Source: Chlamydoabsidia padenii (lineage: Eukaryota; Mucoromycota; Mucoromycetes; Mucorales; Cunninghamellaceae). Taken from it: 64,000 nucleotides of DNA. Location of the stretch: NCBI GenBank assembly GCA_025330725.1, contig JAIWND010000039.1:124001-188000 (forward strand), in the 5' to 3' direction. Position 1 is the stretch's first letter. Every line of letters starts with the position of its first letter. The notes under the pieces were generated by a model. That model saw only the letters and a program-made list of their open reading frames with translations, had not been told where the DNA came from and ran no database searches. Shown here piece by piece: positions 1 through 64,000 of the stretch. A program made the position numbers and the translations under genes.

Positions 1-350
1 CAGGTATTCAACTTTCAGATGATATATGAAGAATACAAGGATTTTATGTCTCAAACTCAAGTACGCGGAATGGGATTTGGTATGAAGCTATACAAAAGAC
101 CTGTGGCTCTCAAGGTAAAAACTAACATGATTCATCAGGCACACTAATCACTTTTTTTTATTTCTTCGGTTAGGCATTTGAAAGCTTGCAGTCATTCGAA
201 TTGGTATGTCCGGTGGATCAAATCGGCAAATGTCCTAAAGAATACAGAATGGCAAAACTAATGCTGGAACATGCGCAAATCATCGAAGCCGTCCTCAAGT
301 ATCAAAACTGTCCGAATAATCTCATCAAATGGGCGACCAATGCCGGATAG
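1..350 (+). CDS. ORC4: Origin recognition complex subunit 4, 3' end (partial)
   Basis: This is the last part of an ORC4 gene that begins before the window. ORC4 is an AAA+ type subunit of the six-protein complex that marks replication origins in the nucleus and loads MCM with Cdc6 and Cdt1. Two exons are visible (1-114 and 174-350), separated by a GT-AG intron of 59 nt. They encode 96 residues of the C-terminal winged-helix region. Recognisable family signatures are the NFQMIYEEYKDF segment, the following LKAFESLQSFELV block and the terminal YQNCPNNLIKWAT motif, which in animal ORC4 reads YQNCP and ends close to the stop. The stop is TAG at 348-350. Identification rests on motif recall and is strong because several blocks agree in order and spacing. 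Confidence 0.85.
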
Positions 351-763
351 TGTAACACACACCTTTATATAGTATTGTACATCATTTACTGTCATTCTCT
401 TTTATCGCATTGCTTCCATACATTACTTTTTATAAATATATCCATCATTCTGATAATGTAAATAAAAAAATATCGATCATCCCCAATCTTCTTGTCCCTT
501 TTGACCTTGTAGGCATGTTTTCATTTTCCGACTGTCGGTATATGAAATGTCGATCGGATACATTTTTATTTTTGGGATTCTACGTACCAACGCCCGACTA
601 AATCTATTATAAATGTACATACATATGTATCATGTTTGTCTTTATTACTACACGTTTATTTTGAACTTTTTTGTTGGTTATTTGTCGAGTTATAACCCTT
701 TTACTTTTTTAACTCCGACGTTGTGGTTTATATAGCATGATTTTAAAAAATTGAAAATTTTGG
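351..763. other. Spacer between ORC4 and tRNA-Pro
   Basis: AT-rich 3' flank of ORC4 and 5' flank of the tRNA gene. I see no coding region; the 63-aa open frame at 410-601 has no family resemblance and is rich in UTR-like sequence. Confidence 0.6.
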
Positions 764-835
764 GGATCAGTGGTGAAGCGGTAACACGCGTTTTTCGGGT
801 GAACGAGATCCCGGGTTCGAATCCCGGCTGGTCCC
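764..835 (+). tRNA. tRNA-Pro, anticodon CGG
   Basis: A complete intronless tRNA cloverleaf can be folded. The acceptor stem is 764-770 with 828-834, including one T-G pair, and the discriminator base is C835, as is usual for eukaryotic tRNA-Pro. The D-stem is 773-775 with 785-787. The anticodon stem 789-793 pairs with 801-805, and the seven-base loop TTCGGGT holds the anticodon CGG at 796-798, which reads CCG. This loop is the same as in animal tRNA-Pro(CGG). The T-arm is CCGGG/CCCGG around TTCGAAT. A run of seven T residues at 836-842 fits a Pol III terminator. Confidence 0.93.
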
Positions 836-842
836 TTTTTTT
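836..842 (+). terminator. Pol III oligo-T terminator of tRNA-Pro
   Basis: Seven consecutive T residues start directly after the discriminator base of the tRNA, which is the normal RNA polymerase III stop signal. Confidence 0.8.
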
Positions 843-877
843 GACCCTGACATTACTCTTTTTTTGTTTTGTTACGG

Positions 878-1135
878 TGTCGGAGATAAAAAGTGATTTT
901 CTCTGGAAAATTAGATATCAATCTGGAAATTTCTTTTTGTCTCTTTCTCCTTTCTCTTCTTTCTCTTCTTTCTCTCTCGATAAATCTTTTAACATCTAGA
1001 TGCTTCGATATAACCAATTCAGCCATAGACTCCGATAATAGAATAGTATATATATATGTGTACTTTACTTTTAATAAAAACCTTATTCTTCACCTGATAT
1101 ATAAAAGGAATACTCGTCTTATAGTTCAAACGACA
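878..1135 (+). repeat. Left LTR (258 bp)
   Basis: Begins TGTCG and ends CGACA. It contains a CT-rich tract, a TATATATATG stretch and an AATAAA-like signal in TTAATAAAAACC, which are plausible promoter and polyadenylation parts. It matches the right LTR over its full length. Confidence 0.88.
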
Positions 1136-1136
1136 C

Positions 1137-1161
1137 TGGTAGCTTGTTTACGTTTCGATCC
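1137..1161 (+). promoter_or_regulatory. Putative tRNA primer-binding site
   Basis: The segment begins one base after the left LTR. Its first seven bases, TGGTAGC, are complementary to the 3' end of initiator tRNA-Met including CCA. Its last nine, TTTCGATCC, are complementary to the T-loop and T-stem of the same tRNA as known from yeast and animals, at the same 25-nt spacing. The seven bases between do not match the yeast acceptor-stem sequence. Confidence 0.6.
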
Positions 1162-1618
1162 TCTGGCTTTCCTTTTGGTACGGCGATACTTTGCTCCTGG
1201 CTTGCGTTGGTGAATCTTTGGGAATTGTTGGGGACAACAATTCTTAAGGAGGGGCAAGTACATGGTTGGAACAATGCGGTGAATCTTGGACGTCTAATCA
1301 GCAAGACATACATGGCTTGCTGTTGGTGATATGGATGCGTAGCTTACATACATACTATTGGTTCGGTGACTCTTGAATTAGTATATGATGGACTCCTATG
1401 GCTAGCACTGTGCTTAAGTATATTATCTGGTTGGCTCGCTCACTCTCTTCAGTTCCTTTACTATTCGGCTCTCTTAGTATTGGTTCTTACTGGCTCGTTC
1501 GATGTGCATGATTGGCTCACATTTATTATGATGATACTAGTACCTTCCTCCCAACTATGGTTCTTTAATGTTGGTATTGCTCATTGGATGACTGGACTCA
1601 CACGGTTGCTTTGAATGA

Positions 1619-2074
1619 ATGGCTGAACCTTGGACCTTGACATGTATAATTCTGTTGTGTTCGATTAGAAGATCTTTATTATTATTGGCGACTACTATTG
1701 GATCAACGAACTATTCTTGCTTATTGGATGATGGAACATTGATTTATGGATCATTGATTAGGATCACACTTACTGCCTGGTTATCGGCTAATGAATCTTA
1801 CGACGGTTATGAAACCTGCTTTGTTAGTATTATTGGGATTGCTCGTATTGTCTGGTTTATTTACTTTGGATTATTTGGATTATTGACTCGGATTACTTAC
1901 TTGGTTTACTTGGTTTACTTTCTCGGATTACGTACTCGGATTATTTGGTTTACTTATGTGGTTTATTTGGACACCTTACATGGATTACTCGATTACTTTG
2001 GATTATTATTTGGATTATTGGATTTAGATCGTTCAGTTGGATCACGCCGGCGGCATGGACGGTTTCAAGTGTGA
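1619..2074 (+). other. Element interior with degenerate TTGGATTA/TTGGTTTA repeats
   Basis: The interior is built partly of short degenerate repeats of the types GGATTATTT, GGATTACT and GGTTTACTT, densest at about 1855-2030. They keep a 151-codon frame open, but its translation is a hydrophobic low-complexity string with no retroelement motif. I read it as RNA-level structure or slippage-derived filler, not a known protein. Confidence 0.45.
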
Positions 2075-2377
2075 AGACAATTATGATGAACGGTGGACTC
2101 TTTCTCTCTTTTTTTACGGTACGACATACAGCAAAATGAACAATAACAAGCAATGGGAAAGGTGAATCAGCAGTGTTTAGCGATAACAGGAACAACAGCA
2201 TGAATATGGACAACAGCGGATACTGCTTTATGGATGTAATTGACGTTATGGTATGGATCTCGGTGGTGCCTGATTTTTTTTTTTTCCCCTTCCTCTCGGT
2301 GTTGCCCTGGTAATTCGACCTTTTTCTTTTGGACCTTACTTGGAATCGTGGTCGATTCTTCTCCCCGTGGGGAATGA

Positions 2378-2635
2378 TGTCGGAGATAAAAAGTGATTTT
2401 CTCTGGAAAATTAGATATCAATCTGGAAATTTCTTTTTGTCTCTTTCTCCTTTCTCTTCTTTCTCTTCTTTCTCTCTCGATAAATCTTTTAACATCTAGA
2501 TGCTTCGATATAACCAATTCAGCCATAGACTCCGATAATAGAATAGTATATATATATGTGTACTTTACTTTTAATAAAAACCTTATTCTTCACCTGATAT
2601 ATAAAAGGAATACTCGTCTTATAGTTCAAACGACA
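2378..2635 (+). repeat. Right LTR (258 bp)
   Basis: Appears identical to the left LTR across its full length. It is preceded by GGGGAATGA (possible polypurine tract) and followed by the ACGG target duplication at 2636-2639. Confidence 0.88.
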
Positions 2636-3067
2636 ACGGCTAAACTTGGGTTTGTAAAAGTATGCTTTGTTTTGTCAAAGAGTAGTGAGCACCAGAATCT
2701 ATTTGGTTTAAATTCAACCTTTAAGATGTACTTGCAAATGTAAGAGAGAAAAAAAAAGTGAATCCCAATTTGGAAAGCAGGATTTCAAAGTAAAATAGGT
2801 CTTGCACCAAAGTAAGGTCACAAAAGACAGAGTAGATAATTAAGAAACCTCTTGATATTGGTGTTTTACCAAGTTTTTTTATTGATGGAAAAACTTGCAA
2901 GAAAAGATGGGCTATTTATACTATTTTCAAGGGGATGATAACAAATACGGTTCAGAACGAGTTAATGAATAGGGTTCATGGACATTTTCAAAGTCAGGAT
3001 TTGAAAATACAATAAAATGTTCATTTGCATGGCAAACAAGTACTCGGGTTTATTGAATGATATCCAA
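2636..3067. other. Spacer after the LTR element
   Basis: About 430 bp of AT-rich sequence between the right LTR and the 3' end of the methyltransferase gene. I see nothing coding in it. Confidence 0.55.
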
Positions 3068-4196
3068 CTATTTTCTCGCACATACCAGACGGAATCGAGT
3101 TGCAGAATGAAACTCATCAGTGACAGCCAAAGCTTCTCTTGTCGTTTCCTTGTATTCATCCTCAGTGACAAAAGTCAGTTGCATCACCATCACACCCACT
3201 GCTGGTAGCGCCAAACGTTGAATGGCCAAATAAAGTTCACCAGCTTCACCTCCCCATCCTGTTAAAGAAGAAGAAAAAAAAAAGACGGGGGGGTTAAAAC
3301 ACATCATGGCGAGGGTTGACAAGTATACTTACCAATGGGAACATTATAGTTGATGTCTTTAATACCTTGAAATCCAGCTTCTTGTAAAAATAACGATATT
3401 TTATCACCAATATAGGAATCCATGTTTCTAGCAGAAAGTGCTTGATCAACTAGCTCCCCCCCCCAAAAAAAAGCGGTGTTTGAATCCACACAATGCATTA
3501 TGCAAAATACACACACACTTACTCCATGAGGCTATTTTGGTCAAGGCTGGCGAAGGATCAGTATAATCATTGACCAACTCGAGGATTTCAATGGCTCCGT
3601 TTGGTTTCAATACCCGTTTGATTTCCTGAATGGATTGTTTGTACTTTTCAGTAGGAAACCCCATGACGAGGAATCGTTGGAACACAAAATCAAATGATTC
3701 GTCTTCAAAAGGTAATCCTTTGGCGGCATTGACAAGTCGGAATTGAAGATTGGGTGGATGAGTGTCGTCACTGATAAAGACATCAGCCATATCAATACCA
3801 ATAAATTGGGAATGTGGATACATCACCGCCATGTCCTATAAGAGATGATCAATATATGACGCAGAAAGGAGAGGGGGGGGGTTTACCCTCGTCCAAAATC
3901 CAGGACCACAGCCCACGTCCAGTACTTTGATACCTTTTTCTAATGCTTCATGTAATGTTGATTTATAAAGTCCGCCGAGCATTAATCTAGAAAGGGACTT
4001 TAGAGTTTTTTTTTTGTGATGATGATCATGCTACTTACTTCCACAAGTTATGATTAAGACGCAAACGTTCCACTTCAGTGGCATCGCTTGGCAGGATATA
4101 ATCCACTTCGGTATCATTGACCAATCTTCTGCCGCTTTTTAATTGAAAAGTAATATCAGTATTGCCGAATTCGATTTTGGAAGGGGATAGTACCAT
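3068..4196 (-). CDS. Class I SAM-dependent methyltransferase (paralogue 1)
   Basis: Five exons (4196-4039, 3986-3887, 3835-3523, 3449-3333, 3258-3068) give a 292-aa protein with consistent phases. Motif I, VLDVGCGPGFW, lies at residues 74-84. It is followed by an acidic strand end (FIGIDMADVF), a motif near DESFDFVFQRFLV and the post-motif VLKPNGAIEILELV. This is the Rossmann fold of SAM-dependent methyltransferases of the UbiE/methyltransf_25 type. The substrate cannot be told from sequence. The start was placed at the ATG at 4196 because upstream in-frame sequence (to 4322) does not resemble the family. A second gene of the same family sits at 43114-44473, and both have a phase-0 intron just before the DMA tripeptide after motif I, so they share ancestry. 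It is probably cytosolic; no signal peptide is seen. Confidence 0.75.
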
Positions 4197-4572
4197 GCTG
4201 TTTTTGAAGAATAACCATGCCAACCCATTGTCTGCTTTTATATAACTTTTTTTTATAGCTAAATGATTACCTATTGGCTGAAAAGTCTGAATAGAAAAAG
4301 GGATATGCCCAACAAACCACAATCATGCAATATCCAAGTCCCGTCCACCTCCCTAGGAAGTGATCTCCTAGTATTACCATTCAGCCACATGATAAACTTG
4401 GTTGTTACTCCCTCCCTTTTTCGACCGACATGGTATTGCCCACATGGGGTAATCAAATCTAAACTAAAAAGTCCAAGTAGACAAAGTTTTTTAAAAATAA
4501 CAGTTTTTATTGTTTTTGATTATGCGTTGTTAAAATAGATAACAATGAGATAAGGATTAATATATACTATAT
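4197..4572. other. Spacer between methyltransferase 5' end and CDC7 3' end
   Basis: Promoter region of the methyltransferase and 3' flank of the kinase gene, both on the minus strand. Short open frames here have no recognisable content. Confidence 0.5.
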
Positions 4573-8097
<3,525 letters not shown>

Positions 8098-8667
8098 TGT
8101 TGTAATTTAGACACTAATTATATCAAATAATGGTTATGAGGACAGTATAGGTATATATATATATAAATGTCAAAAGAGAGGAATTTATTGAGGGAAGAGA
8201 AGTGTGTAAGCCAGAAATGGAGGAAAAGTCATACATAACATATGAAATGTAAACTCCGACATTACAAAATTTTGTCGCGAGCCACACTGTCCCGAAAAAA
8301 AAAAAAAGCGTCGGGATATTATAACGCTGCGAACAAGAATAAAGTATAAAGTGAATCACCCCATGATATTGCGCTTGATTACAAAAAGAATAATGAGTGT
8401 GTGAAACATAAAAATTCATGACTTTCTTTTACTCGTTATGACAATAAAAAGACAAGTTCAAAAGTTTCATGCAAATGGCAATGATCATTGCCAGGGTAAT
8501 CCAAGTGAAGATACATCCATATATGGTAGTCAACTATTCAATTCGGATAAAAAGGCATACATGTATTTCCCCCCATTAAATAGGTAGATAGTTAAAAGTA
8601 TAGATTTATTATATAGACAATGGATATAAAGAAATAATATATAATTGTAAATTGAAGGGGAGGGGGA
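8098..8667. other. Spacer upstream of CDC7
   Basis: CDC7 promoter side and the 3' flank of the MIT/coiled-coil gene. A CTCCGACATTAC stretch near 8254 loosely resembles the recurrent promoter motif of this window. No gene is supported. Confidence 0.5.
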
Positions 8668-10250
8668 TTAAGGATCTTCGGATACAATAGGATTGGATCT
8701 AGCCAAAGAGGAAGATGCAAAAGGAGGATGATGGTGTTGCTGAGCCAAGGATCGTAAAAAAGCTGGTGGTCGTGATGAATAAGGGGATCGTTGAGGATCA
8801 GTAGCATTATCAGAAGGTTGAGCACGTCGTTTTTTGGCGCTTTCCTTAAGTTTTTCCCATCTTTCTCGATACTTGGTCATTAGTACTTGTTGTTTGTCGA
8901 TCTGATCCTTGAGTCGTCGGTTTTCATCCTCTGTTTCCTTCAATCTCGTCACTAGAATAGATATAAAAAAGAAGAGTTTGAGAAGTGATGTTGTTTAATT
9001 TTCATATATATATATATATATATTTACCTAATTCCGCCGTACTGCTGGGATGTCTTGAAGGATGTGTTACATTGATACTACCGAGTAAAGCCGCCGAGGA
9101 AGATCGCATAGGGTCTTGAGTTTGCATGATCCGTTTCGCTTGTCGTTGTACATCGTGCTTAAATTGTAGGATACTGCTTTTTAACATGCTACTTTCTTCT
9201 GCCGCCTATACATACATATATATATAAAAGAGTATGAATCAACCTAGACTATAGTGTTTGAAAGTTTTTTTTTTTTTTATACCTTTTCTAGTGATTGGAC
9301 TCGTCGAGATAAGTGTTCGACACGGTGCTTTAATTGTTCGTTTTCAGCTTGTAAGTCCAAAGATCGATCAGGTATCAAGAAGAATGATTCCATCATGGCA
9401 TCCGAGTCGTCTGAGAGGAGTTTTTGATGATAAGGTGTGTCGTCTTCGTTCAGAGGTGCTGATGCAAATGCTACTGGATTAGATAATTGGTCCACCAATG
9501 TTTCCACCACTTGTAAAAACTTGTTAAAGGGGTCGGAAGCATCATCGTCTTCTTCTTCATCCTATATAAAGAGAGAGAGAGTGTGTGTGTTTGAGTCAGA
9601 TAAAAGTACCATTGATTGAGAATAACTTGCGTTATCAGTGGATAGTAAAGCATAAGATTCACCAATGGTACCATGGTGTAGTGAATCGTATCCTTTGTTC
9701 TTGTCTGTTCGTCCTTGTATGCCAGTTGATGCTAATGCATGTAAAAGTTCGTCCATCTTGATATCGTTCTGTCCATTTGCCCGGCATGTTGCTAACTCTT
9801 CATGACGTCGCTGTTCTTGTTCAGACTTGGCCACCTTTCGTTCCAAATCTTTTGCTCTTCTGGTATGATTAGCCACCAAGAGTCGTAGAGATTTCCCAGC
9901 CTATGAGCAAAAAAAAAAACAAAACAAAAACAAGCAAGAACCAAGTTACAAAAGGCTTGAAGAGTGTGATAATACCTACTTCAGGATCTTGAGTATAGTC
10001 CAAAGCCTTTTTAAATTGTTCTATCATTTAAAGATATAAAGTTAGTACAAGCTATTTGCACCTATTTGTTTAACATTTTATGAAGTTTACCAGCTGCTTT
10101 TTGATGAGCTTCGATAGCTTCGTGCCAAGCTTCTCTATCTTCGTATCCTTCGGCAGTATTGGCATAAGAGTGTCCCTAGAATTAATCGAGTCAAAAGGTG
10201 TGAGCATTATATTTCAAACTTACCGCATTGACTGGTGCTGATGAATTCAT
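8668..10250 (-). CDS. MIT/coiled-coil protein, Atg38/NRBF2-like
   Basis: Seven exons (10250-10224, 10175-10091, 10020-9980, 9900-9610, 9561-9283, 9205-9028, 8951-8668) give 394 residues. The N-terminal 80 residues form a helical segment with YANTAEGYEDREAWHEAIEA and AAEQFKKALDYTQDPE, which is the pattern of a MIT domain (three-helix bundle). Coiled coils follow: one in the SLDLQAENEQLKHRVEHLS region and one near the C-terminus (RLKETEDENRRLKDQIDK). The order of MIT then coiled coil matches Atg38/NRBF2, the autophagy subunit of PI3-kinase complex I, and that is my best guess; other MIT proteins are possible. Acidic low-complexity linkers are present. The fourth exon ends exactly at an ATG codon and exon 3 ends at GTAGGT; both are supported by phase. 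Confidence 0.5.
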
Positions 10251-10354
10251 GAGAATAGATAAAGATGTGTTTGATATAATAAAGATACATGTGAAGAAGG
10301 ACTGAAAAAACAATAAAGTATAAAATAAAATAAAAAGAGAATGACAAAACCAAT

Positions 10355-10365
10355 CGGGATTTAAA
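10355..10365. promoter_or_regulatory. Recurrent motif copy, CGGGATTTAAA
   Basis: A near match to CGGGATTTGAAA (reverse complement TTTCAAATCCCG), 105 bp upstream of the start codon of the MIT/coiled-coil gene on the minus strand. Confidence 0.5.
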
Positions 10366-10474
10366 AAATGTCGAATGCATTTTCTTTTTCCAACAGCGCC
10401 AAGTGTTGACAAGAAAGAAATACTTTATTTTAATTTAAGGATAAACTATAACTATATATTGGAAACAATCCCAA

Positions 10475-11387
10475 TTATCGCACTACCATATCAGCCTTGA
10501 GAAGATTCATACGAAGCATTAATGCCTTGGATGATTTTTCGTATTCCGCACCGAGAGCAAATGACTGGTCAAATGCTTTCTTCCTTTGATCCTGTCGTTT
10601 GGTATAGAGCACCTATAGTGGAGAAGAATAAAATCAATATGATTATCCACTTTTCCTTTTCTTTTCATTTACCTTTTCATAACTATCAATACGTGCTGAT
10701 ATCCTATCGTTTTGTCCAATCAAATTTACTAAATCAAGTTCCAAATTCTCCACAGTCATATTGAATACCGAGGCCATTCGACGCATATCAATAATAGAAT
10801 AAGGAATACAATATTGAATCATTGCTCGTTCACGAATACATTGGAATAGTTTATCCACATGACTATTCAAATAAAGATCCATCTTCCAGTCATCCTAATC
10901 AAATTATATAACGTTATTATTATTATATCGTGTAGTTTGAAGAGATGAAGGCGGGAGGGATTTACTTTGTGTTGTTCCATTAGGGCAAAGCATTGAGTGT
11001 ATTTTGATGCATAAAACTGTTCCATAATATCACGTATATGAGGCACCCATTCCAAGTAGCCACGAAAAGCAAGGTTGTTATTGATAAGATCATGTAATTG
11101 AGGTCGAGTAAAAGAAGCCAAGGCGCATAATCCACCAAAAGTAGCCACATCACTGGGCGACATGATATCACTCAAAAGATGATGGGATTCCAATGCAACA
11201 TGCTGAGTCAGACATTCGGCTACGGCTTGATATCGGTTGGATTCGGTAGTAAATAGAGTGGAGATGGCTTGGTAACAGTTGAGTCTGGACATTGTGTTGA
11301 TTTTATCGGGTATTTGAGGAGTTGCTGAAGCACGTAGGATATAGGTAGTGACTTGGGCATAACGTAGTTCTTTCAAATGAGCCTATA

Positions 11388-11423
<36 letters not shown>

Positions 11424-12056
11424 GTTAGATATATAGTATCCTTTACTTTATAGTTTGCCTTTACCTTTATCAGACTAAAACACATCTCCACAATGTTCTT
11501 GCTAGTCACGCATAAATCCCTGGTTTTCGAATAGCATTTGATGGCTTCAGATACGTTGCCAATGTCGTAATAGTAATCGCCAAGTTTTGACTGTGCAACC
11601 TATATACAATAAAAACAATATCAAGTATATACATTTCATTGGATGACAAAATAGTAAGCTTTACCCTGATGCTTTCCTTTATCACACTTGACTTGTATGT
11701 CTTGAGTTCTTGTTCCAGTTGTTCCAAATTGTGCTTGTTCTCCTTCTTTGTCGAGTCCACCCACGTTTGGTCGGAATCCACCTGAGGTTGCCCACGTCGA
11801 GTCAGTGCCGCATTCAGTTTGTTGAGTGTTGTTTGATATAGTTCAAGATCATGGGTGAGTTGTTTGACTTGATCTACAGCAAAACGATATCCTTCTATTT
11901 CCAAGCTTGGGCATTGTTCAGCAATAAACAAAGCTCGTCGGATACGTGTATCGCCTAAGAGAGGAAAGAGTAAGATTAAGAGAGTTATTATCAAATATTA
12001 ATAATCAAGTCATTTTACTTACCTTGATACGAGTTGATATAAGGTTCAAAGTCCAT
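10475..12056 (-). CDS. CSN1: COP9 signalosome subunit 1
   Basis: Six exons (12056-12023, 11954-11665, 11599-11465, 11382-10966, 10894-10673, 10612-10475) encode 411 residues. CSN1 is a scaffold subunit of the COP9 signalosome, the nuclear/cytosolic complex that removes NEDD8 from cullins. The protein follows animal GPS1/CSN1 along its length: YINSYQGDTRIRRALFIAEQCPSLEIE at the N-terminus, then SIRVAQSKLGDYYYDIGN, a middle block MSPSDVATFGGLCALASFTR, a PCI domain with SHVDKLFQCIRERAMIQY, and the C-terminal DQRKKAFDQSFALGAEYE and ALMLRMNLLKADMVV. RPN7 is the nearest relative, but the FGGLCALA and C-terminal signatures favour CSN1. The start is shared head-to-head with the YEATS gene over a 247-bp spacer. 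Confidence 0.87.
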
Positions 12057-12141
12057 GTTATTAGGTGTGGTCATTGGTAAGAAGAAGGAATCAAGTGAAA
12101 GAAAGGAAGAAGAGTGTAAAACTCGATTTTGTCCCCGTCAA

Positions 12142-12153
12142 TTTCAATTCCCG
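12142..12153. promoter_or_regulatory. Recurrent motif copy, TTTCAATTCCCG
   Basis: One mismatch to TTTCAAATCCCG. It lies in the divergent spacer between CSN1 (86 bp from its start codon) and the YEATS gene (about 150 bp from its start codon). Confidence 0.5.
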
Positions 12154-12303
12154 ACAATCGACATTATTTTTGACCATACACATTTTTCTTTCTCTTTCTC
12201 TTTCTTTCGTATACGATCACCTCCACTGTCTCATCTAAACCAACATTTATTTATTCTTTTATATAAACATTTGTATACATATTTATAACTCGATTGGTCT
12301 GAC

Positions 12304-13532
12304 ATGGTAAAGTAAAAACCTGACTGAATGTAAGAACACATTATACTGATTTATATTATTGTTGGTGCTTTAGGGAAACGATCTATATCAGCAAGTAAAA
12401 ATATCCTGTGAAAGCTCTTGGAAATCACAACAAGATGTAGAAGGTAATACTCTACGTAGCTGGAAAGTGACTTTAGTAGCTGTGGATGAAGATAAAGAAG
12501 TACCTGGAAAACTACAAGCCATGCTGGATCATGTCGAATACATCTTGCACCCTACTTTTTTGAATCCACGAAGAGGTAACTAACTATATATAAAGGGGTT
12601 ATCTTTATGAAACTAAGCATGTTTATTATAGATATTAAAGAAGAACCATATCTACTCAAGGAAGAAGGCTGGGGTGAATTTGACCTAAGAATTATGCTTC
12701 ACTTTGTGGATGACTTTGCACCACGGGAAATCATTGTATTTGATCTCAACTTTAAAGAACCAAGATATTCCAAAACTCACCTTGTGGTAAAGTAATACTA
12801 TCATCCAATTGTGTGTATGAACTTATCTTGTTTTTTTTTTTGGTAGACATTTAGTGATGTGACACCTGAAGTGGCTTCTTACCTGGAATCACTCAAGGAC
12901 ATTGGCAAAGAATCCTCTACTCATACCAATTCAAAAAAGAAGCTCCCCTCCTCACAGGCTTACGATCATGGATTCGATTATACTGATGATGATAATGATC
13001 CACTCTCCAGTACGTCATCACCAGCACCGGCCTTGACACCACCCAGCGACTTGTTAACACCACAACAGGAATTTGATGAAATCTCACCATTATCACAACA
13101 TACGGAAAATGGAATCATGTTTGATGATGTAGATGATGATGATACGGTGGAAGACCACGTGGTAACTGAAAGTGACATCAAACGTCTTAATCCCGTACAT
13201 TCATTACAACACGATGAAGATACTTGTCAGGCTTGGGATATACCTGAACAGTTTGATATGGTGGAATTGGCTAGGCGATTGGCTTTGTTATCGGAATCTC
13301 AAGGGGGGGCTCTTTACATGCTGATCCAAAAACATCAAACAAGTACAATGACTGTAGACGAAAAGGATGGTAAAGGATAATATAGCTTTTTTAACATACT
13401 AATACTCATCTCTCTCTCTCTCTCTTAATAGATCAACTGACGATGGATTTGTATTCACTTGGTGCACCACTTTTAACTCGAATATGGGAATTTACCGAAT
13501 CCATCTTCGAGAATGATACGGATAATGATTAA
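12304..13532 (+). CDS. YEATS-domain protein (AF9/ENL/Taf14 family)
   Basis: Five exons (12304-12306, 12374-12575, 12632-12786, 12847-13369, 13432-13532) encode 327 residues. The first exon is only the start codon, which follows from phase and from the lack of any other ATG. Residues 1-130 are a YEATS domain, which binds acylated histone lysines: LRSWKVTLVAVDED, HVEYILHPTFLNPRR, then the signature EEGWGEFDLRI. The middle is acidic and low in complexity. The C-terminus (QFDMVELARRLALLSE and QLTMDLYSLGAPLLTRIWEF) resembles the ANC1 homology domain of AF9/ENL, which recruits elongation and chromatin partners. A nuclear role in transcription is expected. Taf14-like and AF9-like assignments cannot be separated by eye. 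Confidence 0.8.
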
Positions 13533-13947
13533 ATAGATGATCTAGTTTGGTTAATAGGACCTCCCCTCCTTTTTTATTTTATTTTATCAAATCATACTTA
13601 ATAAATACTTTTGACCTCTCCTTTGATTTGTCTTTCTTTATATATATAGTATCAGCAGTAGTAGATCTGTAGGACTTGTACCTTTAACAATTGCATGAAT
13701 CATGTTATAAGATACGATGCCTGCTTGACTCAAGTGTCGGGATTTGAATAAGAGACGGGATTCGAAAAACGACAATGCAAATTAGAATATCTACAAAAAT
13801 ATATCTTTATTTATTGGTATAAGAAAAATCACTGTTCATTCTACAATTAGAAAAAGTAAAGGGTGTGTGCGTTTGAGTGTGTGAGAGAACAGATCAAATA
13901 GGGTGTGTGTGTGTGTGTGTGTATATGTATATATAGAGAGAGCGAAA
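13533..13947. other. Convergent spacer with motif copies and a GT microsatellite
   Basis: Two 3' ends face each other here. The stretch holds CGGGATTTGAA (13738-13748), a second near copy GACGGGATTCGAA (about 13755-13767) and a (GT)n run at about 13902-13922. The motif copies sit away from any recognised start codon. Confidence 0.5.
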
Positions 13948-14978
13948 CTAGTAAAAGATGGGCAACTTTTGAGCATTGACCATGGGATCATTGAAACGCA
14001 AGCCCATATCCAATTGATTAATAGCTTGCACATCTTCTTCGTCCATTTGCCAGTTGATAGCTTCCAAGTTCATCTTCATACGTTCGGGGTTCAAACTCTT
14101 AGGGACCACAGCAATGTTACGTTCGAGCGACCATCTCAAGGCGACTTCAGAAGGTTGGCGTTGGTACTTGGCAGCCACATCCTTGATGACAGGATTTTCA
14201 AATAAGGGTTCAACACCCTTGGCACGTCTGGATCCCGTGGACACAAACGAGGTAGGACCAAAGGAAGAATAAGCAGTGATAGCAATACCTTGGGATTGGA
14301 CCCATTCACACAGATGAGATTGTTGAAGGTAAGGGTGGAGTTCCACTTGGAGTAGGGCAGGCTTAATATTGGCATAAGTCAGCATATCCATCAACAATTG
14401 AGCATTAAAGTTGGAGACACCAATGTCCTTGACAAGACCGGCTTCTTTTAATTTTTCCATTTCCGCCCAACATTCATGCATTGGTGCCCGGTCAAATGTG
14501 ATGGTTTCTTCGCCAGGTTGGTACCATCCAGGAGGATACTTTTCTTCAATAGGGACATACTTTAATGGAAGAGGGACTAGATAGAAAATAATGGGTGTGA
14601 GTTAATTGGGTGAAAAAGAGGGGGGGGGATGTCGGACTTACAGTGTACGAGGAACATATCAACATAATCAAGACCAAGTTGTTCCAATTGTTTTTCACAG
14701 GCTTTGCGAACATGTTCTTTCTTGTGATAGGTAGACCATAGCTTTGTGGTAATAAAGAGATCTTCACGCTTGACAATACCTTCTTTGATAGCCATGTTGA
14801 TACCTTTACCAATACTTTCTTCGTTCTTGTAGTTACTGGCGCTGTCAATCAATCGATATCCTATCTTGATGGCATTGTAGATGGTTTCAGGGGCATCCTT
14901 GGGATCGACTTTCCAGCAACCAAAACCGATAAGAGGCATCTTGTTGCCAGAGTTAAGAGTGATGTATTCAATAGTCAT
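13948..14978 (-). CDS. Aldo-keto reductase, xylose reductase type
   Basis: Two exons (14978-14642 and 14576-13948) give 321 residues, the normal length for AKR family 2 enzymes. These cytosolic enzymes reduce aldoses such as xylose to polyols with NAD(P)H. The catalytic tetrad is visible as Asp 45, Tyr 50, Lys 79 and His 112. Further yeast xylose reductase blocks are [42 protein letters not shown] and the terminal DMGLRFNDP. The cofactor loop reads [13 protein letters not shown]; the Lys-Ser-x-x-x-x-Arg spacing is kept, but the Asn after KS of yeast xylose reductase is Leu here, so NADPH versus NADH preference is open. Substrate assignment is by similarity only. Confidence 0.85.
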
Positions 14979-16031
14979 GTTGAGTATATATAAAGTGGTT
15001 GTTGTTCTTGTAGAAAAGTTGTTGAGTAAAGTAGAATGCAGAAATGTAAAAAGTCGATCTGTCTCCTTTTATACCTTTTTTTTCTTTTCTGCTTTTACCA
15101 AAGATTGCTATCGATAATGAAAAGGGAATTGTCGTCATGACAGCAGACAAGCGATCTTTCCTTAGCGTGTGGCATTGAATCATAATAATGTCCCTGATAA
15201 GAAATCTTTTAGTGGCATAATAATGCTCAACTCTCGAGATTGCCATTTTTGGGCTAGTCGGTGCATCCCCCCTTTTTTCCACCTAAACTTAAATTCTGAT
15301 GATACCTTTTAATCGATAGTGTTCAACGCCACCTCCCAAAAAACAATATTTCTATTCAATCTATCGATAGGTTATAATCTCGCATAGTTATGACGATCTT
15401 TCCCTCTCAAGTAGGAAATAAACTACAATGGTGATATTAACGGTGATGATAAAAGAAAAAAGTGTGTGTGTGTGTGTATTACAATGACAATTAGACTTCA
15501 CTATCTCAAACTTTAAACAGTTCAATGTTGTCATTATTTTCTGGGTACAGATAGATACCAAAAAGACCTCATTTTCTGCCTTTTCCTTTACATTTTCAGA
15601 AAATCATGCAACAACGGGGCTTCAAACTAAAATTTCAAATCCCGGCAAATTGGGCAAGACTTGATTTAGTTCAATCTAATAGGATCAGTACGCACATATC
15701 ATTATCGATAGGTCTTCCCCCATGGTAGGACTAGTATAAACTCCGAATAATACAATAATAATAAAACACCTCTTGAATAATGGGTCCCAAGGAAGTATAT
15801 TTTTTAAAACCAAGAAACAATCAAGTCGACATTTTTTCCCCGCTCTCGGGCCAAAAAAAAAGTACGGGGAAAGTGAATGTGGTAGAGAAATGACATTGAT
15901 GTATACACAATGTGTTTCTGTACCTGATAGTTTAGAATTCATGGTAACTGTCTCTTTGTACAAATGTGGTTATATTGTGAGAAAAAAAAAAAACTTGCGA
16001 GTTGCCTGTTATAGAAGAGTAGGGTCTGAGG

Positions 16032-16064
<33 letters not shown>

Positions 16065-17243
16065 TAGATAGCAGTAAAGATGAACATAACACAAAGAATG
16101 AACTTGTTCTTTTGTTCCATGACGTTACCATTCAACGCTTTACCTCTAGTTACCCATTACTATTACTAGCGGCGAACAACAGTCTACCCTTCTTCGAACA
16201 TTCTTATTATTTGCACAAGGAGAATGTATCCTGTGATATGACAACGGAATCTAAAAAACACTATATCATATCAATCGATAACAACAGTACCTGCCCCTGA
16301 TTACACAAATAATATGATGTCATTATTATTCACTTGATTGGCCATGCATCAGGGGAGCACATTTTACGGGAATTTTTGATTAGACATGTCTTTATTAGAT
16401 TAATGAAAGATAAGTAAAAAATATTCTATATGCTAGAGGGAGGAAGTGATATCAGTGAGGAGAGGTCATCGTGGTTTAAATCCCGCCTTCCCCAGAAAGC
16501 CAGCCGATCGATCTAAGAAGAGAAGGTAAAAATGTCAGTGATTATTGTCCGCTAGTTCTTCTATACCCCTGTTCTACTTGCTAGTTGACGGAAGAGATGC
16601 CGGTAAAAAAGAATATCCCCCCTATTATATGGCCTGCAGAGTGTGATGAATCCAGACCAGTTCCACCCCGTGATAGATCCATTCAAAGTAAGAGGCCTAT
16701 ATTTTTTTTTTTTGTTCCTGGTAAGACCCCTCCATTCAAGTTTGTAACAATGTTCAACTAGTAAGCAGCCTTCACTTACCAAGAGGATCAACGCCGAGTC
16801 TAATGGTCATACAAGCTGAGTGTCCTTACAAAAGATCGAACTGGCTTCCAGAGTTGCTTGATGCGTCAAGATGGATCAGCTGGTCATAGGTGTTTTGTTG
16901 TGGTGAATTGTATGGCTCGAGGCAAGTTGGCGAGTAATCCGTGAGTATCAAAAGGTGAAATTGTATAGTCTATTACTTTTGCATACTGTTCAAGTGATTC
17001 GACAAAAGACATTGATTCAAAAAAAGAAGAGAGAGAGAGAGAGACAACCCTTTAAAAAAACGGGTAACCCCACACAAAGTGAATCATTTCCAACCCCGAC
17101 CAAACACACACATGTTTTGTGTTCAAAGACAAATCGTTTTTATTTCGGCAAGACAAGCTGCAATGATAAGAGGGTGATAATAATAGTAGTAGTAATATAA
17201 ATTGTACAATGTAAAAGGGGAATGGTGGTGGTGGGGGAACTAT
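14979..17243. other. 2.3-kb gene-poor spacer
   Basis: No convincing gene is visible. It holds an exact copy of TTTCAAATCCCG at 15633-15644, a near copy TTTAAATCCCG at 16475-16485, a GT microsatellite near 15462-15478 and a (GAT)n run at about 16032-16063. The 175-aa open frame at 15773-16300 contains the GAT run as poly-Asp and has no family resemblance. Confidence 0.55.
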
Positions 17244-18065
17244 TTAACCAGTTTTGACTTCATTCTTTTCTTGATCTTCGAATTGGTCCTGCTGTGTGAT
17301 CACCCGTAACACAGTTTTTTTGCTTGTTTCCTGTAGTTCACCAGCAATGATCAGTTCGTCAAGTATAAAGTAAGCCTACATGTCAAAAAGGAGTGAGTTG
17401 TACGTTTCCCCTGTTATCGTTTTCTTACCTTTTGAAAGTTAAAGATCAGATCCAATTCGCACACCTGCATATATATATATATATATAATAATAAAATCAA
17501 TACCACTCCTAGCGATGATGATGATAATGATAGTACTTACGTTTCCAAAGTAGCGATCCAAAATTTCGACATATCGATGAATGATTTCCAGAGTGATCAA
17601 TTCGTTATCGTCTTGATTGATACCTACTACAAAGAATAGACTTGCATATCTAATAGAATGTATAAGTGCCTGTTATCATTAACGAGTCGAGTTTTCCTAC
17701 CTTCTATATACAATTTTTTGATCTTGTTAGGATGATATAGTAAAAATGTCATTAGTGTGTACCTTGGTAGATTGACTGACGTGGTTCTTTACCTTTGTAT
17801 TCTAAAAAGTTACACATCTTGACCCTTCGAGCCAGTACCAATTGAGTGGCATCTTTGACAATCTTGTTCTTTTCTTTAGTGGGGATAGTGACAAACCATT
17901 TCGTCAAACGGACTTTACCTTGACGACTGACAAGTAGTAACCAGTTGATCTATAAAGATAAAGTAAAGAGATGAGATGAAGGTTAAAAAGTAGTATCATT
18001 TGTGTTGTTGTTGTTTTTCTTGTTCTTCTTCTTCTTCCAGTAATGGTCAGCATACTTACGCCCAT
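17244..18065 (-). CDS. APS1: AP-1 clathrin adaptor complex sigma subunit
   Basis: Six exons (18065-18060, 17949-17793, 17722-17701, 17649-17541, 17464-17429, 17375-17244) give 153 residues. The sigma subunit is the small chain of the AP-1 adaptor that forms clathrin coats at the trans-Golgi network and endosomes. Conserved blocks run through the whole protein: [81 protein letters not shown] and [10 protein letters not shown]. The last block, followed by an acidic tail, points to AP-1 sigma and not AP-2 or AP-3. The first exon encodes only Met-Gly and the third exon is a 22-nt micro-exon; both are required by phase and by homology. Confidence 0.9.
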
Positions 18066-18454
18066 GATTTAATATATAGTTCGAGTTGTATTGTGTAGGA
18101 TGCAGATATCTATCCTGGTGTGAGATGGTGGAAGTAAAAGAAAAAAAAAAATTACCGTTCGACGAATATGGATAAATATGATTTTTCACATCCCGACACT
18201 GGGGACCATGATGCCAGGGCAAGCTTGCGGCCTTTTTTCTCACAGCAGCTACATTTCCCCTATCAATGGTAGCGTGAAAAAGGGGTCGTATGATACAAAT
18301 TTTTCCCCAAACAAAACAAATAAACTGTAGGAACGATTCTGTAGAAAGGCTCGGGTACGAACCGGGATTTGAAAAAAAAGGGGAATTTAATTTGATGTTC
18401 ATATGCGTTCCCCCATTTCTTTCTTTCATTCTTTTTTCCCCACAATAGTCTAAA
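18066..18454. other. Divergent promoter region of AP-1 sigma and the hydrolase
   Basis: A 389-bp spacer between two start codons that point away from each other. It contains a loose motif relative (TTTTTCACATCCCGACACT, from about 18183) and an exact reverse copy at 18363-18374. Confidence 0.6.
18363..18374. promoter_or_regulatory. Recurrent motif copy, CGGGATTTGAAA
   Basis: Exact reverse complement of TTTCAAATCCCG, 81 bp upstream of the start codon of the alpha/beta hydrolase gene. Confidence 0.55.
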
Positions 18455-19899
18455 ATGTTTCAATACTTACTATTGTACCTTTTGGAACTATTTACTGTGG
18501 ATATACTACGCCAACAATACCGATCTTATCTCCCTGTCTCCTTCACAAGGTGGTTGATTCGTTTCGTCCTTGTATTACCACCTTCCCTAGCTCGAATGAC
18601 TATCTACCACCTAAGTAAACCACTGGCTAGTCAACAAACATGGATCAAACTCTTCAACAATCACCACTGGAAAGGTGCTATTATTGCTCCTGACATTATG
18701 ACTGATACGGACGAAACTGCTTTGGATCGTTTGATGAATGCCGATCTGGTCATTTATGAAGTCCATGGTAAAGAAGAAAAAGACAAATGAAAGTAATAGT
18801 AGCTGACTTGGTATTCTTTTAGGTGGTGGATTCCGCGTAGGTCATTGTAAGTGAAGTGAAACAAAAGCCGACATTGAAGAAACTGACCTCTCCGACCTTG
18901 TTCATTTTAAAACACTAGGTGTCATGTATATGGATGCCTTTATTTCTTGGCTGACAATACTGAAAGAAACCCATGGAATCAATGCAGTTATAATGTCTGT
19001 GGAATATGGTAATAGCAATACGAATAATAATGATAATAATAGGCGGATGACTGACGGACAAGACAATTTACTTGACCTAGGTCTGGCACCCAAAGTCCAT
19101 TATCCTGGTCCAGTCATAGAATGTGCCAATGCTTATCGTTACTTGACTGGTAAACTAGGTGTATCACCATCCAAGATTATTGTTTCAGGGGATTCGGCTG
19201 GGTAAGGATGGGTACCATGACGACGGAAATGTGTTTATCTTGCCTTTTTTTTTTTTTTTTTTTGACAGCGGGATTATATCTCTAGAAATGCTGTGTCACA
19301 TCTATGCACCGGGACTACTCACCAACCCTATGGCTCAACGTACCAATGACAAACTTGATCCTCCCGCCGGCATCCTACTATCTTCCCCCCTGATCTCTGT
19401 TAACCAAACGTCAGACACATGGAAAAGATATGTTGATACCGATCTCGTCTCGTCCAAACTATTCGATCTCGTCCTGAAAGAATACATTCAATTATCCATC
19501 AATCCACTGGACAAACTCGCCATGCTCCATCTCTACAACAACTTGACTCTGGCAGGTGGTATGGCACATATTTGTCGAGGTGGTGTACTCTTCTTTGTTG
19601 GAGAAACAGAAGTATTCAGTCAAGATATTTATGATTTTGCTGATTTGATACGGCAACAGACGAGTCTCAAGGTTGACCTGTATAAGGCTCCTTTGCCTCA
19701 TGATTGGTATGTGATCCGTGATATTGTCCATTTGAAGGACATGTCGATGGTGCAACATTATGATGATCTCATGGCCAAATGGTGTTATCAGCGTCTTTGT
19801 CAACATGTGGATCCCATCTCTGAAACTATGCCACTCTGGGCTGACAAACCATCTTTATCTTTGGATGACTCTAGACATCCTATTAATGTAGTTTCCTAG
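18455..19899 (+). CDS. Alpha/beta hydrolase (esterase/lipase, HSL-like)
   Basis: Four exons (18455-18767, 18823-18846, 18919-19201, 19269-19899) encode 416 residues. The hormone-sensitive-lipase type oxyanion motif HGGGF is at 104-108 and the nucleophile elbow GDSAGG has Ser 205. A histidine in PLPHDW (351) is a good catalytic candidate. Where an Asp is usual, the strand end reads FVGETEVF, so the acid may be Glu 319 or Glu 321. The N-terminus begins with a hydrophobic segment that could anchor the protein in a membrane (FQYLLLYLLELF). Family members hydrolyse acyl esters; the substrate is unknown. The second exon is only 24 nt and encodes part of the oxyanion loop, which supports its reality. 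Confidence 0.8.
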
Positions 19900-20093
19900 T
19901 TATTATTATCTTTCCCACCCTCTACTTTGTATACATATCCATCTAGTATTATTATCTCCCACACACAATAAAGAATCATTCCAAGTAGTCAGTCTACATC
20001 AAATCATCACCGTCTTTTTATTTTTATTTACACGACAATATATAAATCAATTAAATACTATCAACATCCTGCTAAACTAAACTATATACTGTT

Positions 20094-21029
20094 CTAATGT
20101 GATCTAATTTTCTTGTTGTTGTCCATGAGCCCACCCGATGATTCCGTCGATTGTTTCCGTTTACCTAATCCCATCATCATCATTGTTGGTTTCTTGTGAT
20201 TATCATCATCAGATGTTGTTGTTGCAAGTGGAGTAGGAGATTGTTTCTTCATACCACCCATCATCATTTTCAACTTGTTGCTTGAGGGTTTCTTCATAGC
20301 GAAGGTTGGTGTTGTGTCTGCATTCGGTAAGGATGGTTTCAATGATAAGTTGAGCTTGATTTTGCCTTGATCCCGTTTCAATTCCGTCACCTCAGTTTGT
20401 GGTTCCACCCCTCGTTCTTCTGCTAGTTGTTTAGCTCGTTGGATTTGTTCTTGAAGTAATTCATGTTCCCTTTCTTCATCGTCTTTGGCTTGTCGTTCCA
20501 TTTTTTGTATAGCAGCCTAAACAAGTGGATTAGTTTTCCTTATATTATTATTACTAATATTATTGTTATTTACCTGTTTTGCCAATGCTTTAGGACTATT
20601 ATCAATCCAAGTGATCCAAAACCCACGTTCAGTTTCATCTACATGACAAATACCTTCCCGACCCAAATGTTGTACGAATCCAGAGAGCGAATCCCATCGA
20701 GTGGCATTCATGTGAATATGGTTCCGATCGGCAATGTATTCTTGATAAACACTGTTAGCAAACACCCGCTTGGTACCATGACGTCGAGACAAGATGCTTA
20801 AAAAGTCCTTTTTGAATTCTTGAGAATAGCTAAAGATGTATTTACCAGGATTATCCGCTACCAGTAGCATTTGTCGTTGATGTGATTCTGATTGAGTATG
20901 GCACTTGAAACCATTCGCATCCCGGCACTGTTTTTGGCACGCTTGACAATAATAGACCAGTTTTTGAAGACCTTTGGCTTTCATCTTGTTGGCCAAAGCC
21001 TTGGGCGTCATACCACCACTAATACCCAT
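20094..21029 (-). CDS. KIN17 zinc-finger protein (Rts2/Kin17 family)
   Basis: Two exons (21029-20574 and 20516-20094) give 292 residues. KIN17 is a nuclear DNA- and RNA-binding protein linked to replication, repair and pre-mRNA processing. The N-terminal TPKALANKMKAKGLQKL precedes a C2H2 finger with Cys 28, Cys 31, His 44 and His 50. After it come the family-specific GTKRV block, HIHMNATRWDSLSGFV and LGREGICHVDETERGFWI, which form the Kin17 winged-helix domain. The second exon encodes a coiled, basic tail that lacks the C-terminal KOW domain of the longer animal protein, as in short fungal homologues. Confidence 0.9.
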
Positions 21030-22182
21030 TATTATGTAAAGTATAATTAAATCGAAAGAGAAGGAAGGAAGAGGAACAATATATAAAAAACCTCCTTCTT
21101 TTTTGGCAAAAAAAACATTTTGAAATCCCGCCATTCGTTGATTGGATCACACTGTTTCTCGCCCCTTCCTCTTACTTTTTTTCATGACCTCGCCAGATCG
21201 ACACGTCCCCATGTAAAATAGGAAAACAAAACTGTCTAGTGTCTATATCTGAACCCAGGCATGAATAGCGGAATCTCAAATACCTTGTGTATGGTATATA
21301 TCACAAAATAGTTCACGCTGATAGATTCAACATGATCTGGGGCGGATGTCGGGAGACCACCTCCGAATTTCCGAATACTGTCGTCCGATTTGTCTTGATA
21401 TCAAAAAAGAAATGGGGTTTATATTATTTGGTATTGGTCCTAAATGAAAGGCATTGCAGGTGGGACCCGAGCATGAATCGCGGTATTTGAATATCGTCAA
21501 CACCTAAATGTTGTTAAATGAATGTACATTTTTATTTACCAAGATATGAACTTGTATAGTAATTTGTTGTAGATGTAAAATAGTCTACTCATACTCGCTT
21601 ATGCTGCAACGTAGCAAAGAAAACATGATCTTATTTTAGAACCCCGACTTCAATGTTCGAATCCCGCCCGTATCATCCGGGCACCCTCTTTAACCTTTCA
21701 ACATGAAATGAATCAACTTGACAAGAATGTATTCATCGAAAAGACGTCTCTCTCTCTCTCTCTCTCTTTTTAACATGTATGGATTTATCGATTGAGTCTG
21801 TTTATTAACCAACGAGAAAAAAAGGGGGGAGGCTTATTTTTCATAGCTGCATATCATCGTACGACAAAGATAAAGTGACACATGTACTCACCCTTCTTAC
21901 CCGCACACTCAAAAAGCTTTTAAAATTGATTTTTCTCCCTTCTTTTTTTTTTTTTTCTTTCTTTTTCTCCTGGGGGAAAAAAAGGAAAAAGTCATAAAAG
22001 TAGAGTGCTTCTTTTTTTTTCCTTCCCTCTGAAGAGAGAGAAGTGGTCATGTCAAATATGTAAATGTCGATTTTCCTAAAACATGAAACTTACAATGCAA
22101 CTTTTTTTTTTTTTTTTTTTTTTTACTATCATGACTAATTCTTAATTTGCATTACTTTTCTGGTAGGGCGCCTGGAAACCAC
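21030..22182. other. Gene-poor spacer with short related repeats
   Basis: Contains a motif copy next to the KIN17 start, a second near copy TTCGAATCCCG at 21656-21666, and two related 28-bp segments around 21253-21283 and 21467-21495 built on GCATGAATNGCGG. It also holds a (CT)n run near 21747-21768 and a T-run of about 23 nt near 22101-22124. No gene is supported. Confidence 0.5.
21118..21132. promoter_or_regulatory. Recurrent motif copy, TTTTGAAATCCCGCC
   Basis: Close relative of TTTCAAATCCCG, about 90 bp upstream of the KIN17 start codon. Confidence 0.5.
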
Positions 22183-22403
22183 ATGGAACGATATTCTGGT
22201 AAGCTACACCCAAAAAAAAAACATGATTGTACACCCCATGTTCCTCACGTCACGTCCTTTTTCAATCTCCGGCAGGTGTGTCATCTATGGTCTTCCAAGG
22301 CGCCGCTGGGGGAGGGAAAAAAAAAGTGTCGTCTTCATATCGCGTGGTGGACCCTGGAAAAGATGAGAAGAAAGGGTCGACTTTGCATACACGGCGGTGG
22401 TAG
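22183..22403 (+). CDS. Possible small spliced gene, 47 aa, unknown
   Basis: Two exons (22183-22198 and 22276-22403) can be joined through a canonical intron (GTAAGC to CAG) to give a 47-residue basic, glycine- and lysine-rich protein that starts MERYSGVSSMVFQG and ends LHTRRW. A further canonical donor (GTAAGT) directly follows the stop codon, and an acceptor (TTCTTCTAG) lies about 60 bp on, as if a 3'-UTR intron were present. I do not recognise the protein. The cues are splice signals only, so this may be an untranslated transcript or chance. Confidence 0.28.
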
Positions 22404-23223
22404 GTAAGTAATCAACATTATATATAAAGCCCTCTCCATATTTAACCTTCCCCTCTTCTTCTAGCGAGTTACCTGCCATCGCCGTGCCCCCCCTCCTCCT
22501 CTAAAGACCTGGTGGGTCTTTATATGATTAACATAATCCCCCCCCGTTTTACAAATGGATAATAAACCAATTTTATTTATTGCTATAACTAGAAGAAGAT
22601 GCAAAGATCATTATGTATTTTAAAATGTCTGTATATGATGCCGCTTTAGCTGATGCTGGGGACTGATGTGTAACGTCAACGACTGTTGGGGTTCACTTGT
22701 CATCCTACATACTGGTTGATTTGTCGAAAGCATTAATGTATAAAAAAAGATCATGTATTAATACCTGTCTGCAGTGTTGGCCTTAGCTGGTGTAAAGTTT
22801 AGTACTGCAAGGGATACTCAACATTACTACAGGAGACAATCGTTTACCCAGTTCCACCAGCAAAGTAAACTTTGCATAAATGTATAGCTTCAGCAATAAA
22901 GTCGGACCCACGTAGTGATGGTAAGAGATCAACTTGACGACTACACTCCTAAATGAATGCGGAGTGGAAGAAGTGGGATAGAAAATGATTTTGATGATCC
23001 CCACAGAACCGGTCTTTCAAATTCCAGATTCTCGGAATCACTGGGAGATCCTTATGATTCATCACAACATGTTCAATCATGCTACCCTATTTCCAATACA
23101 CCAATCCCCAAGTATAAAAAGACATAATTTCCAGTAGTTTTTATTATTATTAATATAACAGCTAACTAATAAAATGATAATATAAATCTATACATTAAAA
23201 CTACAATGCAAGCCCAATTTGAT
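22404..23223. other. Spacer before the OSCA gene 3' end
   Basis: AT-rich sequence with no convincing coding region. A possible 3'-UTR intron of the small upstream candidate occupies its first 60 bp. Confidence 0.45.
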
Positions 23224-26200
23224 TTAAACCGCACCATAAGAGCGACTGAGGAGAGACTTGGACGTGCGTCGTTCGGGATGATGATAATAAGTTCCATTGG
23301 CCGTATCATCTTCCATGCTGTCCTCTTCATCAGAGGGTATATCTTGTTCTTCAGAGGGTATGGTCGGGGAATCAATAGTGGTGGTATGAATGGCTCGGTC
23401 CGGTTGAATATTACCTTGTTGGTCCACGGTAATGTCTTGTTGGTACTTGTAGTGTTTGTCGGCCTTGATGGGAAGCCAGAGTTGAGGAAGAACACCGAGG
23501 AAGGCCGGATGTGCATACCGTTTCATTCCAGTATTTAAAATACCATCCAGAAGTGTCATGGGTGGTTCCTTAAAGTTGGTGTATTTTCGTGTCTGTGCCT
23601 CGTAATCATCTTCGTCAAGCACTGTTCTTCGACGTCGCAGGATCGTGGGTAGTTGGATAGGTGATGATGGTGGTGGCGGTGTAGCCGCACGCGAAGGAGG
23701 TGCCGTCACAGTGGTGGTAAGAGGTCCAAATCGTTCCGACAAGAGCTGTAGTGGTAGATATTGGGTGCTTTTTTGATACGCCTGGTCCACACCAAAGTTG
23801 AATAGAAGAGTCATTAGAACCAAAGGTGTGCAGAGTAAGGCCAGGGTGTATGCCTTGTTCAAGACAAAGAGTCCCGCAGCCAATGTTTCAAATAAGAGTA
23901 AGCCCACGATGATTCTTGAGAATACCAACGGCCACATACGACCCGCCACTTCATAGGGGTGGAAGTAAACTAGAGGTGGAAAAAAAGGGTATTGTTAGTT
24001 CAAGTGATAACATTCTTTTGAACTCACCATATAACAATTGATATTTCACCACAAGATAGGACAAACAATAATAAAAAGTACCAAACACCAGAATCAGAGG
24101 AGTAGTAGTTGAGTACACCAAAAGGACCACAAAAAGAAAAACAGGCATAGGATAGCCCCAACCATAATTATACATTCGGGGTGCCAATACTTCTGCATAA
24201 TCACGAGGAGATTTCGAGATAAAAGTGCGATGGAATGTTTGTAGAATGACGGGTCCGATTTGTAAGAGCTGGATAGGAAGACTATTAACAAAAAAAAAAA
24301 AATCTTAGTTAGTCCATTGTGATGTTTCCTTGTCTGTTTGACTTACAGCATCATACCGTGGATCACAGTATAATTCACAAAGAAGGGCGCAACTTGAGGA
24401 AGTGTGGTGGCCAGGATATTTGCGATTTGAGAAGGATCTTCCAAGATGTCCCGCAATGTCTTGAATAGAGCACTTGAAGCAGTAAAGACAAGCAATACAT
24501 TGAGGAGCAGGAAGAAGAAGTGTCTATATTAAGTCAATAAATCATAGATGAGTATATTAGAGTAATGTTTATCCAGACGACTTACTTGCTAAAAGTGGAT
24601 TCTTCAGCTTCACTTCTTGTTTGGAATCCTTCCACTACGCTTAAAGCTATATATATATATATATTTAATTTTTTTTTTAAAAAAAACAATGTTAATCAAC
24701 AGATCCCATATATTTCCATTGTCGTTACCATTCAGTATCATGGGTAAAATAGCCATAAAGATAACCACACCAAGCGTAGGCAAAAAGGACTGAATGATCT
24801 GCTGCAAGATTTTATTCTTTGAAGCCAAATCCATTAACCAAGGAAAGTAGTAACGGAGTGAGTTTTCATTGGTAAGCGCCGAGAAGTAGGAGATTGGAAT
24901 AACCCAGAAGAATACCAACAATAAAAGGACACCAAACATGAGCACCTTACGAATCCATCGTTCTCGTCCATGCATTGCAATGTTTTCCCAAAGTACATCC
25001 CGAGGTTCTGGCGCCATTTGGGCTTTTAATCGGAAGGGTGTTGAGTCGATCAATACTTGTGAGGCAATAGACTATATATATAAAGAAGAAGAATGTATGA
25101 GAAGGGTTACTTTTGTGTCTGTATGTGTACTTACCGCGCTCATGGCATCTTCAAATGTAACAAAGCCAACACTGGTAGGTAAAAACTTGCCATGTTTCCG
25201 AGCTTTCATCACCATGGCATCCATTTCGTTGAATTTGTCAGTATAGTATTCAATCGCATCCACATGTTTGCCCACCACACCCATAAATCCATCTTTTGCC
25301 AAAGGTCGACTTGGTTCCTTGTGTTTACGAGTCGATTTCTTCTTCTTTTGTTGTTGATGTACTGGAAGCAGAGGCCGAGTCACATCATCATCATCGCAGT
25401 GTTCATCTTGCTGTTCATGAGAAGAACTCGCATTGTTGATTGAGCTTGTTGTTGACCAATTGAGTGCATTGAGACGTTGATCTTGTTCGGCTTCATTTAA
25501 AAGTGTATCAGGATCATAAGTCGGATCATCACAAGGATTACCCCAAAACCTCGTATAGGCGGTTTCCAATTGTCGAAGGTATATTGCCCGTTGCTTTATA
25601 AAATCCATCAGTCGATCCACATGTCGTATGATATGTACCGAGTCGACCACGCCCACACCGAGTTTTTCAAAGTAATCCGCTAATCGTTTGTCCGAGCGAA
25701 GAGACGGAGGGATGCCGGTAACAAGGACGGTGCGTGAAGGAATGGATTTGCCGATGCGTAACATGAATTCTTGGCGGATCCGAACATAGTCACGGTAGTT
25801 GAGGAAGGTAAAGTAAAAAGTCGCCAAGCAAAAAAAGTAGGTGAAGAAGAGGTAGATCCAAAGAAATGAGTTGGAAGTTGGTGCAGTAGTAGAAGGATCA
25901 TCCAAGTAATAATAGGCTGTGGTGTTGTCTGTACTGTTGTGGTTTGGATTGGTCGAGTTTAGCAAGTCCCCACCCATTCGGCTGATTGGATAGAGCACTA
26001 CCGTACCAAAGAATCCACAGAGTGCAAAGAGTTTTGCTGCCATTAACAAGAATTGAAGCATCTAAAGAAGAAGAAGAAGAAAAAAAAAAAGGGGGGGGGT
26101 GGTCAGTCAGTCAGCCAGTCAGTCAAATGTGTTATTTGGTTACTTACGACTACAGCATCAAGGCCTACTTTTTCAAGTACTTCTGCGTTAGGAGTTCTTA

Positions 26201-26594
26201 AAACTGATAGTATCCAACCAAAGAAGGAGGAAGAGAGTTGTTTTGGAGCGTGCCTACAAAAAGAAAGAGTTTCCATTTTAGTCCTGTGCCAAGAAACCAA
26301 TTCAATGGACTTACTTTTTCATATTGAGTCTAGGTGCGTACATGGAAGGCCATCTAACCATCAAAATAAAAGAAGGGATGAGTTCAAGTTTATACTCATC
26401 GTTACTTACCTAACCCGAAGGTAACAAAACAGTAAAAAACAGACCAAACCAACTGAGCTACATAAAACGAGTTGAAGAGCTAACCCTGTTGGCTGTTTGG
26501 CATTATAAGTTGGTAAACCAGGGGAATCATTGCAAGCAAATATACCACGGCAAAAGCCAAAAGGGAATTTGCGTACAGTGCTGTTTCCATTCAT
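23224..26594 (-). CDS. OSCA/TMEM63 (CSC1-like, DUF221) mechanosensitive channel
   Basis: Nine exons (26594-26410, 26353-26315, 26253-26148, 26061-25135, 25071-24729, 24646-24586, 24523-24347, 24281-24028, 23969-23224) encode about 945 residues. OSCA/TMEM63 proteins are membrane channels gated by osmotic or mechanical stress. Visible features are an N-terminal membrane segment (LALQLVLCSSVGLVCFLLF) and RRM-like cytosolic segments flanked by SRTVLVTGIPPSLRSDKRLADYF and SVGFVTFEDAMSA. Then comes APEPRDVLWENIAMHGRERWIRK, the classic DUF221 junction, followed by a series of hydrophobic helices with the conserved SPRDYAEVLAPRMYNYGWGYP and VYFHPYEVAGRMWP motifs. The C-terminus is acidic and cytosolic. 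An acidic His/Gln-rich insert lies in the RRM region. Confidence 0.88.
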
Positions 26595-26669
26595 TTCAAG
26601 AAAGAAAGAAAGAAAAAGAAAGAAGAGAAGGGAAAAAAAAAAAGTGTTTACAGAGACAAAAAATCGTGA

Positions 26670-26681
26670 TTTCAAACGCCG
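26670..26681. promoter_or_regulatory. Recurrent motif copy, TTTCAAACGCCG
   Basis: Variant of TTTCAAATCCCG, 76 bp upstream of the start codon of the OSCA gene on the minus strand. Confidence 0.48.
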
Positions 26682-26792
26682 TCAGAGCCCATTTAGGACA
26701 AAGACGGTAAAGTGATGATGTTCCAAACAAGCATTTATTTATTCAACTATGTAGTGATATATAATAAAAATCAAAAAGAGGGGGGGGGAATT

Positions 26793-28063
26793 CTATTGGG
26801 AATAATGAGTTTTGGGTGGGGGTGGAGGAGGGTATGAGTGAAGGGGCAGTGGGGGAAAACTATGACTAGAGTGATGATGAGGTTGACTACCATCCACATG
26901 GTGTTGATCCGACTGTTGTTGTTGCTTTCTACCACCCCGCCAACGTCCATGTTGACTAGCCTTTGCGATAGTTTCCTTTAATATTCGCATTCGTTCATTC
27001 TGATAAAATTTGACCTCGACACAATCGCATTCCTTTCCAAACAAAAGAGGGCATGTATGGATTTTCGAGCTGACAAAGACGGCAGGTGGAGGGGTATCGA
27101 GTCCAAAGGTAGTCTTGATTTCTTCACGTAATGTCTGGGTGATGTATCGTTTGGTGCCGACAATGTGTTGTGGTTCAGTAGTATAATCCACTCGAGTAAA
27201 GACAAGAATGACATGATCCCACCAATTGGTTGGTTCCATGTCTTTCATCAGTTCAGAGAAGGCTTTCAAGATTGACATGACCCTACATTATATATAAAAA
27301 GTTGATATCAAATCATTGGAGAAGGGGGGGGGGTTTGAGTCTAATAAAAACTTACTGTTGTGATTTTAATGTGAATACTAAAAGAAAGGCATCAATACCT
27401 ACACGTTGACTGACATCAAGGATATACTCTTGAATAGCCACCGTGAAATCCCGTCCCGCCGAATCAGCAAATCCAGGTGTATCTGCTACTGTGACCACAT
27501 GATTCGTTTTGTCGACTGTCCATACACCTGTTCGTTCCACCACCGTATCCGTCACTGACTAGAGGTAAAAGAAGGTTAGATTCAAAGCAAAGGTACCCGC
27601 CCCTTAATATTCACTTACTTTGGCTGTTGCAGCAGCTTTGAATTCTTGATATCCAAACAAAGCATTAAGTAAGCTTGATTTACCATCTCCTGTCTAAAAT
27701 AATAATGAATGAGTGAATATGGGGTTAAATAGGACTTACCTTGCCAATAGGTATCAACACATAATGAGCCAGTGGATCTTCGTTAGGTACACCAGTACAC
27801 AGATAATGGCTGTTGTTTGTTTGTTTGGTGGAACACTGTTTAGGTCTTGGCTTGTTTCCACTAAGAGGTATAAGTTGATCAAAAGAAGTGGTAGGTGGCA
27901 AGTCATCGTCCACTTGAAGTTTACTTTCTCGTCGTCGTAGTGCTGATGTTGTTGATGATAAGGAAGGAGTAGGTTGCTGCTGGTGGTTATTGTTGGACCT
28001 TGCTGTATGGTATGTACTAGTGGAGAGTGCAGAAGGTTGACGATGAGGTGGTCTAAAAGTCAT
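26793..28063 (-). CDS. AIG1/GIMAP-type GTPase
   Basis: Four exons (28063-27740, 27693-27619, 27558-27356, 27282-26793) encode 363 residues. The GTPase core shows G1 as GKTGDGKSSLLN, split by an intron after its first Lys, G3 as DTPGF, G4 as TRVD and a G5-like SSK. The segment VADTPGFADS and the spacing fit the AIG1/IAN (GIMAP-like) branch of the septin/TRAFAC GTPases. The N-terminal 90 residues are Ser/Thr/Gln-rich and probably disordered. The C-terminal tail is rich in His, Ser and Pro. In animals and plants these proteins act at membranes in immune or organelle contexts; the fungal role is not established. Gene boundaries are supported by phase. Confidence 0.75.
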
Positions 28064-28151
28064 AATATGTAAAAGTAAAACAAGACGATTGTTTTTTCAA
28101 AAAAAAAAAAAAAAAGGTGTTTTATTTTATTTTTTAAATGTTACACAGTTA

Positions 28152-29502
28152 CTATACTACAACTACTTTACCCTTTTCCAAGAAGCCATGTTCACCATCA
28201 CCACCAATAAAAGCAGGGCAAATACTAAACCGTACAATACCTGATGTCTTCCCCCGGACTTCAACCATAGTTTCTTCATCCAATTCTTGTCCCTCCTTGT
28301 CCAGATCCAATGTCGTAATATTCACCTCTTGTCCCCGCATGGCCACCGTTAGCTTGAATGCCTTGTCGAGAATATCCATCACCTTTGCATAATAAGATTT
28401 ATCATCGTTCACCATGGCATCATTTTCTCTGATAAAAGGACTATATATATCCGCGAGATCATTGTAAATCACCTCGGCTATCCGTTTCTTTTCCTGTTGT
28501 ACGGCCTGCTGGAGTTCATCGTTATCCTTGTTTTTCACCAAGATGACAGCCATTTGTTGTCGTAGACGGACGGAAAAGGTGGTATTATCGTGATCCTCAA
28601 ACCACCTTGTCATGGATGCATAAGCTTCGTTAATATCCAGACCAGGATAAACAGGGCATTCAAAGACAGATCGGGCGAGATGATGATGAACGAGTTTTTC
28701 CGCCAAAAAGTTGACATGGCCAGGTTCGATCCAGTCGCCGGTTTGATCGTCAAGGAAGGTGAGATGTGGCCATAGTGTGAGGAATTTGGATTTGGCCTCG
28801 GACTTGTTGGCCTTTTTGTTCAGGCTCATCACCACACGAGAGATATTGTATTTGAGTAGTTTGAGTGAATCCCGAATCGTTGATAGGTCATCGTCTGTCG
28901 CCCTTACCGCTCGTGTGAGTTGGAAAAAGTTGTGTTCAATTTGACTGTATTCGGATTCTCGTTCTTGATAGTTTTTTCGTGCCTCTTCGAGTTCGGTCTG
29001 GAGTTGTTCTTTCTTGTCAGTTTCCATGACTACTTCTTGTCGTGCCTTGACAATCGATTGGTTCAGTTGGTCTAGTTGGTGTTGGAGTTGTTCGATTTCG
29101 GGATCCTCTGTTGTGTGTTGTTCAGGTTGTTGTGTATAGTTATTATCACCTGATGAAAAACCTTGAGGTTGATAGAGAGAGAGAGAGAGAATAAGTATAT
29201 AAGCAATACAATATAATGATACACACTTACTTTTTTCCATTCTATGAGTATCATATTGAGAGAGAGATCGGCTGGATGATCTAGTGTCGGACAATGGAGA
29301 AGAGTAAGATACCGAAGATGTCATGGTGGGTCGATAGCTACTATCCCTATTGTTATGTCGACCCAAGGTGTCATCTGTTGACGGTGTTGACTCTTTTTGT
29401 TTCTTGAATAAGCCCCGGACTTTACTACCAGCAGATCCAAGATTGCGTACCGTTTTAGACCGTTGGATTGATTTTGATGGTGCAGGTGGCCCTGTTTGGA
29501 AA

Positions 29503-29534
<32 letters not shown>

Positions 29535-29615
29535 TTGCTGTTGCTGCTGCTGTTGTTGTTGTTGTTGTTGTGAGAATCGTTGGGTGTGGTAGTCAGTTTG
29601 TACTGTTTCAGACAT
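28152..29615 (-). CDS. Q-rich coiled-coil protein, unknown function
   Basis: Two exons (29615-29231 and 29161-28152) give 464 residues. After MSETVQTD comes a poly-Gln tract encoded by CAA/CAG repeats, then a basic region (SKTVRNLGSAGSKVRGLFKK), a Ser-rich linker and a long coiled coil from about residue 145 to 260 (EIEQLQHQLDQLNQSIVKA). The C-terminal 200 residues are globular: they contain LTLWPHLTFLDDQTG, VFECPVYPGLDINEAY and SGIVRFSICPAF. I do not recognise the family. The 69-nt intron is a multiple of three and has no stop, so its retention would add 23 residues. The ATG at 29615 was chosen because upstream codons to 29750 are typical 5'-UTR sequence. An exact TTTCAAATCCCG lies about 100 bp upstream. 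Confidence 0.65.
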
Positions 29616-30227
29616 GTTGTTTTTATAAAAAAAAAAAAAGTTATAATAATGGAAGAAAAAGAAAAAAGAGACAAAAAATGGGTACCTGGAGGGAGAAGAT
29701 GAAAAACTATAGAGTTTCAAATCCCGATTTGTTCTCTTTTTGGTACACATAATTAACTCGGCATTTCATTGGCTGATGGAAATGGTCCAAGGAAAAACTA
29801 GTTACTAGCAGGTTATCAACCAACTATAGAAGAAGCACTCTCCCATTTCCTTTATCTTCTTTTTTTGTTTTGTTTTTTGTGTGCCAAGGAAATGATTATG
29901 TTTATGCCAAAGTATTCATTATCAAATAAGGGTATCAAATAAAATAGAGGATGGGGTTCTGGACTCATTTTGGAGAGATATACATTTAAATTCCGCTTAA
30001 GAGCCCGCTTCCGCCCATCGTTTCTATTCGTTGAAAAGTAGATTCCAAAATAATAGGATTCTTTATGATATTATATATAGACGAAGACATAATGTAAAAA
30101 TAGAATGAGAGATGTATTGTTTATTAATTAAATGAATGAGTGGATGATAATAATAATAATGATATGTATAAAATGAATGAATGAAGATTATAATGATAAT
30201 GATGATAATAATAACTAATATTTTTAA
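29616..30227. other. Spacer between two minus-strand genes
   Basis: Promoter side of the Q-rich gene and 3' side of the PP2C gene, with AT-rich low-complexity sequence (several TAATAA-type runs near 30140-30215). No gene is visible. Confidence 0.5.
29715..29726. promoter_or_regulatory. Recurrent motif copy, TTTCAAATCCCG
   Basis: Exact match, 100 bp upstream of the start codon of the Q-rich coiled-coil gene. Confidence 0.55.
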
Positions 30228-31352
30228 CTAGAGCCGTCGATCAGGAGAGTCTTCAGAATCATTGACGACAGCAACCAAGACACTGATATCATCCGCTTTT
30301 CCTCCATGAAAAGGGATCCCTTCGGATAAGGCACGGCGTTGGAATGGAGTATCAACCGATCGTCTTGATTCACTGATATGTTTAGCATGACTTGCCAACA
30401 TGTCGGCAATGACTTGTGGTTGTCTAGTCCGTGACGAGTTGTTGTTGATGAGACCCAAGATATCCATATCAAAGACATTATCAAATAATCCATCGGAAGC
30501 CATGACAATGATATCCCCTTTTTCCACCTTGACATTAAACACATTCGCATGACGAGGTTGATCGCGAGATTGTGTACCCAGTTGATAAGGGAAATTGAAA
30601 GCATGCTGTTGTTCTTCGCTACGAAAGACATAACTATTGTGTCGAATAATCGAGATACCACAATCACCGAGGTTGGCCACACGCAAGTCATCATGTCGTA
30701 AAAGAGCAAGGCAGGCAGTAGATGAGCCTAGTAGACCTTCCTGTTGGGCTTCTTGTTGGGTTTGATCGTAACTGTGTTGAAGGATAGTGAGAGGATTGGC
30801 TTGTTCGTATTGACAAAACAAGGGATCTTCAATATTATCGTATCGTTCGAGTTCCAAGTAGGTATGATGCATCAATTTTCGAGAGTAGAGAGCAGGTTGA
30901 GCACCTAAATAAATAAATAAAAAAGTTACTATTTGCAATTTCATTTCATATTGGTTTTTCTTTTTTCTTTTCTTTTTTATACCTTGTGTGTTTATCCAAC
31001 CACCCACACCATCACCAACAGAGAGAGCATCATGACGTACAAAGTAAGCATCTTCACCGACTTGATGACCACAATAAGCAACCGAAGCATGTTGTTGTGG
31101 TTGAGATCGACGTTTGGCGAAACCAGAAGCACCAGCAGATAAACGATAGCAAGGTTTAGGCTTGACATTGGCGAAAAAGTCATAGAGAGGTAAGGATTTT
31201 AGTGTAGTAGAAGAGGAATAATCAAACGAGGGTGCGATCTCGGCTGAAGGATTACTGGTATGGGCAAACGAGCGCAAGTGTTGACAAGATTCAACAATAC
31301 AAGTTTTTCGAAAAGGAGTGGAGACCAGTAACAGCCCAGATCGCACGTTCAT
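30228..31352 (-). CDS. PTC7: PTC7-type mitochondrial PP2C phosphatase
   Basis: Two exons (31352-30983 and 30904-30228) give 348 residues. PTC7/PPTC7 is a Mg/Mn-dependent Ser/Thr phosphatase of the mitochondrion that in yeast acts on coenzyme Q biosynthesis. The N-terminus (NVRSGLLLVSTPFRK...LRSFAHTS) has the Arg/Ser/Leu make-up of a mitochondrial presequence. PP2C metal-binding motifs are VGDGVGGW, LGDCGISII, MASDGLFDNV and KADDISVLVA. The intron (30905-30982) is 78 nt, a multiple of three, has no in-frame stop and would add 26 residues if kept: a Lys/Arg-rich stretch followed by the hydrophobic LQIVTFLFIYLG. Its borders are GTATAA and TTTAG. In Saccharomyces PTC7 a retained in-frame intron is known to encode a membrane segment, so both isoforms may be meaningful here. 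Confidence 0.86.
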   Translation of the reverse strand: MNVRSGLLLVSTPFRKTCIVESCQHLRSFAHTSNPSAEIAPSFDYSSSTTLKSLPLYDFFANVKPKPCYRLSAGASGFAKRRSQPQQHASVAYCGHQVGEDAYFVRHDALSVGDGVGGWINTQGIKKKRKKKNQYEMKLQIVTFLFIYLGAQPALYSRKLMHHTYLELERYDNIEDPLFCQYEQANPLTILQHSYDQTQQEAQQEGLLGSSTACLALLRHDDLRVANLGDCGISIIRHNSYVFRSEEQQHAFNFPYQLGTQSRDQPRHANVFNVKVEKGDIIVMASDGLFDNVFDMDILGLINNNSSRTRQPQVIADMLASHAKHISESRRSVDTPFQRRALSEGIPFHGGKADDISVLVAVVNDSEDSPDRRL

Positions 31353-31452
31353 CGGTTTGGAAAAAGGGAATAAACTGGAAAAGAAAGAAAGAAAGAAAGA
31401 AAGGGAAAAATTGAAAAGGGAGGTTTAATTATTGTTTTTTTCGGATCGATAG

Positions 31453-31464
31453 GCGGGGATTAAA
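31453..31464. promoter_or_regulatory. Motif-like CGGGGATTAAAA between divergent genes
   Basis: A loose relative of CGGGATTTGAAA, about 100 bp from the start codon of the PP2C gene on one side and about 90 bp from guanine deaminase on the other. Confidence 0.35.
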
Positions 31465-31552
31465 AGCTTTTTTTTTTTTTTTTCATTCTCTACTCTTATC
31501 GGGGCATCTCTTCTCCTTCTCCTTCTTTATCTTATCAATATACCCCCTCTCC

Positions 31553-33061
31553 ATGGTGGCGATTATCTATGGCACACTTGTACATACTCCTATCAAAGGC
31601 AAACTAGAGGTCCTTACCAATACTTTACTTGTCACTGATGATAAAGGTGTTATCACATTACTGAAACAAGGTACTCCAAAGGAAGAAGTACCTACTTTAT
31701 TGGAACAAGCCGGTTTATCTGCAGATACCAAAGTGCGTTATCTATCAAACTCGCAGTTTTTAATGCCTGGTTTTATTGACACTCACCTTCATGCTCCTCA
31801 GTAAGTAAAAAAAAAAAAAAAAAAAAAAAGGGAGGGGGAGGATTAGATTTATCAAACTTTGTTATTGTTGTAGATATCCTTTTACTGGCACTTGTACCGA
31901 TTTACCTCTAACTGAATGGTTGAGAAACCTATACAATGATATTACTGACTGACTGACTGACTGACTAGACGTTTTTATTTAGGCTTAACAAGTATACATT
32001 CCCTTGTGAACGAAAATTTCAAGATGTGAACTGGGCAAAAAAGGTATACAAGGCACTGGTACGACGACTCTTGCGTAATGGAACAACAACTGCCGTTTAC
32101 TTTGCAACTATCCATCTGGAAGCGACACAAATTTTGGCTGATACAACAGTTGAATATGGTCAAAGGGCATTGGTGGGATTAGGTAAAAACTGCATGAAAC
32201 CAACAAAGAGGCTGTACTGAACTATTTCACTTTATAGTATCAATGGATCGAAATGCACCTGATGACTATGTTGATAGCACAACCACAGCGATCGACAAGA
32301 CGGAGTCATTCATTCAGTATTGTCAACAACAACCCACTCGACTCCTTACCCCTGTCATCACACCTCGTTTTATCCCCACCTGCACGATCGACCTGCTTAA
32401 ACAACTTGGTCAACTCGCACGACACTACAATGTCCCCATCCAATCACACATCTCTGAATCCAACGACGAAGTCGCCTTTGTCCACCAACTTCACCCTGAC
32501 TTTGAAAGCGACACGACTCTATTTGATACGTGTGGTTTACTGACGGACCGGTCGATCATGGCCCACGGGGTGCATCTCTCGGACAAGGATGTCTCGATTA
32601 TGGTGTCACGTGGTTCTGGTGTCTCTGTGTGTCCTCTGTCCAATGCTTATTTTGCAAACGGGATTTATCCGATTAAGCGTCACCATGACATCAAGACTGG
32701 GTTGGGCACCGATGTGGCAGGTGGGTATAGTCCGTCCATGTTGAACAGTATCCGACAAGCCGTGGTGTCTTCATCTTATTGGCAAGACCAAGGTTTGCAG
32801 GTGGACTGGAAAATGGCACTTTATATGGCAACCCTTGGTGGTGCGGAATTGATCGGTCTGGGTAATGTGATCGGTTCATTTGGGGAATCAAAGCAGTTGG
32901 ATGCTTTGGTGATTGATGTGGCTACGGATGATTCCCCTTTGGATCTGCTCTGGGAAAATACCGAATCAGTCGATTTACTAGTAGAAAAATTTATTAATCT
33001 AGGTGATGATAGGTGTATTGTTGATATTATAGTGGCTGGGAACTATGTTACCCTTTTGTGA
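31553..33061 (+). CDS. Guanine deaminase
   Basis: Four exons (31553-31800, 31874-31918, 31983-32182, 32238-33061) give 438 residues. The enzyme is an amidohydrolase that converts guanine to xanthine in purine salvage and catabolism. The metal-binding HxH is His 78 and His 80 in FIDTHLHAPQY. Other family motifs are KYTFPCERKFQD, RRLLRNGTTTAVYF, GQRALVG, IQSHISES, MAHGVHL, SVCPLSNAYFANGI and GLGTDVAGGYSPSML. The second intron uses the weak donor GTTGAG; it was chosen because it alone joins EW to LNKYTFP as in the animal enzyme, and the intron carries a (GACT)n tetranucleotide run. The ATG at 31553 fits the usual N-terminal length. Confidence 0.9.
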
Positions 33062-33205
33062 TAATAAAACACTATGTTTCTTCATGTGGGATCGTCTCAT
33101 TTAAAAGTCCGGAATTGGTCACTGAAAAAGATTCATAAAATGCGGCCCCTCTTTTTTGTTTTATTTCTCTCTCTTTTCCACATTTACGACTGCTATAGGA
33201 TCATC

Positions 33206-33372
33206 ATGGGAAGGAAAATCTTCAAGACGTTTGCTGTTGACAAAGATGCTGGGACCCATGATGATAGACTTTACAGTGCTGCTCTTCATCCTTGGAGAAG
33301 CTGGTTACGAAGGTCCTTGTTACCCTTGGTTCGACAAGAAACACCTTGGCTTGCTGCTATGCAGGTATTTGA

Positions 33373-33418
<46 letters not shown>

Positions 33419-35238
33419 ACGATTCCTTTGGATTAAAAACCGACTTTATGTTTTATAGAAACGAATCCGAACACCTTTCTTGGATCATTATTTTTTATGG
33501 ACTGCCAATCTTGGAACACACACCTTCTTCATGATCTTTTTACCTGTCTTGATTTGGTTTGGAAATGCTCATCTCGGTAGAAGGTAACCCCCTCCCTTCT
33601 TCCTTCTTCTCCTTAAGGTTTACTAACCTCCCCTTAATAGTATTGCTTGTTTGACAGCCTTTGGTGTATTTTGGTCTGGTTTCTTAAAGGTAAATAAAAA
33701 AAACACCCACTCTTTTGATATTGACTCTCTCTGAACAGGACTTTATGTGTTTGCCTCGACCATTGTCTCCACCAGTCCATCGATTAACCATGTCTCAAGG
33801 GGCGGCATTAGAATATGGGTTCCCTTCTACTCATTCTACAAATTCGATCTCTGTTGCCTTGTATCTTATTGCTGTTACTTGTGATTCTTTACCGCCTGAA
33901 TCTCCTACCCGTATGGTTTGTATTCTTTGTGCATTATTTTATGCTGTCAGTGTTGTGTTTGGTCGAATTTATTGTGGGATGCACACTATCACAGGTAAGT
34001 TGGATGTAGTTAAATCAAAATAGTCAGTCACTAACAAAATGCTATTTATATAGACGTTGTCGGTGGAACTATCTTGGCAGTACTTTTATATTGGGCACAA
34101 TGGGCATCTCGTGATGTATTGGATGGTTTTGTGACAAGTGATAGTTACTGGGGTAAATAATGATAATGATTGGTCTGTGATGGTTTGATCTAAATCCTCT
34201 TTATATATAGTCTTCCTTACCATTCCTATTTGTTTGGCTCTTGTTGGTATACAGTAAGTACTTGATGGAATGACTGACTTGTAATACTAATCAATGATAT
34301 AGTCCTGATCCCATTGAAAGGTGCCCTTGCTTTGAAGATAGGTATTAAAAAAAAAAAAAATGCCGTAGGATGATAACAGGGTTTACTAACACTTTAACTG
34401 ATTTAGTGTATGCTTTATGGGTGTCTTGATGGGTGTGTATCCTGGCAGCTGGATGTGTAACAAGACAGAAATATGCCACATGGGTCTTACTTCATCAGCT
34501 GAAAGTCTCTCTTTTGGTCTTCAGTCACTAGGCATCTCATTGATGAAAATCATTGTTGGTATGAAAAAAAGAAGAAGAAAAAAACAAGGACTAGATGAAC
34601 AACATACTAATTCAACTTTGCCTATTTATTTAGGTGTTGCCATGTTATTCATTTGGCGTATTGCATGTAAAAAGGTATGCTACTTTATCCTTCCTCCTAT
34701 CTATCGGGCCTTTAATCTACCACATCGAAAATTCGAAATTGGTGCAAGGTAAAAAAAAAAAAAAAAAAAAAACTCAGATCATACTGATATCGAAAATGCT
34801 CACACATTTAATAATAGAACATACAAGAGTTTGAACAAGGAAAGTATCCATCCTATTCCATCGGTATTGGATTTACAAAGTTTAGGACGATCTGTCTCTT
34901 CATCCGAAACGGTGGGGATCCAATCGGGTATTGATTTGCATGAACGGCGGGTGGCGGATTGTAAATATAGAGGCAGTGTCGAGGCTGCTCCTTGCACACC
35001 TCCAGCTGGTTTAGATGATCCTACATCCATGCTAGTAGTAGAAGATGCACCTTTACGATATGATGTGGATATTGTAACGAAACTGATTGTCTATGCTGGT
35101 AAGAAAAATGAAATTGACTGATCCATGTAAAAATTGAACGGACTTTTTTTTAATGACATTATAGGTATTGGGCTGGTCGCTGTCTATCCTGCTCCTATCA
35201 TCTTCCACTTGTTTTTTGGTGCCACCTCTTCTGCTTAA
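33206..35238 (+). CDS. Sphingoid base-1-phosphate phosphatase (LCB3/YSR type, PAP2 superfamily)
   Basis: Eleven exons (33206-33364, 33459-33583, 33641-33689, 33739-33994, 34054-34152, 34211-34253, 34303-34341, 34407-34558, 34634-34748, 34818-35098, 35165-35238) encode about 463 residues. The enzyme removes phosphate from long-chain base phosphates in the ER membrane. The PAP2 signature is complete: KDFMCLPRPLSPP, PSTHSTNS and GRIYCGMHTITDVVGG. RTPFLDHYFLWTANLGTHTFF is typical of the LCB3/YSR2 branch. Several hydrophobic helices follow. The start at 33206 (MGRKIF) is chosen over in-frame ATGs at 33140 and 33074 because the guanine deaminase gene ends only 12 bp before the latter and homologues begin near this point. 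The first intron contains an (AAC)n run of about 13 units. Confidence 0.86.
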
Positions 35239-36101
35239 ATAATAATACACTCCACCCTTTTTATTACCACTAGTTACAATTATTACTTCACATTATATAT
35301 ATATTTGTATTGTCCTTTATTTGATCAGACCTATACATTTATATCACCTAATAGGTTTCACTCTCCTCATATTCTTTTAAATAATCATACATGACATCTC
35401 AAAAACTTTTCAAATTCCGAAATAAACTCTCTTTACCTCACTTGCTCACCTCAATGTCTTTTAATCCCAGTCATAATAAAAAGTCCTTTTGTAGTAGTGA
35501 CTGTGTGCTGATAGGAAAAGGGAACAGGAGGGGCCATCATAACCAGACTCTTCTTTGCATTGATCGGAGTATAATTGATATCCCGCCACCCGTACAACAT
35601 TCAGCGTGAATAACATTGATTGAATTGTTTGGTTCAGCATCACTATTATTATCTCACATTGTTGACGAGGGTGTTCCTTTATCTTATATGAACTGCATCA
35701 CGTTAGTAAGTTTTATCATTTCCATAGACAAAGAGGGCTGATCACATACACTAACTGACTGTTTGGTTTCTTTTCCTATGTATGGTTGCTCTTGATCATT
35801 TCTTTCAACTAATTTTAACCATCGTATATTTTATTGTTATTTAATAAAGCTAGTAATTCTAAAACACAGATATCATTATAAGAGGATAAAACCATTTATT
35901 GTATGTTTACAGTTATAAAAAAAAAGAGTAAAACTAAAAAGTAGAATGAGGGAAAAGGGGGGCTAAAAAAAATAAAAAAATACAAGCAGGCAACAACGGA
36001 AATGCAGAAAGGACAGATAAAGTAATGATAATGATAATAGCAATAAAAGAATATACAGGAAGGATGGAGAGGGGAGGGGATAGAGAATGATATACTAGTA
36101 A
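35239..36101. other. Convergent 3' spacer
   Basis: About 860 bp between the 3' ends of the phosphatase and the SAPS gene. It is AT-rich with possible AATAAA signals; a loose motif relative TTTTCAAATTCCG lies near 35406. No gene is supported. Confidence 0.5.
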
Positions 36102-39100
36102 CTATATTTCCCCTTCTTGTTCTTCGTCGAGGTGATATTCATTCCTGTATTTTTCGTCTTCTTCCTTGGTCCGAATGGCACGCACATAATGATCTTCAGA
36201 TATGGTGGTCTTTGTGTCATTTGGTGTGATATCTAGTTGTTCCAAAGGTGCTGAGATACCCCATGCATCATCGGCCGATGTAAATTCACCAAAAGCATCG
36301 TCGTCGTTGTCGTCGTCATTATCATTTGTATGTCGTTCATCGCTAAAGTGGTCATATTCTTCGTCATCGTAACCATCTTCAACATGACTTTGTGTGCGCC
36401 GGAGCATATTGGCTTGCGGGAATTCGGTAAACCCACGAGACCAATCTTGAGTAATAGCTTGATTGTCATGCTATTAAAAAAAAAAATGGATATTAGTACA
36501 CTTGGTCATTTAGATTTTTTCATTGGTACTTACCTCTTCTTCGTCACTATCATAGTCTGCATCATCGTCAATACCAGATACTTGATTATGACCGTCGGCA
36601 ATCACATGGAAGCCATTATTGTAAATATTATCGTTCCGTCCACTACATGATAAATGATTAGTTTGGTTGTCTTGTGCCGATTTTTATTTTATTTTAAAAA
36701 AACTTACGTGATCCAGTGAGCGTCATCGTCATCATCTTCCAAACCACCATCCGCTTCACGTTGAGCCAAATACCGAGAATACTAAACAATCCAAACAAAA
36801 AAAAGAGTAGTGGTTGTTACTATATAGTCCATTCCCTAGGTTTACTTGTTATGTTTCAATGCTTACCTGACTAGCAGTGCCACCATCCAGTTCATCCTCT
36901 TCATCATCCTCTTCTTCCCGCATGGCATTATCATCTTCGTTAGGTCGATCACCACCAAGAGGCAAACAATCACGTTCCTTGGTTTCCCGGAGTTCGTTTT
37001 CACAATATTGATACCATAGATCTAAGTCCACATCATCCTTGATTTCTTTTACAACGGATTCAGGATATCCTTCAAATAGTTTGATAACTTCATCAGCAAT
37101 AAAGGTTAGATGACCCATATAACCCAAGCGCATTCCCTTTGGTTTGACCCTAAACAAAAAAAAAAAAAGTTGCAATGAATTGAATCAGGCTCTTTGGTAA
37201 TTTTTTTTCTATTTACCATTGTTCGTCATTTTCTTTTTGAGCCTTGACCATCCTTGTTGTAAGCTGGCCATCCTTCAATATAGATAAGGCAAGCAATCTG
37301 TTGTAGCTCTTGCTCATACGACCATTAAATACCTGGTGCAGCATGTCGTATGTCACGTAATGAAGAAAGTTGTTCCATGGAAACGAGAAAAACAAGTTCT
37401 ATTGCCATGACAGATATACATATAAAAAAAGAGTCAGTTTAGCCATCAAGTTTTATACTTCCATTATACTTTTCAATTGACTTACCACGCACGTTGGAAG
37501 TACCTTATGTTGGACTAGTTGTAATTTTAGATAATCCCCCATCGGTAAATCTTGTTGATCCTGTTGTATGGACCCAGTGGTTCCGGTGTTGTATTGCATC
37601 GTTTCTTGAGATGTATCTGCTATGCTTTTATCGACATTGTTTTGGCTGGTGGAGTCGGTGTCTTTTAACGTAGGCGGTGACACTGCTGTAGTGGGTAGTT
37701 TTACATCCGATTCGTGTGATTGTTGATCTAGTGATTTGTCCTGTTCTTCTTTGATGATGGTATTGTCACCAATGTCCTGTTCACCTTGTTGATTGAATTG
37801 TTGCCCACATTCTGTTTCTTCACCATCTTCCATCGCATTGAGATTTGACATGTTGGAGCAATGCAATAGTTCAGCAAAAAGTTCACAGATCTTTAGTCGT
37901 TCGAATCCAAGAGGCATTTGTTCACCAATTGAAGTTTTCATAGGTCCCTTCTAAAAAAATCGTTCAGTCATTCTACTTTTGATTTTTTCTTTCTTTCTTC
38001 TTTTAATTACCACAGATCTTGGTTCAATCAATAGTTGATTGAATGACCCGACATGGTCAGCTAGTACTTTGAGCATATCGGCCAATGAGACAGATACCGG
38101 CCGGACAGGTGGAATGTTTCCTGTGTAACCATAGCCAGTATTCACCATCGGGTCGCTTTCCATATCACTGTAGAGAAAGAATATGTGAGTCAACTTTTTT
38201 TACAGTCAGGAGCAATGTGTTACCTGTTGTTGTGTCTGATCAGATCGATGATAATAGTAACGCTGTTAATCAGTGTCGATGTAGCATTGGGCGCATTGGG
38301 ATCCAACATAAAACCTGCCAACTTGCGCATTACTGTTTCACTATCAAGGATGACAAAAAAAAAAAAAAAAAAGGTTAGTACAGTAAAAGGATGTAAATTA
38401 ATGTTTACCTTTTCAGTTTAATCACCAAGTCATTCAAACCAATACTGGGTTGTTCCAATAAACTTGTTTGAGACATGCGAATGATTTCACATATACATTG
38501 CTGGGCGATAGAATGTTCCTATAAATCACCCTTCAGATTAGTATCATTTACCCACCTTCCTTCCTTCCAATACAAACATCCTACTTACTTCGGTATCCAT
38601 ATAAGGGTCTAATCTGCTAATTAAGTTGTCCATCAAACCACCATCACTTAGCCACTAGAATAAATAAAACAAAATAAAGAAGGGATGAGTTGTTACAAGA
38701 TATGTTTCGCCCTACCTATTTACCTTCATTATGATGCCCTTACCTGTACAGTCCCTTTTCCTTCAGGAAATTCTTCCATACGAACCAATGTGAGTAGTAG
38801 ATCCATGATGGCAGAGCTATGCAAATGGTTCAAGATCTTGTTCAAGTTTTCAGGTTCAGATTGAATAAATTCCAGCATCTACATAAAAAAAAAAAAAAAG
38901 TTAGTTCCAATGATTACATATTCTACTCAACCCTTACCTCCGCCGGTTGCTTGGTTAAAAATATAGTGATTGTCTTGGCAAAGTAGGAAGCCAAAAGAGA
39001 GTCCAAACCATGATCTACCTTTTCTTCATCCTCGTTATCCTTGTCATTGTCGTTTTGTTTGTCCTTTTCATCATCGTGCTTATTAATCAGTTGGTGAGTG

Positions 39101-39709
39101 TCTTGTTGACGTATAGGTCGATCCAAGTATTGCCAAAATGTTTCCAAAAGTTCCTTTTGCTCTAAAACAATCATATCCACCAGTTGTGGGATTTCACAGG
39201 CAATGATTTCAGACGAGAGGAAAGGATACCTAGTTGATACAAATACAATCAAGTAAGATGACCAAAAAGTATAAAAACATCCGATGCCACATCCATCCCA
39301 ATTAACAAAGATTGACTTACTTGTATTTTTGTCCTTCTTCCAGATCATCGGCTGTAATATAGTAAAGTAGTTTACGACAATTGGTAGGCTGACACAAACT
39401 ATAGGAGAGAAGGGAGTCAAGGAGTAATTAGAGTACTAGTTAGTATGTTAGATGCCGCGCGTTTTTCTCTTGGCTTTCATTTTCTAATGAGCAATAAACA
39501 GAAGCCCAAAAGAAAAAGCGACAGGACGACAGTATATATATATATATATATATACATAAAAAAGGATACAAGTTGATAAGGCGTTGATTATGAGACTTGG
39601 CTTCTTGTAATAGTTCTTCTTCTTCGAGGACTTGTTCCAAAGTAACGTCTTCGCGATCGAGTAGAGTATCTACGGCAGAAGGATTATGGTATCCAAAACG
39701 CCAAAACAT
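36102..39709 (-). CDS. SAPS-domain regulatory subunit of PP6/Sit4 phosphatase
   Basis: Fourteen exons (39709-39570, 39398-39321, 39229-38938, 38878-38744, 38654-38589, 38518-38409, 38340-38224, 38167-38011, 37950-37486, 37398-37217, 37149-36867, 36781-36708, 36642-36534, 36470-36102) encode about 858 residues. SAPS proteins bind Sit4/PP6 catalytic subunits and direct them in cell-cycle and TOR-linked signalling. Diagnostic parts are the N-terminal MFWRFGYHNPSAVDTLLD and FLCQPTNCRKLL, the helical repeats with AIMDLLLTLVRMEE, the FFSFPWNNFLHY block and MRLGYMGHLTFIADEV, each with counterparts in human PPP6R3 or yeast SAP185. The C-terminal third is Asp/Glu-rich and probably disordered. Each junction was checked for phase. 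An acidic insert rich in Lys and Asp lies near residue 120. Confidence 0.88.
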
Positions 39710-40134
39710 TGTTGAGTATAGTTTATTATAAAAAGAGTGATGAAGAAGATTAAAGAAAGTGAGTGAATGCGGAAAGAGGGAAGAAGAAAAAGGAGAGGAA
39801 GAATAGGAGAGTCAGTCCGCCCGCCCAAAGTTTGGGTGTTTGTTGTTTACTTGCGGCATTTCAATTTTATGGATTGGCGGTTTCTTGGGAAAATTCCTTT
39901 TTCACTCTTGCATGATTTAAAGAAAAAGGATTAACCGTTATGGTAAAACAATGACAGATGTTTGCCTTTTCCTCTTTTAGTCTATGAACATCTCTTTTTT
40001 TTTTTTTCATAAAAGATACTACAACATCACTGTAAGGTACACGCTGATATCGGAAGGGTCTTTGTATTTTACGATACCAGGGTTTGAACAAAGCTGAGAA
40101 GTTTGTCTGTCATTTTTTATTGTAAGAAAGAAAA
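39710..40134. other. Spacer upstream of the SAPS gene
   Basis: The promoter side of the SAPS gene, with GCGGCATTTCAA near 39853. No coding region is supported. Confidence 0.45.
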
Positions 40135-40887
40135 TTAACTAAAACCAGTAGGTGGGTACAATCCTTTATTCTTTGGTCCATCCATACGGAAGTAATCCTC
40201 TCCATTCACAGCACGTTGTTCCCACACATCACCCTTGCTGATTCGTTGGGGTTGATATCCCATGTGGACTTTGACCCGCTTACCGTCGGTATTAACAATC
40301 GTCTGATTACCATAAAATCCTTCCCGAATCATTTTCGTATCAGCATGTTTGTAATTTTCCAAAAAGCTATAGTTGTTGGTCAGCCATCTTGTGATGTTAT
40401 GTGCTCGGTACTTTGCGATCAAGGTCCATTTTCCCTTGTCGCCTGAGCGATACCAAGCCGTGTAATCGCTGTAATTACCCGCCTTATTCACATCCGCTAA
40501 TAGCCGGAAGAAAACAGTTTCTTCGGATTTCCAATTATAATGCAACATAGTGTGCATACCCGTGCCTTCACCTCCGAAATACTCATTTTTACCGCCCTCA
40601 CCCACTTGAAGGGCGTCGACTTTGCCGCCTTTTTGATCATCCCAAATCGAAAACAAAATGCGGCGTTCGGTCCCATCATTATGCTGCATGCCGAGATACC
40701 CTCGATTGAAGCCTATGGCACACCAATAAGTGTGGTTGGGATCGGATCCCTTGGGCACTCGGATGGAAGACTCCATTACTTTGATGGTACCAAAATTATC
40801 AGGCACGCGCCACCAGTTTACCAAGTACACCGCAGATACTTGCTGGGTAATTAAGGATACCAGTAAACACCAAGAGAAAAATTGCAT
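40135..40887 (-). CDS. Secreted DUF3472-domain protein
   Basis: A single-exon gene of 250 residues. The first 19 residues (FFSWCLLVSLITQQVSA) form a classic signal peptide. The mature part carries DUF3472-type blocks: GYLGMQHNDGTERRILFSIWD, GGEGTGMHTMLHYNW, TAWYRSGDKGKWTLIA and FYGNQTI. Five N-glycosylation sequons are visible (NHT, NYS twice, NIT, NQT). DUF3472 is a beta-rich extracellular domain found in bacteria and fungi without a settled function, sometimes next to carbohydrate-binding modules. The lack of introns contrasts with its neighbours. Confidence 0.75.
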   Translation of the reverse strand: MQFFSWCLLVSLITQQVSAVYLVNWWRVPDNFGTIKVMESSIRVPKGSDPNHTYWCAIGFNRGYLGMQHNDGTERRILFSIWDDQKGGKVDALQVGEGGKNEYFGGEGTGMHTMLHYNWKSEETVFFRLLADVNKAGNYSDYTAWYRSGDKGKWTLIAKYRAHNITRWLTNNYSFLENYKHADTKMIREGFYGNQTIVNTDGKRVKVHMGYQPQRISKGDVWEQRAVNGEDYFRMDGPKNKGLYPPTGFS

Positions 40888-41450
40888 TGCTGTTTTAGGT
40901 AGAGAGCAAGAAAAAAATGATGGAATCTCATTCCCTTCTTTTATAAGTAGACGACGGTTGCTCGCTTCGGCTTCTCAATTCAATCACATAAGTGCTCTTT
41001 TTTCTGAACGGCTTAAATACATGATTCGTTTACATCGAAATATTTTAGCAGTATCATTTGAATTGTTAGTTCCGAATTCCTTTATTGTGGATCAACCGAG
41101 AATTCAGGGGTAATTTGTTACTCGGCAAGATTAGTTTGACTCCGACTACCCCGCATTTTCCCACTACTGCATCTTTTCTTAACGCACTTAGAGCTAAAAA
41201 ATAAAGGTCAAGGTCAACTTTTTTAATACTTACTGGCCCCTACAAAGATAGTCCCACTTTACTTTATTGTAATCAGGCCCCCTGGTGTGTATAGTAGCTC
41301 TGAATCAAGACTTAATTAAACATGTTCCCCGCTTTTTTTTTCACATGCTGATGAATAAAACCCAATTATTAAAACAGCGCCGGTAACGTTAATCTCTCAA
41401 ACTTCTTTTATCCCCTTTTTATTCCTCATCCTTTTTTTTCAATACTCACA
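40888..41450. other. Divergent promoter spacer
   Basis: 563 bp between the start codons of the DUF3472 gene and the acyl-CoA dehydrogenase gene. No coding potential and no clear motif copy were seen. Confidence 0.5.
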
Positions 41451-42910
41451 ATGCTTCGTACTCTTCTCCATTCTTCTATTCCAAAGTCCAAACATGGTCT
41501 TGCTGTGATGACTCGACCATTCTCGTCTGGTCCTAGCGATGGGTTGTCCTTTGGTTTATCGGAAGAACAACGGTCCATTCAAGAACTGGCTCGCAAGTTT
41601 GCTAAAGAAGAAATCATTCCTGTGGCAGCTGAACATGATCGTACTGGTGAATACCCAACTGGTAAGCATGACAACGAAGAGGGAGGAAAAGTCATCTAAT
41701 TAATTCTTTCTTGTATATAGAGGTGATCAAGAAAGCGTGGGAATTGGGACTTGTCAACACTCATATCGAATCGAAATATGGTGGCAATGAACTCGGTGTA
41801 TTGGATAGTGCTCTTATTACTGAAGAACTAGCCTTTGGTTGTACAGGTAAGTAAAACTTCACCTATTATTATTAATAATACTCATTACTAACCATACTGT
41901 TTAGGTATTCAAACTGCCATTGAAGCCAACAATTTAGCCGAAGCCCCCTTGGTAGTAGCCGGCAACGATGAGCAAAAACAAAAGTACCTGGGCAGAATGA
42001 CCGAAGCACCTCTGATGGCATCGTATGCCGTCACTGAACCAGGCTCCGGCTCAGACGTAGCAGGACTCTCCACACGGGCGGTACGTAAAGGCGACGACTG
42101 GGTGTTGAACGGACAAAAAATGTGGATCACCAACTCAGGCCATGCCAACTGGTTCTTTGTCCTTGCCCGCACAGATATGGAAGCCAGTACGGGCAAAGCC
42201 TTCTCGGGCTTTATTGTCGATGCAGATACACCCGGGATCCAATTGGGACGTAAAGAAATCAATATGGGACAACGGGCTTCGGATACACGTGGTGTGACGT
42301 TTGAAGAGGTCGTGGTGCCTCATGCTAATCTTTTAGGTGAACCTGGTCAAGGATTCAAGATTGCCATGAATGCATTTGATGTCACTCGACCATTGATTGG
42401 TGCGGCGGCGGTGGGGTTGGCTCGTCGGGCGATGGAAGAAGCTACACAGTATGCTTTGGAACGCAAAACCATGGGAACGGAAATATTTAATCATCAAGCT
42501 GTGGCATTCATGTTGGCGGATATGGCGTAAGTATCAAGTGTAGGAGGGGGATGATACAGAAAACTCATTTTATCTTTTTTTTTTTTTTTTATGATGATAG
42601 GATTGGGATTGAAAGTGCACGCATGATGGTGTACCGATCTGCCTGGCTACGTGATCACAATATTCAAAATACTTGGCATGCTTCTATTGCTAAATCATTA
42701 GCAAGTGATGTGGCCAATAAATCAGCAGCAGATGCGGTCCAGATCTTTGGAGGAAATGGATTCAATACAGAATACCCTGTGGAAAAACTCATGCGTGATG
42801 CTAAAATCTTCCAAATTTATGAAGGTACTTCTCAAATCCAACGTTTGATTGTCTCTCGTGGTTTGGCTACTATGGCGAAATCTGGTGCTAGCGCTTTGGG
42901 TGGATTGTAG
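41451..42910 (+). CDS. ACADM: Medium-chain acyl-CoA dehydrogenase, mitochondrial
   Basis: Four exons (41451-41661, 41721-41846, 41905-42526, 42601-42910) encode 422 residues. The enzyme is a flavoprotein that catalyses the first step of mitochondrial beta-oxidation and passes electrons to ETF. The N-terminus ([14 protein letters not shown]...TRPFSS) is a typical presequence. Family blocks are [87 protein letters not shown] and the catalytic region [16 protein letters not shown], whose Glu is the active-site base. The length and the [16 protein letters not shown] block favour the medium-chain branch over short- or very-long-chain types. Confidence 0.9.
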
Positions 42911-43113
42911 ATTAGATTTAGTCTAGTAATAAATGTAATACCTGTTAACTCGTTCAAATAAAATGGACATATAAAGATGGATAATAGACAATTTATTGGA
43001 TGATCAATGTAAAAGGATGTATTCTAGTGTATGTACTGTATATATGTATGTATAAATGTTGTATGACAAAGTGTGATTTAATAAACAATGAATTTGGAGT
43101 GGGGGGGGTATGG

Positions 43114-44473
43114 CTAATGGCTAATGGCGTCGTAGTCTTCTATCACAATGGCAGGTCCAGTATATCCCTTCTATTCAAAATATAAAAATAAAAAAAAGAG
43201 ATAGAAGTGGGTTAGTTAAAAATGCTCTGATTTGCACTTTTTCTTTTCTTTTACCTTTTGAGCCACCACCGAGTACCATGCCATATAAGTTTCATTGGCT
43301 TCTATTTCTGTCAACATATCCAAATGTAAACCATCCAATTCCTTCTCCGTTGTTGCTTTTGATAGAATCCATTCCTGACTGCATGCTTTAATCGTCCGTT
43401 CCCAGTATTGTACCATGAGTGAACCCAAAGCCCCACCGTATTTTCCTATTGGTGTATGAGTATGATGAATCCGCATGTCTTGTAAAGTATTCAATGGTGC
43501 CAGACGATTCGGCCATGGATTATAGGCTGCTGGTTGTTGTTGGTTCAAAAGAGATGCCGATATTCTTTTACTTGATGATGTATCGATCACTATGAGAGAG
43601 AGAAAGAATGAGTTGTTGTTGTTGTTTTTTTCCAATAAAAAGATCCCTTCTGTACTTACATCCCAAGATGGTAGACATGGCAGGACCTGTATCAAATAGA
43701 TTGGCATAAGGTTCCACACATTCCAAATGAGCCCCTCTTTTCATCACCCTGACAATCTCTTGTAGTACATTGTCCCACCCATCGTCAGGCAATGTGTCCA
43801 GCATTGATCGTATAAAGACATAGTCAAATGTGTCGTTTTCGTAAGGTAGTGGTGCCGTCATAATATCAACACGTTGAAAGACAAGGTTTTTCTGCATTGT
43901 TCTAGATAGAAGAAAGGTGAGTCTCTTTTGGATGACTGGGTTTCCAACTTACATGTTGGGAAATACGTTCTTATCGACATCAATGCCAATAAAGTATGAG
44001 AGAGGGTATTTCGTTGCCATGTCCTACGTATCATAGTTGTGTAAGTCATCTTGTCGAGCCCTTTACTACTTTTTTTTTTATTTTTTTTATTACCATTGAC
44101 CAAAAGCCTGCTCCACAGCTTTCAAAGAGAGAGAGAGAGAAGGTGTTAGAAGGTCGAGTCGTTTTCAAGTGGTTTCACTTACCCAATGTCCAGTACTTCA
44201 CATCCACCTGATAATAAAGATTGTGCTACTGGTGCCATAAAGTCACTATAACATACGAGTTAGTTCGCCATTTGGTTTATTGTTTTACATTTACCCGTCA
44301 AAAGCCATTTGTAAAGCATTGTGTTGTACCCAAGACTTTTCAATATAATCCTTTGTATTCGGTATTGGTTTCCAAGGTTTAAGTATTTTGGTCGTGCTAG
44401 ATCGCCATTTCGATTTGAGATAGTTGGTCAAAGTAGTCGGTGTTGTTGGAGTGGAAGAAGCTGTGGTAGTCAT
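43114..44473 (-). CDS. Class I SAM-dependent methyltransferase (paralogue 2)
   Basis: Seven exons (44473-44295, 44245-44183, 44118-44094, 44023-43953, 43901-43660, 43589-43255, 43170-43114) give 323 residues. Motif I is CEVLDIGCGAGFW, interrupted by an intron inside the motif so that a 25-nt micro-exon encodes most of it. FIGIDVDKNVFPN, ENDTFDYVFIRSMLDTLPDD and VMKRGAHLECVEPY follow the standard fold. It is a relative of the gene at 3068-4196: both have LxGGxxxVLDxGCGxGFW followed by a phase-0 intron and then DMA. The N-terminus is Ser/Thr/Pro-rich. The final exon, joined through a GT-AG intron, replaces a Lys-rich read-through tail with KGYTGPAIVIEDYDAISH. The methyl acceptor is unknown. Confidence 0.74.
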
Positions 44474-45076
44474 ACTTGTAAAAAGATGTAGGCAGTAGAA
44501 GAACGGGGTAACACTTCTTGTGATAACAAACCTAGAGTTTAGTAGTGAGTAATAAAAAAAAAGTAGAGGGGAAGAGTAGTAGTTTAATGAGAAACTATCA
44601 TTCTTATATAAAGAAAAAAAAAGTAGGGGGGGGGGAGAAGAAGGAGAATGTTTTATACTGTGAAAGAAGAAAGAAAGTGAATATTGTCGGAGATTATATT
44701 AGGCTGAGCATTCTCGTTGCCATAGGACACCTCATTTTCTTTTCTCGTACCCCTGAACGCCATCATTTGAAAGAAAAGGAATCATAATGTGGGGTTTTTA
44801 TTCTCTATAGTAGCTTGAATTCAATATGATCAGAGTATAGTAAGGATTATTGTTAGAGGTCTACGTTTTGATCTCTTTGGGTGTTGCATTTGAGCAAGTC
44901 GAAGCGGGGCATCAAAACAAGGAGACACTATCGAGGCCTCTGATTGGCTGGCCAGTGTCAGCCTTTTAGATATAAATTAAAGAGGCAAATATGAAAAAAA
45001 CCCCACTCTTTTCTCAATCACTTTCATCTTTTTTTTTTTACTTTCCATCTATACGAACAACTATACAACACTCAAC
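44474..45076. other. Divergent promoter spacer
   Basis: About 600 bp between two divergent start codons. It contains CGGGGCATCAAAA near 44906 and a CTGATTGGCTGG element resembling a CCAAT box near 44939. No gene is supported. Confidence 0.5.
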
Positions 45077-46712
45077 ATGTTAAAGGTAAGAGAAAAAAAC
45101 AATATGAATGACATTGACTGTATCTTGTGATTGTACTAACAATACACTTCATGGTACAATCAAGTGTAGTTTATTCCCCACACCATTCGACACACTGCTC
45201 CCAAACTGTCTCCTCATCTAGGTGTTATCCAATTCTACAGCACTGTACAAGACACTCACTCTAGTCATTCTCCTTCTTCTCCACCACCGACTACGTTTTC
45301 CTTTGACCAACATGGAAAACCACCGGTGAAACAAAATCAACTATTCAACGATGAAACACGGCTTCACCTTGAACGGTTACGACAACATCACTTTCATGCA
45401 ACCAATCTACCAGACTCACCCGACTTTGGCACCAATCAATACTTGAATATTAATGAAGAACTGCGTGAACAATTAAAGGCGATTGTTGCTCAATTCAATG
45501 CACCTATTCGATATGCGTTTGCTTATGGTAGTGGAGTCTTCCGACAAGACGGTTATGATGAAAAAGTAATAATTAAAAAAACATATCAACAAGTATGGCA
45601 GACAACTCATTAATTTTTATATTTATTGTATAGAAGAAACCTATGATGGACTTTATCTTTGGTGTGAGCCATCCTGGTCATTGGCATGATTTGAATATGC
45701 AACAACACCCTCATCATTACTCTGGTTTACGTCTATTGGGATCTAATACTATATCAAAGTTACAAGATCATGTAGGTGCCGGTGTCTATTTCAACCCCTA
45801 TGTTGAAGTCAATGGCATGGTAAGCACACTAGGTGAATCATCGTACCGTATTTTAAACACTTTTTTTAATTGAATAGATGATCAAATATGGTGTAGTATC
45901 TATTGATAAACTGTGTAGGGATCTCATCGATTGGGAAACTTTGTATTTGGCAGGTCGGATGCATAAACCAGTCAAGATTCTTCGTGATGATCCACGTGTA
46001 CGACTCGCTAACCAAGTCAATCTCACTGAAGCTGTCCGGGTGGCCTTGTTGACTCTGCCTGAAAAATTCAACGAGGAACAATTGTTTGAAAAGATTGCGG
46101 GTATTAGCTATGTGGGCGATTTTAGGATGATTGTAGGCGAAAATCCAAACAAGGTCAAAAATATCGTCCATGCTCAACTGGATCACTTTAATCGACTCTA
46201 TTATAGTCTTTTGGATGATTTACCAAATGTCACTGTCCTCAACAATGGTCAATTCCAGGTAACAAAATTAAAATAATGGGAACATGGATGGTAGGATAGG
46301 ATACTTATTTATCTCTTTAGCAAAACTTGAATCCCAAATACCGTGGTCTCATGATTCAAAAACTGCCAAGGACTTTATATGATCAAGTCTTGAGTCAACA
46401 TCGAACCTATGCCTCTCGGAACAAACTGGATTTACCTTACAACAAGTCGGAAATGTATCAACAAATTGCAGGATCATCGGATTTACAAAGTTATATGGAT
46501 CAAGGCAAGTGATGATTAACATCATATGATAGCTTACTAACCAGGAGGGACTTTTTTTTTATGTGCATAAATTATATATAGCTCTGCGCTCTATTATAGC
46601 CAAACCTGCAATGACACAAAGTGTTAAGGGCATCTTTACTGCTGGAATCACAAAATCAACTCGCTACGCTGGGGCGAAACTAGGCAAATGGATTAGCAAT
46701 AGAAAAACTTGA
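45077..46712 (+). CDS. TAM41: Mitochondrial CDP-diacylglycerol synthase TAM41
   Basis: Six exons (45077-45085, 45170-45565, 45634-45819, 45878-46258, 46321-46504, 46582-46712) encode 428 residues. TAM41 makes CDP-diacylglycerol on the matrix side of the inner membrane for cardiolipin synthesis. The first nine-nt exon encodes MLK; joined to FIPHTIRHTAPKLS it forms a presequence. The nucleotidyltransferase signature YAFAYGSGVFRQDGYD is followed by MMDFIFGVSHPGHWHDLNM, GAGVYFNPYVEVNGMMIKYGVVS, LCRDLIDWETLYLAGRMHKPV and, near the end, MTQSVKGIFTAGITKSTRYA. The last intron must use a GC donor (G/GCAAGT), since only that keeps the conserved C-terminus in frame; the GT alternative four bases later leads to a stop. 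Confidence 0.9.
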
Positions 46713-46940
46713 TTGTTTGTAAAAAAAAATAAAAATGAGAATAATGATGTATATGCACTATATGAATGTGAATGATATGTCTGTGTGGGTACTGTGATTG
46801 GCTGTCCATTTTGCACTCAAAAATTTTTTACCCGCTTCGGTGGCTTTGCCCTTTCTTTTTTTTTTTTATATTTGTGTTGTGCTTTTTTTTTTGTCTCTCT
46901 CTCTCTCTTTCTTCTTCTCTTCCATTAAATCTATATCAAT

Positions 46941-47149
46941 ATGGCTCACGCTAACGTTTGGAACTCTCGCCCCAAGACCTATGGCAAGGGCTCTCGTCAA
47001 TGGTAATTAGTTAGACAACAAAATAAAGGATATACAGAACGAACCTATTTCGACACATTCATCATATACACCACTCACATGTATACACCACTACCAACAT
47101 CTCTCACTTGATTCACCACCGGATATATGACACTATATACTAACCTCAT

Positions 47150-47182
<33 letters not shown>

Positions 47183-47393
47183 TTATAATTTATATATCAT
47201 TTATTGACGTATTTAGCCGTGTCTGTGCTCATCAAGCTGGTTTGATCCGCAAGTACAACCTCAACATCTGCCGTCAATGTTTCCGTGAATACGCCAACGA
47301 TATCGGTTTCCACAAGGTAAGGGAAAAAGAAAAACTGCTTAAGAAGCTCAACTGTATTAACTCGATACCACTTTTTGTCACTAGTACCGTTAA
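46941..47393 (+). CDS. RPS29: 40S ribosomal protein S29 (uS14)
   Basis: Three exons (46941-47002, 47217-47316, 47385-47393) give 56 residues, the usual size. uS14 is a zinc-binding protein of the small ribosomal subunit head. The zinc ligands are Cys 21, Cys 24, Cys 39 and Cys 42 in [22 protein letters not shown]. The start [20 protein letters not shown] closely resembles the yeast protein. The last exon is only nine nt and encodes Tyr-Arg-stop, completing FHKYR as in yeast FNKFR. The first intron is 214 nt, longer than most in the window, and CT-rich, as is common in ribosomal protein genes. Confidence 0.94.
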
Positions 47394-47545
47394 AAGCATA
47401 GTTTACTTGTTATCCTTATCATCTCAAATAAATACATCCATTGTTATTTATTGCCTCTACTTGTCGTTGCCGTTTTATATGTGTGTCTGGTGTGATATCT
47501 TTTGTGCAGTGCCAATTTAGTATAGGGTGTGCTGCTTGATGCAGA

Positions 47546-47557
47546 CGGGATTTGAAA
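47546..47557. promoter_or_regulatory. Recurrent motif copy, CGGGATTTGAAA
   Basis: Exact reverse complement of TTTCAAATCCCG, 103 bp upstream of the J-domain gene start codon. Confidence 0.55.
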
Positions 47558-47659
47558 AACAGAATAAATGGGCATCTTTTTTTTTTACATCATACTCTTC
47601 TCTTTCTTCTCTTCATCCTTTTCTTTTTTTTTATATATACATATATACTATCACATCCA

Positions 47660-48541
47660 ATGACCATTCCTGACTATTATAGTATCCTCGAAGTACCAGT
47701 AACGGCCACTCAAGACCAAATACGTCAAGGTAAGTTGGGGGGGAAGAAACTGGCTTTATTGGAACACACTCACCTCTTTCTCTCTTTTATAGCTTACAAA
47801 AAACAAGCCTTACTCCATCATCCTGACCGACTTCAGTCCACTGCTACTCCAGCCGAACGAGAAGAAGCAACCAAACGATTCCAACAGATTGCCGATGCAC
47901 TTTATATCTTGGGAAACGAACAAAGACGAAAAGACTATGATGCATCTAGACAACGACAAGGTACCTCGACTCATTCCGAACCTCATACCACGGCCAGTCA
48001 AGCTCATCATGTCTTTGGCAATGTATTTGAAGATTTGTTGAAACCTGAAGGTATAGTATGTATCACATCACATCATAGAAGCTAACTCCGCTTGGTTTAG
48101 TGGATCGACCTGGTTATATCTGGAGAATCTTGGGTGCAGGTGCAGGTAAGGAAGGATCATGATAAAAAAAAAAAGGAATATGGCTCTCACATTACCCAAT
48201 CATGCGTATAGGTGCTGCTCTTGGGTTTATCATTGGCAATGTGGGTGGTGCTGCTGTCGTAAGTAAAAATGGATGTCTCCCAAGGAGTCAAATGATTCAT
48301 TTTTCTCATCTTCTTTTAGGGCGCACTGGCTGGGAAAACCCTTGGGCAAATCAGGGATCATAAAGGTAAGGAAAAGATCCACACAAAAAAGAGAGAGACA
48401 TTAACCAGTTTTTTTTATTGTTTACCAGGCGTATCCGTTTACACAGCCTTCCAACGCTTGAACCTGGACCAACGAAGGGATATCTTGACCACTCTGCTCA
48501 CAAGGTTTTTGATGAGCGGGTCAGCTGGTGTGATGAAATAA
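47660..48541 (+). CDS. J-domain protein with glycine-zipper segment
   Basis: Six exons (47660-47729, 47793-48050, 48101-48145, 48212-48258, 48320-48365, 48429-48541) encode 192 residues. The N-terminal J domain (DYYSILEVPVTATQDQIRQAY, with HPD at 33-35) stimulates Hsp70 ATPase activity. It ends in YDASRQRQG. After a polar linker comes a glycine/alanine-rich hydrophobic stretch of about 35 residues (ILGAGAGAALGFIIGNVGG) of glycine-zipper character, which suggests membrane insertion, then a helical tail with AFQRLNLDQRRDIL. It lacks the G/F and zinc-finger regions, so it is a class III (class C) J protein. Similar small J proteins with a glycine zipper occur in fungi; the compartment is not clear. 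Confidence 0.8.
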
Positions 48542-48721
48542 TCAACAATCACTTTTTTTTTTTTATAAAAACACCCTACATAGTATAGTTCCCCCCCTTT
48601 TTTTTTAAAAAAAAAAATAGTGCTTTATTATTTATTTGTTGGTAAATGACGTATCTTAAATAAATAAACTATACAACTTTTTTTAAAAAAAAGAAACTAG
48701 ATATATACTAGAGGGGTGCTA

Positions 48722-49475
<754 letters not shown>

Positions 49476-49551
49476 TGTAGAAAAAAAGGGGGAAGGGGAA
49501 GAAAGGAAACCTGGGAAAAAGAAAAAACCGAGCAGTTTTAAACTTTTTAGT

Positions 49552-49564
49552 CGGCGTTTGAAAA
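49552..49564. promoter_or_regulatory. Recurrent motif copy, CGGCGTTTGAAAA
   Basis: Variant of the window-wide motif, 77 bp upstream of the cytidine deaminase start and 88 bp upstream of the F-box pseudogene start. Confidence 0.48.
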
Positions 49565-49652
49565 TCGATAATGTGTCATCTATGCAGGGTTCACAATCTT
49601 CGTTCCCTCTTTCACCACTTTTTATATCTTTCATCCACTCAATTATTTTCAC

Positions 49653-50301
49653 ATGGCTTCATTTTACCAACTCCCAAACGAATTACTCCCTTTGGCCGTG
49701 ACCCATCTGGATTCAACTAAAGATCTGTATGAATGTGTCCCCCCGTAAGTCAGCTGGTACAAAATGACAATCAAGAAACTCTGGTTTGCACCCCAAAAAA
49801 TGGATCCACAGGGACAAGTCCATGTGGTTATGGCTCGTTCTGTATCTATTAGTCCATCTCATTGTCATCCATTGGCATTCGCTTGTTTCCCCCGGTTTTT
49901 ATATTCGCAAACTTGTATTCAAATCGGTGATCTGATCAAACACATTATATTGTCTTATACCCCTCGGGTGGAAGATTTGACGTTTTTGTATCACAAGGTA
50001 ACCTGTATAGGCTTTAAATGTATTATTCACCTTTGTCCCCACCTGACCAAAACTTGGTAGACATTTCTTGTTAGACTTGGGCAGGCGTTGTTTTCATCTA
50101 CAACATGTCCAGCTTGTAGGTTTACACATCATTGGTACCAACAGTATCATCCATATGATGTCGTATTGTCTTGAATTATCAATGGTGGATCTCTCGAATT
50201 GTGGCATTGCCTTTGATAGGCACCTTCTTCAAAGTGAATGTCTGAATAAAAGTAATTTGGAGTATCTTAAACAAATCGTCTCACCTGGTGCTCGTAATTG
50301 A
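49653..50301 (+). pseudogene. F-box/LRR-like pseudogene
   Basis: From the ATG at 49653 the translation MASFYQLPNELLPLAVTHLD looks like the start of an F-box, a Skp1-binding module of ubiquitin ligases. A TAA at 49746 interrupts it just before VSWYKMTIKKLWFAP, where intact F-boxes read on. Further down, leucine-rich-repeat-like text (EDLTFLYHKVTCIGFKCIIH and CPHLTKTW) stops at a TAG at 50058. LRR-like text then resumes in another frame (LGRRCFHLQHVQLVGLHIIG and YCLELSMVDLSNCGIAF). One in-frame stop plus a second stop with a frame change make a functional product unlikely. No intron repairs these breaks, since the GTAAGT next to the first stop lacks an acceptor that would restore phase. Confidence 0.62.
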
Positions 50302-50486
50302 TTACTCTCCTATTGTATTTGAGGTGACCTGCCCAGTTGGATGACAATCTATCATTTGCAGTTTACCCTGTATTATCATTATTAGTTTTATTAATTAAAT
50401 AAAATCAACAATAAAATATACAATGTTTAAAAGTAGGTGAAAGAAATGATCAAAAGCAATCGTACATAGGAAAAGAAATCAAATAG

Positions 50487-50740
50487 TCAGTTAGTACTGT
50501 GATCAGCACCTTTTGTCTATGGAAATGATAAAAAGTACCACCAAAGTGCAGTGTGTGTGGGTTGCGATAACTTCCCAGAAAAAATTGAACTTGATAAGGA
50601 AAGGAGACAAATGGAAAGAGAGAGAGAGAGCAAATTCATACCAAGCGGCCAGCGTTACTACACAAATTGTTTGATTGTATAACCGTTGCAGCCTGAATGA
50701 CCACATTGACAGTGGCAGAAGGAGAGCGGAAAGAAGACAT
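50487..50740 (-). CDS. Possible small two-exon gene, 42 aa, unknown
   Basis: Exons 50740-50642 and 50516-50487 join through a GT-AG intron (GTATGA to CATAG) to encode 42 residues, starting MSSFRSPSATVNVVIQAATV and ending GADHSTN. A TATA-like ATATATCC lies about 50 bp upstream on the minus strand. I do not recognise the product; no signal peptide or membrane helix is clear. The exon phase and splice sites support it modestly. Confidence 0.35.
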
Positions 50741-50812
50741 AATGGATGAGGAAAGAAAAAAAAAGTTAAAGCACAGTAGAGCCTTCTTATAGGATATATG
50801 TAGGTTAAAAGC

Positions 50813-50868
50813 CAAGCACCAAGTCCCTTGTTTCAGTTTGTTTGAACTTGTGTTGACTTTTACCTGTC

Positions 50869-50937
<69 letters not shown>

Positions 50938-51440
50938 GTTGAAGAGGAAACCCACATCGTATTCAAACCCCGCTTTCCTTGATTCCCTACCAAGATTTGG
51001 ATGGGCTCTCCTCGCTCCATTGTTAAAGGATGCTAATGATTAAAGTGGCGATGTGAATACTATAACTCATTTCCAACATACTTTACCACAAAATTCAAGC
51101 GCCAAGATTCTTGTGTCAGTCTGTCCAAGCTTGTAATGAGTTTTACCTGTCTTTTGCAGAAGACTTTTTTTACAGATAGAAGCTAAAATCATATTCAAAT
51201 ACCACCAGTTCCTAGTCAGAATTGGAAGGAGCTTTACCGCTCCATTGTCATTGGATGCTAATGACTAAAGTGGCCATGTGGACACTATAATCCATTTCTA
51301 ATATACTTTACTTCAAATTCAAGTACCAAGGCCCTTGTGTTAGTATGTTTAGACTTGCAATGACTTTTACCTTTCTTTGCGACGAAAGATATATTTTTTT
51401 CTAGACGAAAGAAAACTTCATTTTCAAACGCGGTTTATAG
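50813..51440 (+). repeat. Three diverged tandem repeats of about 224 bp
   Basis: Units begin at 50813, 51096 and 51320 with related text CAAGCACCAAG, CAAGCGCCAAG and CAAGTACCAAG, each followed by CTTGTGT-like and TTTTACCTGTC-like blocks and, in the first two, by GGATGCTAATGA. The first unit is 283 bp because it contains an uninterrupted run of 60 A residues (50875-50934); without it all steps are about 224 bp. They lie just upstream of the secreted-protein array. No coding frame is conserved between them. Confidence 0.7.
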
Positions 51441-51579
51441 GATCAGATGTTCTTCATCTATTACCATTTATGTTTCATATTACCAATACACACCGGTTTA
51501 CGGACCTTGAACCTTTCAGTACATCTTTTCGCCATTCCTAATGCCGTTTTCAAAAAAAAAAAAAAAAAAATCTTGAAGG

Positions 51580-51587
51580 TATAAATA
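51580..51587 (+). promoter_or_regulatory. TATA box of secreted-protein copy 1
   Basis: TATAAATA 50 bp before the start codon, within a segment shared with copies 2 and 3. Confidence 0.65.
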
Positions 51588-51629
51588 GGGTGATTAAAAG
51601 TTTACTTTTTTCCTGCCTTTACAGACAAA

Positions 51630-51938
51630 ATGAAGTTTTCTGGTTTGAGTTTGCTTGCAGTACCTTTCTTATTAGCTGGTGTGGCCTCGGCAGAAGATCA
51701 ATTCACGCTTGTTTATGCGGATGGACCGGAAATGGTTGATTATGGAGCATGTAGCCCTATTACAAAACCAGATGGCACCCCATTGAGAATAATCGAACTC
51801 TCGGATTTTTCATTGTGCACTGTTTCAAGTGACCAATTCTGCCACTTGAAAGATATTAAGGACCGTATTATGCTGCCCCCAGGGAGATATCCAGCCCCAG
51901 CGGCTCCCCATGGCTATATCTCATGCAAAATGCATTAG
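51630..51938 (+). CDS. Small secreted four-cysteine protein, copy 1
   Basis: A single-exon gene of 102 residues. Residues 1-21 (MKFSGLSLLAVPFLLAGVASA) are a signal peptide with a clean AxA-type cleavage site. The mature 81-residue protein has cysteines at 41, 63, 71 and 99, enough for two disulfide bonds, and no membrane segment or GPI signal. It starts a tandem array with copies at 52736, 53723 and 54990. I do not recognise the family; the profile (short, secreted, cysteine-paired, in a tandem array, rapidly changing) is that of a secreted interaction protein or effector candidate, which is inference. The TATA box, a short A-rich leader (ACAAAATG) and the 3' flank are shared with copy 2. Confidence 0.8.
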   Translation: MKFSGLSLLAVPFLLAGVASAEDQFTLVYADGPEMVDYGACSPITKPDGTPLRIIELSDFSLCTVSSDQFCHLKDIKDRIMLPPGRYPAPAAPHGYISCKMH

Positions 51939-52378
51939 AAAAGGCTCCATGTTGGTTTTCTTTCTCTCTTAACCTATTAAGTTACTCTTGAATCCATTCT
52001 TTCTTTTGATGACGATAGTGCGATAATAAAGAGGATGATGATAATTAAATAGAGGTATTGGTGTATTTCCAAATGATGAAAAACCCTTATCATCAATAAA
52101 GAAACCCCATGGAGGTTTACATGGCACTTTTACCGTTAGCCCGTATGATATGCCGCTCTTTTACATTATGTATCGATTTTTTACATTGATCGGGGCTGGA
52201 ATATATTTCAGTCCCGCGAGGGGGTCATTATATGCCGGAGTAATAACTTTACAATGTTGATGTATCCAAGCATTTTGTTGGGATGAGATATCTTGTACAA
52301 ATTAAAAACTATAAGCGTTTCAAAACAGCGTCTAATCTTTGCATGAACCTTTCAAATAAAGCAATATTGCCATTGACA

Positions 52379-52400
52379 TTCAAACACCGACATTCATGCA
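52379..52400. promoter_or_regulatory. Extended motif ending CCGACATTCATGC, array spacer 1
   Basis: TTCAAACACCG is followed by ACATTCATGCA, an extended version of the motif seen across the window. The same element recurs at 53488-53508 and about 54600-54613 in the next spacers. Confidence 0.4.
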
Positions 52401-52683
52401 AAAAAAAATCAAGTTGATTTCCCGCTTTCTCGCCGTCCTTCCCCTTTTTCGATAAAGTTACAGTTTTCAGGTAAAATAAAAACATAAAAAAATGCTTTCA
52501 GTTTATAGGATTGAGTGAGGTGGATGAGAATGGAGGAACCGAAATCTAAGTATGTCTCTTTTTTGTTCCAGTTCTTGAGCTACCGACATGCGCTCCGAAT
52601 ACATACCGGTTTACCGACCTTGAACCTTTCAGTACATCTTTTCGCCATTCCTAATGCCGTTTTCAAAAAAAAAATCTTGAAGG

Positions 52684-52691
52684 TATAAATA
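52684..52691 (+). promoter_or_regulatory. TATA box of secreted-protein copy 2
   Basis: TATAAATA 52 bp before the start codon, in the same context as copy 1. Confidence 0.65.
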
Positions 52692-52735
52692 GGGTGATTA
52701 AAAGTTTACTTTTTTTTTCTGCCTTTACAGACAAA

Positions 52736-53047
52736 ATGAAGTTTTCTGGTTTGAGTTTGCTTGCAGTACCTTTCTTATTAGCTGGTGTGGCCTTGGCAGA
52801 AGATCAATTCACGCTTATTTATGCGAATGGACCGGAAATGGTTGATTATGGAGCATGTAGCCCTATTACAAAACCAAATGGCCTCCCATTGAGACTACTC
52901 GATCTCCCGAATTTTTCATTGTGCACTGTTTCAAGTGACCCATCCTGTCACTTGGGAGATATTAGGGACCATATTATGCTGCCCCCAGGGAAATATCCAG
53001 CCCCAGAGGCTCCCCATGGCTTTATCTCATGCAAAAAATTGCATTAG
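52736..53047 (+). CDS. Small secreted four-cysteine protein, copy 2
   Basis: Single exon, 103 residues, with the same signal peptide as copy 1 except Ser 20 to Leu. Cysteines lie at 41, 63, 71 and 99. Compared by eye with copy 1, 19 codons carry amino-acid changes and one codon is added near the C-terminus, while only one synonymous change is seen (a Cys codon). Its 3' flank of about 470 bp differs from that of copy 1 at only about six sites. The duplication is therefore recent and the coding part has changed much faster than the flanks. The start at 52736 is chosen over the in-frame codon at 52694 because the latter precedes the shared leader. Confidence 0.8.
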   Translation: MKFSGLSLLAVPFLLAGVALAEDQFTLIYANGPEMVDYGACSPITKPNGLPLRLLDLPNFSLCTVSSDPSCHLGDIRDHIMLPPGKYPAPEAPHGFISCKKLH

Positions 53048-53671
53048 AAAAGGCTCCATGTTGGTTTTCTTTCTCTCTTAACCTATTAAGTTACTCTTGA
53101 ATCCATTCTTTCTTTTGATGACGATAGTGCGATAATAAAGAGGATGATGATAATTAAATAGAGGTATTGGTGTATTTCCAAATGATGAAAAACCCTTATC
53201 ATCAATAAAGAAACCCCATGGAGGTTTACATGGCACTTTTACCGTTAGCCCGTATGATATGCCGCTCTTTTACATTATGTATCGATTTTTTACATTGATC
53301 GGGGCTGGAATATATTTCAGTCCCGCGAGGGGGTCATTATATGCCGGAGTAATAACTTTACAATGTTGATGGATCCAAGCATTTTGTTGGGATGAGATAT
53401 CTTGTACAAATTAAAAACCAGAAGCGTTTCAAAACAGCGTCTAATCTTTGCATGAACCTTTCAAATAAAGTAATATTGCCATCGACATTCAAACACCGCC
53501 ATTCATGCAAAAAAATCAAGTTGATTTCCCGCTTTCTCGCCGTCCTTCCCCTTTTTTGTTCCGGCTCTTGAGCTACCGACATGCGCTCCGAATACATACC
53601 GGTTTACCGACCTTGAACCTTTCAGTACATTTCCACCCCTTCCTAATGCCGCTTCCAAAAGGCCTTGAAGG

Positions 53672-53679
53672 TATAAATA
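53672..53679 (+). promoter_or_regulatory. TATA box of secreted-protein copy 3
   Basis: TATAAATA 51 bp before the start codon, in a segment nearly identical to that of copies 1 and 2. Confidence 0.65.
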
Positions 53680-53722
53680 GGGTGATTAAAAGTTTACTTT
53701 TTTTCCTGCCTTTACAGACAAA

Positions 53723-54037
53723 ATGAAGTTTTCTGGTTTAAGTTTGCTTGCAGTGCCTCTCTTGTTAGCTGGTGTGGCCTCGGCAGAAGATCAAATAAGA
53801 CTTTTTTACTGGCATGGGCAGGAAATGGTTGATTATGGAGCATGTAGTCCTCTCACAAAACCAGATGGTTCCCAATTAGTCCTAATCGAACTCTCAGTTG
53901 ATGGGGTGTGCTCTGTTTCAAGTGACTCATCCTGTTCCTTGGGAGATATTAGCCCACCTGCTAAAGAATCTGCAGGACTAGTTCCTCCCCCACAAGATAC
54001 CCATACCGGTTATTTTACATGCAAAACAATTCCTTAG
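53723..54037 (+). CDS. Small secreted four-cysteine protein, copy 3
   Basis: Single exon, 104 residues. The signal peptide is nearly the same as in copies 1 and 2, differing mostly at synonymous sites, while the mature part has diverged strongly, for example IRLFYWHGQEMVDYGAC and SVDGVCSVSSDSSCSLGD. Cysteines are kept at 41, 63, 71 and 100. The region between the third and fourth cysteine is Pro- and Ser-rich and differs in sequence from copies 1 and 2. The 3' flank is related to the others but more diverged. The function is unknown. Confidence 0.78.
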   Translation: MKFSGLSLLAVPLLLAGVASAEDQIRLFYWHGQEMVDYGACSPLTKPDGSQLVLIELSVDGVCSVSSDSSCSLGDISPPAKESAGLVPPPQDTHTGYFTCKTIP

Positions 54038-54655
54038 AAGAAAAAAAGCATGTCCACTTTCGTTCTCTTCACCATGAGATAAGTCTATCACTCTTGCTTT
54101 TACTGTATTGATGATCATATGATAATAAAGGGAATGTTTATCAATTAATGATACTAGCATTTTATATGGATATGAGCGGTGAATCAAAAATGCTGGAATA
54201 ATCATTCGCTTAAATATATTATTATGTAGCCATGTTTATATAAGTATTGACAAGGGTGGTTGTGTGCGGGAATTGAAATGAGATTGGCTGCATAAACTGC
54301 TGGATGTGAAAAAGTTCCAAATCTGTTACAAAGGATGAGAAGAGAGCTAAAAAGAAACACTCTTTACTGTTAAAGTAATCCAAATGTATCTGATGTTGTT
54401 TCTCATTTCATCAATCCATCAATGTTTTGCATTTACCATGACCATCCCCTACTCCCGACAGAGCATACACTGGTTCGATAATGGTACATTAGGTTCCAAA
54501 GTCGGGATCCTACATTCAACGTCTTGATATTCATTAAAGGTTTCCCCTTCTGAATGGGTCAACTTTATTTCCTACTGGTAGAATTATGAATTAGTAAACG
54601 CCGACATTCATGCAAGTAATAAAATTGACCACCCGCTCTCTCGCTCTTTCTCTCT

Positions 54656-54699
<44 letters not shown>

Positions 54700-54989
54700 C
54701 CTTTTCGAAGAGGTTAAGGTTTGAATGGAGCCGAAATCCAAGTATGCTTTTTTTCAGATGTTTACATACCAGCTACCTCCTACTTTTGAATGCATACAGG
54801 TTTATTGATCCCTCCTCCCGTCAGTGCCTCTTTCCCATGCCTCATATTTTCGAATACATAACGCTATGCGGATTCCTTTTGAAAACCTTCGGTACTTCTT
54901 TCCCATTTCTCAAAGCCGTCTTCTAAAAAGTTTGAATGTACAAATAGGGTGATTACAAGTTGTTGTTGTTTTTCCCCGACACAAACACA

Positions 54990-55303
54990 ATGAAGTTTTC
55001 TGGTTCAACTATTCTAGCAGTATCTCTCATATTAGCTGGTGTGACCTCGGCAAAAATGAAGTGATACTCGGTTACGAAAATGGACAAACGCCTGTCGATT
55101 TTGGTGCATGTGCACCTGTTATGAAACTAAATGGCGCTGAATTGATCACCTTCTCTCTCACAGCTGATGCGCAGTGTTCTATTTCAAGCGACGATTCCTG
55201 TTCACCGGGAGCTATTAATCCTTATACTAAACCGTTCAAAGGACAATATTCTGCTATAAAGTATTCTCCATATAGCTACAGGACATTTAAAAAAGATACT
55301 TAG
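54990..55303 (+). pseudogene. Secreted four-cysteine protein, copy 4 (broken)
   Basis: The signal peptide is still readable from the ATG at 54990 (MKFSGSTILAVSLILAGVTS) but runs into a stop after 25 codons. The mature part continues in another frame from about 55052 with GACAPVMKLNG, DAQCSISSDDSC and a C-terminus that lacks the fourth cysteine. The break is a one-base length change in an A-run at 55052-55056. The TATA box is also degenerate: TACAAATA at 54939-54946, at the same distance (51 bp) as in the intact copies. Loss of frame, cysteine and TATA together argue for a real pseudogene, although a sequencing error in the A-run could explain the frame alone. Confidence 0.68.
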
Positions 55304-56200
55304 AAAAGATTCATGTCCGTTTTCTCACTCTTTAAACCATTGAACCCATTCTTCTTTTACTCATGGTATTATGATAATATAGTAAAGCACATGTTTATCA
55401 ATTAAAGATACTCATGTTTTTGTATGGACGGAGGATTATAAAGTGGTAATAATCATATACCTATATACCTTACTATGTAGCATCCTTACCTATGGTAAAA
55501 GAAATGGGAGTTTAGTGAGCGGGATTTGAAACATGATGGGTCGCATAAACGGGGGGATGTGAAAAAGTAGCACATAACAAAAAGAGATAGAGAACGACAC
55601 TCTTTATTGTTTAAGTGCACTAAAATGTATCTAATGCTTTTTCTCATTTAATCATTTCAACGATATTTGACATTTACCATAACCAAAGCTTTTTCATTTA
55701 TGGTTGATAGTATGTTAATAAAGGGAATGATGATAATCAAATAGAGGTGCTAATGTATTAACGAACGAGGGGAAACATTTAGAAACTCATAATGGTTTAC
55801 GTGGCGTTTATTTCATTGTCACCTATTACAGGCCTCTAAGTCTTCATTTTTGTCTAGTCCGCCGAGCGCAAAAGTTGCCTTTTTTTTAGAACGACGTATT
55901 TACAGCCTTTCCCTTTTTTTTTTTTTTTTTTTTTTTTTTAATGTTCGCCATCTTGCACCTTTTTACAATGCCCCCCCCCCCGCTATAGCTCCTTGAAGGA
56001 TTAACTTGTGATATTCATAAAGACTTAATTTAACATCAAGTCGTAAAATAAAAGTTACAAAAGGTGCTTTTATTTAAATGTACTTAAAAAGGCAAACAAA
56101 CAAAGAGAGGGTATAAATAACCAGATAAAAATCGACTATGCTAAAAAGTAATTGTTGCTTTTTTCGGTTTTAGGGAGGTAAAAATCATCTAAGCTAATGT
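55304..56200. other. Array tail with relic flanks and homopolymers
   Basis: 55520-55690 (including CGGGATTTGAAA at 55520-55531 and ACACTCTTTATTG) resembles the 3' flank of copy 3 at about 54264-54440. 55705-55810 (AATAAAGGGAATGATGATAA, then CATAATGGTTTACGTGGC) resembles the 3' flanks of copies 1 and 2. These are remnants of at least one further duplication with no coding part. T- and C-runs lie near 55914-55982. Confidence 0.5.
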
Positions 56201-58191
56201 CTAGTCATCCGTTTGGTCACTGGTATCATCGTCCGTCTTTTCACTATCGTCCGTATTGTCACCTTTATCCTCTGTAGTCAATTTGTCGTGCAACTTGGCT
56301 TGTTCCCGGTCCAGTCGAATACGTTCCAAAAATTCAGGCACCCGTTCAAACAGTCGTTTCAGCAAATCCTGTTCGCTGACTTTATCACCGGATCCTCCAA
56401 TCTCCAAAAACAAGGCGACAAAAAAGCTTTGCATTTCGGCGGTGGTAACATGTCGTTCAGGGATCAAGGTCAATAGTTTTTTAATGGCTGCGTTCAAGTG
56501 TGTGATCCGGTCTTTGTCTTCATCTTCACTGACTGGAGTTGGTAAATCATTGTTGATGATGACTGGTTGATCTTCCTCTTCCACCACGTTGATGTCATCG
56601 TTGTCGTCACCGAAATCGGGAGTAGCAAAGAATCGCCAAAACATGGCTTCGATTTGTTCGTGTACAGCATATCCCAGTTCCAATTTGACGTCCATTCGAC
56701 CAGGTCTTAACAAGGCAGGTGTGATTTTATTCATATCATTACAGGTCATGAATACCACTAATATAGTAAAAAAAAAAAAATAGGGAATGAGTTTGATCAT
56801 GTTTCGTCATTTCCATTTTAATTTTCCTTCACTTACTTGATCCATCATTTCCGTCAATACCATCTAAAGCATTCAACAAACCAGACTTTGTAACAGAATC
56901 GGCGAGTTCATCATAGTGGTCCACATCTTCGATGATCAAAAGAGTATTCTTTGGTGTTGCCGAGATACAATTTGAGAATTCGGTATCGCTGTCCAATTCA
57001 CCTAGTTTAATCAACGCCAAATTATAGTGTAGTTTTGCCTATTATCAAATCAACTTTAGTCATGGTATGTAGTGTGGAGGAGGGAGGGAGACTAGACTTA
57101 CCGCGCACAACGTAATCAAGGATGTTTTACCAGTTCCAGGAGGACCATATAATAGATAACCACGTCGATAGGGTAGACCTTTGCTTTTATACCAGTTTTG
57201 TCGTTTGATAAATCGTTTCATGTCACATAATAGATTTTCCTTGATACCAGTAGGTAAATTGACAGAATCATATCCACGAGGCTCGACGCTATTCTTTTGA
57301 TACCAACTATCATAACCGTTCCATTGTAAGATTTTGATCTACACAGTTTCAGAATACAACTAGTTAGTATTCCCCGTTTTATTCCCCCTCATTTGTTTTA
57401 CTTACATTGTTGTCTTCATTGTCGTTGTAATTGTCGCACCATTCTTGTAAAATGTCCCGCAGAGTATCAATAGTTTCAGTGGGTGATGTGGTCATTGAGA
57501 TGTTAATATAATCGGGTCCATGACTAGTAGCCTTTTCTTCGTCTTCTTTGCAGAAGGACACAGTCAATACGTGACCTTTGTATACAATTTCATTATCGGT
57601 GTTATTACCTTTTCAATGTTAAAAAAAAGGTAGGTTAGAGTAAAAAAGGAAGAAAGAAGAAGGGGGGGGGACACTTACGAGGGTAAACGCCGACTGTGGG
57701 ATTTTCATCCTCATCTGAATTTTCATTCGCCGCTCCTGGCTTTGATTCTTCATAAAGGGCAATAGCGTCGATCAGTTCAGGAAGTTGTTCAGTGTACTTC
57801 TTTATATAATATTGAATGGCATTGAAGGAATCGTCCTGATAGTAAACGCGCGCATTAACGGTTTTGGTTTGCTTGCCTAATCGATCCATCAAGTGTTCAA
57901 CAAGTTTTTCCCATGACGTTCTAAGAATAGCTGGGGAGCCAAGAAAAAAAGAAGGCGGTATTTGAATTTCCATACACCCTAACTTCAGCCTTACAACTTA
58001 CGAGCAATGTAAAAGAGAATCCCAAGCATGACGAAATCGTTTCCAAAGTACCGTTGAGCCAGTTTTGTTAATCGTTCTCCAAAAATACCATGCCAAAAAG
58101 TTTCCTCAGTAATGTTCTCGAGGAAATAGAGAATCTTCTCTACAATATAGATAAATCGCATGGATCGGACTTTGCTCAGTGCTAAAGGCAT
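56201..58191 (-). CDS. BCS1-like AAA ATPase
   Basis: Six exons (58191-58002, 57930-57679, 57608-57406, 57338-57102, 57038-56837, 56757-56201) encode about 546 residues. BCS1 proteins are AAA ATPases of the inner mitochondrial membrane; the founding member inserts the Rieske protein into complex III. Walker A is GPPGTGKTS at about 280-288 in the family context GLPYRRGYLLYGPPGTGKTSLI. Walker B is NTLLIIEDVD at 325-334. SGLLNALDGIDG, VFMTCNDMNK and TPALLRPGRMDVKLELGY complete the AAA module. The N-terminal BCS1-specific part is diverged, with one likely membrane segment near YFGNDFVMLGILFYIA. The C-terminus is acidic. It may be a BCS1-like paralogue and not true Bcs1. An upstream in-frame ATG at 58269 would add a TCA-encoded poly-Ser stretch. 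Confidence 0.8.
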
Positions 58192-58206
58192 TGTGTGTAT
58201 CAAATG

Positions 58207-58243
<37 letters not shown>

Positions 58244-58598
58244 AAAGAAGAAAAAGGAATCTTCTGCATTGCATTTTATAGTCGAATTAAAATGTTTTCA
58301 GCCACGCCAATGACACATACCCATATAACCATGGCGCAGCGGACTACGCTGCTCCTACCCCCATAATTTAACTCATTCATCACCGCAGTCATATGGCTTG
58401 TCCTTTTTCAAGTGATACAACAACTTGTCAACTTTTTTTTTTTTTTTTTTTTGCATAAACCAAATCTCGATTGTCGTGACAATTTCGCATGATTGTGACG
58501 GCGGGAGCTGGAAATCAATTTTACTTCTTTTTTTATTTTTTTGTTCTATTTCTTCTCTTTAGATCTCTTTCTTTTTTAGAACCTTCATCTTTTACAAC
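58192..58598. other. Divergent promoter spacer with GAT microsatellite
   Basis: Holds a (GAT)n run at about 58207-58242 that would be poly-Ser in the longer BCS1-like start, a T-run near 58433-58452, and GGCGGGAGCTGGAAATC near 58500, a loose motif relative. No separate gene is supported. Confidence 0.5.
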
Positions 58599-61070
58599 AT
58601 GATGAAAGGTATAAAGGGTGTGGTAAGTCATAAAAAGATAAACAAAGTGATATAACAAAGTATTGACTTGGAAGGAGTAACGACATTTGCTTATCGGATC
58701 TTTTTTACATTAGCTCACTAGAAAAAACTCCTCACCAGATACTACACTAGAACATACTCATGATGGACTCTTTAACAAGCCGAAAAGTAAAGCGAAACAA
58801 GTAGCTCCTCCTTCTCCTGAACCTATTCATCCAACTGAGCTTGATGTCAAACCAGCTCGATCCACCAACAAATTTGGCACCACTACCACCAAACTCAAGC
58901 ACAAGAAATCAAAGAAACGAAAGGGACAGAAGAAACAGCAACAAGAGCAGCAACAACAAAAGGAACAGGATCAACAAAACCAAAAACAGTATTTGAACGT
59001 GGACTTGACCGATCTGGTAAGGGAAAAAAAAAAAAGGACATATGGGAACACATGGACTAGAACCTTTGTAAATGAAATCATTTTTTAGATCACCCAACCG
59101 ATTTCACCACCACCACCGGCTTCAACAAGGACAGCTTCTAATACGATTGCCGCCGCAACAGCAAAACCACATAAATCACATAACTCCGGTTTAGCCAACA
59201 CGATCCGACATGACTTTGGACTCCACATGAAACCGACGATGAATAAACTGAAAGCGACAATGACACCAAAAGACCCGATCATTCCTATTGGCAGATCTCC
59301 CCGAAGAAGAAAATCCTCACGATTCCACATTGACGTCCAAAACAATCAAGAACTGGAAAAGTATCCTGGATTCAATGGTAAGGCTTTTGGTGGTATGATT
59401 GAACACGCTTGTATCTAACTTGAATTATTATATTATAGAGGTACTACCGGCTCAACGTCAAGATCTCTTTTGTCGGAAACTCGCTCAATGTACGGTCTTG
59501 TTTGATTTTGAAGATCCCAACTCGAATCTGAAAAGTAAAGATATCAAACGTCAAGCTTTACAAGAAATGGTGGATTATGTGTCTACAAATCGTGGTGTTA
59601 TTACTGAAACTATATATCCAAAGGTGATCAGATTGGTAAGAACAGATCTGCATGAATTGAGATCCCACTTGATTAATTTTATGTTTGTTTGTTTGTTTGT
59701 CTAGTTCTCTGTCAACCTATTCAGGACAATTCCACCACCTTTGAATCCAACTAATGCTGAAGGATACGAAGAAGATGAAGAAGAACCTGTTTTTGAAACT
59801 GCTTGGCCACACTTGCAACTGATCTACGAACTCTTTTTGCGCTTCTTGGAATCTCCTGACTTTAATGTATCTATAGCAAAAAACTATATCGATGAACGGT
59901 TTGTCTTGCAGGTAAAAAATATACGGAAGAGAACCCATGATGTATGGAAACTGATCTTTCTCTTTTATATATAAATACAATAGCTATTGGAATTGTTTGA
60001 TAGTGAAGATCCACGAGAACGCGACCTTCTCAAGACAGCTCTACATCGTATCTACGGCAAGTTTTTGGGTCTACGAGCCTTTATACGGAAATCCATCAAC
60101 CACATCTTCTTCCAGTTTATCTATGAAACTGAACAATTTAATGGTGCTGCTGAATTACTGGAAATTCTCGGAAGGTAATCAGAAAAAAAAAAAAAAAAAA
60201 AAAAAAAAAAGTGGGGCACAACCAGGAATAAACTAACTCTCTTATTTAGCATCATTAATGGGTTTGCATTGCCATTAAAACAGGAACACCGAACATTCTT
60301 ATTCAAGGTCCTGGTACCATTACACAAACCCTCATCTCTTGGCAGCTACTACCCACAATTGGTGTATTGTATCATCCAGTTTTTAGAGAAGGATGCGTCG
60401 GTCACCAAGGATGTCATACTACACTTACTCAAGTTCTGGCCAAAGGTGAACAGCGCAAAACAAGTCATGTTTTTAAACGAAATCGAAGAAATCTTGGACA
60501 TTACTGATTCAGCTACCTTTGTGGATTTTATGATCCCTCTCTTCCGGCGGCTGGCGACTTGTATTGGTAGCGATCACTTTCAGGTGGCGGAACGAACGCT
60601 TCTCTTTTGGAACAATGACTACTTTATCAGTCTCCTCAATGAACAGATTAACACCTTATTGCCTATCTTGTACCCTGTATTATATACAAACTCAATATCA
60701 CATTGGAACAGGTAAGAAAAGGGTTAAATAATGAATCGCGCGCTAACCTTTTTTGCTTGTTCTAGAACAATACATGGACTGATCTACAATGCATTGAAAC
60801 TATGCATGGAAATGGACTATGATTTGTTTGAACAATGCGCTAAAGATTACACCAACAGTCAACAAAAGTAAGTAAACAAAACAGAATTAAGGGTATGCAT
60901 TGACCTGTTCCTTTCTAGGAAACGACGACCTGAAGATCGGCAACAAGAGTTATGGACAAGGTTGGCTTCGATGGCAATAGAAAATAACACTCAAGCAACA
61001 GGTACGGATCACAAAAAAGATGTATAACGTGCCCTAACTCTTGGTTTATTATTCAATATTAGATCACTGA
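58599..61070 (+). CDS. PP2A regulatory subunit B56 (B') family
   Basis: Ten exons (58599-58622, 58714-59016, 59089-59377, 59439-59635, 59705-59911, 59984-60174, 60250-60711, 60766-60867, 60919-61001, 61063-61070) encode about 621 residues. B56 subunits are HEAT-like scaffolds that give protein phosphatase 2A its substrate choice in signalling and at the centromere. The N-terminal 190 residues are Lys/Gln/Pro-rich and disordered. The conserved core begins near [16 protein letters not shown] and shows [98 protein letters not shown] and the [18 protein letters not shown] block. These match human PPP2R5 and yeast RTS1 in order. The last exon is eight nt (Asp-His-stop). Confidence 0.92.
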
Positions 61071-61252
61071 CCGGATGTGTGGTCATCATCATTTTAGACA
61101 TAGTCATTATATCTACTTCCTCCCTCTTATTTAGCAATACTACCTTTTAACATTATTACTGTATGAATCTTCCCTCTCTCCCTCTCTCTCTATTTAAACA
61201 TCTTGATTACTTTTATACCCTTTTGATTCCAAAGAAAAATCAGGACAAAGTC

Positions 61253-61551
61253 TTAATAAAAATAAACTAAATAGGAACATGATCCACCAATGTCTTTATC
61301 ACGTGTAGTCATCCATCCAGCAAGTGGATCGGCTCCATTGTAGGGCACATTAGGAAAATCCATCATACCCTTGTCAGGGACTGTTGCACACACCAAAAAA
61401 AAAAACTTTAATCCCCGATGATTCTTAAATGGTTTTTTTCTTCTTACGACTTTCTCTTTCCTTTTCCCTCAATTCAAAAAAAATAAAAACATAATCAAAC
61501 GGTAAGTCATACCTGTTCAATGTCAACCCCTTGCTTATCCCAGGCACTCAT
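61253..61551 (-). CDS. Possible small gene, 51 aa, head-to-head with porin
   Basis: Exons 61551-61513 and 61369-61253 can be joined (GTATGA donor, AAG acceptor) to give 51 residues starting MSAWDKQGVDIEQ and containing DFPNVPYNGADPLAGW and TRDKDIGGSCSY. The second exon has a well-behaved composition, but the acceptor is not the strongest nearby (CAG 11 bases before it puts the frame into a stop). The start codons of this candidate and porin are only 25 bp apart, so the two would have overlapping leaders. I do not recognise the product. Confidence 0.3.
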
Positions 61552-61576
61552 TTTATTGTTTTTTTTTATAAAATAG

Positions 61577-62751
61577 ATGTCTGTTCCTGGTAAGAATCAC
61601 CTTCCACCATTAACGAAACTTATTGTTACTGACACACGTCTTTTTTTCCCTAGTTGCTTTCAATGATATTGGCAAATCCGCCAAGGATCTCTTGTCCAAG
61701 GACTATCCCGTCGGTGGTGTCAAGCTCGAAGTCAAGACCACTGCTCCTAATGGTGTGGTAAGTATCCTCAAAAAAGGGGGTTGGGTTGGGAAAGAGATAG
61801 ATGCTTAACCTGCTTTGGTGTATATAGACCTTCAAGGTGAATGGCCACCGTGATAACAAGACTGGTGTCATCATTGGTGATCTCGAAACCAAGTATGCTG
61901 ACAAGGTCAATGGTATCTCCTTCACTGAAGCCTGGACTACCTCCAACCATCTCAATGGCAAGATTGAACTTGAAAACAACTTGGCCAGTAAGTACATACA
62001 CTTGGATCCTTATAAAAAGTCATGTACTCACCTTGATCATTATAGAGGGTCTCAAACTCGAATTAATGACATCCCTTCTTCCTGCTCTCAATGACAAGAC
62101 TGCCAAGGTGAATGCTATCTACAAGAAACCCAATGTCCATACTGTTGCCACTCTTGATGTGTTCAAGGTAAAATTAAAAAAAAAAAAAAAGCCGTTACAT
62201 GATGATGTGTGTCACTAACCACATTTTTATAATAGACCAACTTTAGCGTCAACTCCGTGGTCGGTCAACAAGGATTCCTCGTTGGTGGTGAAGTCGCCTA
62301 CAATGTCTTGGATGGAAAGGTAATAAAACTGGGAACAAAAGAGGGATGACGAGTGGCGCTAACATCTCTTTTGATGATATAGATCAGCCGTTATAATGCT
62401 GCTGCCGGATACAACACTGCTGAATACTCTGTTGCTCTTCTTGCCACCAACAATCTCAACAACTTTGCTGCTTCTTACTACCATCGTGTCAACTCTGATC
62501 TCGAAGCCTCTGGTAAGGCTGCGTGGGATGCCAAGGGTAGCAATGCGGTTGCTCTCGAAGTCGGTGCCAAACTCAAGTTGGATAACTCTACCTTTGTCAA
62601 GAGTAAGATCTCCAACTCTGGTGTCCTCGGTCTTGCCTATACTCAAGCTCTCCGCCCTGGTGTCAAGGTCAACCTCGGTGCTGCTATTGATACTACTCGT
62701 TTGAACGAAAACGCTCACAAGATTGGTGTCTCCTTCACTTTGGAAAACTAG
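61577..62751 (+). CDS. POR1: Mitochondrial porin (VDAC)
   Basis: Six exons (61577-61589, 61654-61757, 61828-61987, 62046-62167, 62236-62319, 62383-62751) encode 283 residues, the standard VDAC length. The protein is the beta-barrel channel of the outer mitochondrial membrane for metabolites and nucleotides. SVPVAFNDIGKSAKDLLSKDY is the N-terminal helix region. The GLK nucleotide motif lies at 94-96 (AKGLKLEL). Alternating polar and hydrophobic strands fill the rest, with GFLVGGEVAYNV, FAASYYHRVNSDLEA and the C-terminal HKIGVSFTLE, whose last strand carries the beta-signal for outer-membrane insertion. Codon use is strongly biased to C-ending codons compared with neighbours, as expected for a highly expressed gene. 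Confidence 0.93.
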
Positions 62752-63280
62752 ATTAGATAGAACGTTGTATGCCTTAATCATTTAATCCATTAATAAATAA
62801 AAACTGCTCTGTGGATGGAACGTCTGTCACTTTGGGATTAGATTCTTTTTTTTTTCTTTACTCTAATAGAACCTCAAATACATCATCAATGCCTTTAAGA
62901 ACAGTTAACAGCGCGAGTCGAAAACTGTTCCTGAATTTCCTTTCTTTTTTTTTTTTTTTTGGAGAGGTGCGTAAACGTCTGCAACTTGAACATGGCAGCC
63001 GTAACAACATTAGTTTATGTCAAACATACAAATATATACTAATCCAACTACTTGACAGAATAATATCAGAGTTAGCATGTATGTTATTTTTGGAATTAAA
63101 AACAATGATCTACAAATGATAAACATCTGGAACAGAAAAGTGGTCGGTCAGTTCACACCAACCCGGCGTGGGTGACATCGAATGTCAACCACATCTTGCA
63201 TAGGCTGCTTCGAAAAGGTGGCTTAAATGGTAAGGAGAAGAACAAACGCATTCATACTTCTTTACTTGACCTTTTTTTAA

Positions 63281-63343
<63 letters not shown>

Positions 63344-63461
63344 GCAGTAGATATGTATGTACCAAATCATGACCATGTAGAAAATGTCACCAGCTCGACA
63401 TATATACTCTCACTACTTAACTCGAATCAACTTTTTTCTTTCTTTCTGTTTTTAATCAATT
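62752..63461. other. Spacer with a 60-nt A-run
   Basis: Porin 3' flank and the promoter side of the next gene. It contains an uninterrupted run of 60 A residues at 63283-63342. A TATA-like CATATATACT lies near 63399, about 60 bp before the next start codon. No other gene is supported. Confidence 0.5.
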
Positions 63462-63794
63462 ATGAATTTCTTCTTGGCTCAATTAAGTCAAGCTCAGCCC
63501 GTCGCGTTGGATATCGCCACTCAAAACAAACCAGAACCAATGTTTTATATACTTGTTCACTACAGTGGAGATTCACCTTTTGAACACATTCCCCCAGGAC
63601 AGTGTTTTCCAGGCACCCGTGACAGTGCACCAATCGATGACTTGTTCTTCAAGTATGACAATAAATGCTACCTCTACCAAGACGCCAACTGTCAAACTCT
63701 TGTCCAACCAGATTCCGTTAACTTCAAGTCCGGAAAGTATCAACGAACTGTTTTGGAAAATAGTTTTAACCGTTGCCTAGTTACACTCACATAA
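63462..63794 (+). CDS. Four-cysteine protein related in layout to the secreted array
   Basis: A single-exon frame of 110 residues with cysteines at 48, 69, 77 and 105. The spacing C-x20-C-x7-C-x27-C nearly equals that of array copy 1 (C-x21-C-x7-C-x27-C), and both have a Gly-basic-Tyr triplet 14 residues after the third cysteine (GKY here, GRY there). Sequence identity is otherwise low. The N-terminus (MNFFLAQLSQAQPVA) is only weakly hydrophobic, so secretion is less certain; an unseen upstream exon is possible. The function is unknown. Confidence 0.62.
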   Translation: MNFFLAQLSQAQPVALDIATQNKPEPMFYILVHYSGDSPFEHIPPGQCFPGTRDSAPIDDLFFKYDNKCYLYQDANCQTLVQPDSVNFKSGKYQRTVLENSFNRCLVTLT

Positions 63795-64000
63795 GAAACA
63801 CGATTCAGAAGGCGCTTCTTTATGATGATTCAAGCCAGCTTTTTTTTTCTTGTCCTACATTTTTTTTTTACAATAAATAAACAACCCATTTTTTCTCTTC
63901 ATTTCTCTTTCTATTTCTTTTCCCATCATGTTTTAAGCTTCCATCATCATGCCCACACTTCCCTGAGTATTTAAATCCCGCTTTCATGCAAACATGATAA
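63795..64000. other. Window end: 3' flank and motif copy
   Basis: CAATAAATAAA near 63870 is a likely polyadenylation signal of the four-cysteine gene. TTTAAATCCCG followed by CTTTCATGC at 63970-63989 is another extended motif copy, possibly in the promoter of a gene beyond the window. Confidence 0.45.

What the first reader, a model, noticed from the sequence alone, without database searches (positions are those of the whole stretch)
51630..53047. Tandem secreted genes whose coding parts diverge far faster than their flanks
Copies 1 and 2 of the four-cysteine secreted protein can be aligned by eye codon by codon. I count 19 codons with amino-acid changes plus one inserted codon, against one synonymous change. 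The 3' flanks (about 51939-52400 and 53048-53508) differ at only about six sites in roughly 470 bp, and the promoters are nearly identical. The signal peptide is almost unchanged and all four cysteines are kept. An excess of replacement changes on a conserved disulfide frame beside near-identical noncoding DNA is the pattern of diversifying selection, as known for effectors and other arms-race proteins. Gene conversion that homogenises flanks but not the coding part is an alternative.
Basis: partly seen in the sequence, partly recalled or inferred. Interest (0 to 1): 0.88.

Follow-up and report, generated by a model that had tools for sequence, protein, structure and literature searches.

The report
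Recently duplicated, fast-changing secreted fungal proteins
In a mould, two newly duplicated genes for a small protein with an export signal have changed almost only in ways that alter the protein while the DNA around them stayed nearly the same, a mark of natural selection favouring new versions, and the protein is predicted to share the fold of a yeast killer toxin and of eye-lens crystallins.

Summary
Copies 1 and 2 differ at 19 amino-acid-changing codons plus one inserted codon, against one synonymous codon; the 3' flanks differ at 6 of 464 sites. ML dN/dS is 8.9 (profile interval about 1.9-154, p=0.002). With copy 3 as outgroup the two young branches have omega 7.5 against 0.74 on the older branch (p=0.004). 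Promoter 2 is a hybrid, upstream part like gene 3 and downstream part like gene 1, so one unequal crossover made the unit and its parts share one age. Neutral sites diverged 10/747, non-synonymous sites 21/236 (p=2e-7; 2.6e-4 after dropping a 332-bp identical run). Flank-only gene conversion, relaxation and misassembly fit poorly.

The parts
51486..51629 (+). promoter 1, TATAAATA 50 bp before the ATG
51630..51938 (+). copy 1, 102-aa protein with N-terminal signal-like stretch and four cysteines
51939..52449 (+). 3' flank of copy 1; 6 of 464 compared sites differ from the flank of copy 2 (51936-52399), 0 of 40 in 52410-52449
52558..52735 (+). hybrid promoter 2: about 52560-52615 follows promoter 3, 52638 onward follows promoter 1; crossover between 52616 and 52637; TATAAATA at -52
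52736..53047 (+). copy 2, 103-aa protein
53048..53556 (+). 3' flank of copy 2
53551..53722 (+). promoter 3, TATAAATA at -51
53723..54037 (+). copy 3, 104-aa protein, used as outgroup
54990..55303 (+). copy 4, broken: frame shifted after the signal peptide, fourth cysteine missing, TATA box degenerate
63462..63791 (+). distant member of the same family with four cysteines and a short N-terminal signal region

Best explanation
A tandem cluster of small secreted proteins in the mould Chlamydoabsidia padenii. One unequal crossover between the promoters of gene 1 and gene 3 duplicated a 1.1-kb unit (shown by the hybrid promoter). Since then neutral sites have diverged about 1.3% while positive selection fixed about 20 replacements, spread over both copies, on a frame of four conserved cysteines (shown statistically for this pair). 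[quoted passage not shown] Inferred: it is exported and meets a partner on or from another organism, such as a competing microbe, mycoparasite or grazer; duplicates are kept because an altered surface binds or escapes a changing partner, and older copies decay. By step: positive selection on copies 1/2 about 0.87; secretion about 0.9 (no signal-peptide program was run); crystallin/killer-toxin-like fold about 0.8; antagonistic role about 0.5.
Confidence: 0.5

Rival explanations
1. Adaptive burst without conflict: selection separated the two copies once after duplication, for instance onto two endogenous partners or substrates.
For: Excess replacement is limited to the youngest pair; older pairs have dN/dS 0.66-0.79.
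Against: Older pairs have had time for synonymous changes to accumulate, which hides earlier bursts; rapid turnover with broken copies suits continuing change.
Confidence: 0.25
2. Developmental, spore-coat or mating protein of crystallin-like fold rather than an antagonist; selection comes from within-species recognition.
For: Neurospora Abundant Perithecial Protein and bacterial Protein S are among the structural matches; copies 1-3 are acidic.
Against: The calcium-binding motif typical of coat-type crystallins is absent from 12 of 12 aligned members.
Confidence: 0.15
3. Gene conversion homogenised the flanks while the coding parts are older and diverged without positive selection.
For: The first 332 bp of the 3' flank are identical while six differences fall in the rest (post hoc P 5e-4).
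Against: About 6 synonymous differences expected, 1 seen, P 0.015; the contrast stands without the identical run, p 2.6e-4; the promoter junction fits one crossover.
Confidence: 0.05
4. Relaxed constraint or decay of one copy.
For: Other copies of the family are broken.
Against: Relaxation gives omega near 1, rejected at p 0.002-0.004; changes fall in both lineages; frames, cysteines and TATA boxes are kept.
Confidence: 0.03
5. Mutational origin: clustered multi-base mutation or conversion patches from an unseen, diverged paralogue.
For: Copy-specific changes form blocks (5 runs among 16 labelled codons, shuffle p 0.036), one of them a two-base change in one codon.
Against: No donor with up to 3 mismatches for either patch in the assembly; spacing of the changes is not significantly clustered (p 0.11 and 0.33); neither process by itself spares synonymous sites.
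Confidence: 0.05

Closest known systems
Williopsis (Cyberlindnera) mrakii killer toxin WmKT / HM-1 (PDB 1wkt)
   Different: 7% sequence identity; more disulfides and basic charge in WmKT (recalled), while copies 1-3 have four cysteines and are acidic; no killing shown.
'Crystallin' family of fungal orphan candidate effectors (PMC10462633)
   Same: Orphan secreted proteins predicted to have the betagamma-crystallin/WmKT double Greek key; that family is among eighteen found in over 80% of 20 species (passages).
   Different: That survey's text does not mention Mucor, Rhizopus or Mucoromycota; here a young tandem pair with a measured neutral clock.
Phytophthora SCR74 effectors
   Same: Small secreted Cys-rich proteins, conserved cysteines, strong positive selection (PMC7327169, passages).
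   Different: Oomycete, 6-8 cysteines and the PcF domain PF09461; no such Pfam match here.
MiAMP1, plant antimicrobial protein (PDB 1c01)
   Different: Plant protein with other cysteine spacing and basic charge (recalled).

Membership tests
Betagamma-crystallin superfamily | Domain of about 80-90 residues with eight strands in two Greek keys | tested here: inconclusive
Betagamma-crystallin superfamily | Hairpin signature [FYW]xxxx[FYW]xG (recalled) | tested here: not met
   Absent from copies 1-3; the pattern occurs in 2 of 12 aligned members, once at the C-terminus and once in window:63462 (the C24_176285 mature part was checked in 112)
Betagamma-crystallin superfamily | Calcium motif [ND][ND]xx[ST]S (recalled) | tested here: not met
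   0 of 12 aligned members
Betagamma-crystallin superfamily | Match to a sequence model | tested here: not met
   No crystallin Pfam match in 12 of 12 members at E up to 10
WmKT-type killer toxins | Same fold | tested here: inconclusive
WmKT-type killer toxins | Cysteine pattern and basic charge of WmKT (recalled) | tested here: not met
   Four cysteines, pI 4.3-5.7 in copies 1-3
WmKT-type killer toxins | Kills sensitive yeasts | not testable with these tools
   Needs purified protein and an assay
Diversifying small secreted Cys proteins (SCR74-like mode of evolution) | dN/dS above 1 with kept cysteines | tested here: met
   for copies 1-2; four cysteines invariant in 12 aligned members
Diversifying small secreted Cys proteins (SCR74-like mode of evolution) | Acts on a host, prey or competitor | not testable with these tools
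   No expression or interaction data

The most novel reading that the evidence does not exclude
A mould of an early-diverging fungal lineage runs its own interference or recognition system on a Cys-stapled killer-toxin/crystallin fold: a birth-and-death family of about 16 loci in which a new tandem duplication starts a burst of replacement changes on the surface, giving a strain- or species-specific set of secreted antagonists (or of proteins that block them).
Probability: 0.25. Interest if true: 0.8.

Novelty: new member of a known kind. Interest (0 to 1): 0.58.

Why it matters
Diversifying selection on small secreted proteins is best known from pathogens and venoms (general knowledge). Here it appears in a Mucorales mould, with a built-in clock: the hybrid promoter and near-identical flanks date the duplication, so selection can be measured against neutral DNA of the same age. 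If the killer-toxin-like fold is right, the family is a compact set of candidate antagonistic or recognition proteins, and copies 1 and 2 are a ready-made pair for asking what the replacements change.

Tried and rejected
Sequence searches gave no name: Pfam for copies 1-4 and 12 members (only a sub-threshold MerR match to one); PDB sequences for copy 1, the profile, P0003 and P0002 (nothing below E 0.3); 5.8 billion proteins with copy 1 (no hit) and with two alignments (one and two hits, each a C. padenii protein). That search needs shared five-residue words, and no other Mucorales genome was searched. A donor for the variant patches was sought and not found. Frame control over 300 bp: the coding frame shows 1 synonymous to 18 replacement codons, but one antisense frame, with four stops, also shows 1:18, so the frame contrast alone is not decisive. 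Replacements are not concentrated in or out of strands: 9 of 18 in strands, strand fraction 0.57. The protein tree is poorly resolved: 1 of 10 inner branches starred, the copy 1/copy 2 pair. Alleles in other strains could not be compared. Foldseek E-values could not be had; fold evidence rests on VIA-align 2. Literature, seen as listings unless said otherwise: searches showed no report of this family among the rows listed; 'Chlamydoabsidia' is in 8 papers; one search found none; PMC8778642 was seen in passages.

Full report
WHERE. The window is G000:C33:124001-188000 of a 34.2-Mb genome in 95 contigs. A protein of contig C24 (344,402 bases) is recorded in public data on a contig of that same length as Chlamydoabsidia padenii BC941DRAFT_474636; two more C. 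padenii proteins lie on contigs of 70,241 and 1,402,008 bases, the lengths of C64 and C34. The organism is therefore C. padenii, Mucorales, Cunninghamellaceae.

WHAT IS THERE. Three intact one-exon reading frames for proteins of 102, 103 and 104 aa stand head to tail at 51630, 52736 and 53723, followed by a broken fourth copy near 54990. Each intact copy has TATAAATA 50-52 bp before the ATG. The fourth copy has a shifted frame after the signal peptide, lacks the last cysteine and has a degenerate TATA box. The signal peptide (about residues 1-21) is my reading of the sequence; no prediction program was run.

DIVERGENCE. Copies 1 and 2 differ at 19 replacement codons, one synonymous codon and one inserted codon. 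Counting (NG86) gives Sd 1.0 of 69.5 and Nd 21 of 236.5, omega 6.5, p 0.023. Pairwise codon ML gives omega 8.9 (interval about 1.9-154), p 0.0018; 9.65 with equal codon frequencies, p 0.0012; 8.0 for the mature part, p 0.0033. With copy 3 as outgroup, omega is 7.45 on the two young branches and 0.74 on the old one; omega 1 on the young branches is rejected at p 0.004 and a single omega at p 0.004. Placing 22 mutations at random gives at most one synonymous change in 0.4-1.8% of trials. Twenty of the 22 changes fall on codon positions 1 and 2.

THE CLOCK. Copy 2's promoter is a mosaic. From about 52560 to 52615 it follows promoter 3 (two exceptions, 52570 and 52572), and from 52638 onward it follows promoter 1 apart from one substitution and homopolymer lengths. 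That is what one unequal crossover between the gene-1 and gene-3 promoters leaves behind, and it dates the whole unit to one event. The neutral classes agree: 3' flank 6/464 plus 0/40, promoter 1 v 2 after the crossover 1 in about 94, promoter 2 v 3 before it 2/80, synonymous sites 1/69. Pooled they are 10/747, or 1.3%; the ML neutral length of 0.041 per codon is 1.4% per site. At that rate about 3 non-synonymous differences would be expected; 21 are seen (p 1.9e-7).

WEAK POINTS. The first 332 bp of the 3' flank are identical and the six differences crowd into the rest (post hoc P 5e-4), so part of the flank may have been homogenised. Without that run the yardstick is 10/415 and p 2.6e-4; against the remaining flank alone, 6/172, p 0.022. 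All tests rest on 22 changes, chosen because the pair looked striking. The older comparisons show no excess.

ALTERNATIVES. An old coding part beside converted flanks would carry about six synonymous differences; one is seen (P 0.015). Decay of one copy is not supported: changes fall in both lineages (9 in copy 2, 8 in copy 1, 5 unresolved) and frames, cysteines and TATA boxes are kept. Patch import is hinted at by blocks of copy-specific change (p 0.036), but no donor with up to 3 mismatches is in the assembly.

THE FAMILY. Searches of the genome with six members and a local profile on fetched stretches find about 16 loci: six on C33, seven on C24 (one weak, E 0.001), one each on C64, C34 and C51. 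Counts are lower bounds, since only the best candidates were scored and only parts of these contigs were fetched. In 12 aligned members the four cysteines are invariant, and D68 and G85 nearly so. At least three loci look broken: copy 4, C24_158718 and C33_188891. No relative outside this genome was found, within the limits of that search.

MECHANISM. Shown: unequal crossover, similar age of the parts, excess replacement over both copies, kept cysteines. Predicted: fold. Inferred: secretion, and that the changing face meets a changing partner. Copies 1-3 are acidic, pI 4.3-5.7, while C24_134560 and C51 members are basic, about 9. This speaks against simple cationic killing by copies 1-3 and leaves room for inhibitor, binding or developmental roles.

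VERDICT. Added here: the dated crossover, the organism, the orphan family and the killer-toxin/crystallin-like fold.

Noticed in passing
window 50797-51431: Dispersed repeat just upstream of the cluster, with an internal A-run of 60: 40 of 565 first-look candidates in this genome were scored and listed as full or partial copies at 80-89% identity; the alignment of ten copies suggests that the element is longer elsewhere.
   Followed up: partly
window 51630-54037: Copies 1-3 were not returned by the public protein searches although three distant paralogues of the same genome were, so the public annotation seems to have missed the tandem genes.
   Followed up: partly
window 40135-40887, minus strand: ORF with an N-terminal signal-like stretch and a DUF3472 domain (E 1e-52).
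   Followed up: no
window 6656-6996: 78-bp coding tandem repeat, 4.4 copies at 93% match, inside ORF 6040-8097 minus.
   Followed up: no
window 942-975 and 2442-2475: Two identical rows of the tandem-repeat finder exactly 1500 bp apart, which may mean a larger direct duplication.
   Followed up: no
window 52450-52557: About 108 bp between genes 1 and 2 have no counterpart between genes 2 and 3, while the stretch before gene 4 looks similar by eye, so a deletion between genes 2 and 3 is likely.
   Followed up: partly
window 63462-63791: Distant family member whose signal region looks shortened beside C24_177474; a TAA lies in the longer alignment.
   Followed up: no
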